From Anaerotignum sp. MB30-C6 (lineage in GTDB: Bacteria > Bacillota > Clostridia > Lachnospirales > Anaerotignaceae), in NCBI RefSeq assembly GCF_030908465.1, contig NZ_CP133078.1, forward strand, positions 1,736,001-1,800,000: DNA of 64,000 nt, given 5' to 3'. A program made the position numbers and the translations under genes. The notes under the pieces were generated by a model that was not told where the DNA came from, made no database searches, and saw nothing but the letters and a program-made list of their open reading frames with translations. The number at the start of each line of letters is the position of its first letter. Positions within the stretch are counted from its first letter, which is position 1. Of the stretch, positions 1 through 64,000 are shown one piece after another.

Positions 1-948
1 CATTAAAAACAAAGAAAAAAAGCAAAGAGAAAATGTGGCAAAGCTTAAAATACTGCCTTTTTGCACACCAAATTTGTCACATACCATACCTACCAAAGGC
101 TTGCCCACAGTCAATGAACCAAGCATTAAGCCGGCTACAGAAGCTGCTAGTGCAGCGGAGAAGCCGCTCTCTACAAAGAAAGCAACGGAGTTGGCCAAAA
201 TACCGCTAGAGCCAACAACTGCAATAAAGATTGCCAAAGAAACCAGCCACATCATAGGGCTTTTCTTTGCATCCCCAATGGACATGCCTTTTGCTTCTGG
301 GCTACTTGCTTCGGATGCGGTTTCACCCATTCTTCTCTGTCCTTTTTCAGCAGGAGTTTTCACAACCAAAAATAGTATGACGGGTGCTAAAAAGAATACG
401 AAGATTGCTGCAAGTGTAAGATAGCCTACTCTCCATCCGAATGTGGTGTTAACATAATTTAACACGGGTGTTAATATCATACCCCCTACACCACTACCCA
501 AGAAGGCTAGTCCCATTGCAGTACCTTTCATTTTCCCGCCAAACCAGTTGTTCAATAAAATCGAGATGGGCATTGTTGTTAAGCATGTGAATGGAATGCC
601 TAAAACTGCTGCAAAAGCATACAATTGCCCTAGGGAGGTTGCTCTGGAAAAACCAAAAAATCCTAAGCCAGCAATCAGGGCGTTTATAATCATGATTAAT
701 TTAATATTGCCTTTTGCCATCTTTTTGCCCATGAAGGCTGCTGCCACGACACTGATTAGACATAAAATTGTAGCATGTAACATAAATTCGGAACGCTCAC
801 AAGCGAATTCCGTTGTAACTGGTAGTACAAAAACACTTGTGACAGAAATAAAACTTACATACGCAAAGGACATTAATAAAAATCCAACTAGAACTTGCCA
901 CCACCCGTAATAAATTTTCTCACCTTGCTTTAACGTAATTTTTCTCAT
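1..948 (-). CDS. MFS transporter, oxalate/formate antiporter-like (partial, 3' end outside window)
   Basis: The minus-strand frame is open from the ATG at 948 to base 1, giving the first 316 residues of a gene cut by the window edge. A good Shine-Dalgarno (AAAAGGAGAG) lies just upstream. The N-terminus has the YYGWWQV motif and is followed by regularly spaced hydrophobic segments, with a hydrophilic loop of about 30 residues near residues 225-255, as expected between transmembrane helices 6 and 7 of a 12-helix major facilitator. The start resembles the OFA (oxalate/formate antiporter) branch, but the substrate cannot be read from the sequence. It would act in the cytoplasmic membrane as a secondary transporter of an organic anion. 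It stands alone, with no co-oriented gene immediately upstream. Confidence 0.75.
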   Translation of the reverse strand, partial: MRKITLKQGEKIYYGWWQVLVGFLLMSFAYVSFISVTSVFVLPVTTEFACERSEFMLHATILCLISVVAAAFMGKKMAKGNIKLIMIINALIAGLGFFGFSRATSLGQLYAFAAVLGIPFTCLTTMPISILLNNWFGGKMKGTAMGLAFLGSGVGGMILTPVLNYVNTTFGWRVGYLTLAAIFVFFLAPVILFLVVKTPAEKGQRRMGETASEASSPEAKGMSIGDAKKSPMMWLVSLAIFIAVVGSSGILANSVAFFVESGFSAALAASVAGLMLGSLTVGKPLVGMVCDKFGVQKGSILSFATFSLCFFSLFLM

Positions 949-1315
949 TTCTAACTCTCCTTTTTTAAAATGTTTTGTAACACCTATATTAAAAGCAATA
1001 ATTATGCCATAATGATAAAGCACAAGAAATTGTTAAATTTTTGTGCATCTATCATAAATTGCTGAAAGATTATTCTTGAAAAAAAGATTTCTATTGTGAA
1101 TAATTATTGTGCTCTCTTTTTCATATGAATTTGAGGTGCAAAGCTTAACTGCATAATTTCAGTAAAATAACGATGAAAATTAAGGGAGGAACCTTGAATT
1201 TAAGGGATTTATGCGGGTTTTATTCATCTGAATATTTTTTTTGACTAGATGAAAGGCATATCTTAAGGGTAAGATATTTCATTTTTATTTTAAAAATCCA
1301 TTCCGAAAGGTTGCA
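949..1315. other. Gene-free upstream region of the MFS gene
   Basis: No supportable gene in either strand. It is very A/T-rich and must carry the MFS promoter, but I see no convincing -35/-10 pair. The only clear signal is the ribosome binding site directly upstream of the ATG at 948. Confidence 0.5.
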
Positions 1316-1540
1316 CATAAAAAAACAACCTCTCAAGTTGAAAGGTTGTTTTAGTGGTGAAACAATGGGAGGGTTATCCCATCGTTAAGGGGTACATGCC
1401 TTAAAGTTCATAGAATAAATGGGTGCTATTTCCTGAATTTTTGTGGAGATTTAGATGCCTATTCTGTTGTTTCTCCCTATTGTGTTTATTCATAAATCAG
1501 TCTCAATGTCCACTAACCTTACAACAAGTTAGTTGGGATT
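1316..1540 (-). ncRNA. Candidate structured RNA ending in an intrinsic terminator
   Basis: This stretch has no gene but holds nested complementarity. TTAGTGG (1351-1357) matches CCACTAA (1510-1516). Inside it GAATAAA (1413-1419) matches TTTATTC (1485-1491), and inside that GGAGA (1445-1449) matches TCTCC (1472-1476). Local hairpins lie at 1365-1382 (ATGGGA/TCCCAT) and 1510-1536 (ACTAAC/GTTAGT); the second would compete with the outer helix. Read on the minus strand the segment ends in a 10-bp hairpin followed by a T run, that is, an intrinsic terminator. It could be a free small RNA or a leader that controls the MFS gene about 370 nt further on. I do not recognise a known family. Confidence 0.35.
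1322..1352 (-). terminator. Intrinsic terminator
   Basis: Stem AAAACAACCT (1322-1331) pairs with AGGTTGTTTT (1343-1352). On the minus strand the stem runs into seven or more T residues. There is no protein gene directly upstream on that strand, which is why an RNA gene is suspected. Confidence 0.6.
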
Positions 1541-1751
1541 TCTTTCTCTATAGATATACAACGCTGTTCGTAAGTTTAAAACTAATATAGAAGTAATTAA
1601 TTTGGAAGGCTTCAGAATGAATTCTGCTATCTACAAATATATTAAGTTTCATTGCCTTACTTTTTTACTGAAGAGCCAGACTATTTTCTTCAAAGCAAGA
1701 GATGAAATGTACTGATTTATGGGTTTTATCTGTATTTTTTCCCCAATAAAA

Positions 1752-1771
1752 GGGGCAATATAAATCGCCCC
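1752..1771 (-). terminator. Terminator after the DUF2680 gene
   Basis: GGGGCAAT (1752-1759) pairs with ATCGCCCC (1764-1771) through one G-U pair, with a 4-nt loop. On the minus strand the hairpin is followed by TTTTATT. It lies about 30 bp past the stop of the secreted DUF2680 gene and closes the two-component operon region. Confidence 0.8.
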
Positions 1772-1800
1772 CTTTGTTTACCTTCTTAGGTTTTTAGTTG

Positions 1801-2286
1801 TTATCTATTACAAGAACCATCACGCAATCCACAACTGTTGCCTCTACCGAAACCGCCTTGGCCTTTACCGCCGCCGTTGCCCATTCCTCCCCCATTGGAG
1901 CCGAACTTGGCTTCGTTTGTTCTTCCAATTCTTGCACTGCCTGTACCATCGCAATCTGCCTGGTTTTCTTCCAGACTAGCTAAGATAGCATCTGCTTTTT
2001 CTTGGGTAATACGACCCTCAGCAACCTGTGCGGCTAAATTTTCTTTCTTTACTTCAAGTATCTCAGTTTTAAATTCTTCCAACTTACCTTCATCAGAGGC
2101 AATGGTACCATAGGTTTTTCCTGTCTCATTTCTTTCAGTAACAACACTTTCCACAGTTCGACCAGTGATTGCGGCAACAACCTCCGCTGGTGTACCATAC
2201 TGTGTCGCTCCAAAAGCAGTTACCCCAGTTGCACTAATTGCCATGACCATTAAACCAATTGCAGTAGATTTTTTCCATTTTTTCAT
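1801..2286 (-). CDS. Secreted DUF2680 family protein
   Basis: Small exported protein of unknown function. Residues 1-27 form a signal peptide (KKWKKS, hydrophobic core, then AFGA). The middle is helical and charged, with the pattern EGRITQEKADAIL that is typical of DUF2680 proteins in Clostridia; the last 40 residues are rich in Gly and Asn with three scattered Cys. Three ATG codons stand in a row. The one at 2286 is chosen because AGGAGG (2295-2300) is then 8 nt away, the normal spacing; 2289 and 2292 are possible. It lies directly downstream of a two-component system and shares an upstream 17-nt element with it, so it is probably a target of that system. Confidence 0.75.
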   Translation of the reverse strand: MKKWKKSTAIGLMVMAISATGVTAFGATQYGTPAEVVAAITGRTVESVVTERNETGKTYGTIASDEGKLEEFKTEILEVKKENLAAQVAEGRITQEKADAILASLEENQADCDGTGSARIGRTNEAKFGSNGGGMGNGGGKGQGGFGRGNSCGLRDGSCNR

Positions 2287-2350
2287 CATCATAACCTCCT
2301 AAACTAATATGTTTTTTTGCTGTATCAACATATTACCGAAATTTCTTGTC

Positions 2351-2367
2351 AAAATTGTGTCTTTTTT
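2351..2367 (-). promoter_or_regulatory. Candidate response-regulator box upstream of the DUF2680 gene
   Basis: The plus-strand sequence AAAATTGTGTCTTTTTT matches 16 of 17 positions of the element at 4563-4579 in front of the response-regulator gene. On the minus strand it abuts a TTGACA (2345-2350), which puts it where an activator that touches the -35 region would bind. The match is seen; the function is inferred. Confidence 0.4.
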
Positions 2368-2392
2368 TTTGCATTTTCAAGGTATTTATGAA

Positions 2393-3850
2393 TTAAGGAA
2401 ACAACACTTTACTTGTTTCAAAGTGAAACACAAATTCTGCGCCGCCTTTACTGTGGTTGGCTGCAGATAAAGTAATAGAATGACGGTCAGCAATTTCCTT
2501 TGCAATAGCAAGGCCAAGGCCTGTGCCAGACTTGTTTTCTTCACCATAGGTTTTATAAAATCGGTCAAAGATGTAAGATAGGTGTGCTGGCTCAATGCCT
2601 TTGCCGTAATCCCGTACGATAATTTGATTTTCTGTAACCTCTATATCTACCTGCTTACCCTCGGGTGAAAATTTAATGGCATTATCCAAAACAATCATGA
2701 ACATTTGGCGAAGTCTGCCATAGTCTCCCTGAAACCCCAGAGAAGGTCTGAATACTTGGAGGTTTAGAGAAACATTTTTCCCTTGGGCTATTCTAGAAGC
2801 ACTCCTTGACACGTCGGAAAGTATATCACAAAAATTCACTGGGAACATTTCTATTTTAAAGTCTGCATTTTGAAGACGGGACAAATCCAATAAATCTCCC
2901 ACTAAGCGTTCCAGAAATTTTGCTTCCGTTAGCATTTGATTATGGTATGCTTCCACTTTTTCAGGGGTGTCAATAACCTTTTCGCAAAGAGCCTCCAATG
3001 AACCACGAATCACTGTAACTGGTGTGCGAAGTTCATGGGAAATGTTAGCCACAAAATCACGGCGCATCTGCTCTAGCTTTTGGCTTTCTTTTTTTGCGTC
3101 ATCAAGACGGCCTGCAAGCATATCTAAAACTTCAGATAACTCACCGATTTCATCTTGTTGCCGAATACCACATTCCACAGAATAATCTCCTTCGGCAAGG
3201 CTAACCGCCGTCATTTTCATCTTTGAGAGTGGTTTTGTAAAAGAATCAGATAGTAAAATTGATAGTGCGGTAGAAGCAGCCAATGCCGCTAGAGTACTTA
3301 CAGCCAAAACGGTGAGGCCACTTTGTACTGCCGCTTCCGTACCTGCTACAGGAGAATGCAGTAAAACCGCCCCCAACACCTCGCCCTTTGCACCTTGAAT
3401 GGGTACGCCAACGGTCAAAGTAAGAACAGAAAGTACCCTACTGAAGCCTTCACTAAATACAGTTTCACCCTCTAATACTTTTTGAACCACATCCCCTGCA
3501 TCAGAGGGGAGCTGAGACATGGAATACTCGTTGTGGGACATATGCTGCCCTCTACCAGTGGTAATAAGCTTCAAATTTTCATCTACAACCCATACGTCTG
3601 TGTCAGAAACCTCCCCAATAAACCGCAGATATGCACCATATCCCCCCTTCCCTTGACCCCAATTACGATTACTCTCACCCGATAGGATATCCGCCAAAGA
3701 TTTCGCATAATTCTGCAGCTCTATTTTATGCATTTCTATGGTATACTCTCGAAAAAGAAAGAAAAACACACTACCAACGATTATGGCAAAGGATAATAGA
3801 GCAATAGCAAAGTTTTTGCTTAGTTTTCTAGCAATTTTACTTTTTAGCAT
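2393..3850 (-). CDS. Two-component sensor histidine kinase
   Basis: 485-residue membrane sensor kinase. It has a transmembrane helix at about 13-33, an extracellular sensor part up to about 175, a second helix at about 178-200, a HAMP linker to about 255, and a HisKA domain with the H-box SHELRTPV (phospho-acceptor His272). The HATPase_c domain has N-box DNAIKFSP and G-boxes DYGKGIE and GTGLGLAIAKEIA. All catalytic motifs are present. The start at 3850 has GAGGTGA upstream and overlaps the response-regulator gene by 14 nt, so the two are translationally coupled. The signal is unknown; the secreted DUF2680 protein next door suggests a cell-envelope cue. Confidence 0.93.
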   Translation of the reverse strand: MLKSKIARKLSKNFAIALLSFAIIVGSVFFFLFREYTIEMHKIELQNYAKSLADILSGESNRNWGQGKGGYGAYLRFIGEVSDTDVWVVDENLKLITTGRGQHMSHNEYSMSQLPSDAGDVVQKVLEGETVFSEGFSRVLSVLTLTVGVPIQGAKGEVLGAVLLHSPVAGTEAAVQSGLTVLAVSTLAALAASTALSILLSDSFTKPLSKMKMTAVSLAEGDYSVECGIRQQDEIGELSEVLDMLAGRLDDAKKESQKLEQMRRDFVANISHELRTPVTVIRGSLEALCEKVIDTPEKVEAYHNQMLTEAKFLERLVGDLLDLSRLQNADFKIEMFPVNFCDILSDVSRSASRIAQGKNVSLNLQVFRPSLGFQGDYGRLRQMFMIVLDNAIKFSPEGKQVDIEVTENQIIVRDYGKGIEPAHLSYIFDRFYKTYGEENKSGTGLGLAIAKEIADRHSITLSAANHSKGGAEFVFHFETSKVLFP

Positions 3851-4532
3851 CTGACTTCACCTCAAATTTATATCCCACACCCCATATGGTTTTGATTTCC
3901 CAAGTAGGATGTTCATAATTCTCAAGCTTTGCCCGTAGCCGTTTGATATGACTGTCTACCGTTCTACTGTCGCCAAAATAGTCATAGCCCCACAGGCTGT
4001 TAAGCAAATTTTCACGTGAGAATACCTTGTTTTTCGCCGTAGCCAATGTCCAAAGAATCTCTATTTCTTTTTTAGTCAAAGCAACCGGTTTTTCATCTAA
4101 TGTTACAGTATAATCATCCAACGATATTTTCAAATCCTCGTAGGTGAACCACTGCTTTTCAACTTCCTCCCTTATAATACGTCGCATAATTGCTTTGATG
4201 CGAGCCATGATCTCACCTGGAGAAAATGGCTTTACGATATAGTCATCGGCACCAATTTCAAGGCCCATAATTTTCTCAAAGTCCTCTCCCCTTGCAGTAA
4301 TCATAATGATAGGAACATTTGATGTTCTGCGAATCTCCCTGCAAACGGTAAAACCATCTTTTTTAGGCATCATCACATCCAGCAAGAGAATATCAGGTTT
4401 TTCTAGAGCAAATTTCTCCAGAGCTTCTTCCCCATCCAGGGCTATTGCAGTTTGATAGCCCTCTTTTTTTGCGTATTCCTCTAAAATAGAGGTGATTTGC
4501 TTATTATCATCAACAATCAATAATTTTAACAT
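3837..4532 (-). CDS. OmpR/PhoB family response regulator
   Basis: 231 residues: an N-terminal receiver domain with acidic pocket Asp8-Asp9, phospho-acceptor Asp52 in LLLDVMMPKKDG and conserved Lys in IVKPFSP, then a C-terminal winged-helix DNA-binding domain ending IKTIWGVGYKFE. It pairs with the kinase gene that it overlaps. The ATG at 4532 has an AGGAGG site upstream. The conjugative transposon ends only about 70 bp upstream, so the native promoter region is interrupted or shortened. A 17-nt element at 4563-4579, also present before the DUF2680 gene, may be its own binding site. Confidence 0.95.
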   Translation of the reverse strand: MLKLLIVDDNKQITSILEEYAKKEGYQTAIALDGEEALEKFALEKPDILLLDVMMPKKDGFTVCREIRRTSNVPIIMITARGEDFEKIMGLEIGADDYIVKPFSPGEIMARIKAIMRRIIREEVEKQWFTYEDLKISLDDYTVTLDEKPVALTKKEIEILWTLATAKNKVFSRENLLNSLWGYDYFGDSRTVDSHIKRLRAKLENYEHPTWEIKTIWGVGYKFEVKSDAKK

Positions 4533-4562
4533 GTTAAGTACCTCCTATAAAAAGAGTAGCAA

Positions 4563-4579
4563 AAAATCGTGTCTTTTTT
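4563..4579 (-). promoter_or_regulatory. Candidate response-regulator box upstream of the two-component operon
   Basis: The plus-strand sequence AAAATCGTGTCTTTTTT differs at one base from the copy at 2351-2367. It lies 31-47 nt upstream of the response-regulator ATG. A minus-strand TATAAT (4596-4601) lies further upstream, so the box would be downstream of transcription start, a position that fits autorepression. Confidence 0.4.
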
Positions 4580-4677
4580 GTGGCAATTTACTTTTATTAT
4601 ATAAAAAATAGCATAAAAATCTAGTTATCCGCATAAAAACTGGACTTATCACACTTTATCAAGGTCAAAACCACTCA

Positions 4678-4698
4678 ATTTACTACTAATTTACTACT
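4678..4698 (+). repeat. Left-end integrase arm-type direct repeats
   Basis: ATTTACTACT occurs at 4678-4687 and 4689-4698. The same 11-bp spaced pair, in the same orientation, lies near the right end at 22475-22495. In Tn916 the N-terminal domain of Int binds such DR2 repeats near both ends. Confidence 0.75.
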
Positions 4699-4782
4699 TA
4701 TGAATGAGCTTTGATACGACGATTTATCCTTGAAAAGTGAAGATATAAAGATACTTCCAATAAAATTTGAATATTTAATAGG

Positions 4783-4816
4783 TAGACACTTCAAAAAATG
4801 AGGTGTCTATTTTTTT
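4783..4816 (+). terminator. Terminator upstream of orf24
   Basis: TAGACACTT (4783-4791) pairs with AGGTGTCTA (4801-4809) with one G-U pair, followed by a T run. It would stop transcription entering the transfer operon from the left end. Confidence 0.75.
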
Positions 4817-4842
4817 ACCCGATTTTGAAAGGAAGTGAACTT

Positions 4843-4917
4843 ATGAAAACAAAAAATCAAGAATCAAAAGGTCGTTCCCCACTCTTTAAGACCATCAAAC
4901 ATTCATTCAGCCAATAA
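4843..4917 (+). CDS. orf24: Tn916 Orf24-like small protein
   Basis: A 24-residue basic reading frame (starts MKTKNQESKG, ends KHSFSQ) with AAAGGAAG 9 nt upstream of its ATG. It sits at the head of the transfer operon just after a terminator, the position of orf24 in Tn916. Function is not known. The gene is short, so support rests on position and the ribosome binding site. Confidence 0.55.
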   Translation: MKTKNQESKGRSPLFKTIKHSFSQ

Positions 4918-4939
4918 AAAAGAAAGGATAGGTAAAAAT

Positions 4940-5254
4940 ATGGAACTTAAATTTGTGATTCCCAACATGGAAAAAACATTCGGCAATTTAGAATTTGCTG
5001 GCGAGGATAAAGTCGTTCAGCGAAGAATCAACGGACGGCTAACTGTCTTATCAAGAAGCTATAATCTCTATTCTGATGTTCAAAGAGCAGATGATATTGT
5101 GGTGGTGCTTCCTGCTGAAGCTGGCGAAAAACATTTCGGCTTTGAGGAACGTGTGAAGTTAGTCAATCCACGTATTACCGCAGAGGGCTACAAAATCGGC
5201 ACTCGTGGTTTTACAAATTACCTTTTACATGCTGACGACATGATAAAAGAATAA
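4940..5254 (+). CDS. orf23: Tn916 Orf23, YdcP/DUF961 family
   Basis: 104 residues, soluble, DUF961 family. Orf23 and the next protein Orf22 are paralogues: both share the patterns FG(N/E)L(E/K)F and R(V/A)xL(V/I)NP. It is the first substantial gene of the transfer operon of Tn916-type elements and of ICEBs1-like relatives, where the family is linked to the rolling-circle relaxase and serves as a helicase-processivity-type helper; that role is family knowledge, not visible here. A ribosome binding site AAGAAAGGA precedes the ATG. It is followed after 15 bp by orf22. Confidence 0.9.
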   Translation: MELKFVIPNMEKTFGNLEFAGEDKVVQRRINGRLTVLSRSYNLYSDVQRADDIVVVLPAEAGEKHFGFEERVKLVNPRITAEGYKIGTRGFTNYLLHADDMIKE

Positions 5255-5269
5255 AGAAAGAGAGGAAAA

Positions 5270-5656
5270 ATGATGAGATTAGCAAATGGCATTGTATTAG
5301 ATAAAGACACGACTTTTGGAGAATTGAAATTCTCTGCTCTACGTCGTGAAGTGAGAATCCAAAATGAAGACGGGTCGGTTTCAGATGAAATCAAGGAACG
5401 TACCTATGACTTAAAATCCAAAGGACAAGGACGCATGATTCAAGTAAGTATTCCTGCCAGCGTGCCTTTGAAAGAGTTTGATTATAACGCACGGGTGGAA
5501 CTTATCAATCCCATTGCGGACACCGTTGCTACTGCCACCTATCAAGGAGCAGATGTTGACTGGTATATCAAGGCAGACGATATTGTGCTGACAAAGGATT
5601 CTAGTTCATTCAAAGCTCAACCACAAGCAAAGAAAGAACCGACACAAGACAAATAG
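5270..5656 (+). CDS. orf22: Tn916 Orf22, DUF961 family
   Basis: 128-residue paralogue of Orf23 with a longer, Lys/Gln-rich C-terminal tail (PQAKKEPTQDK). Two ATG codons stand in tandem (5270 and 5273) after AGAGGAAAAA; either may start. Soluble, no signal peptide. As a DUF961 protein it is expected to assist DNA processing during excision, rolling-circle replication or transfer. It is co-transcribed with orf23 and orf21, with only 28 bp before orf21. Confidence 0.9.
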   Translation: MMRLANGIVLDKDTTFGELKFSALRREVRIQNEDGSVSDEIKERTYDLKSKGQGRMIQVSIPASVPLKEFDYNARVELINPIADTVATATYQGADVDWYIKADDIVLTKDSSSFKAQPQAKKEPTQDK

Positions 5657-5684
5657 TCGCTAGGTAGAAAGGAGACTTTTTCGC

Positions 5685-7070
5685 ATGAAACAGCGTGGTA
5701 AAAGGATTCGCCCATCTGGTAAAGATTTAGTCTTTCATTTTACGATAGCGTCACTCCTGCCTGTTTTCCTGCTGGTTGTCGGACTGTTTCATGTGAAGAC
5801 AATCCAGCAGATCAACTGGCAGGATTTTAACCTATCACAAGCAGATAAGATTGACATTCCCTATTTAATTATCAGTTTCAGTGTCGCAATTCTTATCTGC
5901 TTGCTGGTAGCGTTTGTATTCAAACGGGTTCGCTATGATACGGTTAAACAACTTTACCACCGTCAAAAACTGGCAAAGATGATACTTGAAAACAAGTGGT
6001 ATGAATCTGAACAGGTCAAAACAGAGGGTTTCTTTAAAGATAGTGCTGGTCGTACAAAGGAAAAGATAACCTACTTCCCTAAAATGTATTATCGACTTAA
6101 AAATGGCTTGATACAGATACGGGTGGAAATCACGCTGGGAAAATATCAAGACCAACTCTTACACTTGGAAAAGAAATTAGAGAGTGGCTTGTACTGTGAG
6201 CTGACGGATAAAGAGTTAAAGGATTCCTATGTGGAATATACTTTGCTCTATGACACCATAGCCAGTCGTATTTCTATTGATGAAGTAGAAGCTAAAGATG
6301 GTAAACTTCGCTTAATGAAAAACGTATGGTGGGAATATGATAAGCTCCCTCATATGTTGATTGCTGGTGGTACAGGTGGCGGTAAAACTTACTTTATACT
6401 GACACTGATTGAAGCCTTGCTTCATACAGATTCAAAACTGTATATTCTTGACCCGAAAAATGCTGATCTTGCGGACTTAGGTTCTGTGATGGCAAATGTC
6501 TACTATAGAAAAGAAGACTTGCTTTCTTGCATTGAAACATTCTATGAAGAAATGATGAAACGTAGTGAGGAAATGAAGCAGATGAAGAACTATAAGACTG
6601 GCAAAAATTATGCTTACTTAGGTCTCCCGGCACACTTCTTAATCTTTGATGAATACGTCGCTTTCATGGAAATGCTGGGAACAAAAGAAAACACCGCAGT
6701 TATGAATAAGCTGAAACAGATTGTCATGTTAGGTCGTCAAGCTGGCTTCTTTCTAATACTGGCTTGTCAACGTCCAGACGCAAAATATTTAGGCGACGGA
6801 ATCCGTGATCAGTTTAATTTCAGAGTGGCTTTAGGTCGTATGTCTGAAATGGGCTATGGCATGATGTTTGGCAGTGACGTACAAAAGGATTTCTTCTTAA
6901 AGCGAATCAAAGGTCGTGGCTATGTTGATGTAGGAACAAGTGTCATATCAGAGTTTTATACTCCCCTTGTACCAAAAGGATATGATTTCTTGGAGGAAAT
7001 TAAAAAGTTATCCAACAGCAGACAGTCCACGCAGGCGACGTGCGAAGCGGAAGTCGCAGGTGTGGACTGA
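5685..7070 (+). CDS. orf21: Tn916 Orf21, FtsK/SpoIIIE-type coupling ATPase (TcpA-like)
   Basis: 461-residue membrane DNA translocase that acts as the coupling protein, delivering the relaxase-bound strand to the mating pore. Two N-terminal transmembrane helices lie at about 22-40 and 58-82. The FtsK-like ATPase domain follows, with Walker A GGTGGGKT near residue 230 and Walker B FLIFDEY near 320, then LACQRPDAKYL. Homologues are TcpA of pCW3 and ConQ of ICEBs1. The 3' end of the gene overlaps the first inverted repeat of the oriT region. Confidence 0.95.
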   Translation: MKQRGKRIRPSGKDLVFHFTIASLLPVFLLVVGLFHVKTIQQINWQDFNLSQADKIDIPYLIISFSVAILICLLVAFVFKRVRYDTVKQLYHRQKLAKMILENKWYESEQVKTEGFFKDSAGRTKEKITYFPKMYYRLKNGLIQIRVEITLGKYQDQLLHLEKKLESGLYCELTDKELKDSYVEYTLLYDTIASRISIDEVEAKDGKLRLMKNVWWEYDKLPHMLIAGGTGGGKTYFILTLIEALLHTDSKLYILDPKNADLADLGSVMANVYYRKEDLLSCIETFYEEMMKRSEEMKQMKNYKTGKNYAYLGLPAHFLIFDEYVAFMEMLGTKENTAVMNKLKQIVMLGRQAGFFLILACQRPDAKYLGDGIRDQFNFRVALGRMSEMGYGMMFGSDVQKDFFLKRIKGRGYVDVGTSVISEFYTPLVPKGYDFLEEIKKLSNSRQSTQATCEAEVAGVD

Positions 7071-7132
7071 TCTTGCTGGCTGGTGTGGCAATAGCCACGC
7101 CAGCACTTAACCCCCCGTATCTAACAGGGGGG
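7023..7132 (+). other. oriT: Origin of transfer region (oriT)
   Basis: Between orf21 and orf20 there are three inverted repeats: CAGTCCAC (7023-7030)/GTGGACTG (7062-7069), CTGGTGTGGC (7080-7089)/GCCACGCCAG (7094-7103), and CCCCCC (7111-7116)/GGGGGG (7127-7132). In Tn916 the origin where the Orf20 relaxase nicks lies in this intergenic segment. The exact nick site is not assigned here. Confidence 0.8.
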
Positions 7133-7247
7133 TACAAATCGACAGGAAACAGTCAAAAAAACATTAGAAAATCCTTTGGTTACAAGGGATTTACAAAATT
7201 TCAGCGTATGTCAAATGGGCTTTAAAAGTTGACATACGCCTTTTTGA

Positions 7248-8453
7248 TTGGAGGGATTTTTACTGAATGAACAAACTTGGTTACAGCATTTAAAAGAAAA
7301 ACGCTTGGCTTATGGACTATCTCAAAACCGTTTAGCTGTTGCGACTGGTATTACAAGGCAGTATCTAAGCGATATTGAAACAGGAAAAGTCAAGCCATCA
7401 GAGGATTTACAGCAGTCCCTTTGGGAAGCTCTGGAACGCTTCAATCCCGACGCTCCCCTTGAAATGCTGTTTGATTATGTAAGAATTCGCTTTCCGACAA
7501 CAGACGTACAGCAGGTGGTCGAAAACATCTTACAACTGAAACTGTCCTATTTTCTTCATGAGGACTATGGTTTCTATTCTTATTCAGAGCATTATGCTTT
7601 AGGCGACATATTCGTCCTTTGCTCCCATGAACTGGACAAAGGAGTTCTGGTGGAATTGAAAGGTCGTGGGTGCAGACAATTTGAAAGCTATCTTCTGGCA
7701 CAACAAAGAAGCTGGTATGAGTTCTTTATGGACGTTTTGGTGGCTGGCGGTGTGATGAAACGCCTTGACCTTGCCATTAACGATAAGACAGGGATTTTAA
7801 ATATCCCTGTACTCACTGAAAAGTGCCAACAGGAAGAATGTATCTCCGTCTTCCGCAGTTTTAAAAGCTATCGCAGTGGCGAACTGGTACGCAAAGAGGA
7901 AAAGGAATGTATGGGAAACACCCTCTATATCGGTTCATTACAAAGTGAAGTTTATTTCTGTATCTATGAAAAGGACTACGAGCAGTACAAGAAAAATGAT
8001 ATTCCCATTGAAGACGCAGAAGTAAAAAACCGTTTTGAGATTCGATTGAAAAATGAGCGTGCCTATTATGCAGTCCGTGATTTACTCGTCTATGACAATC
8101 CAGAGCATACCGCCTTTAAAATTATCAATCGGTATATCCGTTTTGTAGATAAAGACGATTCCAAACCTCGTTCTGATTGGAAACTGAATGAAGAATGGGC
8201 TTGGTTTATTGGGAACAATCGTGAACGATTAAAACTAACCACAAAACCAGAGCCTTACTCCTTCCAAAGGACGCTGAACTGGCTATCTCATCAAGTTGCC
8301 CCGACCTTAAAGGTTGCGATTAAACTTGATGAAATCAACCAGACGCAGGTTGTAAAAGACATTCTCGACCATGCGAAACTGACAGACCGACACAAGCAGA
8401 TTTTGAAGCAACAGTCAGTAAAAGAACAGGACGTGATAACAACAAAAAAATAA
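7248..8453 (+). CDS. orf20: Tn916 Orf20, rolling-circle relaxase (MobT)
   Basis: About 400 residues. The N-terminus (residues 10-65) is an XRE-type helix-turn-helix (SQNRLAVATGITRQYLSDIETG) and the rest is a replication-initiator-type relaxase (Rep_trans/MobT). It nicks oriT just upstream and starts rolling-circle replication and transfer. The start is uncertain: no ATG fits. The frame opens with TTG at 7248, but GGAGG (7250-7254) is placed for the CTG at 7263, which would remove five residues. Homologue in ICEBs1: NicK. Confidence 0.93.
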   Translation: MEGFLLNEQTWLQHLKEKRLAYGLSQNRLAVATGITRQYLSDIETGKVKPSEDLQQSLWEALERFNPDAPLEMLFDYVRIRFPTTDVQQVVENILQLKLSYFLHEDYGFYSYSEHYALGDIFVLCSHELDKGVLVELKGRGCRQFESYLLAQQRSWYEFFMDVLVAGGVMKRLDLAINDKTGILNIPVLTEKCQQEECISVFRSFKSYRSGELVRKEEKECMGNTLYIGSLQSEVYFCIYEKDYEQYKKNDIPIEDAEVKNRFEIRLKNERAYYAVRDLLVYDNPEHTAFKIINRYIRFVDKDDSKPRSDWKLNEEWAWFIGNNRERLKLTTKPEPYSFQRTLNWLSHQVAPTLKVAIKLDEINQTQVVKDILDHAKLTDRHKQILKQQSVKEQDVITTKK

Positions 8454-8495
8454 CTCAAATACAAATTCATTGAATATAGAGAGGAGAACATTTTT

Positions 8496-8717
8496 ATGAA
8501 TTTTGGACAAAACCTTTATAACTGGTTTCTATCAAACGCTCAATCACTGGTGCTTTTAGCAATCGTTGTGATTGGCTTGTATCTTGGCTTCAAGCGTGAG
8601 TTTAGCAAACTGATTGGCTTTTTAATTATTGCGATTATTGCGGTTGGCTTAGTCTTCAACGCTGCTGGAGTAAAAGACATTTTACTAGAGCTATTCAATC
8701 GCATTATTGGTGCTTAA
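8496..8717 (+). CDS. orf19: Tn916 Orf19, small membrane protein (TcpD-like)
   Basis: 73 residues with two hydrophobic helices (about 15-33 and 38-58) joined by KREFSK. In Tn916-type and pCW3-type elements this position encodes a small membrane component of the transfer machine (TcpD/ConC class). AGAGAGGAGA precedes the ATG. It is preceded after 42 bp by the relaxase gene. Confidence 0.88.
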   Translation: MNFGQNLYNWFLSNAQSLVLLAIVVIGLYLGFKREFSKLIGFLIIAIIAVGLVFNAAGVKDILLELFNRIIGA

Positions 8718-8833
8718 ATAAAACCGTTCTTTTGTGGAATATAAGTGGTTTTCTTATGTTCCGCAAAGGAATGGTACACCAAACGAAGTGCGGTAGGGAT
8801 TTTTGAATCTCTACAAAGAAAGGACGTGAATAT
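8718..8833 (+). other. Hairpin region between orf19 and ardA, candidate single-strand origin
   Basis: A 116-bp gene-free gap. GTGGAAtATAAG pairs with CTTATgTTCCGC around 8735-8766, and more short repeats follow. Tn916 is known to need a single-strand origin of replication for second-strand synthesis, and this is the only sizeable non-coding gap near the relaxase gene that could hold it. The assignment is an inference. Confidence 0.35.
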
Positions 8834-9331
8834 ATGGACGATATGCAAGTCTATATTGCGAATTTAGGCAAATACAATGAGGGCGAATTGGTCGGTGCGT
8901 GGTTTACCTTTCCCATTGACTTTGAGGAAGTCAAAGAGAAAATCGGCTTGAATGATGAATATGAGGAATACGCCATTCATGACTACGAGTTACCCTTTAC
9001 GGTTGACGAATACACTTCCATTGGCGAACTCAATCGACTATGGGAAATGGTATCGGAATTACCCGAAGAATTACAATCGGAGCTATCTGCTCTGCTCACT
9101 CATTTTTCAAGCATTGAAGAACTAAGCGAACATCAAGAGGATATTATCATTCATTCCGATTGTGATGATATGTATGACGTGGCACGCTACTACATTGAAG
9201 AAACGGGTGCTTTAGGCGAAGTACCAGCTAGTCTTCAAAACTATATTGATTATCAAGCCTATGGTCGGGATTTAGACCTTTCAGGAACGTTTATCTCAAC
9301 CAATCATGGGATTTTTGAAATCGTCTATTAA
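8834..9331 (+). CDS. ardA: Antirestriction protein ArdA
   Basis: 165 residues, very acidic, with the ArdA features MQVYIANLGKYNEGELVGAW and ECDD-like acid clusters. ArdA is an elongated dimer that imitates about 40 bp of DNA and blocks type I restriction enzymes, so the element survives entry into a new host. AAAGGACG precedes the start at 8834. It equals orf18 of Tn916. Confidence 0.97.
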   Translation: MDDMQVYIANLGKYNEGELVGAWFTFPIDFEEVKEKIGLNDEYEEYAIHDYELPFTVDEYTSIGELNRLWEMVSELPEELQSELSALLTHFSSIEELSEHQEDIIIHSDCDDMYDVARYYIEETGALGEVPASLQNYIDYQAYGRDLDLSGTFISTNHGIFEIVY

Positions 9332-9419
9332 ATCTGTCGGTACATTACTACTGGCAGATTTTCTATTTTACGGGGTGGCTCAATCAGCTACCCCTATTTT
9401 TTATGAAAGGATTGATTAC

Positions 9420-9812
9420 ATGAAGAAAATACGAAGCTATACCAGTATCTGGTCTGTGGAAAAGGTACTGTATTCTATCAATGATTTTAGACTTCCGTTT
9501 CCCATAACCTTTACGCAAATGACATGGTTTGTCGTGTCACTCTTTGCAGTGATGATACTTGGCAACTTGCCCCCTCTTTCCATGATAGAGGGAGCATTTC
9601 TCAAATACTTTGGGATTCCTGTGGCTTTCACATGGTTTATGTCTACAAAAACTTTTGATGGTAAAAAGCCTTATGGATTTTTGAAGTCTGTCATTGCTTA
9701 TGCACTGCGACCAAAGCTGACCTATGCAGGAAAAAAAGTAACGCTTGGCAGAAACCAGCCACAAGAAGCCATTACAGCAGTTAGGAGTGAATTTTATGGC
9801 ATATCCAATTAA
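9420..9812 (+). CDS. orf17: Tn916 Orf17, TcpE-like transfer protein
   Basis: 130 residues. The ATG at 9420 is chosen because GAAAGGA is 9 nt upstream and the sequence then matches the known start MKKIRSYTSIW; the open frame extends further upstream without support. Two adjacent hydrophobic segments lie at about residues 35-75. TcpE/ConD class membrane component of the mating pore that helps place the VirB4-like ATPase. The 3' end overlaps orf16 by 17 nt. Confidence 0.92.
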   Translation: MKKIRSYTSIWSVEKVLYSINDFRLPFPITFTQMTWFVVSLFAVMILGNLPPLSMIEGAFLKYFGIPVAFTWFMSTKTFDGKKPYGFLKSVIAYALRPKLTYAGKKVTLGRNQPQEAITAVRSEFYGISN

Positions 9813-12243
9813 ATACATTGAAAACAATCTCGTCTGGAATAAAGACGGGGAATGTTATGCTTACTATGAGCTTGTTCCTTACAATTACTCATTTCTAAGT
9901 CCAGAACAGAAAATACAAGTGCATGATTCTTTCAGACAGCTTATCGCACAAAATCGTGATGGCAAAATTCATGCTTTACAAATCAGTACAGAATCCAGCA
10001 TACGTTCTGCACAAGAGCGTTCCAAAAATGAAGTCACTGGCAAGCTCAAAGCGGTTGCCTATGACAAAATCGACCAACAGACAGACGCTTTAATATCCAT
10101 GATTGGCGAAAATCAAGTGAACTACCGTTTCTTTATCGGCTTTAAGTTGCTTCTCAACGATCAGGAGTTTTCTATGAAAAGTCTTACCGTTGAAGCAAAA
10201 AATGCTTTGTCTGATTTTGTCTATGATGTGAACCATAAGCTGATGGGCGATTTTGTTAGTATGAGTAATGATGAAATCCTGCGTTTTCAGAAGATGGAAA
10301 AGCTCTTAGAAAATAAAATCTCTCGTCGTTTCAAAATCCGCAGGTTAGATAAGGACGACTTCGGCTATCTGATTGAACACCTTTACGGACAGACAGGCAC
10401 TGCCTATGAAGAGTATGAGTACCATCTATCAAAGAAAAAGCTGGATAATGAAACGCTGATTAAATACTATGACTTGATTAAGCCTACTCGCTGTTTGGTG
10501 GAAGAAAAACAGCGATATTTGAAAATCCAGCAGGAAGATGAAACCGTCTATGTAGCTTACTTTACCATTAACAGCATTGTCGGAGAACTGGACTTCCCGT
10601 CCTCTGAAATCTTCTACTACCAGCAACAGCAATTTACATTCCCGATTGATACGTCAATGAATGTGGAAATTGTAGCGAATCGTAAAGCCCTATCTACTGT
10701 CCGCAATAAAAAGAAAGAACTGAAAGACTTGGATAACCACGCTTGGCAAAGTGATAATGAAACCAGCTCCAATGTGGCGGAAGCTCTGGAAAGTGTGAAT
10801 GAGCTGGAAACCAATTTAGACCAAAGCAAGGAATCTATGTACAAGCTGTCTTATGTGGTAAGGGTATCAGCAAATGATCTTGACGAACTCAAACGTCGTT
10901 GTAATGAAGTGAAAGATTTTTATGACGATTTAAGCGTAAAACTGGTACGACCATTTGGGGATATGCTCGGCTTACATGAAGAATTTTTACCTGCCAGCAA
11001 GCGTTATATGAATGATTATATTCAATACGTGACCTCTGATTTCCTCGCTGGTTTAGGTTTTGGTGCTACTCAAATGCTGGGGGAAAATGAGGGGATTTAT
11101 GTTGGCTACAGCTTAGATACTGGACGCAATGTCTATCTGAAACCTGCTCTTGCCAGTCAAGGGGTTAAGGGTTCAGTAACCAATGCGTTAGCGTCGGCTT
11201 TTGTTGGTTCGCTGGGTGGTGGTAAATCCTTTGCGAATAACCTTATCGTCTATTATGCGGTGCTTTATGGGGCACAAGCAGTGATTGTAGACCCAAAAGC
11301 AGAACGTGGCAGATGGAAAGAAACCTTGCCAGAGATTTCCCATGAAATCAATATCGTCACTCTGACTTCTGATGAGAAAAACAAAGGCTTACTTGACCCT
11401 TATGTGATTATGAAAAATCCCAAAGATTCTGAATCACTGGCTATTGATATTCTGACATTCCTTACGGGGATTTCCTCTCGTGATGGGGAACGCTTCCCAA
11501 TCCTTAGAAAAGCCATTCGTGCAGTAACCAATAGTGAAGTACGAGGGTTGATGAAAGTGATTGAGGAATTACGGGTTGAGAATACGCCACTAAGTACCAG
11601 TATAGCCGACCATATCGAAAGTTTTACAGACTATGACTTTGCACATTTATTATTCAGTAATGGTTATGTGGAGCAGTCTATCAGCTTAGAAAAACAACTG
11701 AACATTATACAGGTTGCGGACTTGGTACTTCCCGACAAGGAAACTTCCTTTGAGGAATATACCACTATGGAGCTTTTATCCGTTGCTATGCTGATTGTCA
11801 TTAGTACCTTTGCTTTAGACTTTATCCATACAGACCGAAGCATTTTCAAGATTGTAGATTTAGACGAAGCATGGAGCTTTTTACAGGTAGCACAAGGAAA
11901 AACACTATCTATGAAGCTGGTTCGGGCTGGTCGTGCTATGAACGCTGGGGTATATTTCGTGACCCAAAATACAGACGACCTCTTAGATGAAAAACTGAAA
12001 AATAACCTCGGCTTAAAATTTGCATTTCGTTCCACTGACCTTAACGAGATTAAAAAGACCTTAGCCTTTTTTGGTGTAGACCCAGAGGACGAAAACAATC
12101 AGAAGCGATTGCGTGATTTGGAAAACGGGCAATGCCTTATCAGTGATTTATATGGTCGTGTCGGTGTGATACAGTTCCACCCTGTATTTGAAGAACTGCT
12201 CCATGCCTTTGATACCAGACCACCTGTGCGAAAAGAGGTGTAA
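9796..12243 (+). CDS. orf16: Tn916 Orf16, VirB4-like conjugation ATPase (TcpF)
   Basis: 815-residue cytoplasmic ATPase that powers the mating machine. Walker A is GSLGGGKSFANN near residue 472 and Walker B is KIVDLDEAWSFL near 690, typical of VirB4/TraC enzymes. The ATG at 9796 (MAYPIKYIENN) has TAGGAG upstream and gives the length known for Tn916; the open frame upstream is not used. Homologues are TcpF of pCW3 and ConE of ICEBs1. It overlaps orf17 and is followed after 2 bp by orf15. Confidence 0.96.
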   Translation: MAYPIKYIENNLVWNKDGECYAYYELVPYNYSFLSPEQKIQVHDSFRQLIAQNRDGKIHALQISTESSIRSAQERSKNEVTGKLKAVAYDKIDQQTDALISMIGENQVNYRFFIGFKLLLNDQEFSMKSLTVEAKNALSDFVYDVNHKLMGDFVSMSNDEILRFQKMEKLLENKISRRFKIRRLDKDDFGYLIEHLYGQTGTAYEEYEYHLSKKKLDNETLIKYYDLIKPTRCLVEEKQRYLKIQQEDETVYVAYFTINSIVGELDFPSSEIFYYQQQQFTFPIDTSMNVEIVANRKALSTVRNKKKELKDLDNHAWQSDNETSSNVAEALESVNELETNLDQSKESMYKLSYVVRVSANDLDELKRRCNEVKDFYDDLSVKLVRPFGDMLGLHEEFLPASKRYMNDYIQYVTSDFLAGLGFGATQMLGENEGIYVGYSLDTGRNVYLKPALASQGVKGSVTNALASAFVGSLGGGKSFANNLIVYYAVLYGAQAVIVDPKAERGRWKETLPEISHEINIVTLTSDEKNKGLLDPYVIMKNPKDSESLAIDILTFLTGISSRDGERFPILRKAIRAVTNSEVRGLMKVIEELRVENTPLSTSIADHIESFTDYDFAHLLFSNGYVEQSISLEKQLNIIQVADLVLPDKETSFEEYTTMELLSVAMLIVISTFALDFIHTDRSIFKIVDLDEAWSFLQVAQGKTLSMKLVRAGRAMNAGVYFVTQNTDDLLDEKLKNNLGLKFAFRSTDLNEIKKTLAFFGVDPEDENNQKRLRDLENGQCLISDLYGRVGVIQFHPVFEELLHAFDTRPPVRKEV

Positions 12244-12245
12244 AT

Positions 12246-14423
12246 GTGAAACCATCAATAGTAAACAGAATAAAATCAAACTGGACGCTGAAACGTCTAG
12301 GTAAAGTGGCAATGACAGTGGCTTTCACACTTGTGATTGCCATTTTTCTTTTAGCCATGCTGGGAACGGTGGTTCAAGCTGCGGGCTTGGTAGATGATAC
12401 GGTCAATGTGGCAAATGAATACAGCCGATACCCACTTGAAAACTATCAACTGGATTTTTATGTGGATAATAGCTGGGGCTGGCTTCCGTGGAACTGGTCG
12501 GACGGGATTGGAAAACAGGTCATGTATGGACTATATGCCATTACCAATTTTATTTGGACAATCAGTTTGTATGTTTCCAATGCGACAGGTTACTTAGTAC
12601 AGGAAGCCTATTCCTTAGACTTCATTTCCGCTACAGCAGATTCCATTGGTAAGAATATGCAGACCTTAGCTGGTGTGAGTGCAAACGGATTTTCAACAGA
12701 GGGTTTCTATGTTGGATTCCTCTTACTCTTGATTTTGGTTCTTGGGGTTTATGTTGCCTATACGGGACTGATAAAGAGAGAAACCACAAAGGCAATTCAT
12801 GCCATTATGAATTTTGTGCTGGTGTTTATCCTATCGGCTTCCTTTATTGCCTACGCTCCCGACTACATTAAAAAAATCAATGACTTTTCATCAGACATCA
12901 GTAATGCCAGTTTATCACTTGGCACGAAGATTGTCATGCCCCATTCCGATAGTCAAGGCAAGGACAGCGTGGACTTAATCAGAGATAGCCTGTTTTCCAT
13001 ACAGGTTCAGCAACCGTGGCTACTGCTTCAATACAACAGTTCAGACATTGAAAGTATCGGTATTGACCGTGTGGAAAGCCTGCTCTCCACCAGCCCAGAT
13101 TCCAACAATGGCGAAGACAGAGAAAAAATTGTTGCGGAAGAAATTGAAGACAGAAGCAATACCAATCTAACCATTACAAAGACCATTAACCGTTTAGGTA
13201 CAGTCTTCTTCCTATTTGTCTTCAATATTGGGATTTCCATATTTGTATTCCTATTAACAGGAATCATGATTTTCTCGCAGGTACTTTTTATCATCTATGC
13301 TATGTTTCTGCCTGTGAGCTTTATTTTAAGCATGATTCCATCATTTGATGGTATGTCAAAACGAGCCATAACAAAGCTCTTTAATACCATTTTGACACGA
13401 GCTGGAATCACATTGATTATTACGACAGCATTTAGTATTTCAACCATGCTCTATACCTTATCGGCTGGTTATCCGTTCTTTTTGATTGCTTTTCTACAGA
13501 TTGTGACCTTTGCAGGAATCTACTTCAAGCTGGGCGATTTAATGAGTATGTTTTCTCTACAGAGTAACGATTCTCAAAGTGTGGGAAGTCGTGTGATGAG
13601 AAAACCTCGTATGCTTATGCACGCTCACATGCACCGTCTACAGCGGAAACTTGGACGTTCCATGACTACTCTAGGGGCTGGGTCTGCCATTGTTACAGGT
13701 AAAAAAGGACAGTCGGGTTCGGGGAGTTCTGCAAGGACACAAGCAGATCACTCCCGACCAGACGGAAAGGAAAAATCAACACTTGGAAAACGTATCGGTC
13801 AAACCATCGGTACAGTAGCTGATACCAAAGACAGAATGGTAGACACTGCTAGTGGTTTGAAAGAACAGGTTAAAGATTTGCCGACCAATGCAAGATATGC
13901 AGTATATCAAGGAAAATCCAAAGTAAAAGAGAATGTCCGTGATTTAACCAGTAGTATTTCTCAAACCAAAGCGGACAGAGCCAGTGGACGCAAGGAACAG
14001 CAGGAACAAAGGCGAAAAACCATTGCGAAGCGTCGCTCTGAAATGGAACAGGTCAAACAGAAAAAACAGCCTGCTTCTTCTGTTCATGAAAGACCGACTA
14101 CAAGACAAGAACAATATCATGATGAACAGACCTCAAAACAGTCTAATATTCAGACTTCATATAAGGAATCTCAACAAGCCAAACAAGAGCGTCCAGCAGT
14201 TAAGTCCGATTTTTCAAGTCCAAAAGTGGAACGCCAAGGCAATACCGTTCAAGAAAAAACCGTTCAAAAGCCAGCAACTTCAACCACTACAGCAGATAGA
14301 ACTTCACAACGTCCAATCACAAAAGAACGTCCGTCTACTGTTCAAAGAGTACCACTACAAAATACAAGAAGTAGACCACCAATCAAAACCGCCACCATTA
14401 AGAAAGTCGGTAAGAAACCATGA
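12246..14423 (+). CDS. orf15: Tn916 Orf15, polytopic mating-channel protein (TcpH/VirB6-like)
   Basis: 725 residues with a GTG start right after the orf16 stop, indicating coupled translation. The N-terminal 450 residues contain an export-type first helix and about eight membrane helices. The C-terminal 270 residues are hydrophilic, rich in Lys, Gln, Arg, Ser and Thr, and probably disordered or coiled in the cytoplasm. TcpH/ConG class channel component. It overlaps orf14 by 4 nt. Confidence 0.93.
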   Translation: MKPSIVNRIKSNWTLKRLGKVAMTVAFTLVIAIFLLAMLGTVVQAAGLVDDTVNVANEYSRYPLENYQLDFYVDNSWGWLPWNWSDGIGKQVMYGLYAITNFIWTISLYVSNATGYLVQEAYSLDFISATADSIGKNMQTLAGVSANGFSTEGFYVGFLLLLILVLGVYVAYTGLIKRETTKAIHAIMNFVLVFILSASFIAYAPDYIKKINDFSSDISNASLSLGTKIVMPHSDSQGKDSVDLIRDSLFSIQVQQPWLLLQYNSSDIESIGIDRVESLLSTSPDSNNGEDREKIVAEEIEDRSNTNLTITKTINRLGTVFFLFVFNIGISIFVFLLTGIMIFSQVLFIIYAMFLPVSFILSMIPSFDGMSKRAITKLFNTILTRAGITLIITTAFSISTMLYTLSAGYPFFLIAFLQIVTFAGIYFKLGDLMSMFSLQSNDSQSVGSRVMRKPRMLMHAHMHRLQRKLGRSMTTLGAGSAIVTGKKGQSGSGSSARTQADHSRPDGKEKSTLGKRIGQTIGTVADTKDRMVDTASGLKEQVKDLPTNARYAVYQGKSKVKENVRDLTSSISQTKADRASGRKEQQEQRRKTIAKRRSEMEQVKQKKQPASSVHERPTTRQEQYHDEQTSKQSNIQTSYKESQQAKQERPAVKSDFSSPKVERQGNTVQEKTVQKPATSTTTADRTSQRPITKERPSTVQRVPLQNTRSRPPIKTATIKKVGKKP

Positions 14424-15421
14424 AGTTGAAAACTTTAGTGATTGGTGGTTCTGGATTATTCTTGATGGTCTTCTCACTGCTTCTGTTTGTTGCCATTTTA
14501 TTTTCAGATGAACAGGACAGCGGAATTTCCAATATTCATTATGGAGGTGTGAATGTTTCCGCAGAAGTGCTGGCTCATAAGCCTATGGTAGAAAAATATG
14601 CCAAAGAATATGGCGTTGAAGAATATGTCAACATACTTCTTGCGATTATACAGGTGGAATCGGGCGGTACTGCGGAAGATGTTATGCAGTCCTCGGAATC
14701 CCTCGGTCTTCCACCTAATTCATTGAGTACAGAAGAATCCATTAAGCAAGGTGTGAAGTATTTCAGTGAATTATTAGCCAGTAGCGAAAGGCTCAGTGTA
14801 GATTTAGAATCGGTTATCCAGTCCTACAATTATGGTGGTGGTTTCTTAGGGTATGTGGCTAATCGTGGAAATAAATATACCTTTGAACTGGCTCAAAGTT
14901 TCTCAAAAGAGTATTCAGGTGGCGAAAAAGTGTCTTACCCCAATCCCATAGCCATACCTATCAATGGGGGCTGGCGATACAACTATGGCAATATGTTTTA
15001 TGTGCAACTGGTAACGCAGTATCTTGTCACAACAGAGTTTGATGATGATACGGTACAAGCCATCATGGACGAAGCACTGAAATATGAGGGCTGGCGATAC
15101 GTTTACGGTGGAGCTTCCCCGACTACTTCTTTTGATTGTAGCGGACTGACACAATGGACGTATGGAAAAGCTGGAATTAACTTACCACGAACCGCACAAC
15201 AGCAATATGATGTGACCCAGCATATCCCACTATCGGAAGCACAAGCTGGCGATTTGGTTTTCTTTCATTCTACCTATAACGCTGGCTCTTATATTACTCA
15301 TGTTGGGATATACCTTGGCAATAACCGTATGTTTCATGCAGGCGACCCAATCGGTTATGCCGACTTAACAAGCCCCTACTGGCAACAGCATTTAGTGGGA
15401 GCAGGACGAATCAAACAATGA
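14420..15421 (+). CDS. orf14: Tn916 Orf14, bifunctional cell-wall hydrolase (lysozyme-like plus NlpC/P60)
   Basis: 333 residues. Residues 1-30 form a membrane anchor or signal. A lysozyme-like domain follows (about 60-190; catalytic-type Glu in IQVESGGT and QSYNYGGGF). An NlpC/P60 peptidase domain is C-terminal, with the catalytic Cys in SFDCSGLTQW and His in ITHVGIYLG. It opens the wall for the mating channel. Homologues are TcpG and CwlT. It overlaps both neighbours by 4 nt. Confidence 0.95.
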   Translation: MKLKTLVIGGSGLFLMVFSLLLFVAILFSDEQDSGISNIHYGGVNVSAEVLAHKPMVEKYAKEYGVEEYVNILLAIIQVESGGTAEDVMQSSESLGLPPNSLSTEESIKQGVKYFSELLASSERLSVDLESVIQSYNYGGGFLGYVANRGNKYTFELAQSFSKEYSGGEKVSYPNPIAIPINGGWRYNYGNMFYVQLVTQYLVTTEFDDDTVQAIMDEALKYEGWRYVYGGASPTTSFDCSGLTQWTYGKAGINLPRTAQQQYDVTQHIPLSEAQAGDLVFFHSTYNAGSYITHVGIYLGNNRMFHAGDPIGYADLTSPYWQQHLVGAGRIKQ

Positions 15422-16350
15422 GAAAGGAAGATTTAATGATGAAATTTAGAAAAAATCAGAATAAAGAAAAACAGATACCAAAGGAAAAGAAACCTCGTGT
15501 CTATAAGGTCAATCCTCATAAAAAGGTTGTGATTGCCTTGTGGGTACTTTTAGGGCTTAGTTTCAGCTTTGCGATATTCAAGCACTTTACAGCTATAGAT
15601 ACTCATACTATTCACGAAACAACTATCATAGAAAAGGAATACGTTGATACTCATCATGTAGAAAATTTTGTAGAGAACTTTGCGAAAGTCTACTATTCAT
15701 GGGAGCAATCCGATAAGTCCATTGATAATCGAATGGAAAGTCTAAAAGGCTATCTGACAGATGAACTTCAAGCTCTCAATGTTGATACAGTACGCAAAGA
15801 TATTCCTGTATCGTCTTCTGTAAGAGGATTTCAGATATGGACGGTAGAGCCAACTGGCGACAATGAGTTTAATGTAACCTACAGTGTAGACCAGCTCATT
15901 ACAGAGGGAGAAAATACAAAGACCGTCCACTCTGCTTATATAGTGAGTGTCTATGTAGATGGTTCTGGAAATATGGTACTGGTTAAGAATCCGACCATTA
16001 CCAACATACCTAAGAAATCAAGTTATAAACCAAAAGCCATTGAAAGTGAGGGGACGGTTGATTCCATTACAACCAATGAAATCAATGAGTTTTTAACGAC
16101 GTTCTTCAAGCTCTATCCTACAGCGACAGCCAGTGAACTTTCCTACTATGTGAATGACGGGATATTAAAACCAATCGGAAAAGAGTACATCTTTCAAGAA
16201 CTGGTAAATCCTATTCACAATCGTAAGGATAATCAAGTCACGGTATCGCTGACAGTGGAGTATATCGACCAGCAGACCAAAGCAACGCAGGTATCTCAAT
16301 TTGATTTGGTACTTGAAAAGAACGGGAGTAATTGGAAGATTATAGAATAA
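15418..16350 (+). CDS. orf13: Tn916 Orf13, TcpC-like conjugation protein
   Basis: 310 residues with a basic cytoplasmic start, one membrane helix at about 40-60, then two NTF2-like/VirB8-like extracellular domains (TcpC fold). It forms the outer part of the mating complex; homologue ConB of ICEBs1. The first ATG at 15418 overlaps the orf14 stop; a second start at 15436-15439 (MMKF) is possible. It is the last gene before the tet(M) module. Confidence 0.92.
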   Translation: MRKEDLMMKFRKNQNKEKQIPKEKKPRVYKVNPHKKVVIALWVLLGLSFSFAIFKHFTAIDTHTIHETTIIEKEYVDTHHVENFVENFAKVYYSWEQSDKSIDNRMESLKGYLTDELQALNVDTVRKDIPVSSSVRGFQIWTVEPTGDNEFNVTYSVDQLITEGENTKTVHSAYIVSVYVDGSGNMVLVKNPTITNIPKKSSYKPKAIESEGTVDSITTNEINEFLTTFFKLYPTATASELSYYVNDGILKPIGKEYIFQELVNPIHNRKDNQVTVSLTVEYIDQQTKATQVSQFDLVLEKNGSNWKIIE

Positions 16351-16419
16351 CAAATATTGGTACATTATTACAGCTATTTTGTAATCACGTACTCTCTTTG
16401 ATAAAAAATTGGAGATTCC

Positions 16420-16503
16420 TTTACAAATATGCTCTTACGTGCTATTATTTAAGTATCTATTTAAAAGGAGTTAATAAATATGCGGCAAGGTATTCTTAAA
16501 TAA
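16420..16503 (+). promoter_or_regulatory. tet(M) promoter and first leader segment
   Basis: TTTACA (16420-16425) and TATTAT (16443-16448) are spaced by 17 bp. Downstream a 7-codon frame, MRQGILK (16480-16503), has AAAGGAG upstream. Its last bases begin an inverted repeat, GGTATTCTTAAA (16489-16500) with CAGTTTAAGAATACC (16572-16586). The whole 16351-16624 stretch is regulatory leader, without a protein gene of usual size. Confidence 0.8.
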
Positions 16504-16624
16504 ACTGTCAATTTGATAGTGGGAACAAATAATTGGATGTCCTTTTTTAGGAGGGCTTAGTTTTTTGTACCCAGTTTAAGAATACCTTTATCATGTGATT
16601 CTAAAGTATCCGGAGAATATCTGT

Positions 16625-16711
16625 ATGCTTTGTATGCCTATGGTTATGCATAAAAATCCCAGTGATAAAAGTATTTATCACTGGGATTTTTATGCCCTTT
16701 TGGGTTTTTGA
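16625..16711 (+). CDS. orf12: tet(M) leader peptide (Orf12)
   Basis: 28 residues, starting MLCMPMVMHKNPS and ending DFYALLGF. The frame spans the attenuator hairpin at 16652-16691, and its stop lies 15 nt before the tet(M) ATG. Ribosome behaviour on this leader, which depends on tetracycline, decides whether transcription ends at the hairpin or continues into tet(M). This is the arrangement known from Tn916. Confidence 0.85.
   Translation: MLCMPMVMHKNPSDKSIYHWDFYALLGF
16652..16691 (+). terminator. tet(M) attenuator hairpin
   Basis: An 18-bp perfect stem (16652-16669 with 16674-16691) and a 4-nt loop, followed by a T-rich stretch. It lies within the leader peptide frame and just upstream of tet(M). 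Confidence 0.9.
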
Positions 16712-16726
16712 ATGGAGGAAAATCAC

Positions 16727-18646
16727 ATGAAAATTATTAATATTGGAGTTTTAGCTCATGTTGATGCAGGAAAAACTACCTTAACAGAAAGCTTATTATA
16801 TAACAGTGGAGCGATTACAGAATTAGGAAGCGTGGACAAAGGTACAACGAGGACGGATAATACGCTTTTAGAACGTCAGAGAGGAATTACAATTCAGACA
16901 GGAATAACCTCTTTTCAGTGGGAAAATACGAAGGTGAACATCATAGACACGCCAGGACATATGGATTTCTTAGCAGAAGTATATCGTTCATTATCAGTTT
17001 TAGATGGGGCAATTCTACTGATTTCTGCAAAAGATGGCGTACAAGCACAAACTCGTATATTATTTCATGCACTTAGGAAAATGGGGATTCCCACAATCTT
17101 TTTTATCAATAAGATTGACCAAAATGGAATTGATTTATCAACGGTTTATCAGGATATTAAAGAGAAACTTTCTGCCGAAATTGTAATCAAACAGAAGGTA
17201 GAACTGTATCCTAATATGTGTGTGACGAACTTTACCGAATCTGAACAATGGGATACGGTAATAGAGGGAAACGATGACCTTTTAGAGAAATATATGTCCG
17301 GTAAATCATTAGAAGCATTGGAACTCGAACAAGAGGAAAGCATAAGATTTCAGAATTGTTCTCTGTTCCCTCTTTATCATGGAAGTGCAAAAAGTAATAT
17401 AGGGATTGATAACCTTATAGAAGTTATTACTAATAAATTTTATTCATCAACACATCGAGGTCCGTCTGAACTTTGCGGAAATGTTTTCAAAATTGAATAT
17501 ACAAAAAAAAGACAACGTCTTGCATATATACGCCTTTATAGTGGAGTACTACATTTACGAGATTCGGTTAGAGTATCAGAAAAAGAAAAAATAAAAGTTA
17601 CAGAAATGTATACTTCAATAAATGGTGAATTATGTAAGATTGATAGAGCTTATTCTGGAGAAATTGTTATTTTGCAAAATGAGTTTTTGAAGTTAAATAG
17701 TGTTCTTGGAGATACAAAACTATTGCCACAGAGAAAAAAGATTGAAAATCCGCACCCTCTACTACAAACAACTGTTGAACCGAGTAAACCTGAACAGAGA
17801 GAAATGTTGCTTGATGCCCTTTTGGAAATCTCAGATAGTGATCCGCTTCTACGATATTACGTGGATTCTACGACACATGAAATTATACTTTCTTTCTTAG
17901 GGAAAGTACAAATGGAAGTGATTAGTGCACTGTTGCAAGAAAAGTATCATGTGGAGATAGAACTAAAAGAGCCTACAGTCATTTATATGGAGAGACCGTT
18001 AAAAAATGCAGAATATACCATTCACATCGAAGTGCCGCCAAATCCTTTCTGGGCTTCCATTGGTTTATCTGTATCACCGCTTCCGTTGGGAAGTGGAATG
18101 CAGTATGAGAGCTCGGTTTCTCTTGGATACTTAAATCAATCGTTTCAAAATGCAGTTATGGAGGGGATACGCTATGGCTGTGAACAAGGATTGTATGGTT
18201 GGAATGTGACGGACTGTAAAATCTGTTTTAAGTATGGCTTATACTATAGCCCTGTTAGTACCCCAGCAGATTTTCGGATGCTTGCTCCTATTGTATTGGA
18301 ACAAGTCTTAAAAAAAGCTGGAACAGAATTGTTAGAGCCATATCTTAGTTTTAAAATTTATGCGCCACAGGAATATCTTTCACGAGCATACAACGATGCT
18401 CCTAAATATTGTGCGAACATCGTAGACACTCAATTGAAAAATAATGAGGTCATTCTTAGTGGAGAAATCCCTGCTCGGTGTATTCAAGAATATCGTAGTG
18501 ATTTAACTTTCTTTACAAATGGACGTAGTGTTTGTTTAACAGAGTTAAAAGGGTACCATGTTACTACCGGTGAACCTGTTTGCCAGCCCCGTCGTCCAAA
18601 TAGTCGGATAGATAAAGTACGATATATGTTCAATAAAATAACTTAG
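16727..18646 (+). CDS. tet(M): Tetracycline resistance ribosomal protection protein Tet(M)
   Basis: 639 residues, the standard Tet(M) length. It is an EF-G-like GTPase that binds the ribosome and dislodges tetracycline. G motifs: AHVDAGKT (G1), DTPGHMD (G3), NKID (G4). Domain IV and the C-terminal region end in [10 protein letters not shown]. The ATG at 16727 is chosen because GGAGG is 8 nt upstream; the frame runs five codons further upstream to an ATG at 16712 without a ribosome site. Expression is set by the leader and attenuator. Readthrough is expected to reach orf7, orf8, xis and int, linking drug exposure to transfer. Confidence 0.99.
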
Positions 18647-18743
18647 TGTATTTTATGTTGTTATATAAATATGGTTTCTTGTTAAATAAGATGAAATATT
18701 TTTTAATAAAGATTTGAATTAAAGTGTAAAGGAGGAGATAGTT

Positions 18744-18932
18744 ATTATAAACTACAAGTGGATATTGTGTCCTGTATGTGGAAATAAAACACGATTAAAG
18801 ATAAGGGAAGATACTGAATTAAAAAAATTCCCCCTCTATTGTCCGAAATGCAGACAAGAAAATTTAATTGAAATAAAGCAGTTCAAAGTAACTGTGATTA
18901 CAGAGCCAGACGCAAAGACGCAGAGCCGATAA
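18744..18932 (+). CDS. orf6: Tn916 Orf6, cysteine-rich KTR family small protein
   Basis: Short protein with two CPxC motifs (LCPVCGNKTR and YCPKCRQEN) that look like a zinc ribbon, and the KTR motif that names the family. No ATG is available. GGAGGAG (18731-18737) is placed for a non-standard ATT at 18744 (62 residues); a TTG at 18765 gives 55 residues, the length usually annotated. Its stop lies inside the terminator stem at 18922-18966. Function unknown. Located between tet(M) and the regulatory genes of the element. Confidence 0.75.
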   Translation: MINYKWILCPVCGNKTRLKIREDTELKKFPLYCPKCRQENLIEIKQFKVTVITEPDAKTQSR

Positions 18933-18966
18933 AATGAGATTAATACAATCTCATTTTATCGGCTCT
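18922..18966. terminator. Bidirectional terminator between orf6 and orf9
   Basis: A 20-bp perfect stem (18922-18941 with 18947-18966), 5-nt loop. It serves the converging orf6 (plus) and orf9 (minus) transcripts, and overlaps the last codons of orf6. Confidence 0.85.
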
Positions 18967-18991
18967 TTCCGTTATGTATGGATTCTTTTAA

Positions 18992-19345
18992 TTAGTCTTC
19001 GATGTTTCTTGCTTCGTTGATACCGCTGGCTAAAGATTCCATTAAGGATAGTTCTTTGTCTGTAAAGCTATCCATGTATTTCTCTATCTGTAATCGTCGG
19101 GTGCTTTTTACCAAGTTATTAGCAGGTAAGAAAAATTCATCAACGGAAACATGAAGTAACGATACAAGGTCATAAAGAACTTGTATGCTGGGGTGTTGCC
19201 CTTTATTTTCAATATTAGTTAAGTACCGTGGGTCAATTTCAATCAATGCTCCCACTTGTTCACGAGTTAAACCTCGTTTCAATCGAGCTTCTTTAATGGC
19301 TAAACCAAAGGCTCTAAAATCATATTTATCTTCTTTTTTACGCAT
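18992..19345 (-). CDS. orf9: Tn916 Orf9, XRE-family regulator
   Basis: 117 residues with an N-terminal helix-turn-helix ([21 protein letters not shown]). It is transcribed against tet(M) and the conjugation regulators. In the Tn916 model it represses the promoter of orf7/orf8, and antisense transcription from tet(M) lowers its level. Start ATG at 19345 with AGAGGTGG upstream. Confidence 0.93.
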
Positions 19346-19549
19346 AGTAGACCACCTCTATACATTTTATTGTTCCTACTGAATTAAAAACAGGTATAGA
19401 AAAACGTGTTATATGGTTTATAGGTTTATATTTAATAAAAAGCACTACTAAACGCCAATAAAAAAAACCGTTATATGGTAGTGCTATTTACGCTGTTAAA
19501 ATATTGTATATTACTTCCAAATGGCGGTTTGTTGGAGGTCAACGTCGCC

Positions 19550-19621
19550 ATGAAGTACATCATATACAATAAATTTCCTTACATTGGGTTCTTGTCAAAA
19601 AAAGTCGTCTATCTGCAATAG
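19550..19621 (+). CDS. Candidate leader peptide upstream of orf7
   Basis: A 23-residue frame (starts MKYIIYNKFPYIG, ends KKVVYLQ) with GGAGG 11 nt upstream of its ATG, followed 50 nt later by an intrinsic terminator and then orf7. The order (promoter side, leader frame, terminator, gene) copies the tet(M) leader. Its place between orf9 and orf7 is that of the small orf10 of Tn916 maps. No direct evidence of translation. Confidence 0.4.
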   Translation: MKYIIYNKFPYIGFLSKKVVYLQ

Positions 19622-19673
19622 ATAAGTACGTCCACCAATGTGGTTTTATAAATCATATAGATAGAATAACAGA

Positions 19674-19715
19674 AGCATGTAAACAGAGAAATAAATCTGT
19701 TTATATGCTTTTTTG
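19674..19715 (+). terminator. Terminator/attenuator upstream of orf7
   Basis: AGCATGTAAACAGA (19674-19687) pairs with TCTGTTTATATGCT (19696-19709) with one mismatch-type pair, followed by TTTTTT. It would block transcripts starting in the orf9-orf7 region unless they are read through, for example by long tet(M) transcripts. Confidence 0.8.
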
Positions 19716-19849
19716 GCTATTCAGAACTTTTTTACAAAGTTTATTTATCAGTAATGCAACAAATCCCCCTTTCACATTGGGACTAAGAGTGAAAGGAGAT
19801 AAACGAGCAAGGCTCACTTCCTTTCCTAGACAGAAAGGGGGTGAGAAAC

Positions 19850-20272
19850 ATGAAACCATCTTCTTTTCAGACCACAATAGAAAATCAGTTTGACTATATC
19901 TGTAAACGTGCTATGGAAGACGAGCGAAAGAATTATATGCTTTATCTTTCAAGGATTGCAAAGCGTGAGGTGTCCTTTTCGGATGTTGGCGATTATCTTG
20001 TTAGCCAGTTTGCGACAACAGATAACTATTCAACTGACTTTCAGATTTTTACACTCAATGGGTTATCAGTAGGCGTTGAAAATGATTTGTTGAGTGAAGC
20101 ATTACGTGAGTTGCCAGACAAGAAACGTGAAATTCTACTGCTGTTTTACTTTATGGACATGAGCGATTCAGAAATTGCAGACCTGTTGAAATTGAACCGT
20201 TCTACTGTCTATCGGCATAGAACCAGTGGACTAGCCTTAATTAAAAAGTTTATGGAGGAATTTGAAGAATGA
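19850..20272 (+). CDS. orf7: Tn916 Orf7, sigma-70-like regulator
   Basis: 140 residues. The C-terminal 60 residues are a sigma region 4-like helix-turn-helix (SEALRELPDKKREILLLFYF... SDSEIADLLKLNRSTVYRH). It is a positive regulator of xis, int and transfer in Tn916. The ATG at 19850 is used because AAAGGGGG lies 10 nt upstream; a GTG at 19841 would overlap this site. It overlaps orf8 by 4 nt. Confidence 0.94.
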   Translation: MKPSSFQTTIENQFDYICKRAMEDERKNYMLYLSRIAKREVSFSDVGDYLVSQFATTDNYSTDFQIFTLNGLSVGVENDLLSEALRELPDKKREILLLFYFMDMSDSEIADLLKLNRSTVYRHRTSGLALIKKFMEEFEE

Positions 20273-20499
20273 AAACACAATATCCTATGATTCCCTTTCC
20301 TCTCATTGTAAAGGCAACAGATGGCGATACCGAAGCGATTAACCAGATTCTACATCATTACAGAGGGTACATAACGAAGCGTTCCCTACGACTTATGAAA
20401 GATGAATATGGCAATCAAAGTATGGTCGTTGATGAAGTCTTACGTGGAAGAATGGAAACCAGACTGATTACAAAGATTTTGTCATTTGAAATTAAGTAA
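20269..20499 (+). CDS. orf8: Tn916 Orf8, helix-turn-helix family regulator
   Basis: 76 residues, translated with orf7 (4-nt overlap). It begins FPLIVKATDGDTEAINQILHHY, a pattern found in the helix-turn-helix_16-like conjugal element proteins that resemble sigma region 2. With Orf7 it probably forms a split sigma-like activator for the downstream excision and transfer genes. Confidence 0.9.
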   Translation: MKTQYPMIPFPLIVKATDGDTEAINQILHHYRGYITKRSLRLMKDEYGNQSMVVDEVLRGRMETRLITKILSFEIK

Positions 20500-20959
20500 T
20501 ATCCTCTCTCCTTTCGTGGAAGCGTGCTAAACCATTCCACGCTTCCCGAACAGGGAGGTTTGTTATTCCACCAAAGCATATTGAGCTTTCAATGTGTTTT
20601 GATAGGCTAACGAGCCATTGTTCTTTGAAAACTGAATAAAAGTAATCGAATACGTTTCGATAAGAAAAGAGCCAACGGAACTAACCGCCATGACCTATCT
20701 TATAAAGATAGCGAGCGATTCATGTTAGTGATCCGAGAAGCAATCTTTAGCAGGATTGCCTGCAACGACATTCTTATCGTGATAATGATACTCCCATACA
20801 GTCAATAGTCCGAGCGTGATAAAACCGTCGCAGGCAATGAGTATGGCTACATGAGAACCATGCAGGGGTGGAACTCCCGTGAGCTTTGCTAAAGCTGTTC
20901 GATTGCTGGTAAAACAACTTTTATGAAATCCAAATAAGTGATTTGGAAAGGAGGATTTT
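20500..20959. other. Gene-free region between orf8 and xis
   Basis: 460 bp with no plus-strand gene. It holds the structured segment described at 20641-20940 and the xis ribosome binding site GGAAAGGAGG. An 83-codon antisense frame (20725-20976) is open but has no ribosome site. Confidence 0.6.
20641..20940 (+). ncRNA. Candidate structured leader RNA upstream of xis-int
   Basis: Several helices are visible: ATCGAA/TTCGAT (about 20645-20660), CTATCTT/AAGATAG (20695-20711), GCAATC/GATTGC (20740-20759), and a long-range helix TGCCTG-CAA-CGAC (20757-20769) with GTCG-CAGGCA (20827-20836), ten pairs with a 3-nt bulge. In the 3' part ATGG/CCAT, GGG/TCCC and AGCTTT/AAAGCT repeat pairs follow. The segment lies in the transcript from orf7-orf8 into xis-int. 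It could regulate excision genes or be part of the DNA processing signals. I know no family name for it. Confidence 0.35.
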
Positions 20960-21163
20960 ATGAAGCAGACTGACATTCCTATTTGGGAACGTTATACCCT
21001 AACCATTGAAGAAGCGTCAAAATATTTTCGTATTGGCGAAAACAAGCTACGACGCTTGGCAGAGGAAAATAAAAATGCAAATTGGCTGATTATGAATGGC
21101 AATCGTATTCAGATTAAACGAAAACAATTTGAAAAAATTATAGATACATTGGACGCAATCTAG
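20960..21163 (+). CDS. xis: Excisionase Xis
   Basis: 67 residues with a winged-helix DNA-binding motif of the MerR/Xis type ([24 protein letters not shown]). With Int it promotes excision of the element by binding near both ends. GGAAAGGAGG precedes the ATG at 20960. It is followed by int after 81 bp. Confidence 0.97.
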
Positions 21164-21244
21164 CGTCGCCAAAGGGTCTTGTATATGATAAAATAGTATT
21201 AAGTCGTATCAAGGCTCTTTCCATAAAGGAAAGGAGCAAATGCC

Positions 21245-22462
21245 ATGTCAGAAAAAAGACGTGACAATAAAGGTCGAATCTTAAAGACTGGAGAGAGCCA
21301 ACGAAAAGACGGAAGATACTTATACAAATATATAGATTCATTTGGAGAACCGCAATTTGTTTACTCGTGGAAACTTGTGGCTACAGACCGAGTACCAGCA
21401 GGAAAGCGTGATTGTATCTCACTTAGAGAGAAAATCGCAGAGTTACAGAAAGACATTCATGATGGTATTGATGTTGTAGGAAAGAAAATGACACTCTGCC
21501 AGCTTTACGCAAAACAGAACGCTCAAAGACCAAAGGTTAGAAAAAACACTGAAACTGGACGCAAATATCTTATGGATATTTTGAAGAAAGACAAGTTAGG
21601 TGTAAGAAGTATTGACAGTATTAAGCCATCAGACGCTAAAGAATGGGCTATTAGAATGAGTGAAAATGGTTATGCTTATCAAACCATCAATAACTACAAA
21701 CGTTCTTTAAAGGCTTCATTCTATATTGCTATACAAGATGATTGTGTTCGGAAGAATCCATTTGACTTTCAACTGAAAGCAGTTCTTGATGATGATACTG
21801 TCCCTAAGACCGTACTAACAGAAGAACAGGAAGAAAAACTGTTAGCCTTTGCAAAAGCTGATAAAACCTACAGCAAAAATTATGATGAAATTCTGATACT
21901 CTTAAAAACAGGTCTTCGTATTTCAGAGTTTGGTGGTTTGACACTTCCAGATTTAGATTTTGAGAATCGTCTTGTCAATATAGACCATCAGCTATTGAGA
22001 GATACTGAAATTGGGTACTACATTGAAACACCAAAGACCAAAAGTGGCGAACGTCAAGTTCCTATGGTTGAAGAAGCCTATCAAGCATTTAAGCGAGTGT
22101 TAGCGAATCGAAAGAATGATAAGCGTGTTGAGATTGATGGATATAGTGATTTCCTCTTTCTTAATAGAAAGAACTATCCAAAAGTGGCAAGTGATTACAA
22201 CGGCATGATGAAAGGTCTTGTTAAGAAATACAATAAGTATAACGAGGATAAATTGCCACACATCACTCCACATAGTTTGCGACATACATTCTGTACCAAC
22301 TATGCAAATGCAGGAATGAATCCAAAGGCATTACAGTACATTATGGGACATGCTAATATAGCCATGACGCTGAACTATTACGCACATGCAACATTCGATT
22401 CTGCAATGGCAGAAATGAAACGCTTGAATAAAGAGAAGCAACAGGAGCGTCTTGTTGCTTAG
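21245..22462 (+). CDS. int: Tyrosine recombinase integrase Int
   Basis: 405 residues. The N-terminal arm-binding domain is followed by a core-binding SAM-like domain (about 80-175) and the catalytic domain: Arg in LKTGLRISEFGGL, HSLRHT, HANIAMT, and the nucleophile Tyr in LNYYAHA near residue 379. It catalyses excision and integration at A/T-rich sites. Start ATG at 21245 with AAAGGAGC upstream. Last gene of the element. Confidence 0.98.
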   Translation: MSEKRRDNKGRILKTGESQRKDGRYLYKYIDSFGEPQFVYSWKLVATDRVPAGKRDCISLREKIAELQKDIHDGIDVVGKKMTLCQLYAKQNAQRPKVRKNTETGRKYLMDILKKDKLGVRSIDSIKPSDAKEWAIRMSENGYAYQTINNYKRSLKASFYIAIQDDCVRKNPFDFQLKAVLDDDTVPKTVLTEEQEEKLLAFAKADKTYSKNYDEILILLKTGLRISEFGGLTLPDLDFENRLVNIDHQLLRDTEIGYYIETPKTKSGERQVPMVEEAYQAFKRVLANRKNDKRVEIDGYSDFLFLNRKNYPKVASDYNGMMKGLVKKYNKYNEDKLPHITPHSLRHTFCTNYANAGMNPKALQYIMGHANIAMTLNYYAHATFDSAMAEMKRLNKEKQQERLVA

Positions 22463-22474
22463 TAGTACAAATGA

Positions 22475-22495
22475 ATTTACTACTTATTTACCACT
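22475..22495 (+). repeat. Right-end integrase arm-type direct repeats
   Basis: ATTTACTACT (22475-22484) and ATTTACCACT (22486-22495), 11 bp apart, match the pair at the left end. They lie just after the int stop; the element ends about 145 bp further, near 22640. Confidence 0.75.
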
Positions 22496-22842
22496 TCTGA
22501 CAGCTAAGACATGAGGAAATATGCAAAGAAACGTGAAGTATCTTCCTACAGTAAAAATACTCGAAAGCACATAGAATAAGGCTTTACGAGCATTTAAGAA
22601 AATATAAAAAGATAATTAGAAATTTATACTTTGTTTAAAATAAAAAAATGGTTCTTTTCCCAGTGACTTTCTTACAAAAGTGAGATGGAAAGTAAGATGA
22701 AGTGACGCCGTCCCTTAGTACAACAAGAATCCCCATTCTAGAGGAATTCAATAGAGGCAGAAAGATTAAAGCAAAAAGCCCTCGCTTATCGATGATCAGC
22801 AAGGGCCTTATATTTAGTGCTTATTTCCTACAATGACTGGTT
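22496..22842. other. Right end of the transposon and host gap
   Basis: No gene. It holds the A/T-rich right end of the element to about 22640, then host DNA that once lay upstream of the two-component operon, and the terminator of the surface-protein operon at 22778-22806. Confidence 0.65.
22778..22806 (-). terminator. Terminator of the SLH surface-protein operon
   Basis: On the minus strand GCCCTTGCT pairs with AGCGAGGGC (one G-U) and is followed by TTTTTGC. On the plus strand the same position is a mismatch, so it is a minus-strand terminator, about 40 bp past the stop of the surface protein. Confidence 0.8.
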
Positions 22843-25800
22843 TTAATTCCAAGTCTTATCCTCTGTAATTGCTGTCCATATTTCCTCGGAATCAGGTGTT
22901 TCTCTTGTATAGTCGTGGGAATTTGTTGCTTCCATGACTGCTTCATAGTACCAAGCCTCTGTAGGATTATCTGACCAGTACCTAGCGTTTTCAAGTAAGC
23001 CTTCTTTGCTTACTTTTCTGTTTAAAACAGAGTTGATTAAAGTCATGGCTTCCGAACGGGTAATATACTCATCGGGATGGAATGTTCCATCGGGATAACC
23101 ACTAATCCAGCCTTTTTCAGCTGCAGAATTAATAAAGTCTTTGGCCCAATGGTTTTCGATATCTTTAAATTTATTTTCCTCTGTTTTGCTTAAGCTATCG
23201 AACTTGGATACCATAACTGCAAATTCCCCTCTGGTAATTGCATTGCCAGGTTTAAACCCACCGTCTGGATAGCCAGCAATAATTCCGCCGTTTGATAGTG
23301 TGGCAATGCTAGCGTTAGACCATCTTTGATGGGAAACGTCGGGGAAACTATGATTTGCACTCTGCAAGCTTTCTCTTACGTCGTCTGTCAATAAGCGATA
23401 GAAAATTGCAGCTACTTCTTCACGGCTAATTTTGTTCATTGGTTTAACAGTACCATCGTTATAGCCAAAAATATATGCAAAATGGTTTATCATGTTTAAA
23501 CCATCAGCCAATGGCACTTCTTCTTCAAGAATTGTTACCGTTTCACCAAAGTCACTTCCGCCACCTATGGAGCCGCCTGTTGAGCCACCTGTGTTTGTCG
23601 AATCTCCAGAATCAGTGTTCCTTCTTCGATACTCAAACACAACTTCGTAGTTACTTTGTTCTGAAAACGCTACTGTAATGGAACGCCCAGCAACTACAGG
23701 AACACCGTTTACTGTAACAGCTCGTATTCTTGTGTACCTTCCGCTATTAACAGCATTCACTACGATAGAACCATCTTCCACATCTGCCTTAGACTGGGCT
23801 GTATCGTATACTGTGGTGGTGCCATATACATGCCTTACCACCAAATCATTTTTCTCGTAAATCACACTGATAACATGACCGTCTTGCTCAATGGAAATCG
23901 GTAAGTTTGTTGGATCACCTTGGAACTGATATTCTTTGAGTTTGCTACCCTGAGGAGCATTTAAAACGATAGACTTAACTTCAGGGGCTCTCTTCAGCAC
24001 TGATTCGGAGGCAGTACTAAATGGTGTGGTAGAGCCTTCCAAATAATGCTCTACGGTGTACTTCCAAACATCTTCGTTTGGTATCCAAATGGCACTGAGT
24101 TTTACATTATGGTCAGGCATCGTAAACTTGCTATCTGTCACTGTAACAACATCATCTACTACTTTCCAACCACCAAAATCATAACCATCTCTCTTAGGTT
24201 TTGCATCAGTAATGGTTATTTCGTCACCTTTATAACGTGGGGTGATGTTATCAGGCATATCTGTTGCCGTACCTTCCGTTACATACTCAACAGTATATTC
24301 TGGCATTTTCTCGTACCCGTATTTAATCCATATACAATCCTCTGGCATAATCCCACTGAGTGTGCCGTTTTCTGCCAGTGTTATTCCATAACCATCTTTA
24401 AGGTCTTTGATTAGTTTATCCATCTCATCTTTATTAGCTAGGGAGGCCTTACCAATCACGGCCATTGGTCTTTCACTATCTTCGCCACTAGCTTCATTTT
24501 CAGCTCTGCCAATAAAAACTTGAATTTCAGCTAATTCATAACCCCTTACAGGGTAATTTGCCTTGCTATCAATGCTAAGGTTAGGTTTCTTTTTGTTATG
24601 AGCGATTGATTTGTTCGGATATACACCGTCCTCATCTATATCCGCATGTTCAACGACAAAAGTATAGATGTCATTAAACTTGGCTTTGAAAGTCAAATCA
24701 CTTATTATTGTTTCAGTACCCATAGGAATATCTGGTGTCCAACCGGCAAACTCATAGTCATGGCTATTCACGCCCTTACGAACTTTACCAATGATAGTTG
24801 TTGGAACTTTGCTTTCTATTGTATTCCATGAAGTCCCTCGAGAAATTCCTGTGATGGGATCGGGTGCTAATGTTCCTTCTGCCGCTTTAAACAAGTCAAC
24901 CTCGAACGTAATCTGTAACAATTTTGAGAACTTAGCAAGATACGTTAAGTTTCCTGTAACTTCTGTGGTTTCCGTTGGCGTTTCTAGAATTTCTTTTACT
25001 TGGCCATCTATTTCAGTCATTTTATACCAATTCTCAAATTCAAAGCCTTCATTTGGTTTTGTTGTTGGAATTACTCTACCTATTTTTTCACCGATTAGGA
25101 TAGGATCGGTTACTACAGTATCAACATCCGCAGTACCGTTATTGAGTTTACCATTTGCGCTGGCATTAAATGTTACTTTTGCCCATAATTCTTCATTCAT
25201 TACAACCTTTGCATACAGTTTTGTATCCGCTGTAATAGGATTGGTGAAGCCAAATTTTGTTTGACAACCTTCGTCAGTATACCAACCATCAACAACATAA
25301 CCTTTATCAGCTGTTACAGTTGGTGCCGTCGTTGTTTGGCCTTTTTGCACTATTGCATTATCAGGGTTTACTGCACCATGCTTCTCGCCAGTAATCTCAA
25401 AGCTTACTGTGGCATTATCAGGTGCCCACATTGCGGTATACGTTGCATTTTGGGAAATGGTTTTCGGTAAATCCTGTGTTTGTATTAATGCTGTTCCTCC
25501 ATCTTTTCTCCAACCAATAAACTTATAGCCAACTTCTGGGTTTACTTTAGGAATTTCAACGGAGTTTCCTTTTAATACTTGTTTGAATTCAACCTCTGTC
25601 TGACTATTGTTTAGTGTTCCACGTTCGCCTGCCAAGAATATTACATCAAACCACATACCGTCTATTTTCTTGTAGACTACCTTAATTTCATTCTTGGAAG
25701 AATCAATCGTTACATTGTCAGAAGATCTCAATGTTTTTCCACCAAATTCTTTGTGCTTAAATTCAAAGCCTTCTGGCGCCTTGAAAATTTCAATTTCATC

Positions 25801-28203
25801 ATAAGCCACAATTGAATCTGCTACAAGAACGGTGTTTTCAGAAGTTTTAAATGGTTCGGTGTCCCCTTCTTTCCGGTAGGTTACCCTATAGGTAAGGGTT
25901 TGAGAATCATCTACCTCGTAATATACATTAGCTATATTCTTCGATGGGTCTGAGGTAATAGGCATACTTGTAGGCTGTAATGGCTTGGTTACTAATTTAT
26001 AACCCGTTGTTGTTTTTGCCTCATTGGTCCAATCAAAGGTTCCCAAAGGAGCCTCGCCTTTAAATTGGTTTTCAGTAAGGCCAGGCACTGCCGTTGTAGT
26101 ACCCTTGATATAGCGATTTACAGTATATCCGAACTTCTTAGTTTCATCAATCTCATACTTCATCACATATGTTTTCGCCACTGTGACTTTTTGAGGGAAG
26201 CTCACAATTTTTTCATCTTTATCCCCGGCTTCATACCAGCCAACTGCTTTATAACCAAGTTTAGGGGTTACGACAGGTACATCAGAAAAGTTTTCTTCAT
26301 AACGAGTCTTTCTGATTACGCTAGCTTTTTCCTTGTCAGATTCCTGGATAAATTTACCATAGTCGCCTCTTTGGAATGTTAACTCTACTGCTTGAGAAGT
26401 ATAGTACACCTCAATCACTGTATTACCTTCTTTAGGGATAACAATTGTATCGGTAGGTCGTTTATACTCAGTTTCACCAACCTCTGCCCCTTCGAAGGTA
26501 TACTTTGAGTAATCACCTTGGGCCAAAGCAATGGCATCAGCAACAGTTATCGTTGGTTCACCTGCCCATACACTTCCTGAAACAGTTTCGGTCTTTGTAC
26601 CATTCTTATAAAAATCAACGGTATAAGACTTTTTCGCCTCCATATTTTTATTCACTCTCGCAGATAAAGTAATTGCATTGTTATGGGAAATAGGATTGTC
26701 AAAATCAAAGGCACTTCCAGTACAATCCGCTGTTAGATACCAATCGGTGATTTTGTATCCGTCGGCAACAGTAACGCTGGGCTTAATCACTGTTTTTCCC
26801 AGTTCTACAGTCTGTTCTTCTTGAGCGGGGGTGTTAAAGCTTGCCTTATCTTTATTTTCTCCAACAAAGTTGAATTTTACTTTTACGCTTTTTGCTCTTG
26901 CATTTAAAGTAGGTACAGCAGAACTACCGTCTGTCTCGCTTACTGGTAAATCCGATTTTGCACCGTCCGAACCTATATACTTTGCATAAGCCGAATCAAT
27001 CTCATTGGTTGGATAAGCTTCACTTTTATTCATATATTTGTTCTTAAGCTGAATATAAATTTCCAAGGTTTCTCCGTGTTCAGAGAAATTGTCCAGATTC
27101 CAAACAAATTTCTTGTCTCCGGTACATTGAACGGTACCATCGGTTACAGTATAAGAATGATTTGTTTCTGGCTCCTTTGCTAAGGCAAAATACTCACTGT
27201 CAATGGTATCCCAAACAGTAACACCAGATTCAATGGTTTCACCAATATCAGTAAATAAACCGCTTAATTCACTACCATCTGAAATATTGTAAGAATAGGC
27301 AGAGTCTGTGGCATGGCTCTCTAATAACTCGATTGCATCAGCGTTATCCAAATCGAACCCTACCGTATAAATGGTAACATCATTATCATCTGAATCACTC
27401 TTTAAATCGTTAATTTCACTTGCACCATTCCAGCTAGAGCTATTAATCCAATTGCCGCTTTGGCCATCAACTACCCAAGAACCAGGGACACCGTCAGATA
27501 AAAAAACTAAATATACAGGACGGCTTTTATTATCTCTAGAATCAATCAAATCATATGCTTTTTGTAAAGCCCCAGTATAGTCTGTACCATCTGATGGATT
27601 ATAGTTACAGGCGTCGATGACTTCACTTTTTTCATTTGTGAAATCGAGCGCTTTTTTAACTGCTCTTGCATGATCTCCATAGGTTCCCCGTCTAACATCC
27701 CGTGCTCGTAAGCTGCTGTCACAGCTAAAAAGGACAACACCCATTCGGTTGGCTGTTTGACTGTTTGGTATAATTTGATCAACTAATACATCTACAGCCT
27801 CTTGTGCGATATCCCATCGACTATCTTTTATTGGAACTTGATTCGTGCATACTTTGTCAGAAGGGATACTGTTCCAATACTCTGCCTTACATTCTCGGCA
27901 CTTATAGTACAGACCAAAAAATTTTTTTGCTAAAGAACCCCCACAGGTCTCTGTTGGGTGATCGTTCATACTACTTGAAACATCTAAAACTAAAAGGACA
28001 TCCGTACCATTCTCTGATACATCTACAGGTGTTCCTTTTGCTGTCATGGTTATTTTTGCCAAACCAGTTTCCTGATTAACCCACTCCGCTGTTTTGGTCA
28101 GTATTGGAGATAAGCTTTCGCTTTCAGCAAAAACATGAATTGGCAATAATGTTATGCACATGAGCATAGCCATAAATAATGACAGCATTTTCTTTAATCT
28201 CAT
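22843..28203 (-). CDS. Large surface protein: vWA domain, InlB/MucBP-like repeats, three SLH domains
   Basis: 1786 residues with a Sec signal peptide (1-27). A von Willebrand A domain starts near 65, with MIDAS motif DVSSS (Asp74, Ser76, Ser78). It carries an insertion with four Cys (87, 102, 105, 119) spaced like a zinc ribbon. The centre (about 450-1500) is a row of beta-rich repeats of the InlB B-repeat/Flg_new type (GYKxxxWY, TxLYAKV) alternating with MucBP-like units. After a Ser/Gly linker near 1555-1580 come three SLH domains in the last 200 residues (RGEFAVMVSKF, RSEAMTLINSV), which attach it to secondary wall polymer. Probable adhesin. It follows the repeat protein by 40 bp. Confidence 0.9.
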   Translation of the reverse strand: MRLKKMLSLFMAMLMCITLLPIHVFAESESLSPILTKTAEWVNQETGLAKITMTAKGTPVDVSENGTDVLLVLDVSSSMNDHPTETCGGSLAKKFFGLYYKCRECKAEYWNSIPSDKVCTNQVPIKDSRWDIAQEAVDVLVDQIIPNSQTANRMGVVLFSCDSSLRARDVRRGTYGDHARAVKKALDFTNEKSEVIDACNYNPSDGTDYTGALQKAYDLIDSRDNKSRPVYLVFLSDGVPGSWVVDGQSGNWINSSSWNGASEINDLKSDSDDNDVTIYTVGFDLDNADAIELLESHATDSAYSYNISDGSELSGLFTDIGETIESGVTVWDTIDSEYFALAKEPETNHSYTVTDGTVQCTGDKKFVWNLDNFSEHGETLEIYIQLKNKYMNKSEAYPTNEIDSAYAKYIGSDGAKSDLPVSETDGSSAVPTLNARAKSVKVKFNFVGENKDKASFNTPAQEEQTVELGKTVIKPSVTVADGYKITDWYLTADCTGSAFDFDNPISHNNAITLSARVNKNMEAKKSYTVDFYKNGTKTETVSGSVWAGEPTITVADAIALAQGDYSKYTFEGAEVGETEYKRPTDTIVIPKEGNTVIEVYYTSQAVELTFQRGDYGKFIQESDKEKASVIRKTRYEENFSDVPVVTPKLGYKAVGWYEAGDKDEKIVSFPQKVTVAKTYVMKYEIDETKKFGYTVNRYIKGTTTAVPGLTENQFKGEAPLGTFDWTNEAKTTTGYKLVTKPLQPTSMPITSDPSKNIANVYYEVDDSQTLTYRVTYRKEGDTEPFKTSENTVLVADSIVAYDEIEIFKAPEGFEFKHKEFGGKTLRSSDNVTIDSSKNEIKVVYKKIDGMWFDVIFLAGERGTLNNSQTEVEFKQVLKGNSVEIPKVNPEVGYKFIGWRKDGGTALIQTQDLPKTISQNATYTAMWAPDNATVSFEITGEKHGAVNPDNAIVQKGQTTTAPTVTADKGYVVDGWYTDEGCQTKFGFTNPITADTKLYAKVVMNEELWAKVTFNASANGKLNNGTADVDTVVTDPILIGEKIGRVIPTTKPNEGFEFENWYKMTEIDGQVKEILETPTETTEVTGNLTYLAKFSKLLQITFEVDLFKAAEGTLAPDPITGISRGTSWNTIESKVPTTIIGKVRKGVNSHDYEFAGWTPDIPMGTETIISDLTFKAKFNDIYTFVVEHADIDEDGVYPNKSIAHNKKKPNLSIDSKANYPVRGYELAEIQVFIGRAENEASGEDSERPMAVIGKASLANKDEMDKLIKDLKDGYGITLAENGTLSGIMPEDCIWIKYGYEKMPEYTVEYVTEGTATDMPDNITPRYKGDEITITDAKPKRDGYDFGGWKVVDDVVTVTDSKFTMPDHNVKLSAIWIPNEDVWKYTVEHYLEGSTTPFSTASESVLKRAPEVKSIVLNAPQGSKLKEYQFQGDPTNLPISIEQDGHVISVIYEKNDLVVRHVYGTTTVYDTAQSKADVEDGSIVVNAVNSGRYTRIRAVTVNGVPVVAGRSITVAFSEQSNYEVVFEYRRRNTDSGDSTNTGGSTGGSIGGGSDFGETVTILEEEVPLADGLNMINHFAYIFGYNDGTVKPMNKISREEVAAIFYRLLTDDVRESLQSANHSFPDVSHQRWSNASIATLSNGGIIAGYPDGGFKPGNAITRGEFAVMVSKFDSLSKTEENKFKDIENHWAKDFINSAAEKGWISGYPDGTFHPDEYITRSEAMTLINSVLNRKVSKEGLLENARYWSDNPTEAWYYEAVMEATNSHDYTRETPDSEEIWTAITEDKTWN

Positions 28204-28243
28204 TCGCCCCTCGCCTCCCTTTTCAAATAAGTTTTTCAGTTTC

Positions 28244-29125
28244 TTATGCTATACCCTCCTCCTGCGTTTCGTCCTCAAGAGTCTTAACCTCCTGTATAAA
28301 TTCGTATTGAATTTCAGCTTTGTTTTCTCCCGCAACCAATAGGAAACTGCCAAGCTCTTTGCTTAGTACGATATCCTCATCTACATTTGCAAAGTCAGCT
28401 AAATTTACTGTTTCACCTGCCTTGAGCCCAGTAACAACCTGTTCATGAACACCTTCGATCACGTCACAATTTAATCTATGAGTAATGATTAATGTTGCTT
28501 CTTCTTGAACCAATTCGAGTAAAGGAAGTTCTTCTACTAGAGGAACCTCTTCTACTAATGGAACCTCTTCTTCAGGGATTTCAGTAACCTCTCCCTCTAC
28601 CTCTTCCACCACATCACCCGTTGTTTCATCCACCACATCACCAGTCGTTTCGTCTACAACATCGCCAGTCGTTTCGTCTACAACATCACCCGTTGTTTCG
28701 TCTACAACATCGCCAGTTGTTTCGTCTGCCGCATCACCCGTTGTTTCGTCAACAACATCGCCAGTTGTTTCGTCTGCCCCATCACCCGTTGTTTCGTCTG
28801 CCCCATCACCCGTTGTTTCGTCTACAACATCGCCAGTTGTTTCGTCTGCCCCATCACCCGTTGTTTCGTCTACAACGTCGCCAGTTGTTTCGTCTGCCGA
28901 ATCACCCGTTGTTTCGTCTGCTACATCGCCAGTAGCTTCATCTACAACGCCGCCAGCTGTTTCATCTAAAGCATTACCAGTTGTTTGGTTTACAACTTCG
29001 GGTGTTGCTGCATCTGCAACAGCAGTTTCTTTTAAAGCAGCACTTTGTTCATCTGCAAATATCACTGCGTTTGCAGTACCTAGTGCCACACATAAAGTTA
29101 TTGTTAGTCCTAATTTAAATTTCAC
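28244..29125 (-). CDS. Secreted acidic octapeptide-repeat protein
   Basis: 293 residues with a signal peptide (1-24, cut after VIFA-like sequence). Residues 51-178 are sixteen octads of consensus D-(V/G)-(V/A)-D-E-T-T-G, thirteen of them near-identical and strongly acidic. A Glu/Pro/Val-rich linker follows, then a C-terminal 95-residue part of mixed character that may be a small folded domain (THRLNCDVIEGVHEQV). No SLH or sortase signal is seen. The start is GTG at 29125 with AGGAGGGG upstream. It is the first gene of a two-gene unit with the vWA/SLH protein, so it may be a partner or a spacer-type surface protein. No family recognised. Confidence 0.8.
   Translation of the reverse strand: MKFKLGLTITLCVALGTANAVIFADEQSAALKETAVADAATPEVVNQTTGNALDETAGGVVDEATGDVADETTGDSADETTGDVVDETTGDGADETTGDVVDETTGDGADETTGDGADETTGDVVDETTGDAADETTGDVVDETTGDVVDETTGDVVDETTGDVVDETTGDVVEEVEGEVTEIPEEEVPLVEEVPLVEELPLLELVQEEATLIITHRLNCDVIEGVHEQVVTGLKAGETVNLADFANVDEDIVLSKELGSFLLVAGENKAEIQYEFIQEVKTLEDETQEEGIA
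28592..28975 (-). repeat. 24-bp tandem repeat array (octapeptide-coding)
   Basis: Sixteen 24-bp units in frame, encoding the DxxDETTG octads. Units differ mainly in codons 2 and 3 (VV, GA, AA, SA, VA), and neighbouring copies are nearly identical in DNA, which suggests recent expansion by slippage or recombination. Copy number probably varies among strains. Confidence 0.9.
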
Positions 29126-29434
29126 TTGAAACCCCTCCTATAATTTTAAGCTTTCCATCATGATGCTTATTTCATTTTCTTTCTGTTTAACGCATTCTCA
29201 GCAGCATTGTAAAATAGAATGAAACCAAATTTACGAAGATAAACGCTCGTGGTAGATTTACCCATAATAGTTGATTTCATACACTTTCATGCAACTTGAT
29301 GTGCAAATTGTTTCTTCCAAAGAAATAATCCATTTTTTGCCATAATCTAATATTAGACCTTTAAAGTAACATATCGGTTACAAAAAAAGCATTTTTAAAA
29401 AAACCGCTGACTTTTGTTGAAAACAATTTTTTCA
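29126..29434. other. Divergent intergenic region between the repeat protein and arsR
   Basis: No gene. It carries the minus-strand promoter and long leader of the surface-protein operon, which I cannot place with confidence, and the approach to the arsR promoter. No riboswitch motif known to me is seen. Confidence 0.5.
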
Positions 29435-29463
29435 TTGACATAGAGTGTAAAAAAACTTATACT
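29435..29463 (+). promoter_or_regulatory. Promoter of the arsR cluster
   Basis: TTGACA (29435-29440), 17-bp spacer, TATACT (29458-29463). A near-consensus sigma-A promoter about 38 bp upstream of the arsR ATG. The ArsR operator is expected to overlap it. Confidence 0.85.
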
Positions 29464-29500
29464 TTTCATATCAGAAAAAGTTGATTTGAGGTGATGAGAC

Positions 29501-29806
29501 ATGGAAAATACCCATGAAAAATGTGCAAAGGTTTTCAAAGCATTTTGCGATGAGAAGCGGCTTGCTATTTTAGAACTGCTTCGAAGTGGAGAAAAGTGCG
29601 CATGTGTACTGATTGATCAGATGGAAATTGGGCAGTCCTCCTTATCCTATCATATGAAAATTTTATGTGAGTCCGGTGTGGTAGATAGCCGACAAGAAGG
29701 TAAGTGGACACACTACCGTTTGAGCGAATCTGGCAGTAAATATGCCTCAGAGCTTTTGCAACAGCTCACTACACCATACGTAGAACAGATACTAGAGAAA
29801 TGCTAA
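29501..29806 (+). CDS. arsR: ArsR/SmtB family metalloregulator
   Basis: 101 residues, winged helix of the ArsR family (DEKRLAILELLRSGEKCACVLIDQMEIGQSSLSYHMKIL). The vicinal thiols in GEKCACVL match the ELCVC-type site that binds arsenite or other thiophilic metals. It represses its own operon and releases DNA on metal binding. A GAGGTGA ribosome site precedes the ATG. First gene of a cluster with a permease, a thioredoxin and ArsC. Confidence 0.93.
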   Translation: MENTHEKCAKVFKAFCDEKRLAILELLRSGEKCACVLIDQMEIGQSSLSYHMKILCESGVVDSRQEGKWTHYRLSESGSKYASELLQQLTTPYVEQILEKC

Positions 29807-29814
29807 ATAAAAAG

Positions 29815-29837
29815 AAACCATCGAAAAGATGGTTTTT
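29815..29837 (+). terminator. Partial terminator between arsR and the permease gene
   Basis: AAACCATC (29815-29822) pairs with GATGGTTT (29828-29835) followed by TTTCTT. It lies 10 bp after the arsR stop and may lower expression of the permease relative to the regulator. Confidence 0.6.
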
Positions 29838-29891
29838 CTTAAGGAAGTCATATCAATTTTTTTTGATGTATTAAGTTAAGGGGGAATTATC

Positions 29892-30905
29892 TTGCAAACA
29901 TTAAAATCTATTTTTCTATTCTTACAGGATCATATACTTGGTATGAAGTGGCTAAACAACCTGATTGGAGATTTACTTTCTGCTGTAGGTATTGATATTA
30001 CTAGCCGACTTGGGGGAAGCATACAGTTCTTTTTTTATGATGTCATAAAAATTATGGCTTTGTTGTTCCTATTGATTTTTGCCATTTCCTATATTCAGAG
30101 TTACTTTCCGCCTGAACGAAGTAAAAAAATATTAGGTGGCTTTCGGGGGATTTCGGCAAATGCTGCTTCTGCTCTTCTAGGAACAGTAACACCCTTTTGC
30201 TCTTGTTCTTCAATACCCCTATTCATGGGATTTACCAGTGCAGGATTGCCTATCGGTGTGACCTTTTCCTTTTTGATTTCCTCGCCAATGGTTGATCTTG
30301 GTAGTCTTGTACTTCTTATGAGCATTTTCGGTGCAAAGGTTGCCATAATGTATGTGTTGATTGGCTTAGTGATTGCTATTATCGGGGGCAAAATCATCGA
30401 AAAGCTGCATATGGAACAGTATGTAGAAGGGTTTATTCTAAGTGCCAGTAGTGTGGATATAGAGTCTCCTATGCTCACCAGAAAAGAACGGGTGATATTT
30501 GCCAAGGAGCAAGTAGTTTCTACTTTTAAAAAAGTACTCCCCTACATTTTGGTTGGTGTTGGAATTGGAGCTATCATACACAATTGGATTCCTCAAAACT
30601 TGATTGAAGAGGTCCTTGGAACGAATAATCCCTTTGGCGTTATCATCGCTACCTTAGTAGGTGTACCTATGTATGCTGATATTTTTGGCACCATCCCTGT
30701 TGCAGAGGCCCTTCTATATAAAGGGGCACAACTTGGTACGGTTCTCAGTTTTATGATGGCAGTTACCACACTAAGCTTGCCCTCAATGATTATGCTTCGC
30801 AAGGCTGTAAAGCCAAAACTTTTGGGCGTATTTGTCGGTATTTGTGCCATCGGCATCATTTTAGTAGGCTATTTGTTTAATGCATTACAACATTTTTTAA
30901 TTTAA
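29892..30905 (+). CDS. ArsP-like permease (DUF318/UPF0718 family)
   Basis: 337 residues with about eight to ten membrane helices. The signature TPFCSCSSIPLFMGF near residue 100 is that of the DUF318 permeases, which include the organoarsenical exporter ArsP and the SO_0444-type Cu/Zn exporter. Start is TTG at 29892, supported by AAGGGGG 8 nt upstream. As it follows arsR and precedes a thioredoxin and ArsC, an arsenic or related thiophilic-metal export role is likely. There is no ArsB or Acr3 in the window, so this may be the only pump of the cluster. Confidence 0.85.
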   Translation: MQTLKSIFLFLQDHILGMKWLNNLIGDLLSAVGIDITSRLGGSIQFFFYDVIKIMALLFLLIFAISYIQSYFPPERSKKILGGFRGISANAASALLGTVTPFCSCSSIPLFMGFTSAGLPIGVTFSFLISSPMVDLGSLVLLMSIFGAKVAIMYVLIGLVIAIIGGKIIEKLHMEQYVEGFILSASSVDIESPMLTRKERVIFAKEQVVSTFKKVLPYILVGVGIGAIIHNWIPQNLIEEVLGTNNPFGVIIATLVGVPMYADIFGTIPVAEALLYKGAQLGTVLSFMMAVTTLSLPSMIMLRKAVKPKLLGVFVGICAIGIILVGYLFNALQHFLI

Positions 30906-30921
30906 AAGGAGGAACTGATTA

Positions 30922-31269
30922 ATGGGTCTGTTTAGAAGGAAGAAAGAAGTGAAAACTTGTAGTTGTGGAGGGAACTGTAACCCAGAAATGAAGGAACTAG
31001 GAGAAATGAACAAAAGCGGTAACGCCGCTATTAAGGTTCTTGGTTCTGGTTGCACCAAATGCAATCAGCTGGAAGCGGCAGCAAAAGAGGCGTTATTAGA
31101 ACTTGGTGTGGATACTGCCATTGACCACGTGACTGATTTTGCACAAATCGCTAATTATGGTGTAATGACCACACCTGCCCTTGTGGTGGATGGAAAAGTG
31201 GTTTCCTACGGCAAAGTCCTGAAAAAAGAGGAAATTGTGGACCTTCTGAAACAAAACGGGGTAAACTAA
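30922..31269 (+). CDS. Small thioredoxin-like protein with Cys-rich N-terminus
   Basis: 115 residues. The C-terminal 78 residues are a TM0996/MTH895-type glutaredoxin-like domain with active site GCTKC and cis-Pro in MTTPALVVDG. The N-terminal 40 residues are basic, then carry CSCGGNC (Cys13, 15, 19), a possible metal site. These small thioredoxins commonly neighbour DUF318 permeases and ArsR. It could reduce ArsC or pass metal to the pump. AAAGGAGG precedes the ATG, 16 bp after the permease stop. Confidence 0.85.
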   Translation: MGLFRRKKEVKTCSCGGNCNPEMKELGEMNKSGNAAIKVLGSGCTKCNQLEAAAKEALLELGVDTAIDHVTDFAQIANYGVMTTPALVVDGKVVSYGKVLKKEEIVDLLKQNGVN

Positions 31270-31484
31270 TTGTAGCAAAATGCCATGATACTCATGGTGT
31301 CAGGGGTGCTTAGATGGTTTATTTCCTAAAGGGCTATGCTTAACGACAGAGAACACACTGGTAGGGTGTTCCACGAATCAGAATTGATTAAATTAATAAA
31401 AAGTACACGTTTGATTATCATTTGCTGATTGTAATATAGTTAGTTGATTTGTGTAATAAGCAAAAAGGAAAGGTTGGTTCTAAG

Positions 31485-31889
31485 ATGAAATTAAAAGTAG
31501 CATTTATTTGTGTTCATAACTCCTGTCGCAGCCAAATGGCTGAGGCCTTGGGAAAACATCTTGCTTCCGATGTGTTTGAAAGCTATTCTGCTGGCACTGA
31601 AACGAAGCCAAAAATCAATCAAGATGCTGTAAGGCTGATGAAAGAGCATTATTCTATTAATATGGAGGAGACCCAGTACAGCAAGTTAATTGGTGAGATC
31701 CCCGCTGTGGACATTGTAGTGACAATGGGTTGCAATGTGCAGTGCCCTACTCATCCTTCCAAACATCATGAGGACTGGGGACTAGATGATCCAACTGGTA
31801 AACCTGACGCTGAGTTTAAAGAAGTTATGAAAGATATAGAGCGTAATATTTTAGATTTGTCCCACCGAATCAAAAGTGGTACTTTATAA
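31485..31889 (+). CDS. arsC: Arsenate reductase, low-molecular-weight phosphatase fold
   Basis: 134 residues. Phosphatase loop CVHNSCRS (nucleophile Cys9), a second pair in MGCNVQC for the thiol relay, and the DDPTGK loop with the catalytic Asp. This is the thioredoxin-coupled ArsC class. The ATG at 31485 is preferred: it has AAAGGAAAGG upstream, while the open frame extends to a TTG at 31449. A 215-bp gap with small hairpins separates it from the thioredoxin gene, so it may have its own promoter. Confidence 0.9.
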   Translation: MKLKVAFICVHNSCRSQMAEALGKHLASDVFESYSAGTETKPKINQDAVRLMKEHYSINMEETQYSKLIGEIPAVDIVVTMGCNVQCPTHPSKHHEDWGLDDPTGKPDAEFKEVMKDIERNILDLSHRIKSGTL

Positions 31890-31890
31890 G

Positions 31891-31933
31891 AAAAAAATGC
31901 AGGCGAGATCCATACTTGCCCGCATTTTTTTAA
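31891..31933 (+). terminator. Terminator after arsC
   Basis: AAAAAATGC-A-GGCGAG pairs with TTGCC-C-GCATTTTTT, ending in a T run. Directly follows the arsC stop. Confidence 0.85.
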
Positions 31934-32003
31934 ACTATAAAGAAAGAATCATGGAGTAAATCCCTAGCTCTCATATCTTTGGTTAACAATTATGTATGAA
32001 TGA

Positions 32004-32028
32004 AAGCCAATAGAAGAACTATTGGCTT
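32004..32028. terminator. Terminator after the copper-type protein gene
   Basis: AAGCCAATAG (32004-32013) pairs with CTATTGGCTT (32019-32028). It lies just past the minus-strand stop at 32038; the T run is weak. Confidence 0.55.
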
Positions 32029-32037
32029 AACATCATA

Positions 32038-32385
32038 TTACATAACCGCCATTTTTTTGCACTCATCAGCACATATTTTACAGATATCTGCACACTTTTT
32101 ACAGTGTTCATCTTTAAACATGGCGCATTCTTGGGCACAGGCTTCACAAATTTGAGCGCATAATTGACAGTGTTGTGCAGAGAATTGACCATTCATAGAC
32201 ATCATGCTAACGGACATCTGACACATCATGGCACATTCAACCAGCATGCTTACACATTTTTTTCTTTCATTTAAATCTGGTTCATTCAGACAAGCAGTAA
32301 AACACTCATAGCATGCTTGCGTACACTTTGCGCAAGCTACAATGCAGGACTGATATTTGTCTGTTGCCTTTGTTACAATACCCAT
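32038..32385 (-). CDS. Four-helix bundle copper-binding protein (DUF326)
   Basis: 115 residues with 19 Cys in repeating CxxC, CxxxC and CxxxxxxC patterns along predicted helices, plus many Met. This is the DUF326/Csp-like four-helix family, which stores or buffers Cu(I) inside the bundle. There is no signal peptide, so it is cytosolic (Csp3-like). It converges on the ars cluster. The N-terminus MGIVTKATDKYQ is usual for the family. GAGGTGAG precedes the ATG. Confidence 0.88.
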   Translation of the reverse strand: MGIVTKATDKYQSCIVACAKCTQACYECFTACLNEPDLNERKKCVSMLVECAMMCQMSVSMMSMNGQFSAQHCQLCAQICEACAQECAMFKDEHCKKCADICKICADECKKMAVM

Positions 32386-32721
32386 TTTCTCACCTCATAA
32401 AATTATTTTTACATTTAGTAGTATTCGTTAAATTTGGAATTATATTCATCTTTTTTAGGAGTACACTAATACCATTCATTGCTCCTATTCCATGGGGTAG
32501 TTTCTACATCGTACCCCTTTTTGATTTTAGTCCCTAAAAACTTAGTCAGAGCAAACCGATTGACATGGGAATCATGACTAATTTTTTGGCAATCTTCCAA
32601 TTTTTATGAAGTTTGAAAACAGTTTTTATTGGAAACATAATAGGCGAAAATTTCGCAAATTTTCTTTTACCCTTGCCGAAGTTATATATTTTTAAGGACT
32701 ACTATTTTTAGTATGTTATAA

Positions 32722-32850
32722 TTACAGTAAGGCAGAAATAACCAACAGTTCAACTGGTGGTAGGTGTGTTGTATACCCGCTATTGGACAACATAGAAATA
32801 ACTTGAAATTTTACTTTTTCTTCCGTAAAACCCGTTAAACGAAATAAAAA
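32722..32850 (-). pseudogene. Possible remnant of a TrkA-C-type membrane protein
   Basis: The minus-strand frame reads FRLTGFTEEKVKFQVISMLSNSGYTT-like residues. The pattern LTGxxxEKxxFQxxSxxxxxGxTT is found near the N-terminus of small bacterial membrane proteins that carry a C-terminal TrkA-C domain. Here it stops after about 40 residues, and the only upstream ATG lies in the terminator of the preceding operon. It may be a decayed gene, or chance. Low confidence. Confidence 0.25.
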
Positions 32851-32909
32851 GTAAAAATATCTGAAATCATAATATAAACTAAAATAAACAAAACGAATAA
32901 CAAAACAAA

Positions 32910-32942
32910 AACCCTTGCAAATCTTTGAAATCCGCAAGGGTT
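32910..32942 (-). terminator. Terminator of the sugar-catabolism operon
   Basis: On the minus strand AACCCTTGC pairs with GCAAGGGTT (9 bp) and is followed by TTTGTTTTG. It lies about 27 bp past the stop of the GatZ-like gene. Confidence 0.85.
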
Positions 32943-32968
32943 AATCCATCAACTTTTTCAATTGAATA

Positions 32969-34255
32969 TTAATTTCTAACTGCATATTCGTAGGTAGATA
33001 CGACTTCCAATACAGCATCATACACCAATTGCTTTGCATGGTTTTTTAATTGGCCTCGTACTACTTTTTCATACTGGTTAGGCATATATTGATGCAATAA
33101 GTTTAGAGGAATTCCAACATGGTCAATGTTTCGGAGCAATATTTGTATTGCTTCTTGCACACGGGGATTGGTCAAATAATATCTGCAACGGTCAGAATAG
33201 CTATATTTTCTGGCCAAAGCTATTTCTTCCTCGTTTCCATGATAGTGATTTATCCAATTTTCTGGCTCCGCCAGCATCACTTCCTCCAACACTTCAATGA
33301 AACAAGCTTGTTTTTCTTTGGATATCAATTCTTTTTCCATCAAACTAAGGGAAAACAAGGCTTCTCTTAAACGGAATGTCAAAGCTGGACCAACTTTCAG
33401 AATGGCAATGCCATCCTCCACCATTTCTTTTAACTTTTCCTTTGTCTGATAATCGGTAGAGTGTCCTTCAAAAACCAAGGTTGGATAGTCCTTCAAGCTA
33501 TGGCACAGGCCTTTTGCCTCTTCACGGTTATAATAAAACACCTGGGAATCGCCAAATTCCACTCCCGGTTGCACCACTACAGCGATGATGTTTTCCCATG
33601 CTTGGGAAATACGATGTTCCTTAAAAACCTCTTTGTAGGTTTCTACGGTATCAACAAAATCCGTTATCTTCGTAACAGAAATTCCTTCTTCTTCTTCCGT
33701 TGCTCCCCCTGGAATAGGCACTTCACTACCGATGACAAAAACAGGTTTTTGAATGACCTTTCCCCTCATCTGAGAAAAGGCATCCATACAAGCCTGATAT
33801 AACACTGCCCCTCTTTTCGCAATGGTTTTCGTACTTAGGGGTTCTTCCTTTGCATCACTAGCCAATTTCATACTGGTATCCAAATGGATTTTGGTAAAGC
33901 CTGCTTTCACATACTCTCGTACCAAAACCTTTGCCTTTTCCATGGCTTCTTCCTCAGGATGGCTTTTAAATGTTAGGGGACCCAAATGGTCCCCTCCTAA
34001 AATAATTAAACTTCTATTACAACCCATCTGATCCGCAATATGATAGACAAAATCAGCAAATTCTTGGGGAGTCATTCCTGTATACCCACCATATTGATTA
34101 ACCTGATTAGCTGTAGCCTCAATTAGCACTGGTTTTTGAGTATTTTTTGCATTTTGCAATAATGCCTCAATAACCAATGTATTTGCAGTACAGTAAGAAG
34201 CAATTCCGTTGAAAAAGCCCCTACCTTTCAATATTTGTTTCAAAATATTTTCCAT
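32969..34255 (-). CDS. gatZ: Tagatose-bisphosphate aldolase non-catalytic subunit (GatZ/KbaZ family)
   Basis: 428 residues. Signature PVLIEATANQVNQYGGYTGM near the N-terminus and GGDHLGP in the barrel. GatZ/KbaZ is a barrel protein that stabilises the class II tagatose-1,6-bisphosphate aldolase GatY/KbaY. The ATG at 34255 is chosen because family members start just before xxILKxxxKGRxxG, and AAGGA lies 10 nt upstream; an ATG at 34291 is possible and would overlap pfkA. Last gene of the operon; its aldolase partner is encoded two genes upstream. Confidence 0.88.
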   Translation of the reverse strand: MENILKQILKGRGFFNGIASYCTANTLVIEALLQNAKNTQKPVLIEATANQVNQYGGYTGMTPQEFADFVYHIADQMGCNRSLIILGGDHLGPLTFKSHPEEEAMEKAKVLVREYVKAGFTKIHLDTSMKLASDAKEEPLSTKTIAKRGAVLYQACMDAFSQMRGKVIQKPVFVIGSEVPIPGGATEEEEGISVTKITDFVDTVETYKEVFKEHRISQAWENIIAVVVQPGVEFGDSQVFYYNREEAKGLCHSLKDYPTLVFEGHSTDYQTKEKLKEMVEDGIAILKVGPALTFRLREALFSLSLMEKELISKEKQACFIEVLEEVMLAEPENWINHYHGNEEEIALARKYSYSDRCRYYLTNPRVQEAIQILLRNIDHVGIPLNLLHQYMPNQYEKVVRGQLKNHAKQLVYDAVLEVVSTYEYAVRN

Positions 34256-34271
34256 GGCCACCAAATCCTTG

Positions 34272-35231
34272 TCACTTAATCTCAAATTCATCAAACGTTT
34301 TTCTTTGGAACGCATGTTCAATATCCATATACTGATACTTTCCATCAGTGTACACCACATACACATTCTGAATTTTATTTGTCACAGCGTTTACTGCATA
34401 CTGTGCAAATCCTGCAGCTCTCAAACGGTCTGTGGCAGTGGGCACACCACCTCGTTGCTGAAACCCTACAAGGTTGCACTTTACATTCAACCCGTGGTTC
34501 TTCTTTACATAATCTGCCGCATCCACCATTCTAGTAATGGTATTTTCGCTATCACCTTCGGCAAACATTACAACGACATAATCTTTCTCTCCACTGTTTC
34601 GTATCCTTAGAACTTCTTGTGCAATCTTCTCATTGGTCATAGGCTTTTCCACCAAGACACTAAAGTCCGCCATACCCATCAATACAGAACTATGGGTTAG
34701 GTAACCATCCCAAGCGCCTAAGGTTTCCACAAAAAATACTCTGCCTGGCATAGCCATACCCGTATCACTGATGCCATCGAGGTAATCCACCTGCTTATTT
34801 AGGGCAGTATCATAACCTAAAGTATAATCACTTCCATAAATATTATTATCAATGGTACAAGGGATGCCCACGATATTCATTTGTGGGTTTAATCCACTTA
34901 ATTCTCTGGCACCTTTAAAACTTCCATCTCCACCCAAAACAATTAATGCATCGATTTGGTTTTTGGCCAACTGTGCAATTAAAAGCTCTTGATTTTCCTT
35001 TTCTTTCAGCTCAGGGAATCTTCCAGTACGAAGTTCAGTACCGCCTTTTTTATGCCAATCCTGCACATCACAGGGACGAAGTATGGTATAATCGTTGTCC
35101 CGGATACCCAAAAATCCACGTCTGTATCCATAAACAACATGTCCCTGTTGTGTTGCACACTTTACAATTTGAGCAAGGCAGGGGTTCATTCCCGAAGAGT
35201 CCCCACCGCTCGTAATTACAGCAATATTCAT
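34272..35231 (-). CDS. pfkA: 6-phosphofructokinase family kinase (ATP-type)
   Basis: 319 residues, PfkA family. ATP-type motifs: SGGDSSGMN, GGDGSF (Gly rather than the Asp of PPi enzymes), and TIDNNIYGSDYTLGYDTA with the catalytic Asp. The residue before TIDN is Cys instead of the usual Gly. In this operon, between an aldolase and its GatZ-like subunit, the likely job is to phosphorylate tagatose-6-phosphate or fructose-6-phosphate to the 1,6-bisphosphate. It is probably a second, pathway-specific paralogue of the glycolytic enzyme. Confidence 0.9.
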   Translation of the reverse strand: MNIAVITSGGDSSGMNPCLAQIVKCATQQGHVVYGYRRGFLGIRDNDYTILRPCDVQDWHKKGGTELRTGRFPELKEKENQELLIAQLAKNQIDALIVLGGDGSFKGARELSGLNPQMNIVGIPCTIDNNIYGSDYTLGYDTALNKQVDYLDGISDTGMAMPGRVFFVETLGAWDGYLTHSSVLMGMADFSVLVEKPMTNEKIAQEVLRIRNSGEKDYVVVMFAEGDSENTITRMVDAADYVKKNHGLNVKCNLVGFQQRGGVPTATDRLRAAGFAQYAVNAVTNKIQNVYVVYTDGKYQYMDIEHAFQRKTFDEFEIK

Positions 35232-35242
35232 TGGCTTACCTC

Positions 35243-36106
35243 TTATAAAGATTTATTTGCGCTACCAAATACTTCGATTTTCCCTTTTACCACTTCAGCG
35301 CAAGCAACCTTAACGGGTGCCATATATTTTCTAGGGTCCACTTCCTTTTCTGGCAGTTCGTTACACATTTTTCTTACTGCGTCGGTATAAGTCTTTTTCA
35401 ACTCTGTACCTACGTTGATTTTAGAAATTCCAAGCGTTACGCACTTTTTAAAGTCTTCCACAGGAATGCCAGTACCACCATGTAATACCAAGGGGCAATC
35501 TGTAATTTTTGAAATTTCTTCAAGCCTTTCAAAATCCAACTTTGGTTCGCTTTTGTAAAATCCATGGACAGAGCCAAAAGCAATTGCCAAGGCATCAATC
35601 CCTGTTTCTTCTACGAAACGAGGTACGTCGGCAGCTTTTGTAAACAATGCATCTTTTTCAGAAACTACGATGTTTTCTTCCTTGCCACCTACTTTGCCAA
35701 GCTCGGATTCTACGGAACAATTATAAGCTTTTGCAAAGTCAACAATCTCTTTGGTATCCCTAATGTTTGTTTCGTAATCTTTTTCGGATGCATCAATCAT
35801 AACAGAGGAGAAACCTGCTTTGATTGCTTCCTTAATAAATTCCTTATCTGTCGCATGGTCTAAATGCAAGCAAACAGGAATATCGACGGATGCTGCCATC
35901 CCTTTAATCATTCCTACTGTTTGATGCAACCCAATATATTTGCAAGCACCCATAGATGCCATTAAAATCACAGGTGAATTTTTTTCTACTGCGCCGTTAA
36001 TAATTCCTTGTGCATCTTCATAGCTGTTGAAATTAAAACCACCTACTGCATAACCTTCTTTTCTTGTATTCTTTAAAATCTCTTTTAAAGTTACTAAACC
36101 TCTCAT
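35243..36106 (-). CDS. Class II ketose-bisphosphate aldolase (GatY/Fba family)
   Basis: 287 residues. Zinc-site motif HLDHATD, catalytic stretch SVMIDASEKDYETN, FGSVHGFY and VLHGGTGIP all present. It cleaves fructose- or tagatose-1,6-bisphosphate into DHAP and glyceraldehyde-3-phosphate. The ATG at 36106 (MRGLVTLKEIL) has GGGAG 9 nt upstream and fits the family; the frame is open up to a GTG at 36130. Coupling with a GatZ-like gene favours a tagatose-bisphosphate role. Confidence 0.9.
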   Translation of the reverse strand: MRGLVTLKEILKNTRKEGYAVGGFNFNSYEDAQGIINGAVEKNSPVILMASMGACKYIGLHQTVGMIKGMAASVDIPVCLHLDHATDKEFIKEAIKAGFSSVMIDASEKDYETNIRDTKEIVDFAKAYNCSVESELGKVGGKEENIVVSEKDALFTKAADVPRFVEETGIDALAIAFGSVHGFYKSEPKLDFERLEEISKITDCPLVLHGGTGIPVEDFKKCVTLGISKINVGTELKKTYTDAVRKMCNELPEKEVDPRKYMAPVKVACAEVVKGKIEVFGSANKSL

Positions 36107-36137
36107 TTTCACATCTCCCATTTTAAACACTCCTATC

Positions 36138-37109
36138 TCAATAAGTTTTATCTGTATATTCTTTAATCAAACAATATGCGCCATAAAGTACTACTCTATC
36201 ATTCATAATCGAATACCTTACAGAACCATCATCGATTGGCTGAATACAGCGTTGTTTTAAAGTTTCCATCAATGTTTCATGGAAAAATTTTTTTGCCTTT
36301 GTAACCCCACCGCCTAAAACAATGGTCTGGGGATTAAAGAAGTTAAATTGGTTGGCAATTCCTATCCCTAGATAATACCCTTCCTTACGGTAAACTTCAA
36401 GGGCATAAGCATCACCAAGTTCTGCGGCTTTATTTAGCACCTTTCCGTTTAAATTTTCTGCCTTGTGTTCTGCCAAATCAAAGGCTTTGCTTTGGATACC
36501 TTTTTCCATATCTATAAGCAAACGATTATTGATAGCAGTGCCTGAGGCATATAATTCAAAACAACCTACGCTGCCGCAAGGACACGTTAAACCTTCAGGC
36601 ATAATAGACATATGCCCCACTTCCCCTGCTCCAAAGGAGCTGCCACGATACACCTGGCCATTTACAACGATGCCACCGCCACAGCCTGTACTCACCGTCA
36701 TATAAATTACATTTTGCAAACCCTTAGCCACACCCATTCGCACCTCGGCAAGTGCACCTAGGTTACCATCATTGTCCAACAAAACTTTTTTGCCAAAGTC
36801 TGCCTCCAAACGTTCTACTATGGGGAAATTTCGCCACCCCATCAAAGGGGCATGTATAATAATACCTTTTTCTGCATCCAAGGGTCCAGGGCTTCCCACC
36901 CCGATTCCTAAAACATCTTCCATCTCAAGGGAAAAATGATTTATAATATGCACCAATACATCTTTGGTATTCTGATATACGGCCTCTTCCCCCAAGAATG
37001 TCTTAGAGGGGGATACATGCACATAGTCCTCAACGATTTTCCCATCTTCTGTAAACAATGCCCCGGAAGTTTTTGTTCCACCAATATCTAAAATCAAATA
37101 GTATTTCAT
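36138..37109 (-). CDS. ROK family sugar kinase
   Basis: 323 residues. ATP site DIGGTKTSGALF, catalytic motif LDNDGNLGALAE, TVSTGCGGGIVVNG, and the ROK zinc motif CPCGSVGCFE. No N-terminal helix-turn-helix, so it is a kinase and not a repressor. It may phosphorylate glucose, galactose, allose or a similar hexose at position 6. It lies between the ABC permease and the aldolase in the same operon, with short gaps. Confidence 0.9.
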   Translation of the reverse strand: MKYYLILDIGGTKTSGALFTEDGKIVEDYVHVSPSKTFLGEEAVYQNTKDVLVHIINHFSLEMEDVLGIGVGSPGPLDAEKGIIIHAPLMGWRNFPIVERLEADFGKKVLLDNDGNLGALAEVRMGVAKGLQNVIYMTVSTGCGGGIVVNGQVYRGSSFGAGEVGHMSIMPEGLTCPCGSVGCFELYASGTAINNRLLIDMEKGIQSKAFDLAEHKAENLNGKVLNKAAELGDAYALEVYRKEGYYLGIGIANQFNFFNPQTIVLGGGVTKAKKFFHETLMETLKQRCIQPIDDGSVRYSIMNDRVVLYGAYCLIKEYTDKTY

Positions 37110-37129
37110 GCTACACCCTTTTCCAAGCC

Positions 37130-38107
37130 TTATGCCTTTTTCTTTTGTGCCATATCAAAGATAACTGCCAATAAGATAATGCTGCCGATTACTACCTTTT
37201 GCCAATAGGAAGAGATAGACAACAAGTTCATACCATTATTGATTACGGCAATGATGGCAACACCAAACATTGCACGACCAACAGACCCGCTACCGCCAGA
37301 AAGGCTAGTACCGCCTAATACAGTAGATGCGATGGCATACATTTCATAACCTTCACATGCGCCAGGCTGCCCATTTTGCAATTTAGAAGCAACCAAAACA
37401 CCACCTAAAGCAGCCATGATAGAACATAAAATATGAGATTTCATGATTACTCTATTGGTATTAATACCACTTAAGTGAGCCACCTGCAAATTGGAACCAG
37501 TTGCATATACATGTCTACCGAACACAGTTTGTGACAACAATACGTGCATCAAAGCTACTACAATAACGGTGAATAAAGTAATAATTGGAATGATCCCATT
37601 TGGGTGGGAATCTGTAGTCAACAAACGGCCTGCACCTAACCAAGAAAACTGAGATGGCAAGCCAAACACAGCAGTTCCGCCGGTGATGATATAAGTCGCA
37701 CCTCTGGCAATGGTCATCGTAGCCAATGTGGTAATCATAGGCACTACTTTAAACTTTGTAATCATAATTCCATTGAAAAATCCGCAGACACCACCTATGA
37801 TTAAGGCAGAAACAACAAGGATTATAATTGACATAAACACAGACATTTCAGGAAACAACAAACCAACCATGGCAGAAAATACGCCTGCCAGGGCTGCTAC
37901 CGAGCCTACAGAAATATCAATACCACCAAGAATAATTACATATGTAAGACCAGTAGCTAAAAGTGCATTAATGGCCATTTGTGAGGTCAGGTTCATAACA
38001 TTTTTTGTTGTGAAAAATGTGTCTGTTGTTACACCAAACCCAATACACAAACCGATTAAAAACACAATAACCATATTTTTCTTTAACCATGCTTTCAATT
38101 TTTCCAT
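37130..38107 (-). CDS. Sugar ABC transporter permease (RbsC family)
   Basis: 325 residues, about nine to ten membrane helices, with the family motifs GGIDISVGSVAALAGV and GGTSLSGGSGSV near the C-terminus. It forms the membrane channel of a ribose/galactose/xylose-type importer. Follows the ATPase gene by 25 bp. Confidence 0.93.
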   Translation of the reverse strand: MEKLKAWLKKNMVIVFLIGLCIGFGVTTDTFFTTKNVMNLTSQMAINALLATGLTYVIILGGIDISVGSVAALAGVFSAMVGLLFPEMSVFMSIIILVVSALIIGGVCGFFNGIMITKFKVVPMITTLATMTIARGATYIITGGTAVFGLPSQFSWLGAGRLLTTDSHPNGIIPIITLFTVIVVALMHVLLSQTVFGRHVYATGSNLQVAHLSGINTNRVIMKSHILCSIMAALGGVLVASKLQNGQPGACEGYEMYAIASTVLGGTSLSGGSGSVGRAMFGVAIIAVINNGMNLLSISSYWQKVVIGSIILLAVIFDMAQKKKA

Positions 38108-38132
38108 ATCATATACCTCTCAATAACTAGTC

Positions 38133-39638
38133 TTAAGTACTTTTACTATGTAAACTTGCAAGTTCAATTACATTTTGCTCAGTCGCATCCTTGTAATGTA
38201 ATTCCCCTGCGATTTCGCCTTCTCTCATAACGATAATACGGTCACTGTTGCCTAAAACTTCTGGCAGCTCAGAGGACACCATAATAATGCACCCTCCATT
38301 TGCCACAAAGGCATTCATCAGTGCATAAAATTCTGATTTTGCATTTACGTCGATTCCCCTTGTGGGTTCATCCAAAATCAAAATTTTTGAATCTGCCAGT
38401 AACCATTTAGCCAAGATTACTTTTTGCTGGTTTCCTCCAGAAAGGTTGGCAATTACCGTGCTAATTCCAGGAGTTCTAACCTTAAGCTTATTCACATAGT
38501 CTTCACTCACGTCTTTTTCCCATTTCAAGTTTAGAAAACCACATTTTTTACAATTTTTCGTAAGACTCGGCAAAACTACGTTGTTTTTTATCATAGCGTT
38601 TAACATTAAACCTGTACGACGTCTATCTTCTGTAACAAATCCAATATGTGCATTAATGGCATCAATGGGACTTTTGAAAGAAACTTCTTTACCAGAAACG
38701 TAAATTTTACCCTGGGTAAAGGGTCTCGCCCCAAAGATTGCCTCCATCACCTCTGTACGTCCCGCACCAACCAGCCCTGCAAAACCTACAATTTCTCCTG
38801 CATGTGCCACAAAATTAATATTCTTAAACTCACCTTTTTTGCCAGTGAGTCCTTCGACTCTCAGCAATTCCTCTTTGGCAACATGCTCTTGTCTGTTGTA
38901 ATAATCTTTGATTTCACGCCCTACCATACTTGCCACCAGTTCTTTTTCAGTTACATCTGCAATTTGGAACGTGTCCACCTTATAACCATCACGTAAAACT
39001 GTGACTTTTTCTCCCATTAAAAACATTTCCTTCAGTCTATGGGTAATGTAGATAATGGCTACATTTTGTTTCTTTAATATATCAATCTGTTCAAACAAAG
39101 CATTGATTTCGTGCTCTGATAACGAAGACGTTGGTTCGTCCATAATTACTACTTTTGATTTCTTCGTCATAACCTTAGCAATCTCCACCATCTGCTGCTG
39201 GGCTGCTGTTAGTTCCCTTGCGATTTGTGTGGCTTTAATATCTACCTTCATGAAGTCCAAGATATTCTGGGCTTCTTTATTCATTCGTTTTCTATCCAAA
39301 AGCATTTTAAAGTCCTGCCTTTGTTCTGCGCCCAAGAAGATATTTTCCGCTACTGTTAAATCGTTGGCGATACTCAGCTCTTGATGGATCACAGAAATTC
39401 CTGCATCCAATGCTTGACGTGGGTTTTGAAAACTCACCGTTTGGCCATTATAAATAATTTTTCCTTCGGTGGCATCATATACGCCAGAAATGATTTTAAT
39501 TAAAGTAGATTTTCCTGCACCATTTTCTCCCAAAAGACAATGCATCTCCCCTGGGTAAAAATCCATGGAAACGTCTGTAAGTGCTTTGACACCTAGAAAT
39601 CTTTTTGAAATATTTTTCACTTGCAAACACGGATTCAT
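38133..39638 (-). CDS. Sugar ABC transporter ATPase (RbsA/MglA family)
   Basis: 501 residues with two fused nucleotide-binding domains. Domain 1: GENGAGKSTL and Walker B VVIMDEPTSSL. Domain 2: degenerate Walker A GLVGAGRTEV, signature LSGGNQQKV and Walker B LILDEPTRGID. The degenerate second site is normal for this family. It energises the importer formed with the permease and binding protein. Confidence 0.95.
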   Translation of the reverse strand: MNPCLQVKNISKRFLGVKALTDVSMDFYPGEMHCLLGENGAGKSTLIKIISGVYDATEGKIIYNGQTVSFQNPRQALDAGISVIHQELSIANDLTVAENIFLGAEQRQDFKMLLDRKRMNKEAQNILDFMKVDIKATQIARELTAAQQQMVEIAKVMTKKSKVVIMDEPTSSLSEHEINALFEQIDILKKQNVAIIYITHRLKEMFLMGEKVTVLRDGYKVDTFQIADVTEKELVASMVGREIKDYYNRQEHVAKEELLRVEGLTGKKGEFKNINFVAHAGEIVGFAGLVGAGRTEVMEAIFGARPFTQGKIYVSGKEVSFKSPIDAINAHIGFVTEDRRRTGLMLNAMIKNNVVLPSLTKNCKKCGFLNLKWEKDVSEDYVNKLKVRTPGISTVIANLSGGNQQKVILAKWLLADSKILILDEPTRGIDVNAKSEFYALMNAFVANGGCIIMVSSELPEVLGNSDRIIVMREGEIAGELHYKDATEQNVIELASLHSKST

Positions 39639-39679
39639 TGAATCTTCCTTCCCTACTAAAAAATTTGCTTATAATAAAC

Positions 39680-39710
39680 TTTAAGATGAGTTGAAACAAC
39701 TCATCTTAAA
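39680..39710 (-). other. Stabilising hairpin between the binding-protein and ATPase genes
   Basis: A 14-bp perfect stem (39680-39693 with 39697-39710), 3-nt loop, no long T run. It lies between the first and second gene of the operon. Such hairpins protect the upstream message or reduce readthrough, so that the binding protein is made in excess over the membrane parts. Confidence 0.7.
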
Positions 39711-39736
39711 GCCATTACTTAAATTAATACTTCATA

Positions 39737-40708
39737 TTATTCAGCTGCATTTTCTTTTGTAATGATGTAAGGAGCAATCATGATTTCTGCTTGAGCAACA
39801 GAACCGTTTTTCAAATAGTCCATCATGTTCTGAGAAATTTGCTTGCCGATTTCAACGGGGTTTTGAGAAATTTCAGATACCCAATACTTGCCATTTTCTG
39901 CATCTAAGATAGCTGCCTTTGCTTCAGGGTTACCATCAAAACCGATAATTTCTGTGCTAGCACCAGCAGCCTTAATTGCAGCCAATGCGCCTGTTGCAGC
40001 GGGATCACCAACAGCAAATACAACAGCGATATCATTGTTGTTTGCAGACAATGCATCAGACATCAACTGTTCTGCTTTTGCAGCATCGCCTTCGTAGTTA
40101 CCGATATCAATCATGTTCAACTTTTTGTCAGAAGCTTTTACAACTTCTTCCCAACCTGCACGACGATCGATACAAGATTGAGGTTCGTCAAAGTTAATGA
40201 TACCAACTGTTTGACCAGCTTCAGCAAGTCTGATTGTTTCTTGACCACCAAGTCTACCACCTTCAACGTTGTCTGTACCAACGAAGCATTTAACAACATC
40301 TGTTACTTCACTTGTACAGTCAAATGTAAATACGGGAATGCCTTCTTTGTCTGCAGCTTCCATAGCTGGTGTTGTACCACCGGGATCATTGCAAGAAAGT
40401 GCAATTGCATCTACGCCCTGTGCTACCAAGTTGTTGATGTGATCGGATGTAACGTTGCTGTCTAATTCGCCATCTAAAACAATGGCTCTGAAGCCTAATT
40501 CTTCAGATGCATTCAGGATGCCTTCTTCAATTAAATTGTAGAAAACATGTTCTCTGGAACCAACAATAAATCCTAAAGTCAACTTTTCTTCTGCAGCAGC
40601 ATCTTGTCCGCCCTCGCCTTCAGCTTCAGCAGCTGGCTTAGAACCGCCACAAGCAGCCAAGCTAAGTACCATTGTTGCACTAAGTAATACACTTAAAAAC
40701 TTCTTCAT
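39737..40708 (-). CDS. Sugar ABC transporter substrate-binding lipoprotein (RbsB family)
   Basis: 323 residues. Lipoprotein signal with lipobox LAAC (Cys20), an Ala/Glu-rich spacer, then a periplasmic-binding type 1 fold of the ribose/allose/galactose class (VFYNLIEEGI, DGELDSN, FDCTSEVTD, FVGTDNVEGG). It captures the sugar outside the cell. First gene of the operon with GGAGAGAG upstream of the ATG. Confidence 0.93.
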   Translation of the reverse strand: MKKFLSVLLSATMVLSLAACGGSKPAAEAEGEGGQDAAAEEKLTLGFIVGSREHVFYNLIEEGILNASEELGFRAIVLDGELDSNVTSDHINNLVAQGVDAIALSCNDPGGTTPAMEAADKEGIPVFTFDCTSEVTDVVKCFVGTDNVEGGRLGGQETIRLAEAGQTVGIINFDEPQSCIDRRAGWEEVVKASDKKLNMIDIGNYEGDAAKAEQLMSDALSANNNDIAVVFAVGDPAATGALAAIKAAGASTEIIGFDGNPEAKAAILDAENGKYWVSEISQNPVEIGKQISQNMMDYLKNGSVAQAEIMIAPYIITKENAAE

Positions 40709-40747
40709 AAACCTCTCTCCTTTTTGTATGAATATTTATCCGAATTT

Positions 40748-40779
40748 TATGCACTATTACCAAACATGACTATGCACTA
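40748..40779 (-). promoter_or_regulatory. Candidate operator: direct repeats TATGCACTA
   Basis: Two exact 9-bp copies at 40748-40756 and 40771-40779, 23 bp apart (about two helical turns), 40-70 bp upstream of the binding-protein ATG. They may bind the RpiR-type regulator encoded across the divergent gap. Inference from position only. Confidence 0.4.
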
Positions 40780-41084
40780 CGGATACAAGGGAATGATAGC
40801 AATTTAAAAGGGAAAAGTCAATCGTTTTTCGTCATATTGAACAACTTTGTGTAATCCTACAATTTCCAGATTTCCTTTTAAGTAAATTAGCACAATAACC
40901 GCAGTTTTTTGAAATTTTTTTCATCGAACTCAAGTTATTTTTCAATTTCCTTTTGTGATTTATAAAAAAAACTTTTGATTTTGTTTCGATTTAGAAATTT
41001 TTTTCAGAAATAGTCTTGGATTTTTCTTTCTCTGTCTTCAACATTTTTCAAGATGGAATAAAAAAATTATTTAAATTTAGGATA

Positions 41085-41113
41085 TTGACCTGTAAATTTT
41101 TATATATTATACT
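41085..41113 (+). promoter_or_regulatory. Promoter of the kinase-rpiR unit
   Basis: TTGACC (41085-41090), 17-bp spacer, TATACT (41108-41113). The transcript leader would be about 75 nt before the kinase ATG. Confidence 0.75.
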
Positions 41114-41192
41114 AAGAACTAAGCAATGCATATTATGTGAGTATTTATTCATAATTATTGCATATTATATATTATTTAGTGGAGGCATGTGT

Positions 41193-42173
41193 ATGTATGA
41201 TATTATAACTATTGGTGAAATTTTAGCTGAAATACTCGCAGAGAAAAAGAATCAAGATTTTTTCGAACCGGGTGGCACCCTTTTAGGCCCCTTCCCCAGT
41301 GGCGCTCCTGCCATCGCAATTGATCAGGCTGCGAAGATGGGGGCAAAAACAACCATCTTCGCAAAAATCGGTGCAGATGACTTTGGTTTACTAAATAAAA
41401 ACAGGTTGAAATCTTCTGGTGTTGATATCTCAAACATCATAGAAACTACGGAGAATACAACGGGAAACGCCTTTGTAACATATTTAAGTGATGGAAGCAG
41501 GAAATTTATTTTCCATTTTAAACACGCTGCCTGCGGTGAGCTTTGCCCTGATGATATCAACGAGTCCATTATTAAAAACTCTAAAATACTCCATATCATG
41601 GGCTGCTCTGTTACAGGAAGTCCCTCCATGTGTGCAGCAATTATGAAAAGCATTAGGGTAGCCAAAAAATATAACGTAAAAATCAGTTTCGATCCTAATA
41701 TTCGCCCCGAACTTTTGACAGGTGAGACTTATGAATCTTTTAATGAAATTTTAGAATCTTGTGATTACCTCTTGACTGGGAAAAGCGAACTTGTTAAATT
41801 ATTTGGAGACTACGAAAAAAATCTATTGGAATTATTCAAAAAAAAGGATAGAGTTATTGTAGTGAAAGACGGATCCAGAGGTACAGCGGTATTTTCTAGA
41901 ACGGAAGCATTTAAAGTTGATACCTACCCTGCCATCGAAGTAGACCCTACTGGTGCAGGCGATTGTTTTGACGGTACTTTTTTAGCCTTGCTTTGCGAAG
42001 GCAAAGATATGAAGCTGGCTACCAAGTACGGAAACGCTGCGGGAGCTTTGGCAGTATCAAAAAGAGGGCCTATGGAGGGCAACTCTAGAAGGGAAGAAAT
42101 TGAAAGGTTGATTGCTGAAAACCCTTCTATCGAAGTGATAGATATAGAGAACCCATTTACAGCATTATTATAA
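41193..42173 (+). CDS. PfkB family carbohydrate kinase, tagatose-kinase-like
   Basis: 326 residues. PfkB signatures: PSGAPAIAIDQAAKMGA near the N-terminus and DPTGAGDCFDGTF with the catalytic Asp near the C-terminus. The PGTLLGPFPSGAPA start resembles tagatose kinases. The ATG at 41193 has GGAGG 7 nt upstream; an ATG at 41187 is too close and the long upstream open frame is rejected. Together with PfkA, aldolase and GatZ it completes a ketohexose to triose-phosphate path. Followed after 22 bp by rpiR. Confidence 0.88.
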   Translation: MYDIITIGEILAEILAEKKNQDFFEPGGTLLGPFPSGAPAIAIDQAAKMGAKTTIFAKIGADDFGLLNKNRLKSSGVDISNIIETTENTTGNAFVTYLSDGSRKFIFHFKHAACGELCPDDINESIIKNSKILHIMGCSVTGSPSMCAAIMKSIRVAKKYNVKISFDPNIRPELLTGETYESFNEILESCDYLLTGKSELVKLFGDYEKNLLELFKKKDRVIVVKDGSRGTAVFSRTEAFKVDTYPAIEVDPTGAGDCFDGTFLALLCEGKDMKLATKYGNAAGALAVSKRGPMEGNSRREEIERLIAENPSIEVIDIENPFTALL

Positions 42174-42195
42174 TAAAACTTAGGGGGAGAAAGAG

Positions 42196-43017
42196 TTGCA
42201 TTTAGTGGAATCTGCATACGAAAATATCAAACTAAATATGGACAGTCTCTCTGCCACGGAAAAAAAAGCCGCCACTTTTCTTGTGGAAAATATCGAAAGA
42301 ATCCACTCTCTGAATGTGGTGAAAATCGCAAAGGAAAGTCAAACCAGTGAAGCCACTGTGGTACGTATGAGCAAAAAACTGGGCTATAAAGGTTTTTATC
42401 AGCTCAAGGTTATGCTGATTCATAGCATAGACAAGGCACAGCAATTTCCAACGGATTCTCCACTTAGTAATTTAAACGACTTTTTTCAAGCAACAGCTCA
42501 AAATATGTTGCATATTGGCAATGTGGTGGATGAAGAAGTCTTCTGGAAGTGCGTAGACTTGATAGCAAATGCCAACACAGTTCATGTCATTGCCTCGGGA
42601 AATACCATTCCCTCGGTTCTGGAGTTTTGTTTCCGTTTGGGAAGAATCGGTGTGGCTACCACAAACTCTATTTCCGATGAATTAGAACTTGCTAACATTG
42701 ATTTGGCCCGCTATGGTGATATTGTCATTGGCGTTTCCCACAGCGGTGGTTCTAAAAATGTGGTCAAAGCCTTTGAATTGGCACGAAAAAAAGGTGTTTC
42801 CACCTTGGCTGTTACGGATATTACCACTAGCCCCTTGAAAAAACATGCGGATTTTGCACTGGCTAGTACCATTGAATCCTCTTCCACTTCAGTGTTTGGT
42901 GCCGAATCCCATATTTATACCAGTATTATTCTAGACGCCCTTGTGTTTTTTGTAGCAAATAAAAAACGCACACCACAAGGTGTGAAAATGTTTTTAGCTG
43001 AAGCCCAGGTACGTTAA
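42196..43017 (+). CDS. RpiR/MurR family transcriptional regulator
   Basis: 273 residues. The N-terminal helix-turn-helix (about 1-77; VVKIAKESQTSEATVVRMSKKLGYKGF) is followed by a SIS sugar-phosphate binding domain (IGVSHSGGSKNVVKAFELARKKG). Start is TTG at 42196 with GGGGGAG upstream. It probably senses a phosphorylated intermediate and controls the divergent importer operon and its own unit. Confidence 0.92.
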   Translation: MHLVESAYENIKLNMDSLSATEKKAATFLVENIERIHSLNVVKIAKESQTSEATVVRMSKKLGYKGFYQLKVMLIHSIDKAQQFPTDSPLSNLNDFFQATAQNMLHIGNVVDEEVFWKCVDLIANANTVHVIASGNTIPSVLEFCFRLGRIGVATTNSISDELELANIDLARYGDIVIGVSHSGGSKNVVKAFELARKKGVSTLAVTDITTSPLKKHADFALASTIESSSTSVFGAESHIYTSIILDALVFFVANKKRTPQGVKMFLAEAQVR

Positions 43018-43040
43018 TTGATCCAAGAAAAGGAGTCCCT

Positions 43041-43295
43041 ATGGAAACGACAGATGAATCTTTAATTCAACTAACGACGCTCTACAACAAGTTCAAGTTT
43101 CATCGTACTGTTCTCATTCTATGTGAGCTGTATTTTGGCTATACCTATGTGGTAGACTTTCCAACAGGCTCCCTCATCTATCGAATCATCATGGGTGGGA
43201 TACTCTTAGCCATGGCTATTCTTGCCTTAAAGGCCCATAGGAAAATGGGTATACTGCAGGGACGCATACAAAAAGAAAGACAACAAATTTCTTAA
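43041..43295 (+). CDS. Small two-helix membrane protein
   Basis: 84 residues; hydrophobic segments at about 20-40 and 46-65, then a basic Lys/Arg/Gln-rich tail. AAAAGGAG precedes the ATG, and it lies 23 bp after rpiR with a terminator right after, so it belongs to that transcript. No family recognised. Confidence 0.65.
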   Translation: METTDESLIQLTTLYNKFKFHRTVLILCELYFGYTYVVDFPTGSLIYRIIMGGILLAMAILALKAHRKMGILQGRIQKERQQIS

Positions 43296-43304
43296 TAAAA
43301 AAAC

Positions 43305-43349
43305 AGGCTAAGCCCATGGTTTCATAACCAAAAAGCTTGGCCTTTTTTA
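43305..43349 (+). terminator. Terminator after the rpiR unit
   Basis: AGGCTAAGC (43305-43313) pairs with GCTTGGCCT (43335-43343), one G-U pair, followed by TTTTT. Only about 30 bp separate it from the next gene. Confidence 0.8.
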
Positions 43350-43376
43350 TCAAATCAAATTCAGGAGATAAGACTT

Positions 43377-43910
43377 ATGATAACGAACTTTTTCATTACA
43401 GGTAAAAAAGGCATTGGGAAAAGTTTTTTAGCCAAAAGGGTTCTCCATTCTATTGAAAAAAATTATGTTGGGTACAAAACCCTTCCCTATTTTATCGATG
43501 AAAAACCCAAAGGCCACTATTTTCACAGCCTAGTTGAGTTAGATGATTTGGAAAACGACCTACCTTTTACAATAAGAGATAAAAAAGATAGTTGTATTTA
43601 TATAAAAGAAGTTTTTGATATTATTGGCATACCTTGTTTGACAAAAAGTTTACTTTCATCAGAAAAAATAGTATTATTAGATGAAATAGGCGTTGCCGAA
43701 TCTGAAAATATACGTTACATTAATTTAGTCGAGACTTTGCTCAATAGCGAAAAAATCGTTGTTGGCACTTTAAAAAAAGTCAACGCAAGCTTGATTCAAA
43801 AAGTCAGAGAGCGTAATGACATATTGTTAATTGATTTAGATGACGCAAACCAAGAAGAAGCTTTTCAAGAACTGGTAGAAAAAATCGGAGGTATATTACA
43901 TGAGAAATAA
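43377..43910 (+). CDS. THEP1-like P-loop nucleoside-triphosphatase
   Basis: 177 residues. Walker A TGKKGIGKS (residues 8-16) and Walker B KIVLLDEIGVAES (near 98-110), with a short alpha/beta core; this fits the NTPase_1/THEP1 family. Its 3' end overlaps the next gene by 11 nt, so it is translated with a FepB-type binding protein, and the operon goes on to a molybdenum hydroxylase. Activity in the cluster is unknown. It might act in metal or cofactor handling. Glu in DEIG is as expected of the hydrolysing site. Confidence 0.8.
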   Translation: MITNFFITGKKGIGKSFLAKRVLHSIEKNYVGYKTLPYFIDEKPKGHYFHSLVELDDLENDLPFTIRDKKDSCIYIKEVFDIIGIPCLTKSLLSSEKIVLLDEIGVAESENIRYINLVETLLNSEKIVVGTLKKVNASLIQKVRERNDILLIDLDDANQEEAFQELVEKIGGILHEK

Positions 43911-44937
43911 AAGAATTCTAAGCCTTTTCATTGTGTTCACATTAGTACTTACACTCTTTAGTGGCTGTACAAATAAAGAGGAACAGAATACGGACGCCAC
44001 GGCAAGTACCACGGAAATCACCGTTACGGATCAAATAGGTCGTACGGTCACCCTTGATAAACCTGCAGAAAACATTGTTTCATCCTATTATATTTCAACA
44101 GCACTATTGGTTGCCCTTGGCTTGGAAGACAATCTTATTGGCATTGAAGCAAAGGCTGATACCCGTGAGCTTTACCGTTTGGCTGCGCCGAATCTTTTAG
44201 AATTACCTGCAGTAGGCAGTGGCAAAGGAATTAATATTGAAGAGATTGCCTCACTAGAGCCAGATGTGGTAATCATACCACAAAAATTGCAAGACTCCGT
44301 TTCATCCCTTGAGGAATTAGGCATACCCGTTCTCGTAGTAGACCCAGAAACTTTAGATAATTTTAAAGCTTGTGTCACTCTTTTAAGTACGGTAACCGGT
44401 ACAATTGAAAAAGGAGATGCTTTATTAAGCTATTACGACGAAAAAATGGATGGCGTCAAAGAAAAAACAGCAAAATTAAGCACCCGTCCATCTGTATATT
44501 TATCTGGAGGAAGTGAATATTTATCAACTTGTACATCAAAGATGTACCAAAATGATTTGATTTCTCTATCAGGCGGTACAAATGTATCTGCTGAATTAAC
44601 AAACGGATATTGGCAAAAAATTTCAGCAGAACAGTTAAATGTTTGGGCTCCTGAATATATTTTTGCGGTAAGCTATGGGGAATATGAACTGGATGATATC
44701 AAAAATGACCCCGCCTTAGCTGAAATCCCAGCAATCAAGGATGGGAATGTTTTTTCTTTCCCCTCTAATATTGAACCTTGGGATTATCCAACACCCTCTT
44801 CCGTTTTGGGTGTATTATATTTAACCCATGTGTTGCATCCTGAAATTTATTCAGAGGAAGAATATTTAAAAGAAGCAACAGACTTTTATCAGGAGTTTTT
44901 CGATATTGCCGTAACAAAAACAGACTTAGGGTTGTAA
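43900..44937 (+). CDS. Substrate-binding lipoprotein, FepB/BtuF/MolA type
   Basis: 345 residues. Lipobox LFSGC (Cys23), then a Thr/Ala/Glu spacer and the two-lobed helical-backbone fold of type II importers (ITVTDQIGRTVTL, PDVVIIPQ, GIPVLVVDPETLDNF). Such proteins bind siderophores, cobalamin, haem or, in the MolA branch, molybdate/tungstate. The adjacent molybdenum enzyme and MocA-like gene favour molybdate or tungstate. No clear siderophore gene is near. Confidence 0.88.
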   Translation: MRNKRILSLFIVFTLVLTLFSGCTNKEEQNTDATASTTEITVTDQIGRTVTLDKPAENIVSSYYISTALLVALGLEDNLIGIEAKADTRELYRLAAPNLLELPAVGSGKGINIEEIASLEPDVVIIPQKLQDSVSSLEELGIPVLVVDPETLDNFKACVTLLSTVTGTIEKGDALLSYYDEKMDGVKEKTAKLSTRPSVYLSGGSEYLSTCTSKMYQNDLISLSGGTNVSAELTNGYWQKISAEQLNVWAPEYIFAVSYGEYELDDIKNDPALAEIPAIKDGNVFSFPSNIEPWDYPTPSSVLGVLYLTHVLHPEIYSEEEYLKEATDFYQEFFDIAVTKTDLGL

Positions 44938-44968
44938 TTGAACTAGTAACTTACGAAGGAGGAAAATT

Positions 44969-45952
44969 ATGAAAAAAACAATATTTTTGAGTATATTGCT
45001 TTTTTTCACTTTCCTCCTTTCTTGTTGTATTGGAAGATATTATTTATCTATAGTTGATATCGTTCATATTATTACTGACAGTGGCAATAGTTCGGCAATG
45101 GATATCAATATATTTTTTAAAATCCGTCTGCCACGGGCAATTTTGGTAACTATAAGTGGCTCTGCCTTAGCCTTAAGTGGGTTTGTTTATCAAAGCCTTT
45201 TTAAAAATCCTTTGGTCTCCCCTGATGTTTTGGGCGTATCTGGCGGGGCTTCTGTGGGTGCTATTGTTGCAATCCTTTTTTTCTCAGGAAGCAGTGTTAT
45301 GATACAAGTATCTTCATTTTTTTGTAGTATGTTTGTTGTATTTTGTAGTATGCTGTTAGCAAAGTATATGGGTGGAAAACCCATGTATACAATGGTTCTT
45401 GCGGGAATCATTATGAGCTCCCTTGCAAATGCCATCATTATGTCGTTAAAATATCTGGCGGACCCTGTGAAGCACTTGGCTTCCATTGAATACTGGCTTA
45501 TGGGTAGTTTTAACGCCACAACGTGGAAAGATGTTTTAATAGTCTTTACAATTTCCTTTATTGCCACTACAATTTTGTTTTTCATAAAACGACGACTTTG
45601 GATATTGGCACTGGGAGATCATGAGGCACAAGCCTTAGGTGTTCATATTAGAATGATAACCACCCTAGCAATCCTTTGTGCCACGGTTTTAGTCAGCGCC
45701 GTTGTAAGCATTTCAGGAATTGTTTCCTGGATTGGCCTAATCGTCCCTCACATTGTTCGTGTTTTTACTGGGGAAAATTACTTGGAAAACTTTACACAAA
45801 GCATCCTTGTAGGCGGAATCTTGCTTTTGATTGCAGATACACTGGCAAGAACATTGTCTGCATCGGAAATTCCCATAAGTATTTTAACCTCCTTTATGGG
45901 AGCAATTTTTTTGGTTATCTTTTTATTTTTAAGAAACAGGAGCAGAGTATGA
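44969..45952 (+). CDS. FecCD family ABC permease
   Basis: 327 residues with about ten membrane helices. Family motifs: RLPRAILVTISGSALALSG, SPDVLGVSGGASVGA and the coupling-loop sequence GIVSWIGLIVPHIVR. It forms the channel of the type II importer. GGAGGAAA precedes the ATG at 44969. Its stop overlaps the ATPase start (ATGA). Confidence 0.93.
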   Translation: MKKTIFLSILLFFTFLLSCCIGRYYLSIVDIVHIITDSGNSSAMDINIFFKIRLPRAILVTISGSALALSGFVYQSLFKNPLVSPDVLGVSGGASVGAIVAILFFSGSSVMIQVSSFFCSMFVVFCSMLLAKYMGGKPMYTMVLAGIIMSSLANAIIMSLKYLADPVKHLASIEYWLMGSFNATTWKDVLIVFTISFIATTILFFIKRRLWILALGDHEAQALGVHIRMITTLAILCATVLVSAVVSISGIVSWIGLIVPHIVRVFTGENYLENFTQSILVGGILLLIADTLARTLSASEIPISILTSFMGAIFLVIFLFLRNRSRV

Positions 45953-46725
45953 AAATAGCAGTTGAAAATTTAACCTTAAAACTGAATAACCGCCCTATTC
46001 TTAAAAATATAAGCCTGCAGTTAAATCCAAACAAGTTAATTATGCTTTTGGGTGAAAACGGAGCTGGCAAAACCCAATTTATAAAAACCATTATGGGGTT
46101 TCATCATTCCGATCGGGGAAGTATTTACTATGACAATAAAAATATTAAAAATATAAGCCTGAAAGAGCGGGCGAAATTGATTTCTTATGTTTCTCAAGGA
46201 ACTATACCAGGTTTGCGTTATCGTGTTTTTGAACTAATCTCCATGGGTCATACCCCCCATTTAGGTTACTTTGAAAAGCCTTCTAAAGAAATGAAAGCCA
46301 AGGAAGAACACATAATGAAAGAATTCGGTGTTTGGGATTTCAGAAATGCCTTTCTTGATGAAATAAGTGGTGGGGAATGTCGACTTGTGTATTTATGCAA
46401 AGCATTGGTTCAAGATACCCCTTGGCTTATTTTAGATGAGCCTACTGCTTTTTTGGATTATAAAAAACAACATGATTTTTTAAAAAGACTTAAAACCCTT
46501 GCAAAAGACCAAGGGAAAGGAGTCTTCATGAGTATTCATAATCCCTCCATAGCCTCTCAATATGGTGAGATTTTAATTTTATTGAAAAACGGTGAGATTG
46601 TGGATATTATTGATAAGGGTAAAGACGGATATGAAAAATTATCTCTGGCGTTGAGTAATCTTTATGAGCACGATATGGTTTTTGAAGATACCTCAATGGG
46701 GAAACTATTGATTTGGAAGGAGTAA
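45949..46725 (+). CDS. ABC transporter ATPase (FecE/MolC type)
   Basis: 258 residues. Walker A GENGAGKT, Q-loop region SYVSQGT, a degenerate signature SGGECRLVYL in place of LSGGQ..R, and Walker B WLILDEPTAFLD. The ATG at 45949 overlaps the permease stop by 4 nt and has ACAGGAGC upstream; the long upstream frame lies inside the permease gene and is rejected. It powers the importer. Confidence 0.92.
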   Translation: MKIAVENLTLKLNNRPILKNISLQLNPNKLIMLLGENGAGKTQFIKTIMGFHHSDRGSIYYDNKNIKNISLKERAKLISYVSQGTIPGLRYRVFELISMGHTPHLGYFEKPSKEMKAKEEHIMKEFGVWDFRNAFLDEISGGECRLVYLCKALVQDTPWLILDEPTAFLDYKKQHDFLKRLKTLAKDQGKGVFMSIHNPSIASQYGEILILLKNGEIVDIIDKGKDGYEKLSLALSNLYEHDMVFEDTSMGKLLIWKE

Positions 46726-46728
46726 GTA

Positions 46729-47532
46729 ATGATTTCTATTGAAGAATATAAAATTGTTGAGAGTCTTGAAGAAGCTTATAAACTAAATCAGTCTAGAAGT
46801 AACCAAATCATTGGTGGTATGTGCTGGGTAAAAATGCAAAATAAAAGTGTACATACTGCCATAGATATGAGTAATCTGGGCCTTGATACCATTGAAGAAT
46901 TTGACGACTGTTTTAAAATAGGCGCTATGACAACATTAAGAGCATTGGAAACAAATGAACGAATTATGGAATTCTTTGGAAATGGTATTTCTGAAAGCCT
47001 TTGCCACATTGTGGGAGTGCAATTTCGTAATTGTGCCACAGTGGGGGCAAGTGTATTTATGCGATTCCCCTTTTCCGATGTTGTAACTGCTCTTTTGGCA
47101 CTGGATGCACAGGTTCAATTGCACCAAAAAGGTATCGTCTCATTAGAAGATTTTGCGAAAATGCCCTTTGATCGGGATATCTTGACTCATATTATTTTGA
47201 AAAAACAGAATATAAAGATGAAATATCTTTCACTACGTAACTCCTATACTGATTTTCCAGTTTTAGCTGTTGCAGTGTCCCAAACAGAAAACGGAGTACA
47301 AGCCTGTGTTGGTGCAAGACCCCAGCGAGCTGAATTGGTGAAAGACCAAGGAAATATACTTGCAAATGGCATTACAAAGGAAACTGCAAAAGAGTTTGCC
47401 GAATTTGCAGCAAATGCATTATCTTTTGGAACGAATCCAAGGGGAAGTGCTGAATATAGGAAGCATTTATGCAAAGTTTTGGTTTGCAGAGGTCTTTTGG
47501 CTTTGAATGGAGATGACGAAAATGAGAATTAA
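46729..47532 (+). CDS. Molybdenum hydroxylase FAD-binding subunit (XdhB/CoxM family)
   Basis: 267 residues. FAD-site motifs RSNQIIGGMCWV, GAMTTLRALE and NCATVGASVFMRFPFSDV. This subunit passes electrons between the iron-sulfur subunit and NAD or another acceptor. It starts 3 bp after the ATPase gene, so importer and enzyme are in one operon. Its 3' end overlaps the next gene. Confidence 0.9.
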   Translation: MISIEEYKIVESLEEAYKLNQSRSNQIIGGMCWVKMQNKSVHTAIDMSNLGLDTIEEFDDCFKIGAMTTLRALETNERIMEFFGNGISESLCHIVGVQFRNCATVGASVFMRFPFSDVVTALLALDAQVQLHQKGIVSLEDFAKMPFDRDILTHIILKKQNIKMKYLSLRNSYTDFPVLAVAVSQTENGVQACVGARPQRAELVKDQGNILANGITKETAKEFAEFAANALSFGTNPRGSAEYRKHLCKVLVCRGLLALNGDDENEN

Positions 47533-47983
47533 AATGAATTTAAACGGTAAACCTTTAGAATCAGATGCTTCTGCTGATATGGTTCTTTTGGATTTTTTGA
47601 GAGAACATGAATGTTATAGTGTAAAAAGAGGTTGCGAAACTTCAAATTGCGGACTTTGTACCGTTTTGGTAGACGATAAGCCTATACTCTCCTGTTCCTA
47701 CCCCCTTGCAAGGGCAAACGGAAAATCTGTAACAACACTGGAGGGTTTACAGGATGAGGCAAAAGAGTTCGGTGGGTTTATGGCGGATGAAGGTGCGGAA
47801 CAGTGTGGTTTTTGCTCCCCTGGTTTTATCATGAATGTTTTAGCTATGGTTAATGAATTTGAAAACCCTACCGACTCCGAAATTCTAAACTTTTTAAGTG
47901 GAAACATGTGTCGTTGTACAGGTTATGAGGGACAGCTTCGTGCAATCAAAAAATATCTTGCTTTTAAGGGGGCTGAGAAGTAA
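47522..47983 (+). CDS. Molybdenum hydroxylase [2Fe-2S] subunit (XdhC/CoxS family)
   Basis: 153 residues. The plant-ferredoxin-type cluster uses Cys38, 43, 46 and 58; the second, helical-bundle cluster uses QCGFC and MCRC. All eight Cys are present. The ATG at 47522 is chosen because GGAG is 9 nt upstream; ATGs at 47507 and 47513 lie at or inside that site. It overlaps the FAD subunit by 11 nt and the Mo subunit by 1 nt (TAATG). Confidence 0.93.
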   Translation: MRIKMNLNGKPLESDASADMVLLDFLREHECYSVKRGCETSNCGLCTVLVDDKPILSCSYPLARANGKSVTTLEGLQDEAKEFGGFMADEGAEQCGFCSPGFIMNVLAMVNEFENPTDSEILNFLSGNMCRCTGYEGQLRAIKKYLAFKGAEK

Positions 47984-50268
47984 TGCGCATTGTAAATACT
48001 TCTGTAAGAAAAAAAGATGCTATGGCATTGGTCACGGGACAACCTGTTTATACCGATGACATTGCGCCAAAAAATTGCCTTATTGTAAAGGTTTTAAGAA
48101 GCCCCCATGCCCATGCCATCATTAAAGAAATCAAAACGTCTGATGCGAAAAATTTATATGGCGTGGAGTGTGTACTGACTTATAATGATGTGCCCCAAAA
48201 GCGCTTTACTATGGCTGGTCAAACCTATCCTGAGTTTAGCCCCTACGACCGCTATATTTTAGAAGACAGGGTAAGATTTGTTGGGGATGCCGTTGCCGTT
48301 GTCGCTGCAAAGGATGAAAAAACGGCGGAAAAGGCACTGAAATTAATTAAGGTTGAATATGAAGTTTTAAAACCCGTTTTAGATTTTAGAACAGCGAAAG
48401 ATAACCAAACCATTGTTCATCCTGAAGAAGACTGGAAAGCCCTTGTTGAAGTTGGAGGTGACCGTAAACGAAACCTTTGTGCAAGCGGCGTTGAAACGAA
48501 TGGTGACTTGGATTCTATAATGTCAAATTGTGATGTCATTGTGTCGGAAACTTATCATACAAAAGCCGTGCAACAATCCATGATGGAGACTTTCCGTACG
48601 TTTACCTATTACGACACATACGGTAGGCTAAATATTGTAAGTTCAACCCAAGTGCCTTTCCATGTTAGAAGAATACTTTCCAATGCGTTGGATATTCCGA
48701 AGAGTCAAATACGAGTTTTAAAGCCAAGAATTGGTGGTGGCTTTGGTGCAAAGCAAACGGTAGTTTCCGAAGTATACCCTGCTATTGTTACCATGCTTAC
48801 AAAAAAACCAGCCAAAATTGTATATACCAGAGAAGAAAGCTTGATTGCCTCCTCCCCTCGTCATGAGATGGAAGTAAAGGTTCGTATCGGTGCCGATTGT
48901 TCTGGGAAAATAAAGGCCATCGAAATCAATACACTTTCCAACACGGGTGCTTTCGGTGAACATGGCCCAACAACCGTTGGCCTTAGCGGTCACAAAAGTA
49001 TACCTCTTTATACAGCAAACTGTGAGGCTTTCCGTTTTTCCTATGATGTTGTTTACACCAATCATATGAGTGCCGGTGCATACCGTGGCTATGGTGCCAC
49101 TCAAGGACAGTTTGCCCTTGAAAGTGCCGTGAATCAGCTGGCATCAAGGTTAAATATAGACCCTGTAAAAATAAGAGAAATGAACATGGTAAGACAGGGA
49201 ATGATTATGCCTGCCTACTATAATGAACCAAACAATAGCTGTACCTTGGACAAGTGCTTAGAAACAGCCAAGAAAAATATTGGTTGGGATGAAAAATACC
49301 CTTGTCGTGATATGGGCAACGGAAAAGTACGAAGCGTGGGCATTGCCATGAGTATGCAAGGCTCAGGTATTTCAAATGTAGATAAAGGCTCTGTTACCAT
49401 TAAGCTCAATGATGACGGTTTCTACTCTATGAATATTGGTGCAACGGATATGGGAACTGGTTGCGACACCGTCCTTGCACAAATGGTTGCAGAAACAATG
49501 GAATGTGACCTGGATAACGTTGTTGTGTATGGCGTTGACACAGACACCTCTCCTTATGACACAGGTTCTTACGCATCTTCCACAACATACATTACGGGCA
49601 CTGCTGCCGTTCATGCTTCCAATGAATTAAAACAAAGGATATTGGATGTGGCGTCTACAAAGCTAAATGTTCCTGAAAGTGATTTAGTATTCGATGGCAA
49701 AGTAATAAGAAGTATTGATAACAAAAAAGAAATCACTCTAAAAGATATTGCAAATGAGGATATGTGTGGAAACAACGCTGTTTTGGAAGTAACCTCAAGC
49801 AATTTTTCCCCAGTTTCTCCCCCACCCTTTATGGTTGGTGCCGTTGAAATTGAGGTGGATAAAGAAACAGGTCATGTTGAAGTGATTAACTATGAAGCCG
49901 TTGTTGACTGCGGAACGACAATCAATCCAAACCTTGCTCGTGTTCAAACGGAGGGAGGCATTGTGCAAGGAATTGGTATGGCATTATTCGAGGACATCAT
50001 TTATGATAATAAGGGGAATCTTTTTGGGACCTCCTTCATGCAGTACAAAATCCCCTCTCGTTTGGATATGGGAAAGGTTAATGTTTCCTTTGAAAGTAGT
50101 TACGAACCAACAGGTCCTTTTGGTGCAAAGTCCATCGGAGAGGTTGTGATCAATACACCAGCTCCTGCCATTGCCCACGCTGTATATAATGCAACAGGCG
50201 TATGGCACAGAGAATTGCCCATCACACCTGAAAAAGTTATACGAGGAATGATTGACCTTGAAAATTAG
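47983..50268 (+). CDS. Molybdenum hydroxylase catalytic subunit (XdhA/CoxL family)
   Basis: 761 residues. It binds the molybdopterin cofactor. Motifs: GGGFGAKQ (Gln loop near the Mo ligand), AYRGYGATQGQFALE, and the C-terminal GAKSIGEVVINTPAPAI with the catalytic Glu. Substrate class (purine, nicotinate, aldehyde) cannot be fixed, but the xanthine dehydrogenase/purine hydroxylase branch is likely. It ends inside the start of the MocA-like gene (17-nt overlap). Confidence 0.93.
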   Translation: MRIVNTSVRKKDAMALVTGQPVYTDDIAPKNCLIVKVLRSPHAHAIIKEIKTSDAKNLYGVECVLTYNDVPQKRFTMAGQTYPEFSPYDRYILEDRVRFVGDAVAVVAAKDEKTAEKALKLIKVEYEVLKPVLDFRTAKDNQTIVHPEEDWKALVEVGGDRKRNLCASGVETNGDLDSIMSNCDVIVSETYHTKAVQQSMMETFRTFTYYDTYGRLNIVSSTQVPFHVRRILSNALDIPKSQIRVLKPRIGGGFGAKQTVVSEVYPAIVTMLTKKPAKIVYTREESLIASSPRHEMEVKVRIGADCSGKIKAIEINTLSNTGAFGEHGPTTVGLSGHKSIPLYTANCEAFRFSYDVVYTNHMSAGAYRGYGATQGQFALESAVNQLASRLNIDPVKIREMNMVRQGMIMPAYYNEPNNSCTLDKCLETAKKNIGWDEKYPCRDMGNGKVRSVGIAMSMQGSGISNVDKGSVTIKLNDDGFYSMNIGATDMGTGCDTVLAQMVAETMECDLDNVVVYGVDTDTSPYDTGSYASSTTYITGTAAVHASNELKQRILDVASTKLNVPESDLVFDGKVIRSIDNKKEITLKDIANEDMCGNNAVLEVTSSNFSPVSPPPFMVGAVEIEVDKETGHVEVINYEAVVDCGTTINPNLARVQTEGGIVQGIGMALFEDIIYDNKGNLFGTSFMQYKIPSRLDMGKVNVSFESSYEPTGPFGAKSIGEVVINTPAPAIAHAVYNATGVWHRELPITPEKVIRGMIDLEN

Positions 50269-50836
50269 ACCAATTTTATTAGCTTCAGGAAACAGCAAGC
50301 GTTTTGGGGAGAATAAACTTCTATACTCCTTAAATAATAAACCAATCATTTGTCATATCATGGACGAGCTTTTCAATTTGGTTGAAAAAAAAGTAGTGAC
50401 CACGCCTTTTGTCGTTACACAGTATGAAGAGGTTTCTGCTTTAGCAAAAAAAAGAGACTTTCGTGTTCTTTGGAACAACTTCCCCCAAAACGGCATTTCA
50501 GAATCAATAAAAATTGGTGTTTTGGCTGATAATCACGCCGATGCATATATTTTTTTAACAGGGGATCAACCCTATTTAAAGGCTGAAGTGATAGAAGGAT
50601 TTATACAGGGCTTTATAAACGCTGGAAAAGAATTGGCTTGCGTTGTAAGTGATGACAGCATGGGTAGTCCCACTATTTTCTCTAAAAAGTACCGTAATGA
50701 ATTACTTTCTTTAAATGGAGATATAGGCGGAAAAATCATTATAAAAAAAAATAAAAGTGGTATCTTCTTTTATAATGTGGATTTTCATGCTATGAAAGAT
50801 ATTGATGAGAAAATAGACTTGGATAACACTTTCTGA
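50252..50836 (+). CDS. MocA-like molybdenum cofactor nucleotidyltransferase
   Basis: 194 residues, NTP-transferase fold with start PILLASGNSKRFGENKLL (LAxGxSxRFGxxK) and TGDQPYL for the metal site. Relatives add CMP to the molybdenum cofactor used by xanthine dehydrogenase family enzymes. A TTG at 50252, with GAGGA upstream, is the best start. Terminal gene of the operon, which makes functional sense beside the hydroxylase. Confidence 0.85.
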   Translation: MTLKIRPILLASGNSKRFGENKLLYSLNNKPIICHIMDELFNLVEKKVVTTPFVVTQYEEVSALAKKRDFRVLWNNFPQNGISESIKIGVLADNHADAYIFLTGDQPYLKAEVIEGFIQGFINAGKELACVVSDDSMGSPTIFSKKYRNELLSLNGDIGGKIIIKKNKSGIFFYNVDFHAMKDIDEKIDLDNTF

Positions 50837-50860
50837 AACGATAAGTTACTGAAATAGAGA

Positions 50861-50908
50861 AAAGGCTTTTCTATGATAAAAGGAAAATATCATAGGGGGC
50901 CTTTTTTA
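50861..50908 (+). terminator. Terminator of the hydroxylase operon
   Basis: AAAAGGC pairs with GCCTTTT and, inside, CTATGAT with ATCATAG, followed by TTTTT. It lies about 25 bp past the MocA-like stop. Confidence 0.8.
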
Positions 50909-51072
50909 TGTGGTTTATGTATAATTCCCTTGATTGTTCCATGGTGTTCTGCCTGATACACATATGCAAAATTGACACGGCTTTAAATAATTTTCGGGAG
51001 AACATCGATGATAAATTATATTAATTTTGGAAACACTAGGTTAAAATACAACGCAAGAAAGGAAAGGTCAAC

Positions 51073-51327
51073 ATGAGTCAGGCAGCAATCATAAGCGTAA
51101 TACTGAAAAATCCTCAAGAATCGCAGTCCGCTTTTAATGCTATTGTTTCAGAATATCACAGTACCATTCAAGGCCGTATGGGTATCCCCTATAAAAAAGG
51201 AACGATTGCCCTCATTTCTCTCATAATCGTTGCCCAGATAGATACGATTAATGAATTTGTAGGAAAGGTTAGAAATATTGAAAATGTTGTGGTCAATGCC
51301 AATATCGCTGAGGATAATATAAACTAA
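51073..51327 (+). CDS. TM1266 family putative [FeFe]-hydrogenase system regulator
   Basis: 84 residues, ferredoxin-like fold of the NikR C-terminal type. The pattern QGRMGIPYKKGTIALISLIIVAQ is characteristic. In many Clostridia such a gene accompanies the HydE/F/G maturases of [FeFe] hydrogenase; none is present here. AAAGGAAAGG precedes the ATG. Confidence 0.85.
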   Translation: MSQAAIISVILKNPQESQSAFNAIVSEYHSTIQGRMGIPYKKGTIALISLIIVAQIDTINEFVGKVRNIENVVVNANIAEDNIN

Positions 51328-51340
51328 ATCTACGGAATGA

Positions 51341-51365
51341 ATGGGGTAACAAAAAGTTACCCCAT
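51341..51365. terminator. Bidirectional terminator
   Basis: ATGGGGTAAC (51341-51350) pairs with GTTACCCCAT (51356-51365), loop AAAAA. It separates the converging TM1266-like gene and the MFS gene. Confidence 0.75.
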
Positions 51366-51373
51366 CTTCTTTA

Positions 51374-52582
51374 TTACTTTAGATTTCTTTTCGTATAAAT
51401 AAAGTACGTTAAAATCAAAATGGTGCTTAAAACAAGAATATAGACGGAAACGAGAACAATCCCCAAATAAATTCCCATTTTTGTAAATGCTAAAGCGAGC
51501 AAGAATATAAACAACATCCCGTAAACATTTTGCAATAGAGAAATCAACGAATGTACAGTTGATCTTCCCTGTTCTTCAATCGTTTGTTGAACATACTCCT
51601 CCTGAATAACCCCTGCAGAGGATAAAAGCATGTAGAAAAGCCCATATAAAGGAATGAACACAATACCGTTGCTTAGCCCAAATGCAAGGAGGCAGCCTCC
51701 TGAGAGAAAACACAACAAACTAACCATATTAAAATCACTTTTTACACCAATTTTTGAAAAGAGATTCTTAACGGAATATGCAACCTTTGCACCCAACGCC
51801 TCAAGAATATGGCGGATGCTAATCCAAACCCCAATCATGCCAATATTTAAACCATAATTTTTAGCAATGATGGGATCATATTCATCGAGGACACCAGAAG
51901 CCCCAACAACGAGTACAAGCATAAGAATCGTTGTTAATAGCTGCTTATTTCGAAGGCATAATAAAGAAGCATCAACCAACGTAGCTATGGGGCTGCCTTG
52001 ATCTTCTAATTCGTCCTCCGCCTTCTCTTCCTTGAAAAAATTAACCTCTGGAAATTTCACTAGGAAAAGTATAGAAACCATAACAAAGAAAGCAGAAAGA
52101 ACTAATACGCCTTGATATGACAGTAAAGCAGCTAGAAAACCACCTGTAAGGCTAGATAACGCCACTCCCACACCTGAGTAGAAGGTTCCCTTTCCATAGA
52201 TTTCCCCAAACTGTTCTTCTTCCCTGTTTGCTTTGAGATTATCAAATAACAAAGCCTCCTCTGACCCAGAACAAAAGGATTCGCTAATACCCCATAAAAT
52301 AAAGCCAATGGCAAACAAAGCAAAACCATCAGCAAAAAACCAAGTGATATAACCAATTGCCTTGCTTAGGCCTCCCAAAAGAAGCATGTTTTTTCTACTC
52401 CAATGATCAGCAATAATACCTGTGGGTACTTCAAACACAACAACTGCCAAAGACCATATGGCAAGTAAAAAAGAAATCTGTGTTAAAGATAATCCCTTTG
52501 CCTGAAACATGAGTACATAAACAGGATAAATAGGCATGGTATCTTTAAATAATTTGTAAGCATAGTAAAGTTTAACGTTCAT
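51374..52582 (-). CDS. MFS transporter
   Basis: About 402 residues with 12 hydrophobic segments. The MFS loop 2-3 motif is present as FEVPTGIIADHWSRKNML. Most like drug-efflux or sugar-efflux MFS proteins of Firmicutes. The ATG at 52582 fits the family start (MNVKLYYAYKL), with AAAGGAC upstream; a TTG at 52603 is the frame limit. A short leader frame lies upstream at 52661-52690. Confidence 0.85.
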   Translation of the reverse strand: MNVKLYYAYKLFKDTMPIYPVYVLMFQAKGLSLTQISFLLAIWSLAVVVFEVPTGIIADHWSRKNMLLLGGLSKAIGYITWFFADGFALFAIGFILWGISESFCSGSEEALLFDNLKANREEEQFGEIYGKGTFYSGVGVALSSLTGGFLAALLSYQGVLVLSAFFVMVSILFLVKFPEVNFFKEEKAEDELEDQGSPIATLVDASLLCLRNKQLLTTILMLVLVVGASGVLDEYDPIIAKNYGLNIGMIGVWISIRHILEALGAKVAYSVKNLFSKIGVKSDFNMVSLLCFLSGGCLLAFGLSNGIVFIPLYGLFYMLLSSAGVIQEEYVQQTIEEQGRSTVHSLISLLQNVYGMLFIFLLALAFTKMGIYLGIVLVSVYILVLSTILILTYFIYTKRNLK

Positions 52583-52660
52583 TTTGATAGTCCGTCCTTT
52601 CAAATAGTTGATTTATGGTAGCTTCAACTTTGTAAAAGGTGGTGGACCTCGAGCGTACTA

Positions 52661-52690
52661 TTATTGGCCTGTGTCAATCCATTTTTTCAT
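52661..52690 (-). CDS. Candidate leader peptide upstream of the MFS gene
   Basis: A 9-residue frame, MKKWIDTGQ, with a strong GGAGGAG placed 5-7 nt before its ATG, ending about 80 nt before the MFS start. A weak hairpin AGTTGA/TCAACT lies between. Short leaders before exporter genes often mediate drug-dependent attenuation. Translation is not proven. Confidence 0.35.
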   Translation of the reverse strand: MKKWIDTGQ

Positions 52691-52973
52691 ACATTCTCCT
52701 CCTTCCTTTTTTTGTTAATTCCATAGAGATATTGAAAGTATACTATTTTTTAAACATGGAATCAATGAGTATTAATTACAATTTTATAACAATAGAACAT
52801 CACACAAAAACGATCCGACACATACCTTAATGTTTACCACTAAGTGACACACTATCCTCTGCCTTTTAAAGTGCTTTACTAGAATAATTTAGGGATTATG
52901 ATATAATTCAAATATGAATGCATGTTCTGAGAGCGCAACATACTTTTGAATTAATATATGTGAGGTGAATTTT
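52691..52973. other. Divergent intergenic region
   Basis: Together with the leader above, the gene-free gap 52583-52973 holds only the two promoters. A plus-strand open frame here has no ribosome site. I see no other structure. Confidence 0.45.
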
Positions 52974-53198
52974 ATGAGATGTCCTATTTGTAGTAATGAA
53001 ATGGAACAAGGGTTTTTACAAGGAAACCAAAGAGTCGCATGGGTGAAAAACAAACATAACATAACTCTTAAACCCAAAAGAGGTGAAGTGCTTCTAGAAA
53101 ATAAAACCCTCGACTCCTTTCTTCTAACAGCATGGATATGTAAAGATTGCAAGAAAGTAGTGATTGACTATGCCGATAAGGATTATCAAGAAGGGTAA
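52974..53198 (+). CDS. Small zinc-ribbon protein (DUF6487-like)
   Basis: 74 residues with two CxxC pairs (MRCPICSNEM and WICKDCKKVV) that would form one zinc ribbon. The middle part has LKPKRGEV. Start ATG at 52974 with GAGGTGA upstream; a GTG at 52965 overlaps that site. Function unknown. Confidence 0.8.
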   Translation: MRCPICSNEMEQGFLQGNQRVAWVKNKHNITLKPKRGEVLLENKTLDSFLLTAWICKDCKKVVIDYADKDYQEG

Positions 53199-53237
53199 AC
53201 AACGAAAAGGAGCACTCTCCAGAAAAAACTGAAATCG

Positions 53238-53266
53238 AGCCGCTACACAAGCAAGGTGTAGCGGCT
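53238..53266 (+). terminator. Terminator after the zinc-ribbon gene
   Basis: AGCCGCTACAC (53238-53248) pairs with GTGTAGCGGCT (53256-53266), 11 bp, then TATCCTTTT. Confidence 0.8.
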
Positions 53267-53638
53267 TATCCTTTTATCATTTTAAATTTAAGAATTTATT
53301 AACTCTTTCCACTATTATTGTAATAATTTTTGTATATGGTAAAATTATTACATACCATTGGAAATCGGAGGAGTTGGCTTCATAAATATCTCCTTCTGCC
53401 TGCTTATCTGGAAAATGCCTTTAGACGGATATTTTCCTTAGTGGTTTACTTTATATGCTAGGCTGTGAGAAAGAAAGATTTTTTATGCTTACTGGGTTAG
53501 GGTATTTCTACTCTAAATCTAAGGCTTAAAACAGTTCCGAGATGACTTAATTCACTTCACTAAAAATTATGGACGAACCCCTAAAAAGAAATAAAGTATA
53601 AAAGGTTGTTCACATTTGAAAGGATAAAAATACACAAT
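53267..53638. other. Gene-free region with an A/T-rich hairpin
   Basis: No gene. GTAATAATTTT (53320-53330) and AAAATTATTAC (53341-53351) form an exact 11-bp inverted repeat around a 10-nt loop. The rest is unremarkable. Confidence 0.5.
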
Positions 53639-54274
53639 ATGGACTTTAATGAAAAATTACAGCAACTTAGAAAACAACACGACTTAACCCAAGAACAGTT
53701 GGCAGAGCAGTTGTATGTGTCAAGAACAGCTATATCCAAGTGGGAAAGCGGGAAAGGTTATCCTAATATTGACTCGTTAAAAAATGTCTCCACTTATTTT
53801 TCCGTATCAATTGATGAGTTGCTGTTTAATAAGGAACACCCTATTCTAGTTGAAGAGACGAATGCGACTAGAAATGATATGTATAATTTGATATATGGGA
53901 TATTAGATGTACTGGTAATTATTTTTATATTCCTCCCCCTTTATGGTAAGCCAGAAGGTACATATATTCGTGCCGTAAACCTCTTTGCTTTTACTGAGAC
54001 TACAGAAGTTATGCTGACAATATATTGGGCCATTTATACCACGATAATTGGGCTTGGTATTGTGGGGTTGATCTTAGAGTACCAAAAAAGAGAGCATTGG
54101 CGGCAAAAAGTATTTTATTGTTCTGTTTTAATAGAAATACTTGCAGTCTGTTTTTTTGCTGCCGCAAGAGAACCTTATGTTACAGCCTTACTGTTTTTAC
54201 TTCTGCTCATTAAAGGGCTAATGCTTATTAAAAGTATTAGAATGAAGCATAACACCCAATTAACCTTTAAATAA
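53639..54274 (+). CDS. Membrane-associated XRE family regulator
   Basis: 211 residues. N-terminal XRE helix-turn-helix (LRKQHDLTQEQLAEQLYVSRTAISKWESGKGYPNIDSL, in two parts), then a linker, then four hydrophobic helices in the C-terminal 130 residues. This layout is common in Firmicutes regulators that sense membrane or cell-wall agents. The ATG at 53639 is used; GAAAGGA lies about 13 nt upstream, a little far. Upstream of uppP. Confidence 0.85.
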   Translation: MDFNEKLQQLRKQHDLTQEQLAEQLYVSRTAISKWESGKGYPNIDSLKNVSTYFSVSIDELLFNKEHPILVEETNATRNDMYNLIYGILDVLVIIFIFLPLYGKPEGTYIRAVNLFAFTETTEVMLTIYWAIYTTIIGLGIVGLILEYQKREHWRQKVFYCSVLIEILAVCFFAAAREPYVTALLFLLLLIKGLMLIKSIRMKHNTQLTFK

Positions 54275-54275
54275 G

Positions 54276-54307
54276 ACCTTTGATACGAAAAGTGTCAGGG
54301 TTTTTTC
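54276..54307 (+). terminator. Terminator after the XRE gene
   Basis: ACCTTTGATAC (54276-54286) pairs with GTGTCAGGGT (54292-54301) with one bulge and two G-U pairs, followed by TTTTT. Confidence 0.65.
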
Positions 54308-54610
54308 TAATGTGTCAGTAAGTTTCTTGCTTTTTTCCGTAGATTAGAGAATAATCAACTTGAAGACGAAGAAGGTAAGGTGTAAAATAAGAGGCTATGT
54401 GTTGCAAAATATATATAAAAATGAAAAAACCAAGGAAACTTTGGAAAGATAAAGATTAAAATCAGTAATTAATATACTGGAAATTTCCTTTTGTTTTCTA
54501 GTAAACATCGAACTATCCCCTACTGCCCATGAGGTTAAGACGATTTAATTAAATATTTTGCATTCACCTTTTGCTACATTTTGCGAAATGAATAAGGAGG
54601 AATTAAAGTA
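54308..54610. other. Upstream region of uppP
   Basis: About 300 bp without a gene; no clear repeat or riboswitch. It ends in the uppP ribosome binding site AAGGAGGA. Confidence 0.5.
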
Positions 54611-55447
54611 ATGGTGTTAGATTTTATTGAAATGATTAAAGTTATTTTTTTAGGTATTGTGGAAGGTATTACAGAATGGCTACCCATAAGCAGTACAGGA
54701 CATATGTTGTTGGTTGATGAATTTATCAAGTTAAATATGAGCCAAGAGTTCAAGGAAATCTTTTTTGTAGTCATTCAGCTAGGTGCAATTTTAGCTGTTG
54801 TTTTAGTATTTTGGAATAAGATGTTTCCATTTCAATTCAAAGATAAAACCAAATCCATGATTCGAAAAGATATTTTCTCTTTATGGTTTAAGGTTGCCTT
54901 TGCATGTGTTCCATCCGCAGTGATTGGGCTTTTATTTGATGATTTTTTAGAGGCTCATTTGCAAACTCCAATCATCATTGCGGCTATGCTGATTCTTTAC
55001 GGGTTGCTATTTATTTTCATTGAAAACTGGAATAAAAGGCGTACCCCAACGACACAAACCATCGCAAATATCAGTTACAAAACCGCTTTCGCCATAGGGC
55101 TATTTCAAGTTTTGTCTCTCATTCCAGGTACATCTCGTTCGGGGGCTACCATTGTTGGCGCCTTGCTGATTGGAGTATCTAGAATTGCAGCAGCTGAGTT
55201 CACATTCTACCTGGCCGTACCAACTATGGTAGGTGCCAGTGCCCTTAAATTATTGAAATTTGGCTTTGCATTCTCTAGTGCGGAGCTGATTGCCCTTTTG
55301 CTTGGCATGGTCGTAGCATTTGTTGTGTCAATCCTTGTTATAAAGTTTTTAATGACCTATATCAAAAAGCATGACTTTAAAGTATTTGGTTGGTACCGCA
55401 TCGTGCTTGGTGTAATCGTTTTGCTTTACTTTTCTATTATGATTTAA
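54611..55447 (+). CDS. uppP: Undecaprenyl-diphosphate phosphatase UppP (BacA)
   Basis: 278 residues, about eight membrane helices. Active-site motifs [16 protein letters not shown] and [15 protein letters not shown] with the catalytic Glu residues, Ser and Arg. It recycles the undecaprenyl carrier for peptidoglycan synthesis, and overproduction gives bacitracin resistance. AGGAGGA is 10 nt before the ATG. The membrane XRE gene upstream may control it. Confidence 0.97.
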
Positions 55448-55462
55448 AATATGATAAAAAGA

Positions 55463-55492
55463 CATTGCATTTCGGAATTGCAATGCTTTTTT
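55463..55492 (+). terminator. Terminator after uppP
   Basis: CATTGCA (55463-55469) pairs with TGCAATG (55479-55485), followed by CTTTTTTT. Confidence 0.75.
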
Positions 55493-55555
55493 TGAAACAT
55501 ATAAATTAATTATGGTATAATTTAAAAATTAAATAATAATAAAACAGGTGAAAAA

Positions 55556-56389
55556 ATGATAACCAATGAATATGTAAATCGTGCCATAAGCTATATTTTA
55601 GATCATATTAACGAGAATATTTCTGTGGAGGAAGTTGCAAAGTACTGTAATTTCTCCAAATTTTACTTTTCAAGATTATTCAAGGTGACCACAGGTGAAA
55701 GTATCTATGAATTCATAAAAAGAATCAAAATGGAACAAAGCGCTTTTCGTCTCAAAGTAGAGAAGGAACGAAGTATCACAGATATTAGCAGAGATTATGG
55801 ATACAGTTCATCTAACTACAGTTCAGCTTTTCGACAACATCACAATATGTCCCCAGTGGAGTTTCGGCGTAGTATAGAGCAGCATTATCTTTCAAATCCA
55901 ATCTTTACAAATGCAGATATTAGGCTAGAATCCTTTGAGGAATGCAATGAAAAAATCTCTATTGAAACTTTGGAAGAGTATCATGTGATTTATGAACGAT
56001 ATATTGGAAATTATGGGGATTTGTCTAAAAATTGGGGTGCGTTTCAAGCTAAGTATAAAGAATATGTTACAGATGATGCACTGCTTATTGAACGCACCTT
56101 CGACGACCCCTCAATTACAGATATCAATGAATGTCTCTACGATATTTGTATAAAGGTTGATAAATCCTGCCCTTTAGAAAATACATATTCCCTAAGTGGG
56201 GGCAAATTCGCAATATACCATTTTAAAGGCCCTGTTCAAGCAATTTACGCTGCCTATCAGAGCATCTTTAATGTATGGCTTGCACAAAGTGGTTACTCCA
56301 TTGATGATCGTTACAGCTTTGAAGTATATCGCAAAGTGGACTGCTCATCCATGTATATGGAAATAGATATTTGTATTCCCATTAAATAG
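55556..56389 (+). CDS. AraC family regulator with GyrI-like effector domain
   Basis: 277 residues. The N-terminal double helix-turn-helix of AraC type (about 8-105; EEVAKYCNFSKFYFSRLFKVTTG and the second ISRDYGYSSSNYSSAFRQHHNMSP) is followed by a GyrI/Rob-like ligand-binding domain (about 125-277). Such proteins (Rob, SoxS-like) sense hydrophobic compounds. It precedes a MATE pump in the same direction and probably controls it. Confidence 0.92.
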   Translation: MITNEYVNRAISYILDHINENISVEEVAKYCNFSKFYFSRLFKVTTGESIYEFIKRIKMEQSAFRLKVEKERSITDISRDYGYSSSNYSSAFRQHHNMSPVEFRRSIEQHYLSNPIFTNADIRLESFEECNEKISIETLEEYHVIYERYIGNYGDLSKNWGAFQAKYKEYVTDDALLIERTFDDPSITDINECLYDICIKVDKSCPLENTYSLSGGKFAIYHFKGPVQAIYAAYQSIFNVWLAQSGYSIDDRYSFEVYRKVDCSSMYMEIDICIPIK

Positions 56390-56473
56390 GGCACAAAAAC
56401 AGAAGTATATTATTTCCTTTTCGTATATCATTCATAGTGTTGTTACTATTAATATATATATGGAGGAAAAAAT

Positions 56474-57811
56474 ATGAATCTAGAAAGTCTTAAAAGTCAC
56501 AGAGTAAAGATGATTTTTCAGTTTTCAATCCCATCCATCATTGCAATGGTGCTGACTTCCCTGATTACCGTTGTTGATGGGCTTTTCATTGGAAATTATG
56601 TAGGTGGGGATGGCATTGCCGCAGTAAATCTAGGACTACCCATCATTTATTTATATCTGGGTATCGGTCTTATGATTTCCGTTGGGGGTGTAGCCCTAGC
56701 CGGAATGGCCTTTGGTGCAGGAGATATTGACAAATGTAATCATGTTTTTAATCAAACCGTGTGTACAACAGTCGTGGCGTCTGCCCTACTTACATTTGTG
56801 ATGTGGGTTTGCCTAGATCCTATGCTTCAACGATTAAACGCAAACCCTCAGGTGGCCACACACTTCAAGAATTATTACTCGGTTATGCTGTTTCAACTGC
56901 CAATCATGATTATAAATGCTTCCTTTGGGATGTTTATTAGAAGCGAAGGCGAACCAGCATATTTTATGAAGGTAAATATTTTAAATGTGCTACTGAATAC
57001 TTTACTGGATTTTATTTTTGTAAAGTGGTTATACCAAGGTGTTACGGGGGTTGCTGTAGCATCTCTTATATCAGGGGTGGTTTCCTTATTGTGCATCCTT
57101 TATTATTTTATAAAGAAATCAAAAGTATATAAGCTTGGTAAGTTCCGCTACTCTTCAACCGTTTGGAAAAGTACAGTTTTCAACGGAAGTTCTGAATTTA
57201 TTGGAGAGATGTCACTTTGCATTTCCATCTTTGCATATAATTTTGTGATTCTGAAGTACATTGGAGTACATGGTGTGACGGCATTTGCCATTGCAGGGTA
57301 TATTTCTTATATTTTTAGCATGATTATCCTTGGTTTTGGACAAGGAGTCGTCCCCCTTCTCAGTTTTAGCTACGGTGCAAAAGAGTATAGCTTGGCGTCA
57401 AACATTAGAAAAACTACGAATATGATTGTCCTCATAGTAGGTGCTGCAGTTTTGCTTCTGGTTTTACTCAGTTCTGGTTGGTATAGCCAACTCTTTGTTC
57501 GGGATGAACAGATAAAACAGATGATTCGTTCAGGTTTGGTTATCTTTTCTGTTTCTTTTTTGTTTTCTGGAGTGAATACGATTACGTCGTTCTACTTTAC
57601 TTCTATAGGAAAAGCCAAGGAATCTGCCATGATATCTTCCGCACGTGGATTGTTTTTCTTACTAATTTGTATATTCACCCTACCCTCAATTTTAGGGATG
57701 AATGGCGTATGGCTTGTAGCACCCGTAACAGAAGGCATAACCCTATTGATAACTTTCTTTTATATTTACAAAGAAAAAGTAAAAGAGAGGGAAGGTGGTT
57801 TTGCATTGTAA
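56474..57811 (+). CDS. MATE family efflux pump
   Basis: 445 residues, 12 hydrophobic segments. Start FQFSIPSIIAMVLTSLITVVDGLFIGN is typical of the MepA-like branch. It exports drugs or cationic compounds using sodium or proton gradients. GGAGGAAA precedes the ATG, and the gene lies 84 bp after the AraC/GyrI regulator. Confidence 0.93.
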   Translation: MNLESLKSHRVKMIFQFSIPSIIAMVLTSLITVVDGLFIGNYVGGDGIAAVNLGLPIIYLYLGIGLMISVGGVALAGMAFGAGDIDKCNHVFNQTVCTTVVASALLTFVMWVCLDPMLQRLNANPQVATHFKNYYSVMLFQLPIMIINASFGMFIRSEGEPAYFMKVNILNVLLNTLLDFIFVKWLYQGVTGVAVASLISGVVSLLCILYYFIKKSKVYKLGKFRYSSTVWKSTVFNGSSEFIGEMSLCISIFAYNFVILKYIGVHGVTAFAIAGYISYIFSMIILGFGQGVVPLLSFSYGAKEYSLASNIRKTTNMIVLIVGAAVLLLVLLSSGWYSQLFVRDEQIKQMIRSGLVIFSVSFLFSGVNTITSFYFTSIGKAKESAMISSARGLFFLLICIFTLPSILGMNGVWLVAPVTEGITLLITFFYIYKEKVKEREGGFAL

Positions 57812-57836
57812 ACCTTACATAGGAAAAAAAAGAGTG

Positions 57837-57865
57837 AAGCACTGCCCTTGGGCAGTGCTTTTTTA
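57837..57865 (+). terminator. Terminator after the MATE gene
   Basis: AAGCACTGCCC (57837-57847) pairs with GGGCAGTGCTT (57850-57860), then TTTT. Strong hairpin. Confidence 0.9.
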
Positions 57866-57982
57866 TGGATTCATTTCAATTTATAATTAATCGAAAGGAC
57901 TCTGGGTATTTTTTAAAATCATCCAACTCACAGAACTGTGTCCTTTATAATGCCGTTTACAAAGCTTGTTTTTATAAAAATT

Positions 57983-58007
57983 GCCCTGCTAACTCTCTCA
58001 GCAGGGC
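57983..58007 (-). terminator. Terminator of the PPOX-TfoX-GyrI unit
   Basis: GCCCTGCT (57983-57990) pairs with AGCAGGGC (58000-58007); on the minus strand followed by AATTTTTA. It lies about 7 bp past the stop of the PPOX gene. Confidence 0.8.
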
Positions 58008-58013
58008 TTGATA

Positions 58014-58433
58014 TTATAATGCAATACGATCCATATGTTCAAAATCAATCACCACATCCGCATGGTCAAATGTAATCTCAAATAAAATCAGGCTTGGCAA
58101 TACGTCAGGAATACTCATGATATATTCTGGCATCTTCTTAAGAAATTTTTCTTTTACTTCTTCTACGGAAAGGCTGCTTTTCCGAACTATACCATTTTTG
58201 ACACGAACGTGTTCTTCACCATTGGTGGTAATGGTGGTAAATGCAATGTTAGGATTTTTTTCAACCTCCCTAACCTTTTGATTATCTGCAAAACTTGTAA
58301 AATACAGAGTCTTTTTATCCGAGTCGTAATAAAAGTTAATGATGCGAACATTGGGCATTCCATCCACAGCCGTTGCAAGGGCCATTTCTGTTTGACTCTC
58401 CATCATGCGTTCAAATTCTTTTCTATAATCCAT
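58014..58433 (-). CDS. Pyridoxamine 5'-phosphate oxidase-family protein
   Basis: 139 residues, split-barrel flavin-binding fold (EMALATAVDGMPNVRIINFYYD, LYFTSFADNQKVREVEKNPNIAFT). Members bind FMN or F420 and act as reductases or flavin sensors. Precise activity unknown. It lies 1 bp after the TfoX-like gene, so the two are in one transcript. Confidence 0.88.
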   Translation of the reverse strand: MDYRKEFERMMESQTEMALATAVDGMPNVRIINFYYDSDKKTLYFTSFADNQKVREVEKNPNIAFTTITTNGEEHVRVKNGIVRKSSLSVEEVKEKFLKKMPEYIMSIPDVLPSLILFEITFDHADVVIDFEHMDRIAL

Positions 58434-58434
58434 G

Positions 58435-58764
58435 TTATCTTGCTCCTTTCTTCTTCTTGGGTTTGGGCAATGAAAGCTGGCTGCAAGTATCCTGAATCAG
58501 GTTACAAAGAAACTCTCTGTCCTCCAGATCTTCCAGCAATATTCTGGGCTTTGCACCTTCATATGGAATCCCCATTTTTGCATCAGGCAAATGTGCTAAC
58601 CCTGCTTCTGTGGGAGTAATATAGAGCCTATCATCACCAATGAGGGCAAAGCATTTTCCATCACAATAAATGGCATATCCCCCAAACATATACTTATAGG
58701 TAATTGTACCTGCAAGGCTCATTTGCTCACAAGCATATAAAACATAGTCTAATGATTTTGCCAT
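58435..58764 (-). CDS. TfoX/Sxy N-terminal domain protein
   Basis: 109 residues with the TfoX-N pattern YKYMFGGYAIYCDGKCFALIGDDRLYI and a basic tail (PKPKKKKGAR). Full-length TfoX controls competence in Proteobacteria; short N-domain proteins are frequent in Firmicutes and of unknown role. It is 1 bp from both neighbouring genes. Confidence 0.88.
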   Translation of the reverse strand: MAKSLDYVLYACEQMSLAGTITYKYMFGGYAIYCDGKCFALIGDDRLYITPTEAGLAHLPDAKMGIPYEGAKPRILLEDLEDREFLCNLIQDTCSQLSLPKPKKKKGAR

Positions 58765-58765
58765 A

Positions 58766-59404
58766 TCACATCCTCCTAACTGGATACCGCAGTATCGTTT
58801 TCATTTTAGATACTTCAATTTTACGAGGGTCAGACAGATAAATTTCATGGTGTCGGCGAGTCTGGGAAAGGTCACTTAACAATTTTTCCTCCTCCATGAA
58901 AGCCTTCATCTCGGCCAGTGTTTCTGGCTCATCATCAAAGCTGCCATGGTGCATACACTGAACGCAAAGCCCCTCGGAAAACCACGCTAGCCTCGCAATT
59001 TTAACATCCAGATGAGGCTTTTTTGCCCTTACCATTTCACAAGCTTGGGCAAACACTTCTTCTGTTACAAACTCAGGCTGACGTATCATAGATGTCCAGT
59101 GGAATTTAGATTTACAACTGTAATCGAATTCATCCAAATCTCCCAGCCACCAAAGCCCTTCTAGGGGTGCTACCACATACTCAAAATAACAGGGTGGCGT
59201 ATTGCCTTTTTTAGGCATCATCTTGATGGCATAGGACAATGCATACAACGTTTCAACGGCACGCTGATATTCACCATCTTCTTCATTGGGATTGCCTTGT
59301 CCATCAATCTGAATAAAACACATTTCCGGAACTTCAATAACTGATGGTTGAGTTTTGGGTTGATATAGATTTTTATACTTTTTCTTATAGTCTATTTTCT
59401 CCAT
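58766..59404 (-). CDS. GyrI-like small-molecule-binding protein
   Basis: 212 residues, GyrI-like domain over most of its length (CFIQIDGQGNPN, YFEYVVAPLEGLWW, LDVKIARLAWFSEGLCVQCMHHGSFDDEPETL). Stand-alone members hydrolyse or bind small toxic compounds. The ATG at 59404 has GGAGGAAA upstream; the frame is open to a TTG at 59416. It may belong to the WYL regulator's control. Confidence 0.85.
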   Translation of the reverse strand: MEKIDYKKKYKNLYQPKTQPSVIEVPEMCFIQIDGQGNPNEEDGEYQRAVETLYALSYAIKMMPKKGNTPPCYFEYVVAPLEGLWWLGDLDEFDYSCKSKFHWTSMIRQPEFVTEEVFAQACEMVRAKKPHLDVKIARLAWFSEGLCVQCMHHGSFDDEPETLAEMKAFMEEEKLLSDLSQTRRHHEIYLSDPRKIEVSKMKTILRYPVRRM

Positions 59405-59461
59405 GCTTTCCTCCAATCCAAATTAAGAATAGCATATTAAAATAGACAACAGTATGTCATA

Positions 59462-60355
59462 TTATAAATACTGCTTTAAAGTTTCTTGCAAGGTATTTTT
59501 AATTTGCAGCCGAATATCCTGCGGCGCTATCACCTGACAGTGTTGACCGAAAGAAGCAAGATAATGATAAACCCACTCGCCTCGGGGCATGGTAAGCTCC
59601 ACGAAAAATCCACCATCTGGAAGTTTTTCATATTCGGGAAACTCGTCATAAACTCGATAGGTCATTTCTTTAGATATCTTCAGCATAATGGTTACAAAGT
59701 CATCTTCAAAGATTTCTTTGCCATCAAATATTTTTTTAGGTGTTTGTCTATCAAAAAGTTCTGGCAACACCATTAATTCTTTGATTCTACGCAGCTTGAA
59801 GAAGCGAAAATTACTCCGAACTCTACAATAGGCATATAGATACCATCCCTGACCCTTAAAGCAAAGCTTCATGGGTTCCACGACACGCTGTAAACTACCC
59901 TCACCACTGTAATAAAGAAACTCTACTACTTGCTTACCAAGGATTGCAGCTTTCAAAGTGGTAAATACTTTAGCCTCTTCGTCTGCATTTGCCCATCCGG
60001 AAAAGTCCACCTCTACCCAATCGCTTTGGCTTCTTCCAAACAAGGAAGATAACTTTTGAACAGCAGTATTGGTTTGTTCCAAGCTTACAGCCTCCACAGC
60101 GTGGAGTGCAGAGAGGATGTCTGCTTTTTCTCTGTTCGTTAATAAGGTTTTATTCAAAACAAAGTCAGGAAGAAGGGAAATACCACCACCCCTGCCTTTC
60201 GTCATATAAATTGGAATTCCCGCTGAGGACAAAAGCTCCACATCACGATAAATTGTACGAGGGGAAACTTCAAAGTGATTTGCTAACGCTCCAGCGGTTA
60301 TGGTTTCTTGATTTAACAATAAATAAATCATTTCAAATAGTCTATTGATCTGCAA
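59462..60355 (-). CDS. YafY-type WYL domain transcriptional regulator
   Basis: 297 residues. N-terminal helix-turn-helix_11 (ANHFEVSPRTIYRDVELLSSAGIPI), then a WYL ligand-sensing domain (VEPMKLCFKGQGWYLYAYC). The start is the TTG at 60355 (MQINRLFEMIYLLL, the usual family beginning), with GGAGGTGG upstream; the open frame extends to 60424. It probably regulates the GyrI-TfoX-PPOX genes that follow. Confidence 0.88.
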   Translation of the reverse strand: MQINRLFEMIYLLLNQETITAGALANHFEVSPRTIYRDVELLSSAGIPIYMTKGRGGGISLLPDFVLNKTLLTNREKADILSALHAVEAVSLEQTNTAVQKLSSLFGRSQSDWVEVDFSGWANADEEAKVFTTLKAAILGKQVVEFLYYSGEGSLQRVVEPMKLCFKGQGWYLYAYCRVRSNFRFFKLRRIKELMVLPELFDRQTPKKIFDGKEIFEDDFVTIMLKISKEMTYRVYDEFPEYEKLPDGGFFVELTMPRGEWVYHYLASFGQHCQVIAPQDIRLQIKNTLQETLKQYL

Positions 60356-60890
60356 TACCACCACCTCCATCCCTTTATTATAAAACAATAATATGACATC
60401 CACAAGACATATTATCTCGCCCAATTGGACGGAAGAAGTCTCTTATTGGCGTTAATTCAATCATTTTAGGAATGTATAGATAAGGACCCTCTTTCAATAC
60501 TGATAAGGAAAAGCCCCTGTTGCTTTTCATGAACCAACCAAAGTTAAACCCTGACTGTTCATTGCTACAGTTTAAATTTGTGTGTGCATATAAAATAGCA
60601 AAATAAAGCTTTTAGGAAATAAGCTTGAAGTACTTCAAAGGTACTCTTTAGTTTATTTCGAGGCAAAAAATATGACTAAGCTTAGTAGAAACTAAACTTA
60701 GTCTATTAGGAACTTTGGTTTTTGATGGGAATTTAAAAGTAAATATGTTTCTGTGGTAGATTATTTTCAACAAGACAAAACGTCTTTATTTAAAAATGAA
60801 CACCAGAACAGAGAAATAAAATTTCTCTACGGATGAATATAACATTCATCATAAAAAAGGTAAAGCTATCCTTTCGCTTTTGAAATATCT
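60356..60890. other. Gene-free region before the hydrogenase genes
   Basis: 535 bp without a gene. It contains an imperfect 13-bp hairpin GACTAAGCTTAGT/ACTAAACTTAGTC (60673-60704) and two hairpins near the hydrogenase 3' end: AGAGAAAT/ATTTCTCT (60814-60832) and GATGAAT/ATTCATC (60833-60851). These two may end the hydrogenase transcript, but no T run follows on the minus strand. Confidence 0.5.
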
Positions 60891-62267
60891 TTAAACAACC
60901 TGCATGGAATTGATACACTTTCCTTCAGAATAAACGTGTGTGGCACAAGATACGCATGGATCAAAAGATCGTATGATTCTGCCAATCTCAACAGGACTTT
61001 GAGTATCACGGACAGGCGCTCCCATTAATGACTGCTCACCTGTGCCTTTCATATTTCCGGTTTGCGTTGATAAATTCCAAGCCGAGGGTGATATGATTTG
61101 ATATAAGGCAATTTTGCTGTCCTCTACCAAAACCCAATGGCCAAGGGCACCCCTCGTTGTATCTACTAAACCTTTCCCACTACCTTTTTCTGGTACAGTA
61201 TAATGTTCTTGTACAGAAACTCCAGGTATTAAATTTTCTAAAAGAGTTTTCATGATTCCTACAATTTTTCTAGCCTCCAAAACCCTTGCAATGGTACGAT
61301 CCATAGCAGATATCCCATTTCTATAGTCCCCGCAAAGCCATTGCCTTGCCAGTGGCCCAACTTCATATGGAACATCATTATATCTGGGTGCCTTTATCCA
61401 AGAATATGCTCCTTGTTTTTGAATATCAGGTTCATCGGCCTCATCATACCAAGCAAACTCTCGTCCCTGTGAGATTTCGTCTGGATTGAAAGCTGAGATT
61501 TTATTATTGGAATACACAAGGGGGTCTACATACAACGTTCCTAATTCTTTGTAGTTATCAAAGCAACCATAGCTTAATAAATTGCCGTACCCTCCGCCAA
61601 TAAAGTAATATTCGTAATAATACTTTCCGATTTCAAAAACATCAGGAAGCATCTTGTCGTCTAAAAATTTCCCGATTTTATCAAGGATTGAAGTGATTGC
61701 GATTATTTTATCTACCGTTGCCTGGGATGTAATCCCACCGATAAAAATGCCATGGTTATGGGGAGCTTTTCCTCCCAGTATGGCTAACATTTGATGTGCA
61801 TCTCGACTAAATTCAAGAGAAGCGAAGTAATCCTCTACCATCCTATCATTGAGTTTTTTTGGCAGCCTATAGTCATTATGACCTGTCTGAAATAGGGGGT
61901 AGTTTGCTGGCAGCTTTACAAAGTCAGGTAGTGTATATTGATAAAAATGCCGCAGATGATTTTGGAGAAACTCACATGCATGAATAATATCTCTAAGGTA
62001 TCGCCCCTGCTCCGAGGGAACAAAATCCATAGCATCTTCTAGGGCAAGGGTTGAAGCCAAGGCATGTGCCGTTGAACATATACCACATATTCGTTCGGTA
62101 AAATAAATGGCATCAAAAGGATTTCTACCCGTTAGCATTTTTTCAAACCCACGAAACATCATACCCTTTGTTTTTGCATCTACGATGATATTGTTTTCCA
62201 CCTCTGCTTCTATTTCCATAAATCCGCTGATTCGGGTAACGGGGTTTATCGTTATTCTTTCTGCCAT
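60891..62267 (-). CDS. [NiFe] hydrogenase large subunit
   Basis: 458 residues. Ni-site motifs: L1 RICGICSTAH near residue 60 and L2 DPCVSCATH near the C-terminus. After His there is a 14-residue tail (VYSEGKCINSMQVV) that a specific endopeptidase should remove after NiFe insertion. The FRGFEKMLTGRNPFDA stretch is typical of group 1/2 uptake-type enzymes. Start ATG at 62267 with AGGGGTG upstream. It follows the small-subunit gene by 2 bp; no membrane cytochrome gene is visible downstream. Confidence 0.95.
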   Translation of the reverse strand: MAERITINPVTRISGFMEIEAEVENNIIVDAKTKGMMFRGFEKMLTGRNPFDAIYFTERICGICSTAHALASTLALEDAMDFVPSEQGRYLRDIIHACEFLQNHLRHFYQYTLPDFVKLPANYPLFQTGHNDYRLPKKLNDRMVEDYFASLEFSRDAHQMLAILGGKAPHNHGIFIGGITSQATVDKIIAITSILDKIGKFLDDKMLPDVFEIGKYYYEYYFIGGGYGNLLSYGCFDNYKELGTLYVDPLVYSNNKISAFNPDEISQGREFAWYDEADEPDIQKQGAYSWIKAPRYNDVPYEVGPLARQWLCGDYRNGISAMDRTIARVLEARKIVGIMKTLLENLIPGVSVQEHYTVPEKGSGKGLVDTTRGALGHWVLVEDSKIALYQIISPSAWNLSTQTGNMKGTGEQSLMGAPVRDTQSPVEIGRIIRSFDPCVSCATHVYSEGKCINSMQVV

Positions 62268-62269
62268 GC

Positions 62270-63178
62270 TTACACCCCTTTCGTAGGATTAAAGTTAACA
62301 AATGGCTCCATCGCATCGGGAAAGCCAAACTGTGCGCAGCCAATACATGGTGAGTCATCTTCAATTGGCCAATTCACATGGCCATTCCATTGTCGTATTG
62401 GGCAGTCAATGCGAGTTACGGGTCCTCGGCATCCAAGTTTAAACATACAGGTTTTTTCCCCAAGCTTCGTTGCAAAAATACCATTATCAAAATAGGATCT
62501 CCTTGGACATCTATCATGAATGGTTGTGCTATAAAACATCAATGGACGATTTCTGCTATCTAGGGGTGGTTCCCCATATAATATTATGTATGCTAGGGTT
62601 CCCATAAACCAATCAGGATGGCATGGACAACCTGGTAGTTGAATTACTTTTCTTTGCAAAACTTCGTGAACACCTACGCAAGAGGTGGGATTAGGCCTTG
62701 CTGCAGATATGCCGCCATGGGATGCACATGCACCCACGGCTATGACATATGCGGCCTGTTCCCCTAGTCTCTGGACTGCCTCCAGCCCAGTTACAGCTTC
62801 ATGATTATGCCGTCCAATAATATTATAACGACCGTCTTCTTTTAAAGAAACGGCACCCTCCACTGCAAGAATGAAATTAGACCCGATTACGTCAAACAAT
62901 TCATTCATGGCTTGGTTTCCCTCGGCGGCAAGCAAACTATTGCTATAGGTAATGTTCGCCATATCAGTAATGAGGTACTGGAAGTCTGGATTTTGACCAT
63001 TTAGCAGCGAGATGATATTGCCCGCACATCCATTTAATTCAAGCCAGACAAGATTTGGTTTTACTAATTTTTCTGCTTTGATGTCGTTATTTACCCTTGC
63101 TACAAGGTTTGCCGTAGATTTTAATTTATTGTCTTGATATGGACATTTGAAATTTTTTGAACTCATATGGCTCACCAA
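62270..63178 (-). CDS. [NiFe] hydrogenase small subunit with altered proximal cluster site
   Basis: 302 residues. No Tat signal, so it is cytoplasmic. Distal and medial cluster ligands are complete (HDRC, TC-GC in KTCMFKLGC, DCP, CIGC). The proximal site has Cys51, VGACASHGG and LPGCPC, but the fourth ligand position (usual CxxC) reads CAGN, with Asn54. Group 1h enzymes use Asp at this type of site, so a 3Cys-1Asn or 3Cys cluster is possible here. Start at 63178; an internal ATG five residues on is an alternative. It lies between the cytochrome b5-like gene and the large subunit. Confidence 0.93.
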   Translation of the reverse strand: MVSHMSSKNFKCPYQDNKLKSTANLVARVNNDIKAEKLVKPNLVWLELNGCAGNIISLLNGQNPDFQYLITDMANITYSNSLLAAEGNQAMNELFDVIGSNFILAVEGAVSLKEDGRYNIIGRHNHEAVTGLEAVQRLGEQAAYVIAVGACASHGGISAARPNPTSCVGVHEVLQRKVIQLPGCPCHPDWFMGTLAYIILYGEPPLDSRNRPLMFYSTTIHDRCPRRSYFDNGIFATKLGEKTCMFKLGCRGPVTRIDCPIRQWNGHVNWPIEDDSPCIGCAQFGFPDAMEPFVNFNPTKGV

Positions 63179-63185
63179 CTTTACA

Positions 63186-63662
63186 TTAAGATAAGTATCC
63201 CACGATAGGTAGTTTGTTTAATGTCGATTCAAAACCTTTATGACAGGTGGCAAATTTACTAGTCAAATCTTGCCCCGCATTAAGGCGAAAATGAGTACCC
63301 CCAGCCCAGGAAGGGATATTTGTCACATCATAGACAACGCCATTAACAGCGACATAGGTAGGCCTGCCATCCTTACCGTCATAGTAAGCTAGTTCTTCCA
63401 AAGTAAAATACCTTGTTGTGTTAGAATCTGGCTGAACATGCTGTACAGAAACTCTAGGATAATGTGACGGCACTTCCTTGCTATTCTCTTGATTCAACTC
63501 AATAAAACAAGTAATATTCTTCTCTAACATCTTAACTTCTCTATCTAAATGTACCAAAACTTGCTGCTTATCAACTCGCTTATTGGAACTGAGTTTTTCT
63601 ATATGTATATTTATTTGAGAAATACTTTTCAGTATAGAATCAAAAAACAAATGTAATTCCAT
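63186..63662 (-). CDS. Cytochrome b5-like haem-binding protein
   Basis: 158 residues. The N-terminal 90 residues are helical and hydrophilic without a signal or anchor. The C-terminal 70 residues are a bacterial cytochrome b5-like domain (YDGKDGRPTYVAVNGVVYDVTN, WAGGTHF, AGQDLTSKFATCHKGFE, LPIVGYL), with His in GGTHF and CHKG as likely axial ligands. The ATG at 63662 is used, AGGAGG 8 nt upstream; an ATG at 63683 lies before the site. It is 7 bp upstream of the hydrogenase small subunit and probably exchanges electrons with it. Confidence 0.85.
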   Translation of the reverse strand: MELHLFFDSILKSISQINIHIEKLSSNKRVDKQQVLVHLDREVKMLEKNITCFIELNQENSKEVPSHYPRVSVQHVQPDSNTTRYFTLEELAYYDGKDGRPTYVAVNGVVYDVTNIPSWAGGTHFRLNAGQDLTSKFATCHKGFESTLNKLPIVGYLS

Positions 63663-63724
63663 TAAAAATCCTCCTAAAGACATCCTGTTTCGTAGAAATG
63701 AAAGGTTTTAATACCTTTACTTCA

Positions 63725-64000
63725 TTAACAAATTCTAGGCACCATCTGCCCCTCTAAGCTAGGCATCACTCGTTTGCCGCCAATGCTTGTTTTCAAATAT
63801 ACGGTCTTTTGATAATCATTTGTAAAACGACCAATACTTTGGGCGTTTTCGTACCCCCGCAGTTTCCTTAATTTTTGTAAAACCCTTTTCCCAAATCCGT
63901 TTTTTACCACCAATATCATTCTACCTTCACACGCAAGATAGAATGGGTCTATTCCCAAAATATCATTGATTGCTTTTATTTGGGGATTCATTGGTATCCT
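63725..64000 (-). CDS. hypE: Hydrogenase maturation protein HypE, C-terminal part (partial)
   Basis: The minus-strand frame is open from the window edge and gives the last 91 residues of HypE: ILGIDPFYLACEGRM, IGRF, KTSIGGKRVMPSLEG and the C-terminal VPRIC. The terminal Cys carries the thiocyanate that becomes the cyanide ligands of the NiFe site. The upstream part lies outside the window; the ATG at 63991 is internal. Its position suggests a hyp operon that continues into the cytochrome and hydrogenase genes. Confidence 0.93.
   Translation of the reverse strand, partial: RIPMNPQIKAINDILGIDPFYLACEGRMILVVKNGFGKRVLQKLRKLRGYENAQSIGRFTNDYQKTVYLKTSIGGKRVMPSLEGQMVPRIC

Follow-up and report, generated by a model that had tools for sequence, protein, structure and literature searches.

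The [NiFe]-hydrogenase encoded at the end of the window (the whole stretch of DNA analyzed, 64,000 nucleotides from Anaerotignum sp. MB30-C6) is accompanied by a cytochrome b5-domain protein which, judging from gene context and comparison with related loci, probably serves as an electron-transfer subunit dedicated to this enzyme, which is itself probably soluble, cytoplasmic, and active in H2 uptake. The partnership of b5 with the hydrogenase, as put forward in the original prediction, is strongly supported by conservation of the operon, by the position of the small subunits in one clade, and by a natural fusion of b5 with the small subunit. A b5 protein in this role would add a partner type to the group 1 hydrogenases, and the natural fusions allow its electron path to be probed directly in small soluble proteins.

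The tail of the operon, read on the minus strand, comprises the end of hypE, b5, the small subunit, and the large subunit, after which comes a terminator-like hairpin (Table 1). Upstream of hypE, the ORFs and Pfam matches of locus L002 comprise hypD, hypC, hypF, hypA, a HycI-type protease, tmB, and tmA; the assignment of hypA is weak, as it follows position and a slight likeness, with no Pfam match. The operon begins with tmA and tmB, which encode two small membrane proteins and lie, together with the hyp genes, mostly outside the window; in L002, 5S and 23S rRNA genes precede this end of the operon. As anticipated, no usual partner is encoded downstream: the large subunit is followed by the hairpin, and no acceptor gene is seen beyond it. 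A gene for a membrane cytochrome b or a c3-type partner was likewise not recognized among the ORFs and Pfam matches of the operon in L002.

Table 1. Location of the hydrogenase operon features and of related b5 genes (positions refer to the window unless a locus is named)
Feature	Location	Strand	Evidence or remark
Cytochrome b5-domain subunit	63186..63662	-	ORF; PF00173, 37.6 bits; RBS AGGAGG; match to 6nzx, E 1.6e-15
[NiFe]-hydrogenase small subunit	62270..63178	-	PF14720, 112.6 bits; PF01058, 89.2 bits; alignment; solved relatives
[NiFe]-hydrogenase large subunit	60891..62267	-	PF00374, 321.9 bits; motifs in alignment
Terminator-like hairpin and T-run after large subunit	60674..60703 (L002 2704-2675)	-	consensus match only
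hypE, C-terminal end (gene runs past window edge)	63725..64000	-	TIGR02124 match
tmA-tmB pair	L002 11006-11768; L203 6105-6832		operon head (L002); standing alone, G1048 (L203)
b5-small subunit fusion ORF	L123 6396-7718		G696
b5-ferritin-like fusion ORFs	L130 6899-7717; L168 1477-2313		two genera
Double-b5 proteins	L054 10061-12208; L055 8231-9484; L056 7868-9559; L057 7774-9357		hydrogenase operons, genus g60
b5 gene with in-frame stops	L125 5954-6255		before small subunit
b5 proteins of the order, away from hydrogenase	L047 9399-9803; L044 9353-9706; L045 9558-9809		

Both hydrogenase subunits are of a recognizable type. The large subunit carries RICGICSTAH and DPCVSCATH as its nickel-site motifs, conforming to RxCGxCxxxH and DPCxxCxxH, the Ni-site motifs of group 1 [NiFe]-hydrogenases. 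The small subunit contains the Oxidored_q6 and NiFe_hyd_SSU_C domains (Pfam), and NiFeSe/NiFe hydrogenases rank best among its solved relatives (E about 1e-55). It could start at TTG 63178 or at ATG 63166; the latter, preceded by GGTGAG, is likely the better-supported start. The 7 bp gap to b5 given in the original prediction thus holds for the TTG start, while the ATG start leaves 19 bp. The small subunit has no twin-Arg (Tat) motif at its N-terminus and no C-terminal tail, which, along with the ORFs and the Pfam match of b5, confirms the predicted arrangement of a b5-like protein before a Tat-less small subunit.

The pair is conserved well beyond this genome. The small subunit is present, at E 1e-20, in 17 of 392 genomes of the order, and b5 lies directly upstream of it in 16 of these neighborhoods, with one b5 domain in 11, two in 4, and a fragmentary one in G239; in the seventeenth, G060, no b5 was found beside the hydrogenase. 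The Pfam b5 family occurs in 27 of the 392 genomes. A b5 domain and the small subunit co-occur in 14 genomes against 1.2 expected (Fisher p about 7e-16, with automatic cut-offs and the two sets of 392 taken as identical), which excludes chance. In the other 13 of the 27 genomes, b5 domains occur in the absence of this small subunit, so b5 proteins have other uses in the order too and are not exclusive to the hydrogenase. At the class level, the small subunit is found in 21 of 391 genomes, the present one included. Among the other 20, an intact b5 is retained in the operon in 16 (13 directly upstream, 1 following the protease gene, 1 as a fusion with the small subunit, and 1 as a fusion with a ferritin-like domain); the remaining four all belong to genus g232 (G457, G762, G678, and G630), one having a decayed b5 and three none in the stretch read. 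The original prediction made the partnership hinge on such conservation, and the pair is kept in both sets. Nevertheless, b5 is dispensable in places (absent in G060, absent or decayed in g232), which weighs against the reading as a dedicated subunit.

In the phylum, the C-terminal family of the small subunit occurs in 122 of 398 genomes. Thirty loci were read with flanks of up to about 1.5 kb; b5 was seen in three (L153, L166, and L158, which is the present genome) and not in the other 27; L158 duplicates the locus of the window and was removed from the tree and later tables. Two second-copy hydrogenases of another type, L134 (G234) and L136 (G583), carry the usual proximal Cys, and b5 is missing from the stretch read around them; they were kept in the tree as lacking b5 and stand outside the counts of 17 and 20 genomes. 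In L125, the b5 gene preceding the small subunit has an in-frame TAG at a conserved Trp and a TGA at a conserved Cys; the gene is probably decayed, and the TGA at the Cys position raises the possibility of selenocysteine. Some apparent matches were discarded: five Bacteroidia loci matching the b5 protein over a chance stretch of 21 residues contain frames that presumably encode ROK-type sugar kinase-like proteins, and two hits in L159 are low-complexity ORFs on the opposite strand.

Gene order also bears on whether b5 could be a maturation helper or a passenger of the operon, a role that its place among hyp and protease genes and its loss or decay in a few genomes might suggest. Between genera, the hyp genes shift from upstream to downstream of the small subunit, whereas b5 keeps its place beside it everywhere except in G573; moreover, the fusion in G696 is with the small subunit. 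Such a role is therefore highly improbable. The divergence of b5 follows that of the small subunit (r = 0.75 over 32 pairs, L039 and L135 left out; none of 5000 permutations as high), although shared descent alone would also produce this correlation.

When 67 small subunits are placed in a maximum-likelihood tree, all those labeled as having b5 fall in one clade with a support of 100/100. The clade comprises 38 rows, 34 labeled b5 (including the decayed L125) and 4 without. The label changes three times on the tree, compared with 22.8 times in shuffles, which would fit one gain and two losses, with several inner forks left open. Members of the clade share features of unexported enzymes. A Tat-like regular expression is absent from 37 of its 38 rows and present in 24 of the 29 others, the only hit within the clade being L118, where the ORF overlaps with b5 in its 5' part. 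In all 37 clade rows that could be measured, no more than 40 residues follow the last cluster motif; of the rows outside the clade, 24 carry a longer C-terminal tail, 3 are short-tailed, and 2 are unmeasurable. The lack of both the Tat motif and the long tail indicates that b5 accompanies hydrogenases that look soluble and unexported.

The proximal cluster motif proved to be a less specific feature. In the small subunit of the window (62270-63166), it reads GCAGN, with Asn where the five solved relatives compared have Cys. The fourth proximal position is Asn in 28 of the clade rows, Glu in 7, Gln in 2, and unreadable in 1; in the 29 rows outside, it is Cys in 13, Asp in 8, Asn in 6, and unread in 2. 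Because of these Asn and Asp residues outside the clade, Asn at this position was dropped as a mark of b5 hydrogenases.

Natural fusions also tie b5 to the hydrogenase. On the single contig of G696, b5 and the small subunit form one 440-aa ORF, whose Cyt-b5, Oxidored_q6, and SSU_C domains all score above their cut-offs. In the 20 genomes of its family that were searched, four others (G1221, G1225, G1227, and G1228) keep separate ORFs, with b5 and the small subunit in the same frame and one stop between them. Recoding of this single TAG was considered and rejected, since it is an ordinary b5 stop next to or near the start of the small subunit. In G696, the few residues flanking the stop are gone, which leaves the frame open across the junction; a single sequencing error is thus an unlikely cause, although the fusion is seen in one genome.

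A different fusion is found in G747 and G1171, which represent two genera of one family: b5 forms the C-terminal part of a rubrerythrin/Mn-catalase-like protein encoded just before the small subunit. Of 71 genomes in this family, these two alone gave a full-length match, and the Pfam search covered the G747 protein. The ferritin-like domain keeps, by eye, paired ExxH motifs, presumably those of di-iron proteins. In genus g60, the b5 protein reaches 417-715 aa and consists of two b5 domains with a repeat between them that is collagen-like or rich in Pro, Gly, and Thr and resembles those of spore-surface proteins; a Pfam Collagen match is found in the spacer of L057 only. The second b5 domain was detected by profile in G212 and G234 and elsewhere by eye. 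It retains both His motifs in one of the four full-length proteins and has lost one or both in the other three.

Within the window, the b5 ORF on the minus strand opens at ATG 63683 (165 aa) or ATG 63662 (158 aa). Since AGGAGG precedes ATG 63662, the 158-aa protein is the likely product. Its Pfam score exceeds the family cut-off of 23.7 bits, and its best relative among solved structures is 6nzx, a soluble archaeal cytochrome b5 of the same HPGG-less type, in which W..G.H and a second His are found and no link to a hydrogenase is seen. HPGG, the heme-binding motif of cytochrome b5, is not found in the b5 protein, which has WAGGTH instead. The conserved His motifs of the domain are W..GxH and CH, and the proposed heme ligands are placed at His131 and His148 (165-aa numbering) as likely candidates. 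The second is a likely rather than a proven ligand, because in the pairwise alignment it stands one residue nearer to the DLT motif than its counterpart in 6nzx.

The first of these His residues presumably lies near the position of the heme-binding Tyr of PGRMC1. MAPR/cytb5MY proteins likewise contain b5-type domains; their heme ligand is described as a tyrosinate in the part of PMC10093951 used here, whereas the alignment places His at the first ligand motif of the present protein.

A b5 domain that binds no heme and serves as a structural or docking subunit only is very unlikely. The missing HPGG, a heme pathway that is not seen, and the loss of His motifs from the second domain in g60 would suit it; however, 33 of 34 hydrogenase-linked proteins have, by loose patterns, both His motifs in their first b5 domain (a count leaving out L125, L158, and L044, L045, L047, and L048, where b5 is not beside the hydrogenase). 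The clear similarity to 6nzx points the same way, as that protein, from Hadesarchaea, is reported to be a monoheme b-type cytochrome in the sections of PMC7096707 consulted.

The b5 protein has no membrane anchor, in line with the original prediction: neither it nor the small subunit contains a 19-residue segment with a mean hydropathy above 1.6. The predicted helical N-terminal part fares less well; helices appear there in a single-sequence AlphaFold2 model of low confidence only (mean pLDDT 46), and this is the least conserved stretch of the b5 alignment. Further b5 proteins of the same order are encoded away from a hydrogenase (L047, L044, and L045, Table 1), and one of them has, by eye, a lipoprotein-like signal.

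Heme for b5 would have to come from elsewhere. A search of 20 genomes (17 with this hydrogenase and 3 congeners without it; 16 of them at least 90% complete) gave no ferrochelatase, against matches in 8 of 14 controls. ALAD, which the known routes of de novo tetrapyrrole synthesis all require, is present in 7 of the 20 genomes and in 11 of the 14 controls; the 13 genomes without it include the present one and the 7 congeners searched. The present assembly is a single contig with a stated completeness of 92%, which leaves room for a gap, although the absence of ALAD throughout the genus speaks against one. As neither ALAD nor ferrochelatase was found in the genome, heme, if bound by b5, is scavenged. 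Strict anaerobes devoid of heme synthesis are seldom thought to use heme, and if the subunit needs it, scavenged heme would be linked to clostridial H2 metabolism.

This dependence could also be read as a form of control, with the scavenged heme turning b5 into a sensor or assembly switch of a heme-gated enzyme rather than an electron wire. External heme could act as a signal in genomes without ALAD and ferrochelatase, and the variable N-terminus of b5 would be in keeping with this. We consider it quite unlikely, since the fusions with the small subunit and with the ferritin-like domain suit electron transfer better and since b5-domain proteins are mostly electron carriers.

For b5 as an electron-transfer subunit, the following path may be proposed. 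H2 would be split at the Ni-Fe site of the large subunit, and the Fe-S clusters of the small subunit would conduct the electrons to the heme of b5, docked near the distal cluster and supplied from outside the cell; a cytoplasmic acceptor would receive them next. The identity of this acceptor is a guess, because none beyond b5 is conserved in the neighborhoods read. The potentials of b5 proteins are generally well above that of H2, which implies H2 uptake as the direction. The [FeFe]-hydrogenase family PF02906 is matched in 24 of 24 genomes tested, making the recycling of self-made H2 plausible; fermentative H2 would probably be directed into a stress or detoxification reaction, a use suggested by the fusion of b5 to a rubrerythrin/ferritin-like domain in relatives. 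While the ferritin-like fusions suggest peroxide or oxygen as the acceptor, the tmA-tmB pair suggests the membrane, mainly in this genus.

A membrane route, with b5 bridging the hydrogenase to tmA and tmB, is unlikely. It draws on the occurrence of tmA in all five genomes of the genus with the hydrogenase and none of the three without, on the position of tmA-tmB at the head of the operon in all four starts read (G000, G003, G005, and G007), and on the 2 and 3 hydrophobic segments of the two proteins. Yet among 17 genomes of other genera, G1048 alone has tmA, and there the pair is on another contig than the hydrogenase; moreover, neither protein has a Pfam match above cut-off or a recognized heme or quinone site. 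Somewhat speculatively, and with a rather low likelihood, the hydrogenases with scavenged-heme b5 might drive H2-dependent reduction of peroxide or oxygen through a rubrerythrin/ferritin-like di-iron protein, with a collagen-like spacer in one genus. If so, heme uptake would switch on an H2-powered defense.

The best solved relatives of the small subunit are periplasmic [NiFe]/[NiFeSe] hydrogenases (1cc1, 4kl8, and 1frv), which have Cys at the fourth proximal position, in contrast to Asn, Glu, or Gln in the b5 clade. Periplasmic enzymes of this kind are exported by the Tat system, and their usual partners are cytochrome c3 or a membrane cytochrome b. Closer counterparts are described in the portion of a 2022 paper (PMC9431212) drawn on here, where a cytochrome b5 gene is noted beside group 1a hydrogenases of Clostridium carboxidivorans, C. 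drakei, and C. scatologenes that likewise consist of Tat-less small and large subunits, the group 1a class being taken from that source. According to the same portion, these Clostridium acetogens have few candidates for heme synthesis, and no b5 gene occurs in the hydrogenase neighborhoods of the other acetogens it covers. Their hydrogenases are probably the same system as the present one, likened by description rather than by sequence. In the titles, abstract openings, and passages of open-literature papers that the search covered, no other report of the pair was found; the parts of PMC8578096 and PMC12727194 consulted, considered as candidates, deal with cytochromes b559/b554 and b561 rather than b5.

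The expectation that a b5-type acceptor in a strict anaerobe would be a new hydrogenase architecture consequently stands in part: the b5 neighbor had already appeared in PMC9431212, which, as far as the portion used here goes, records the neighbor only, with no clade, fusions, wider distribution, or mechanism. What appears to extend that record is the clade with its distribution, together with the fusions and the forms with two b5 domains, and the b5-linked enzyme is filed here as a variant of the group 1 [NiFe]-hydrogenases, not as a separate kind.
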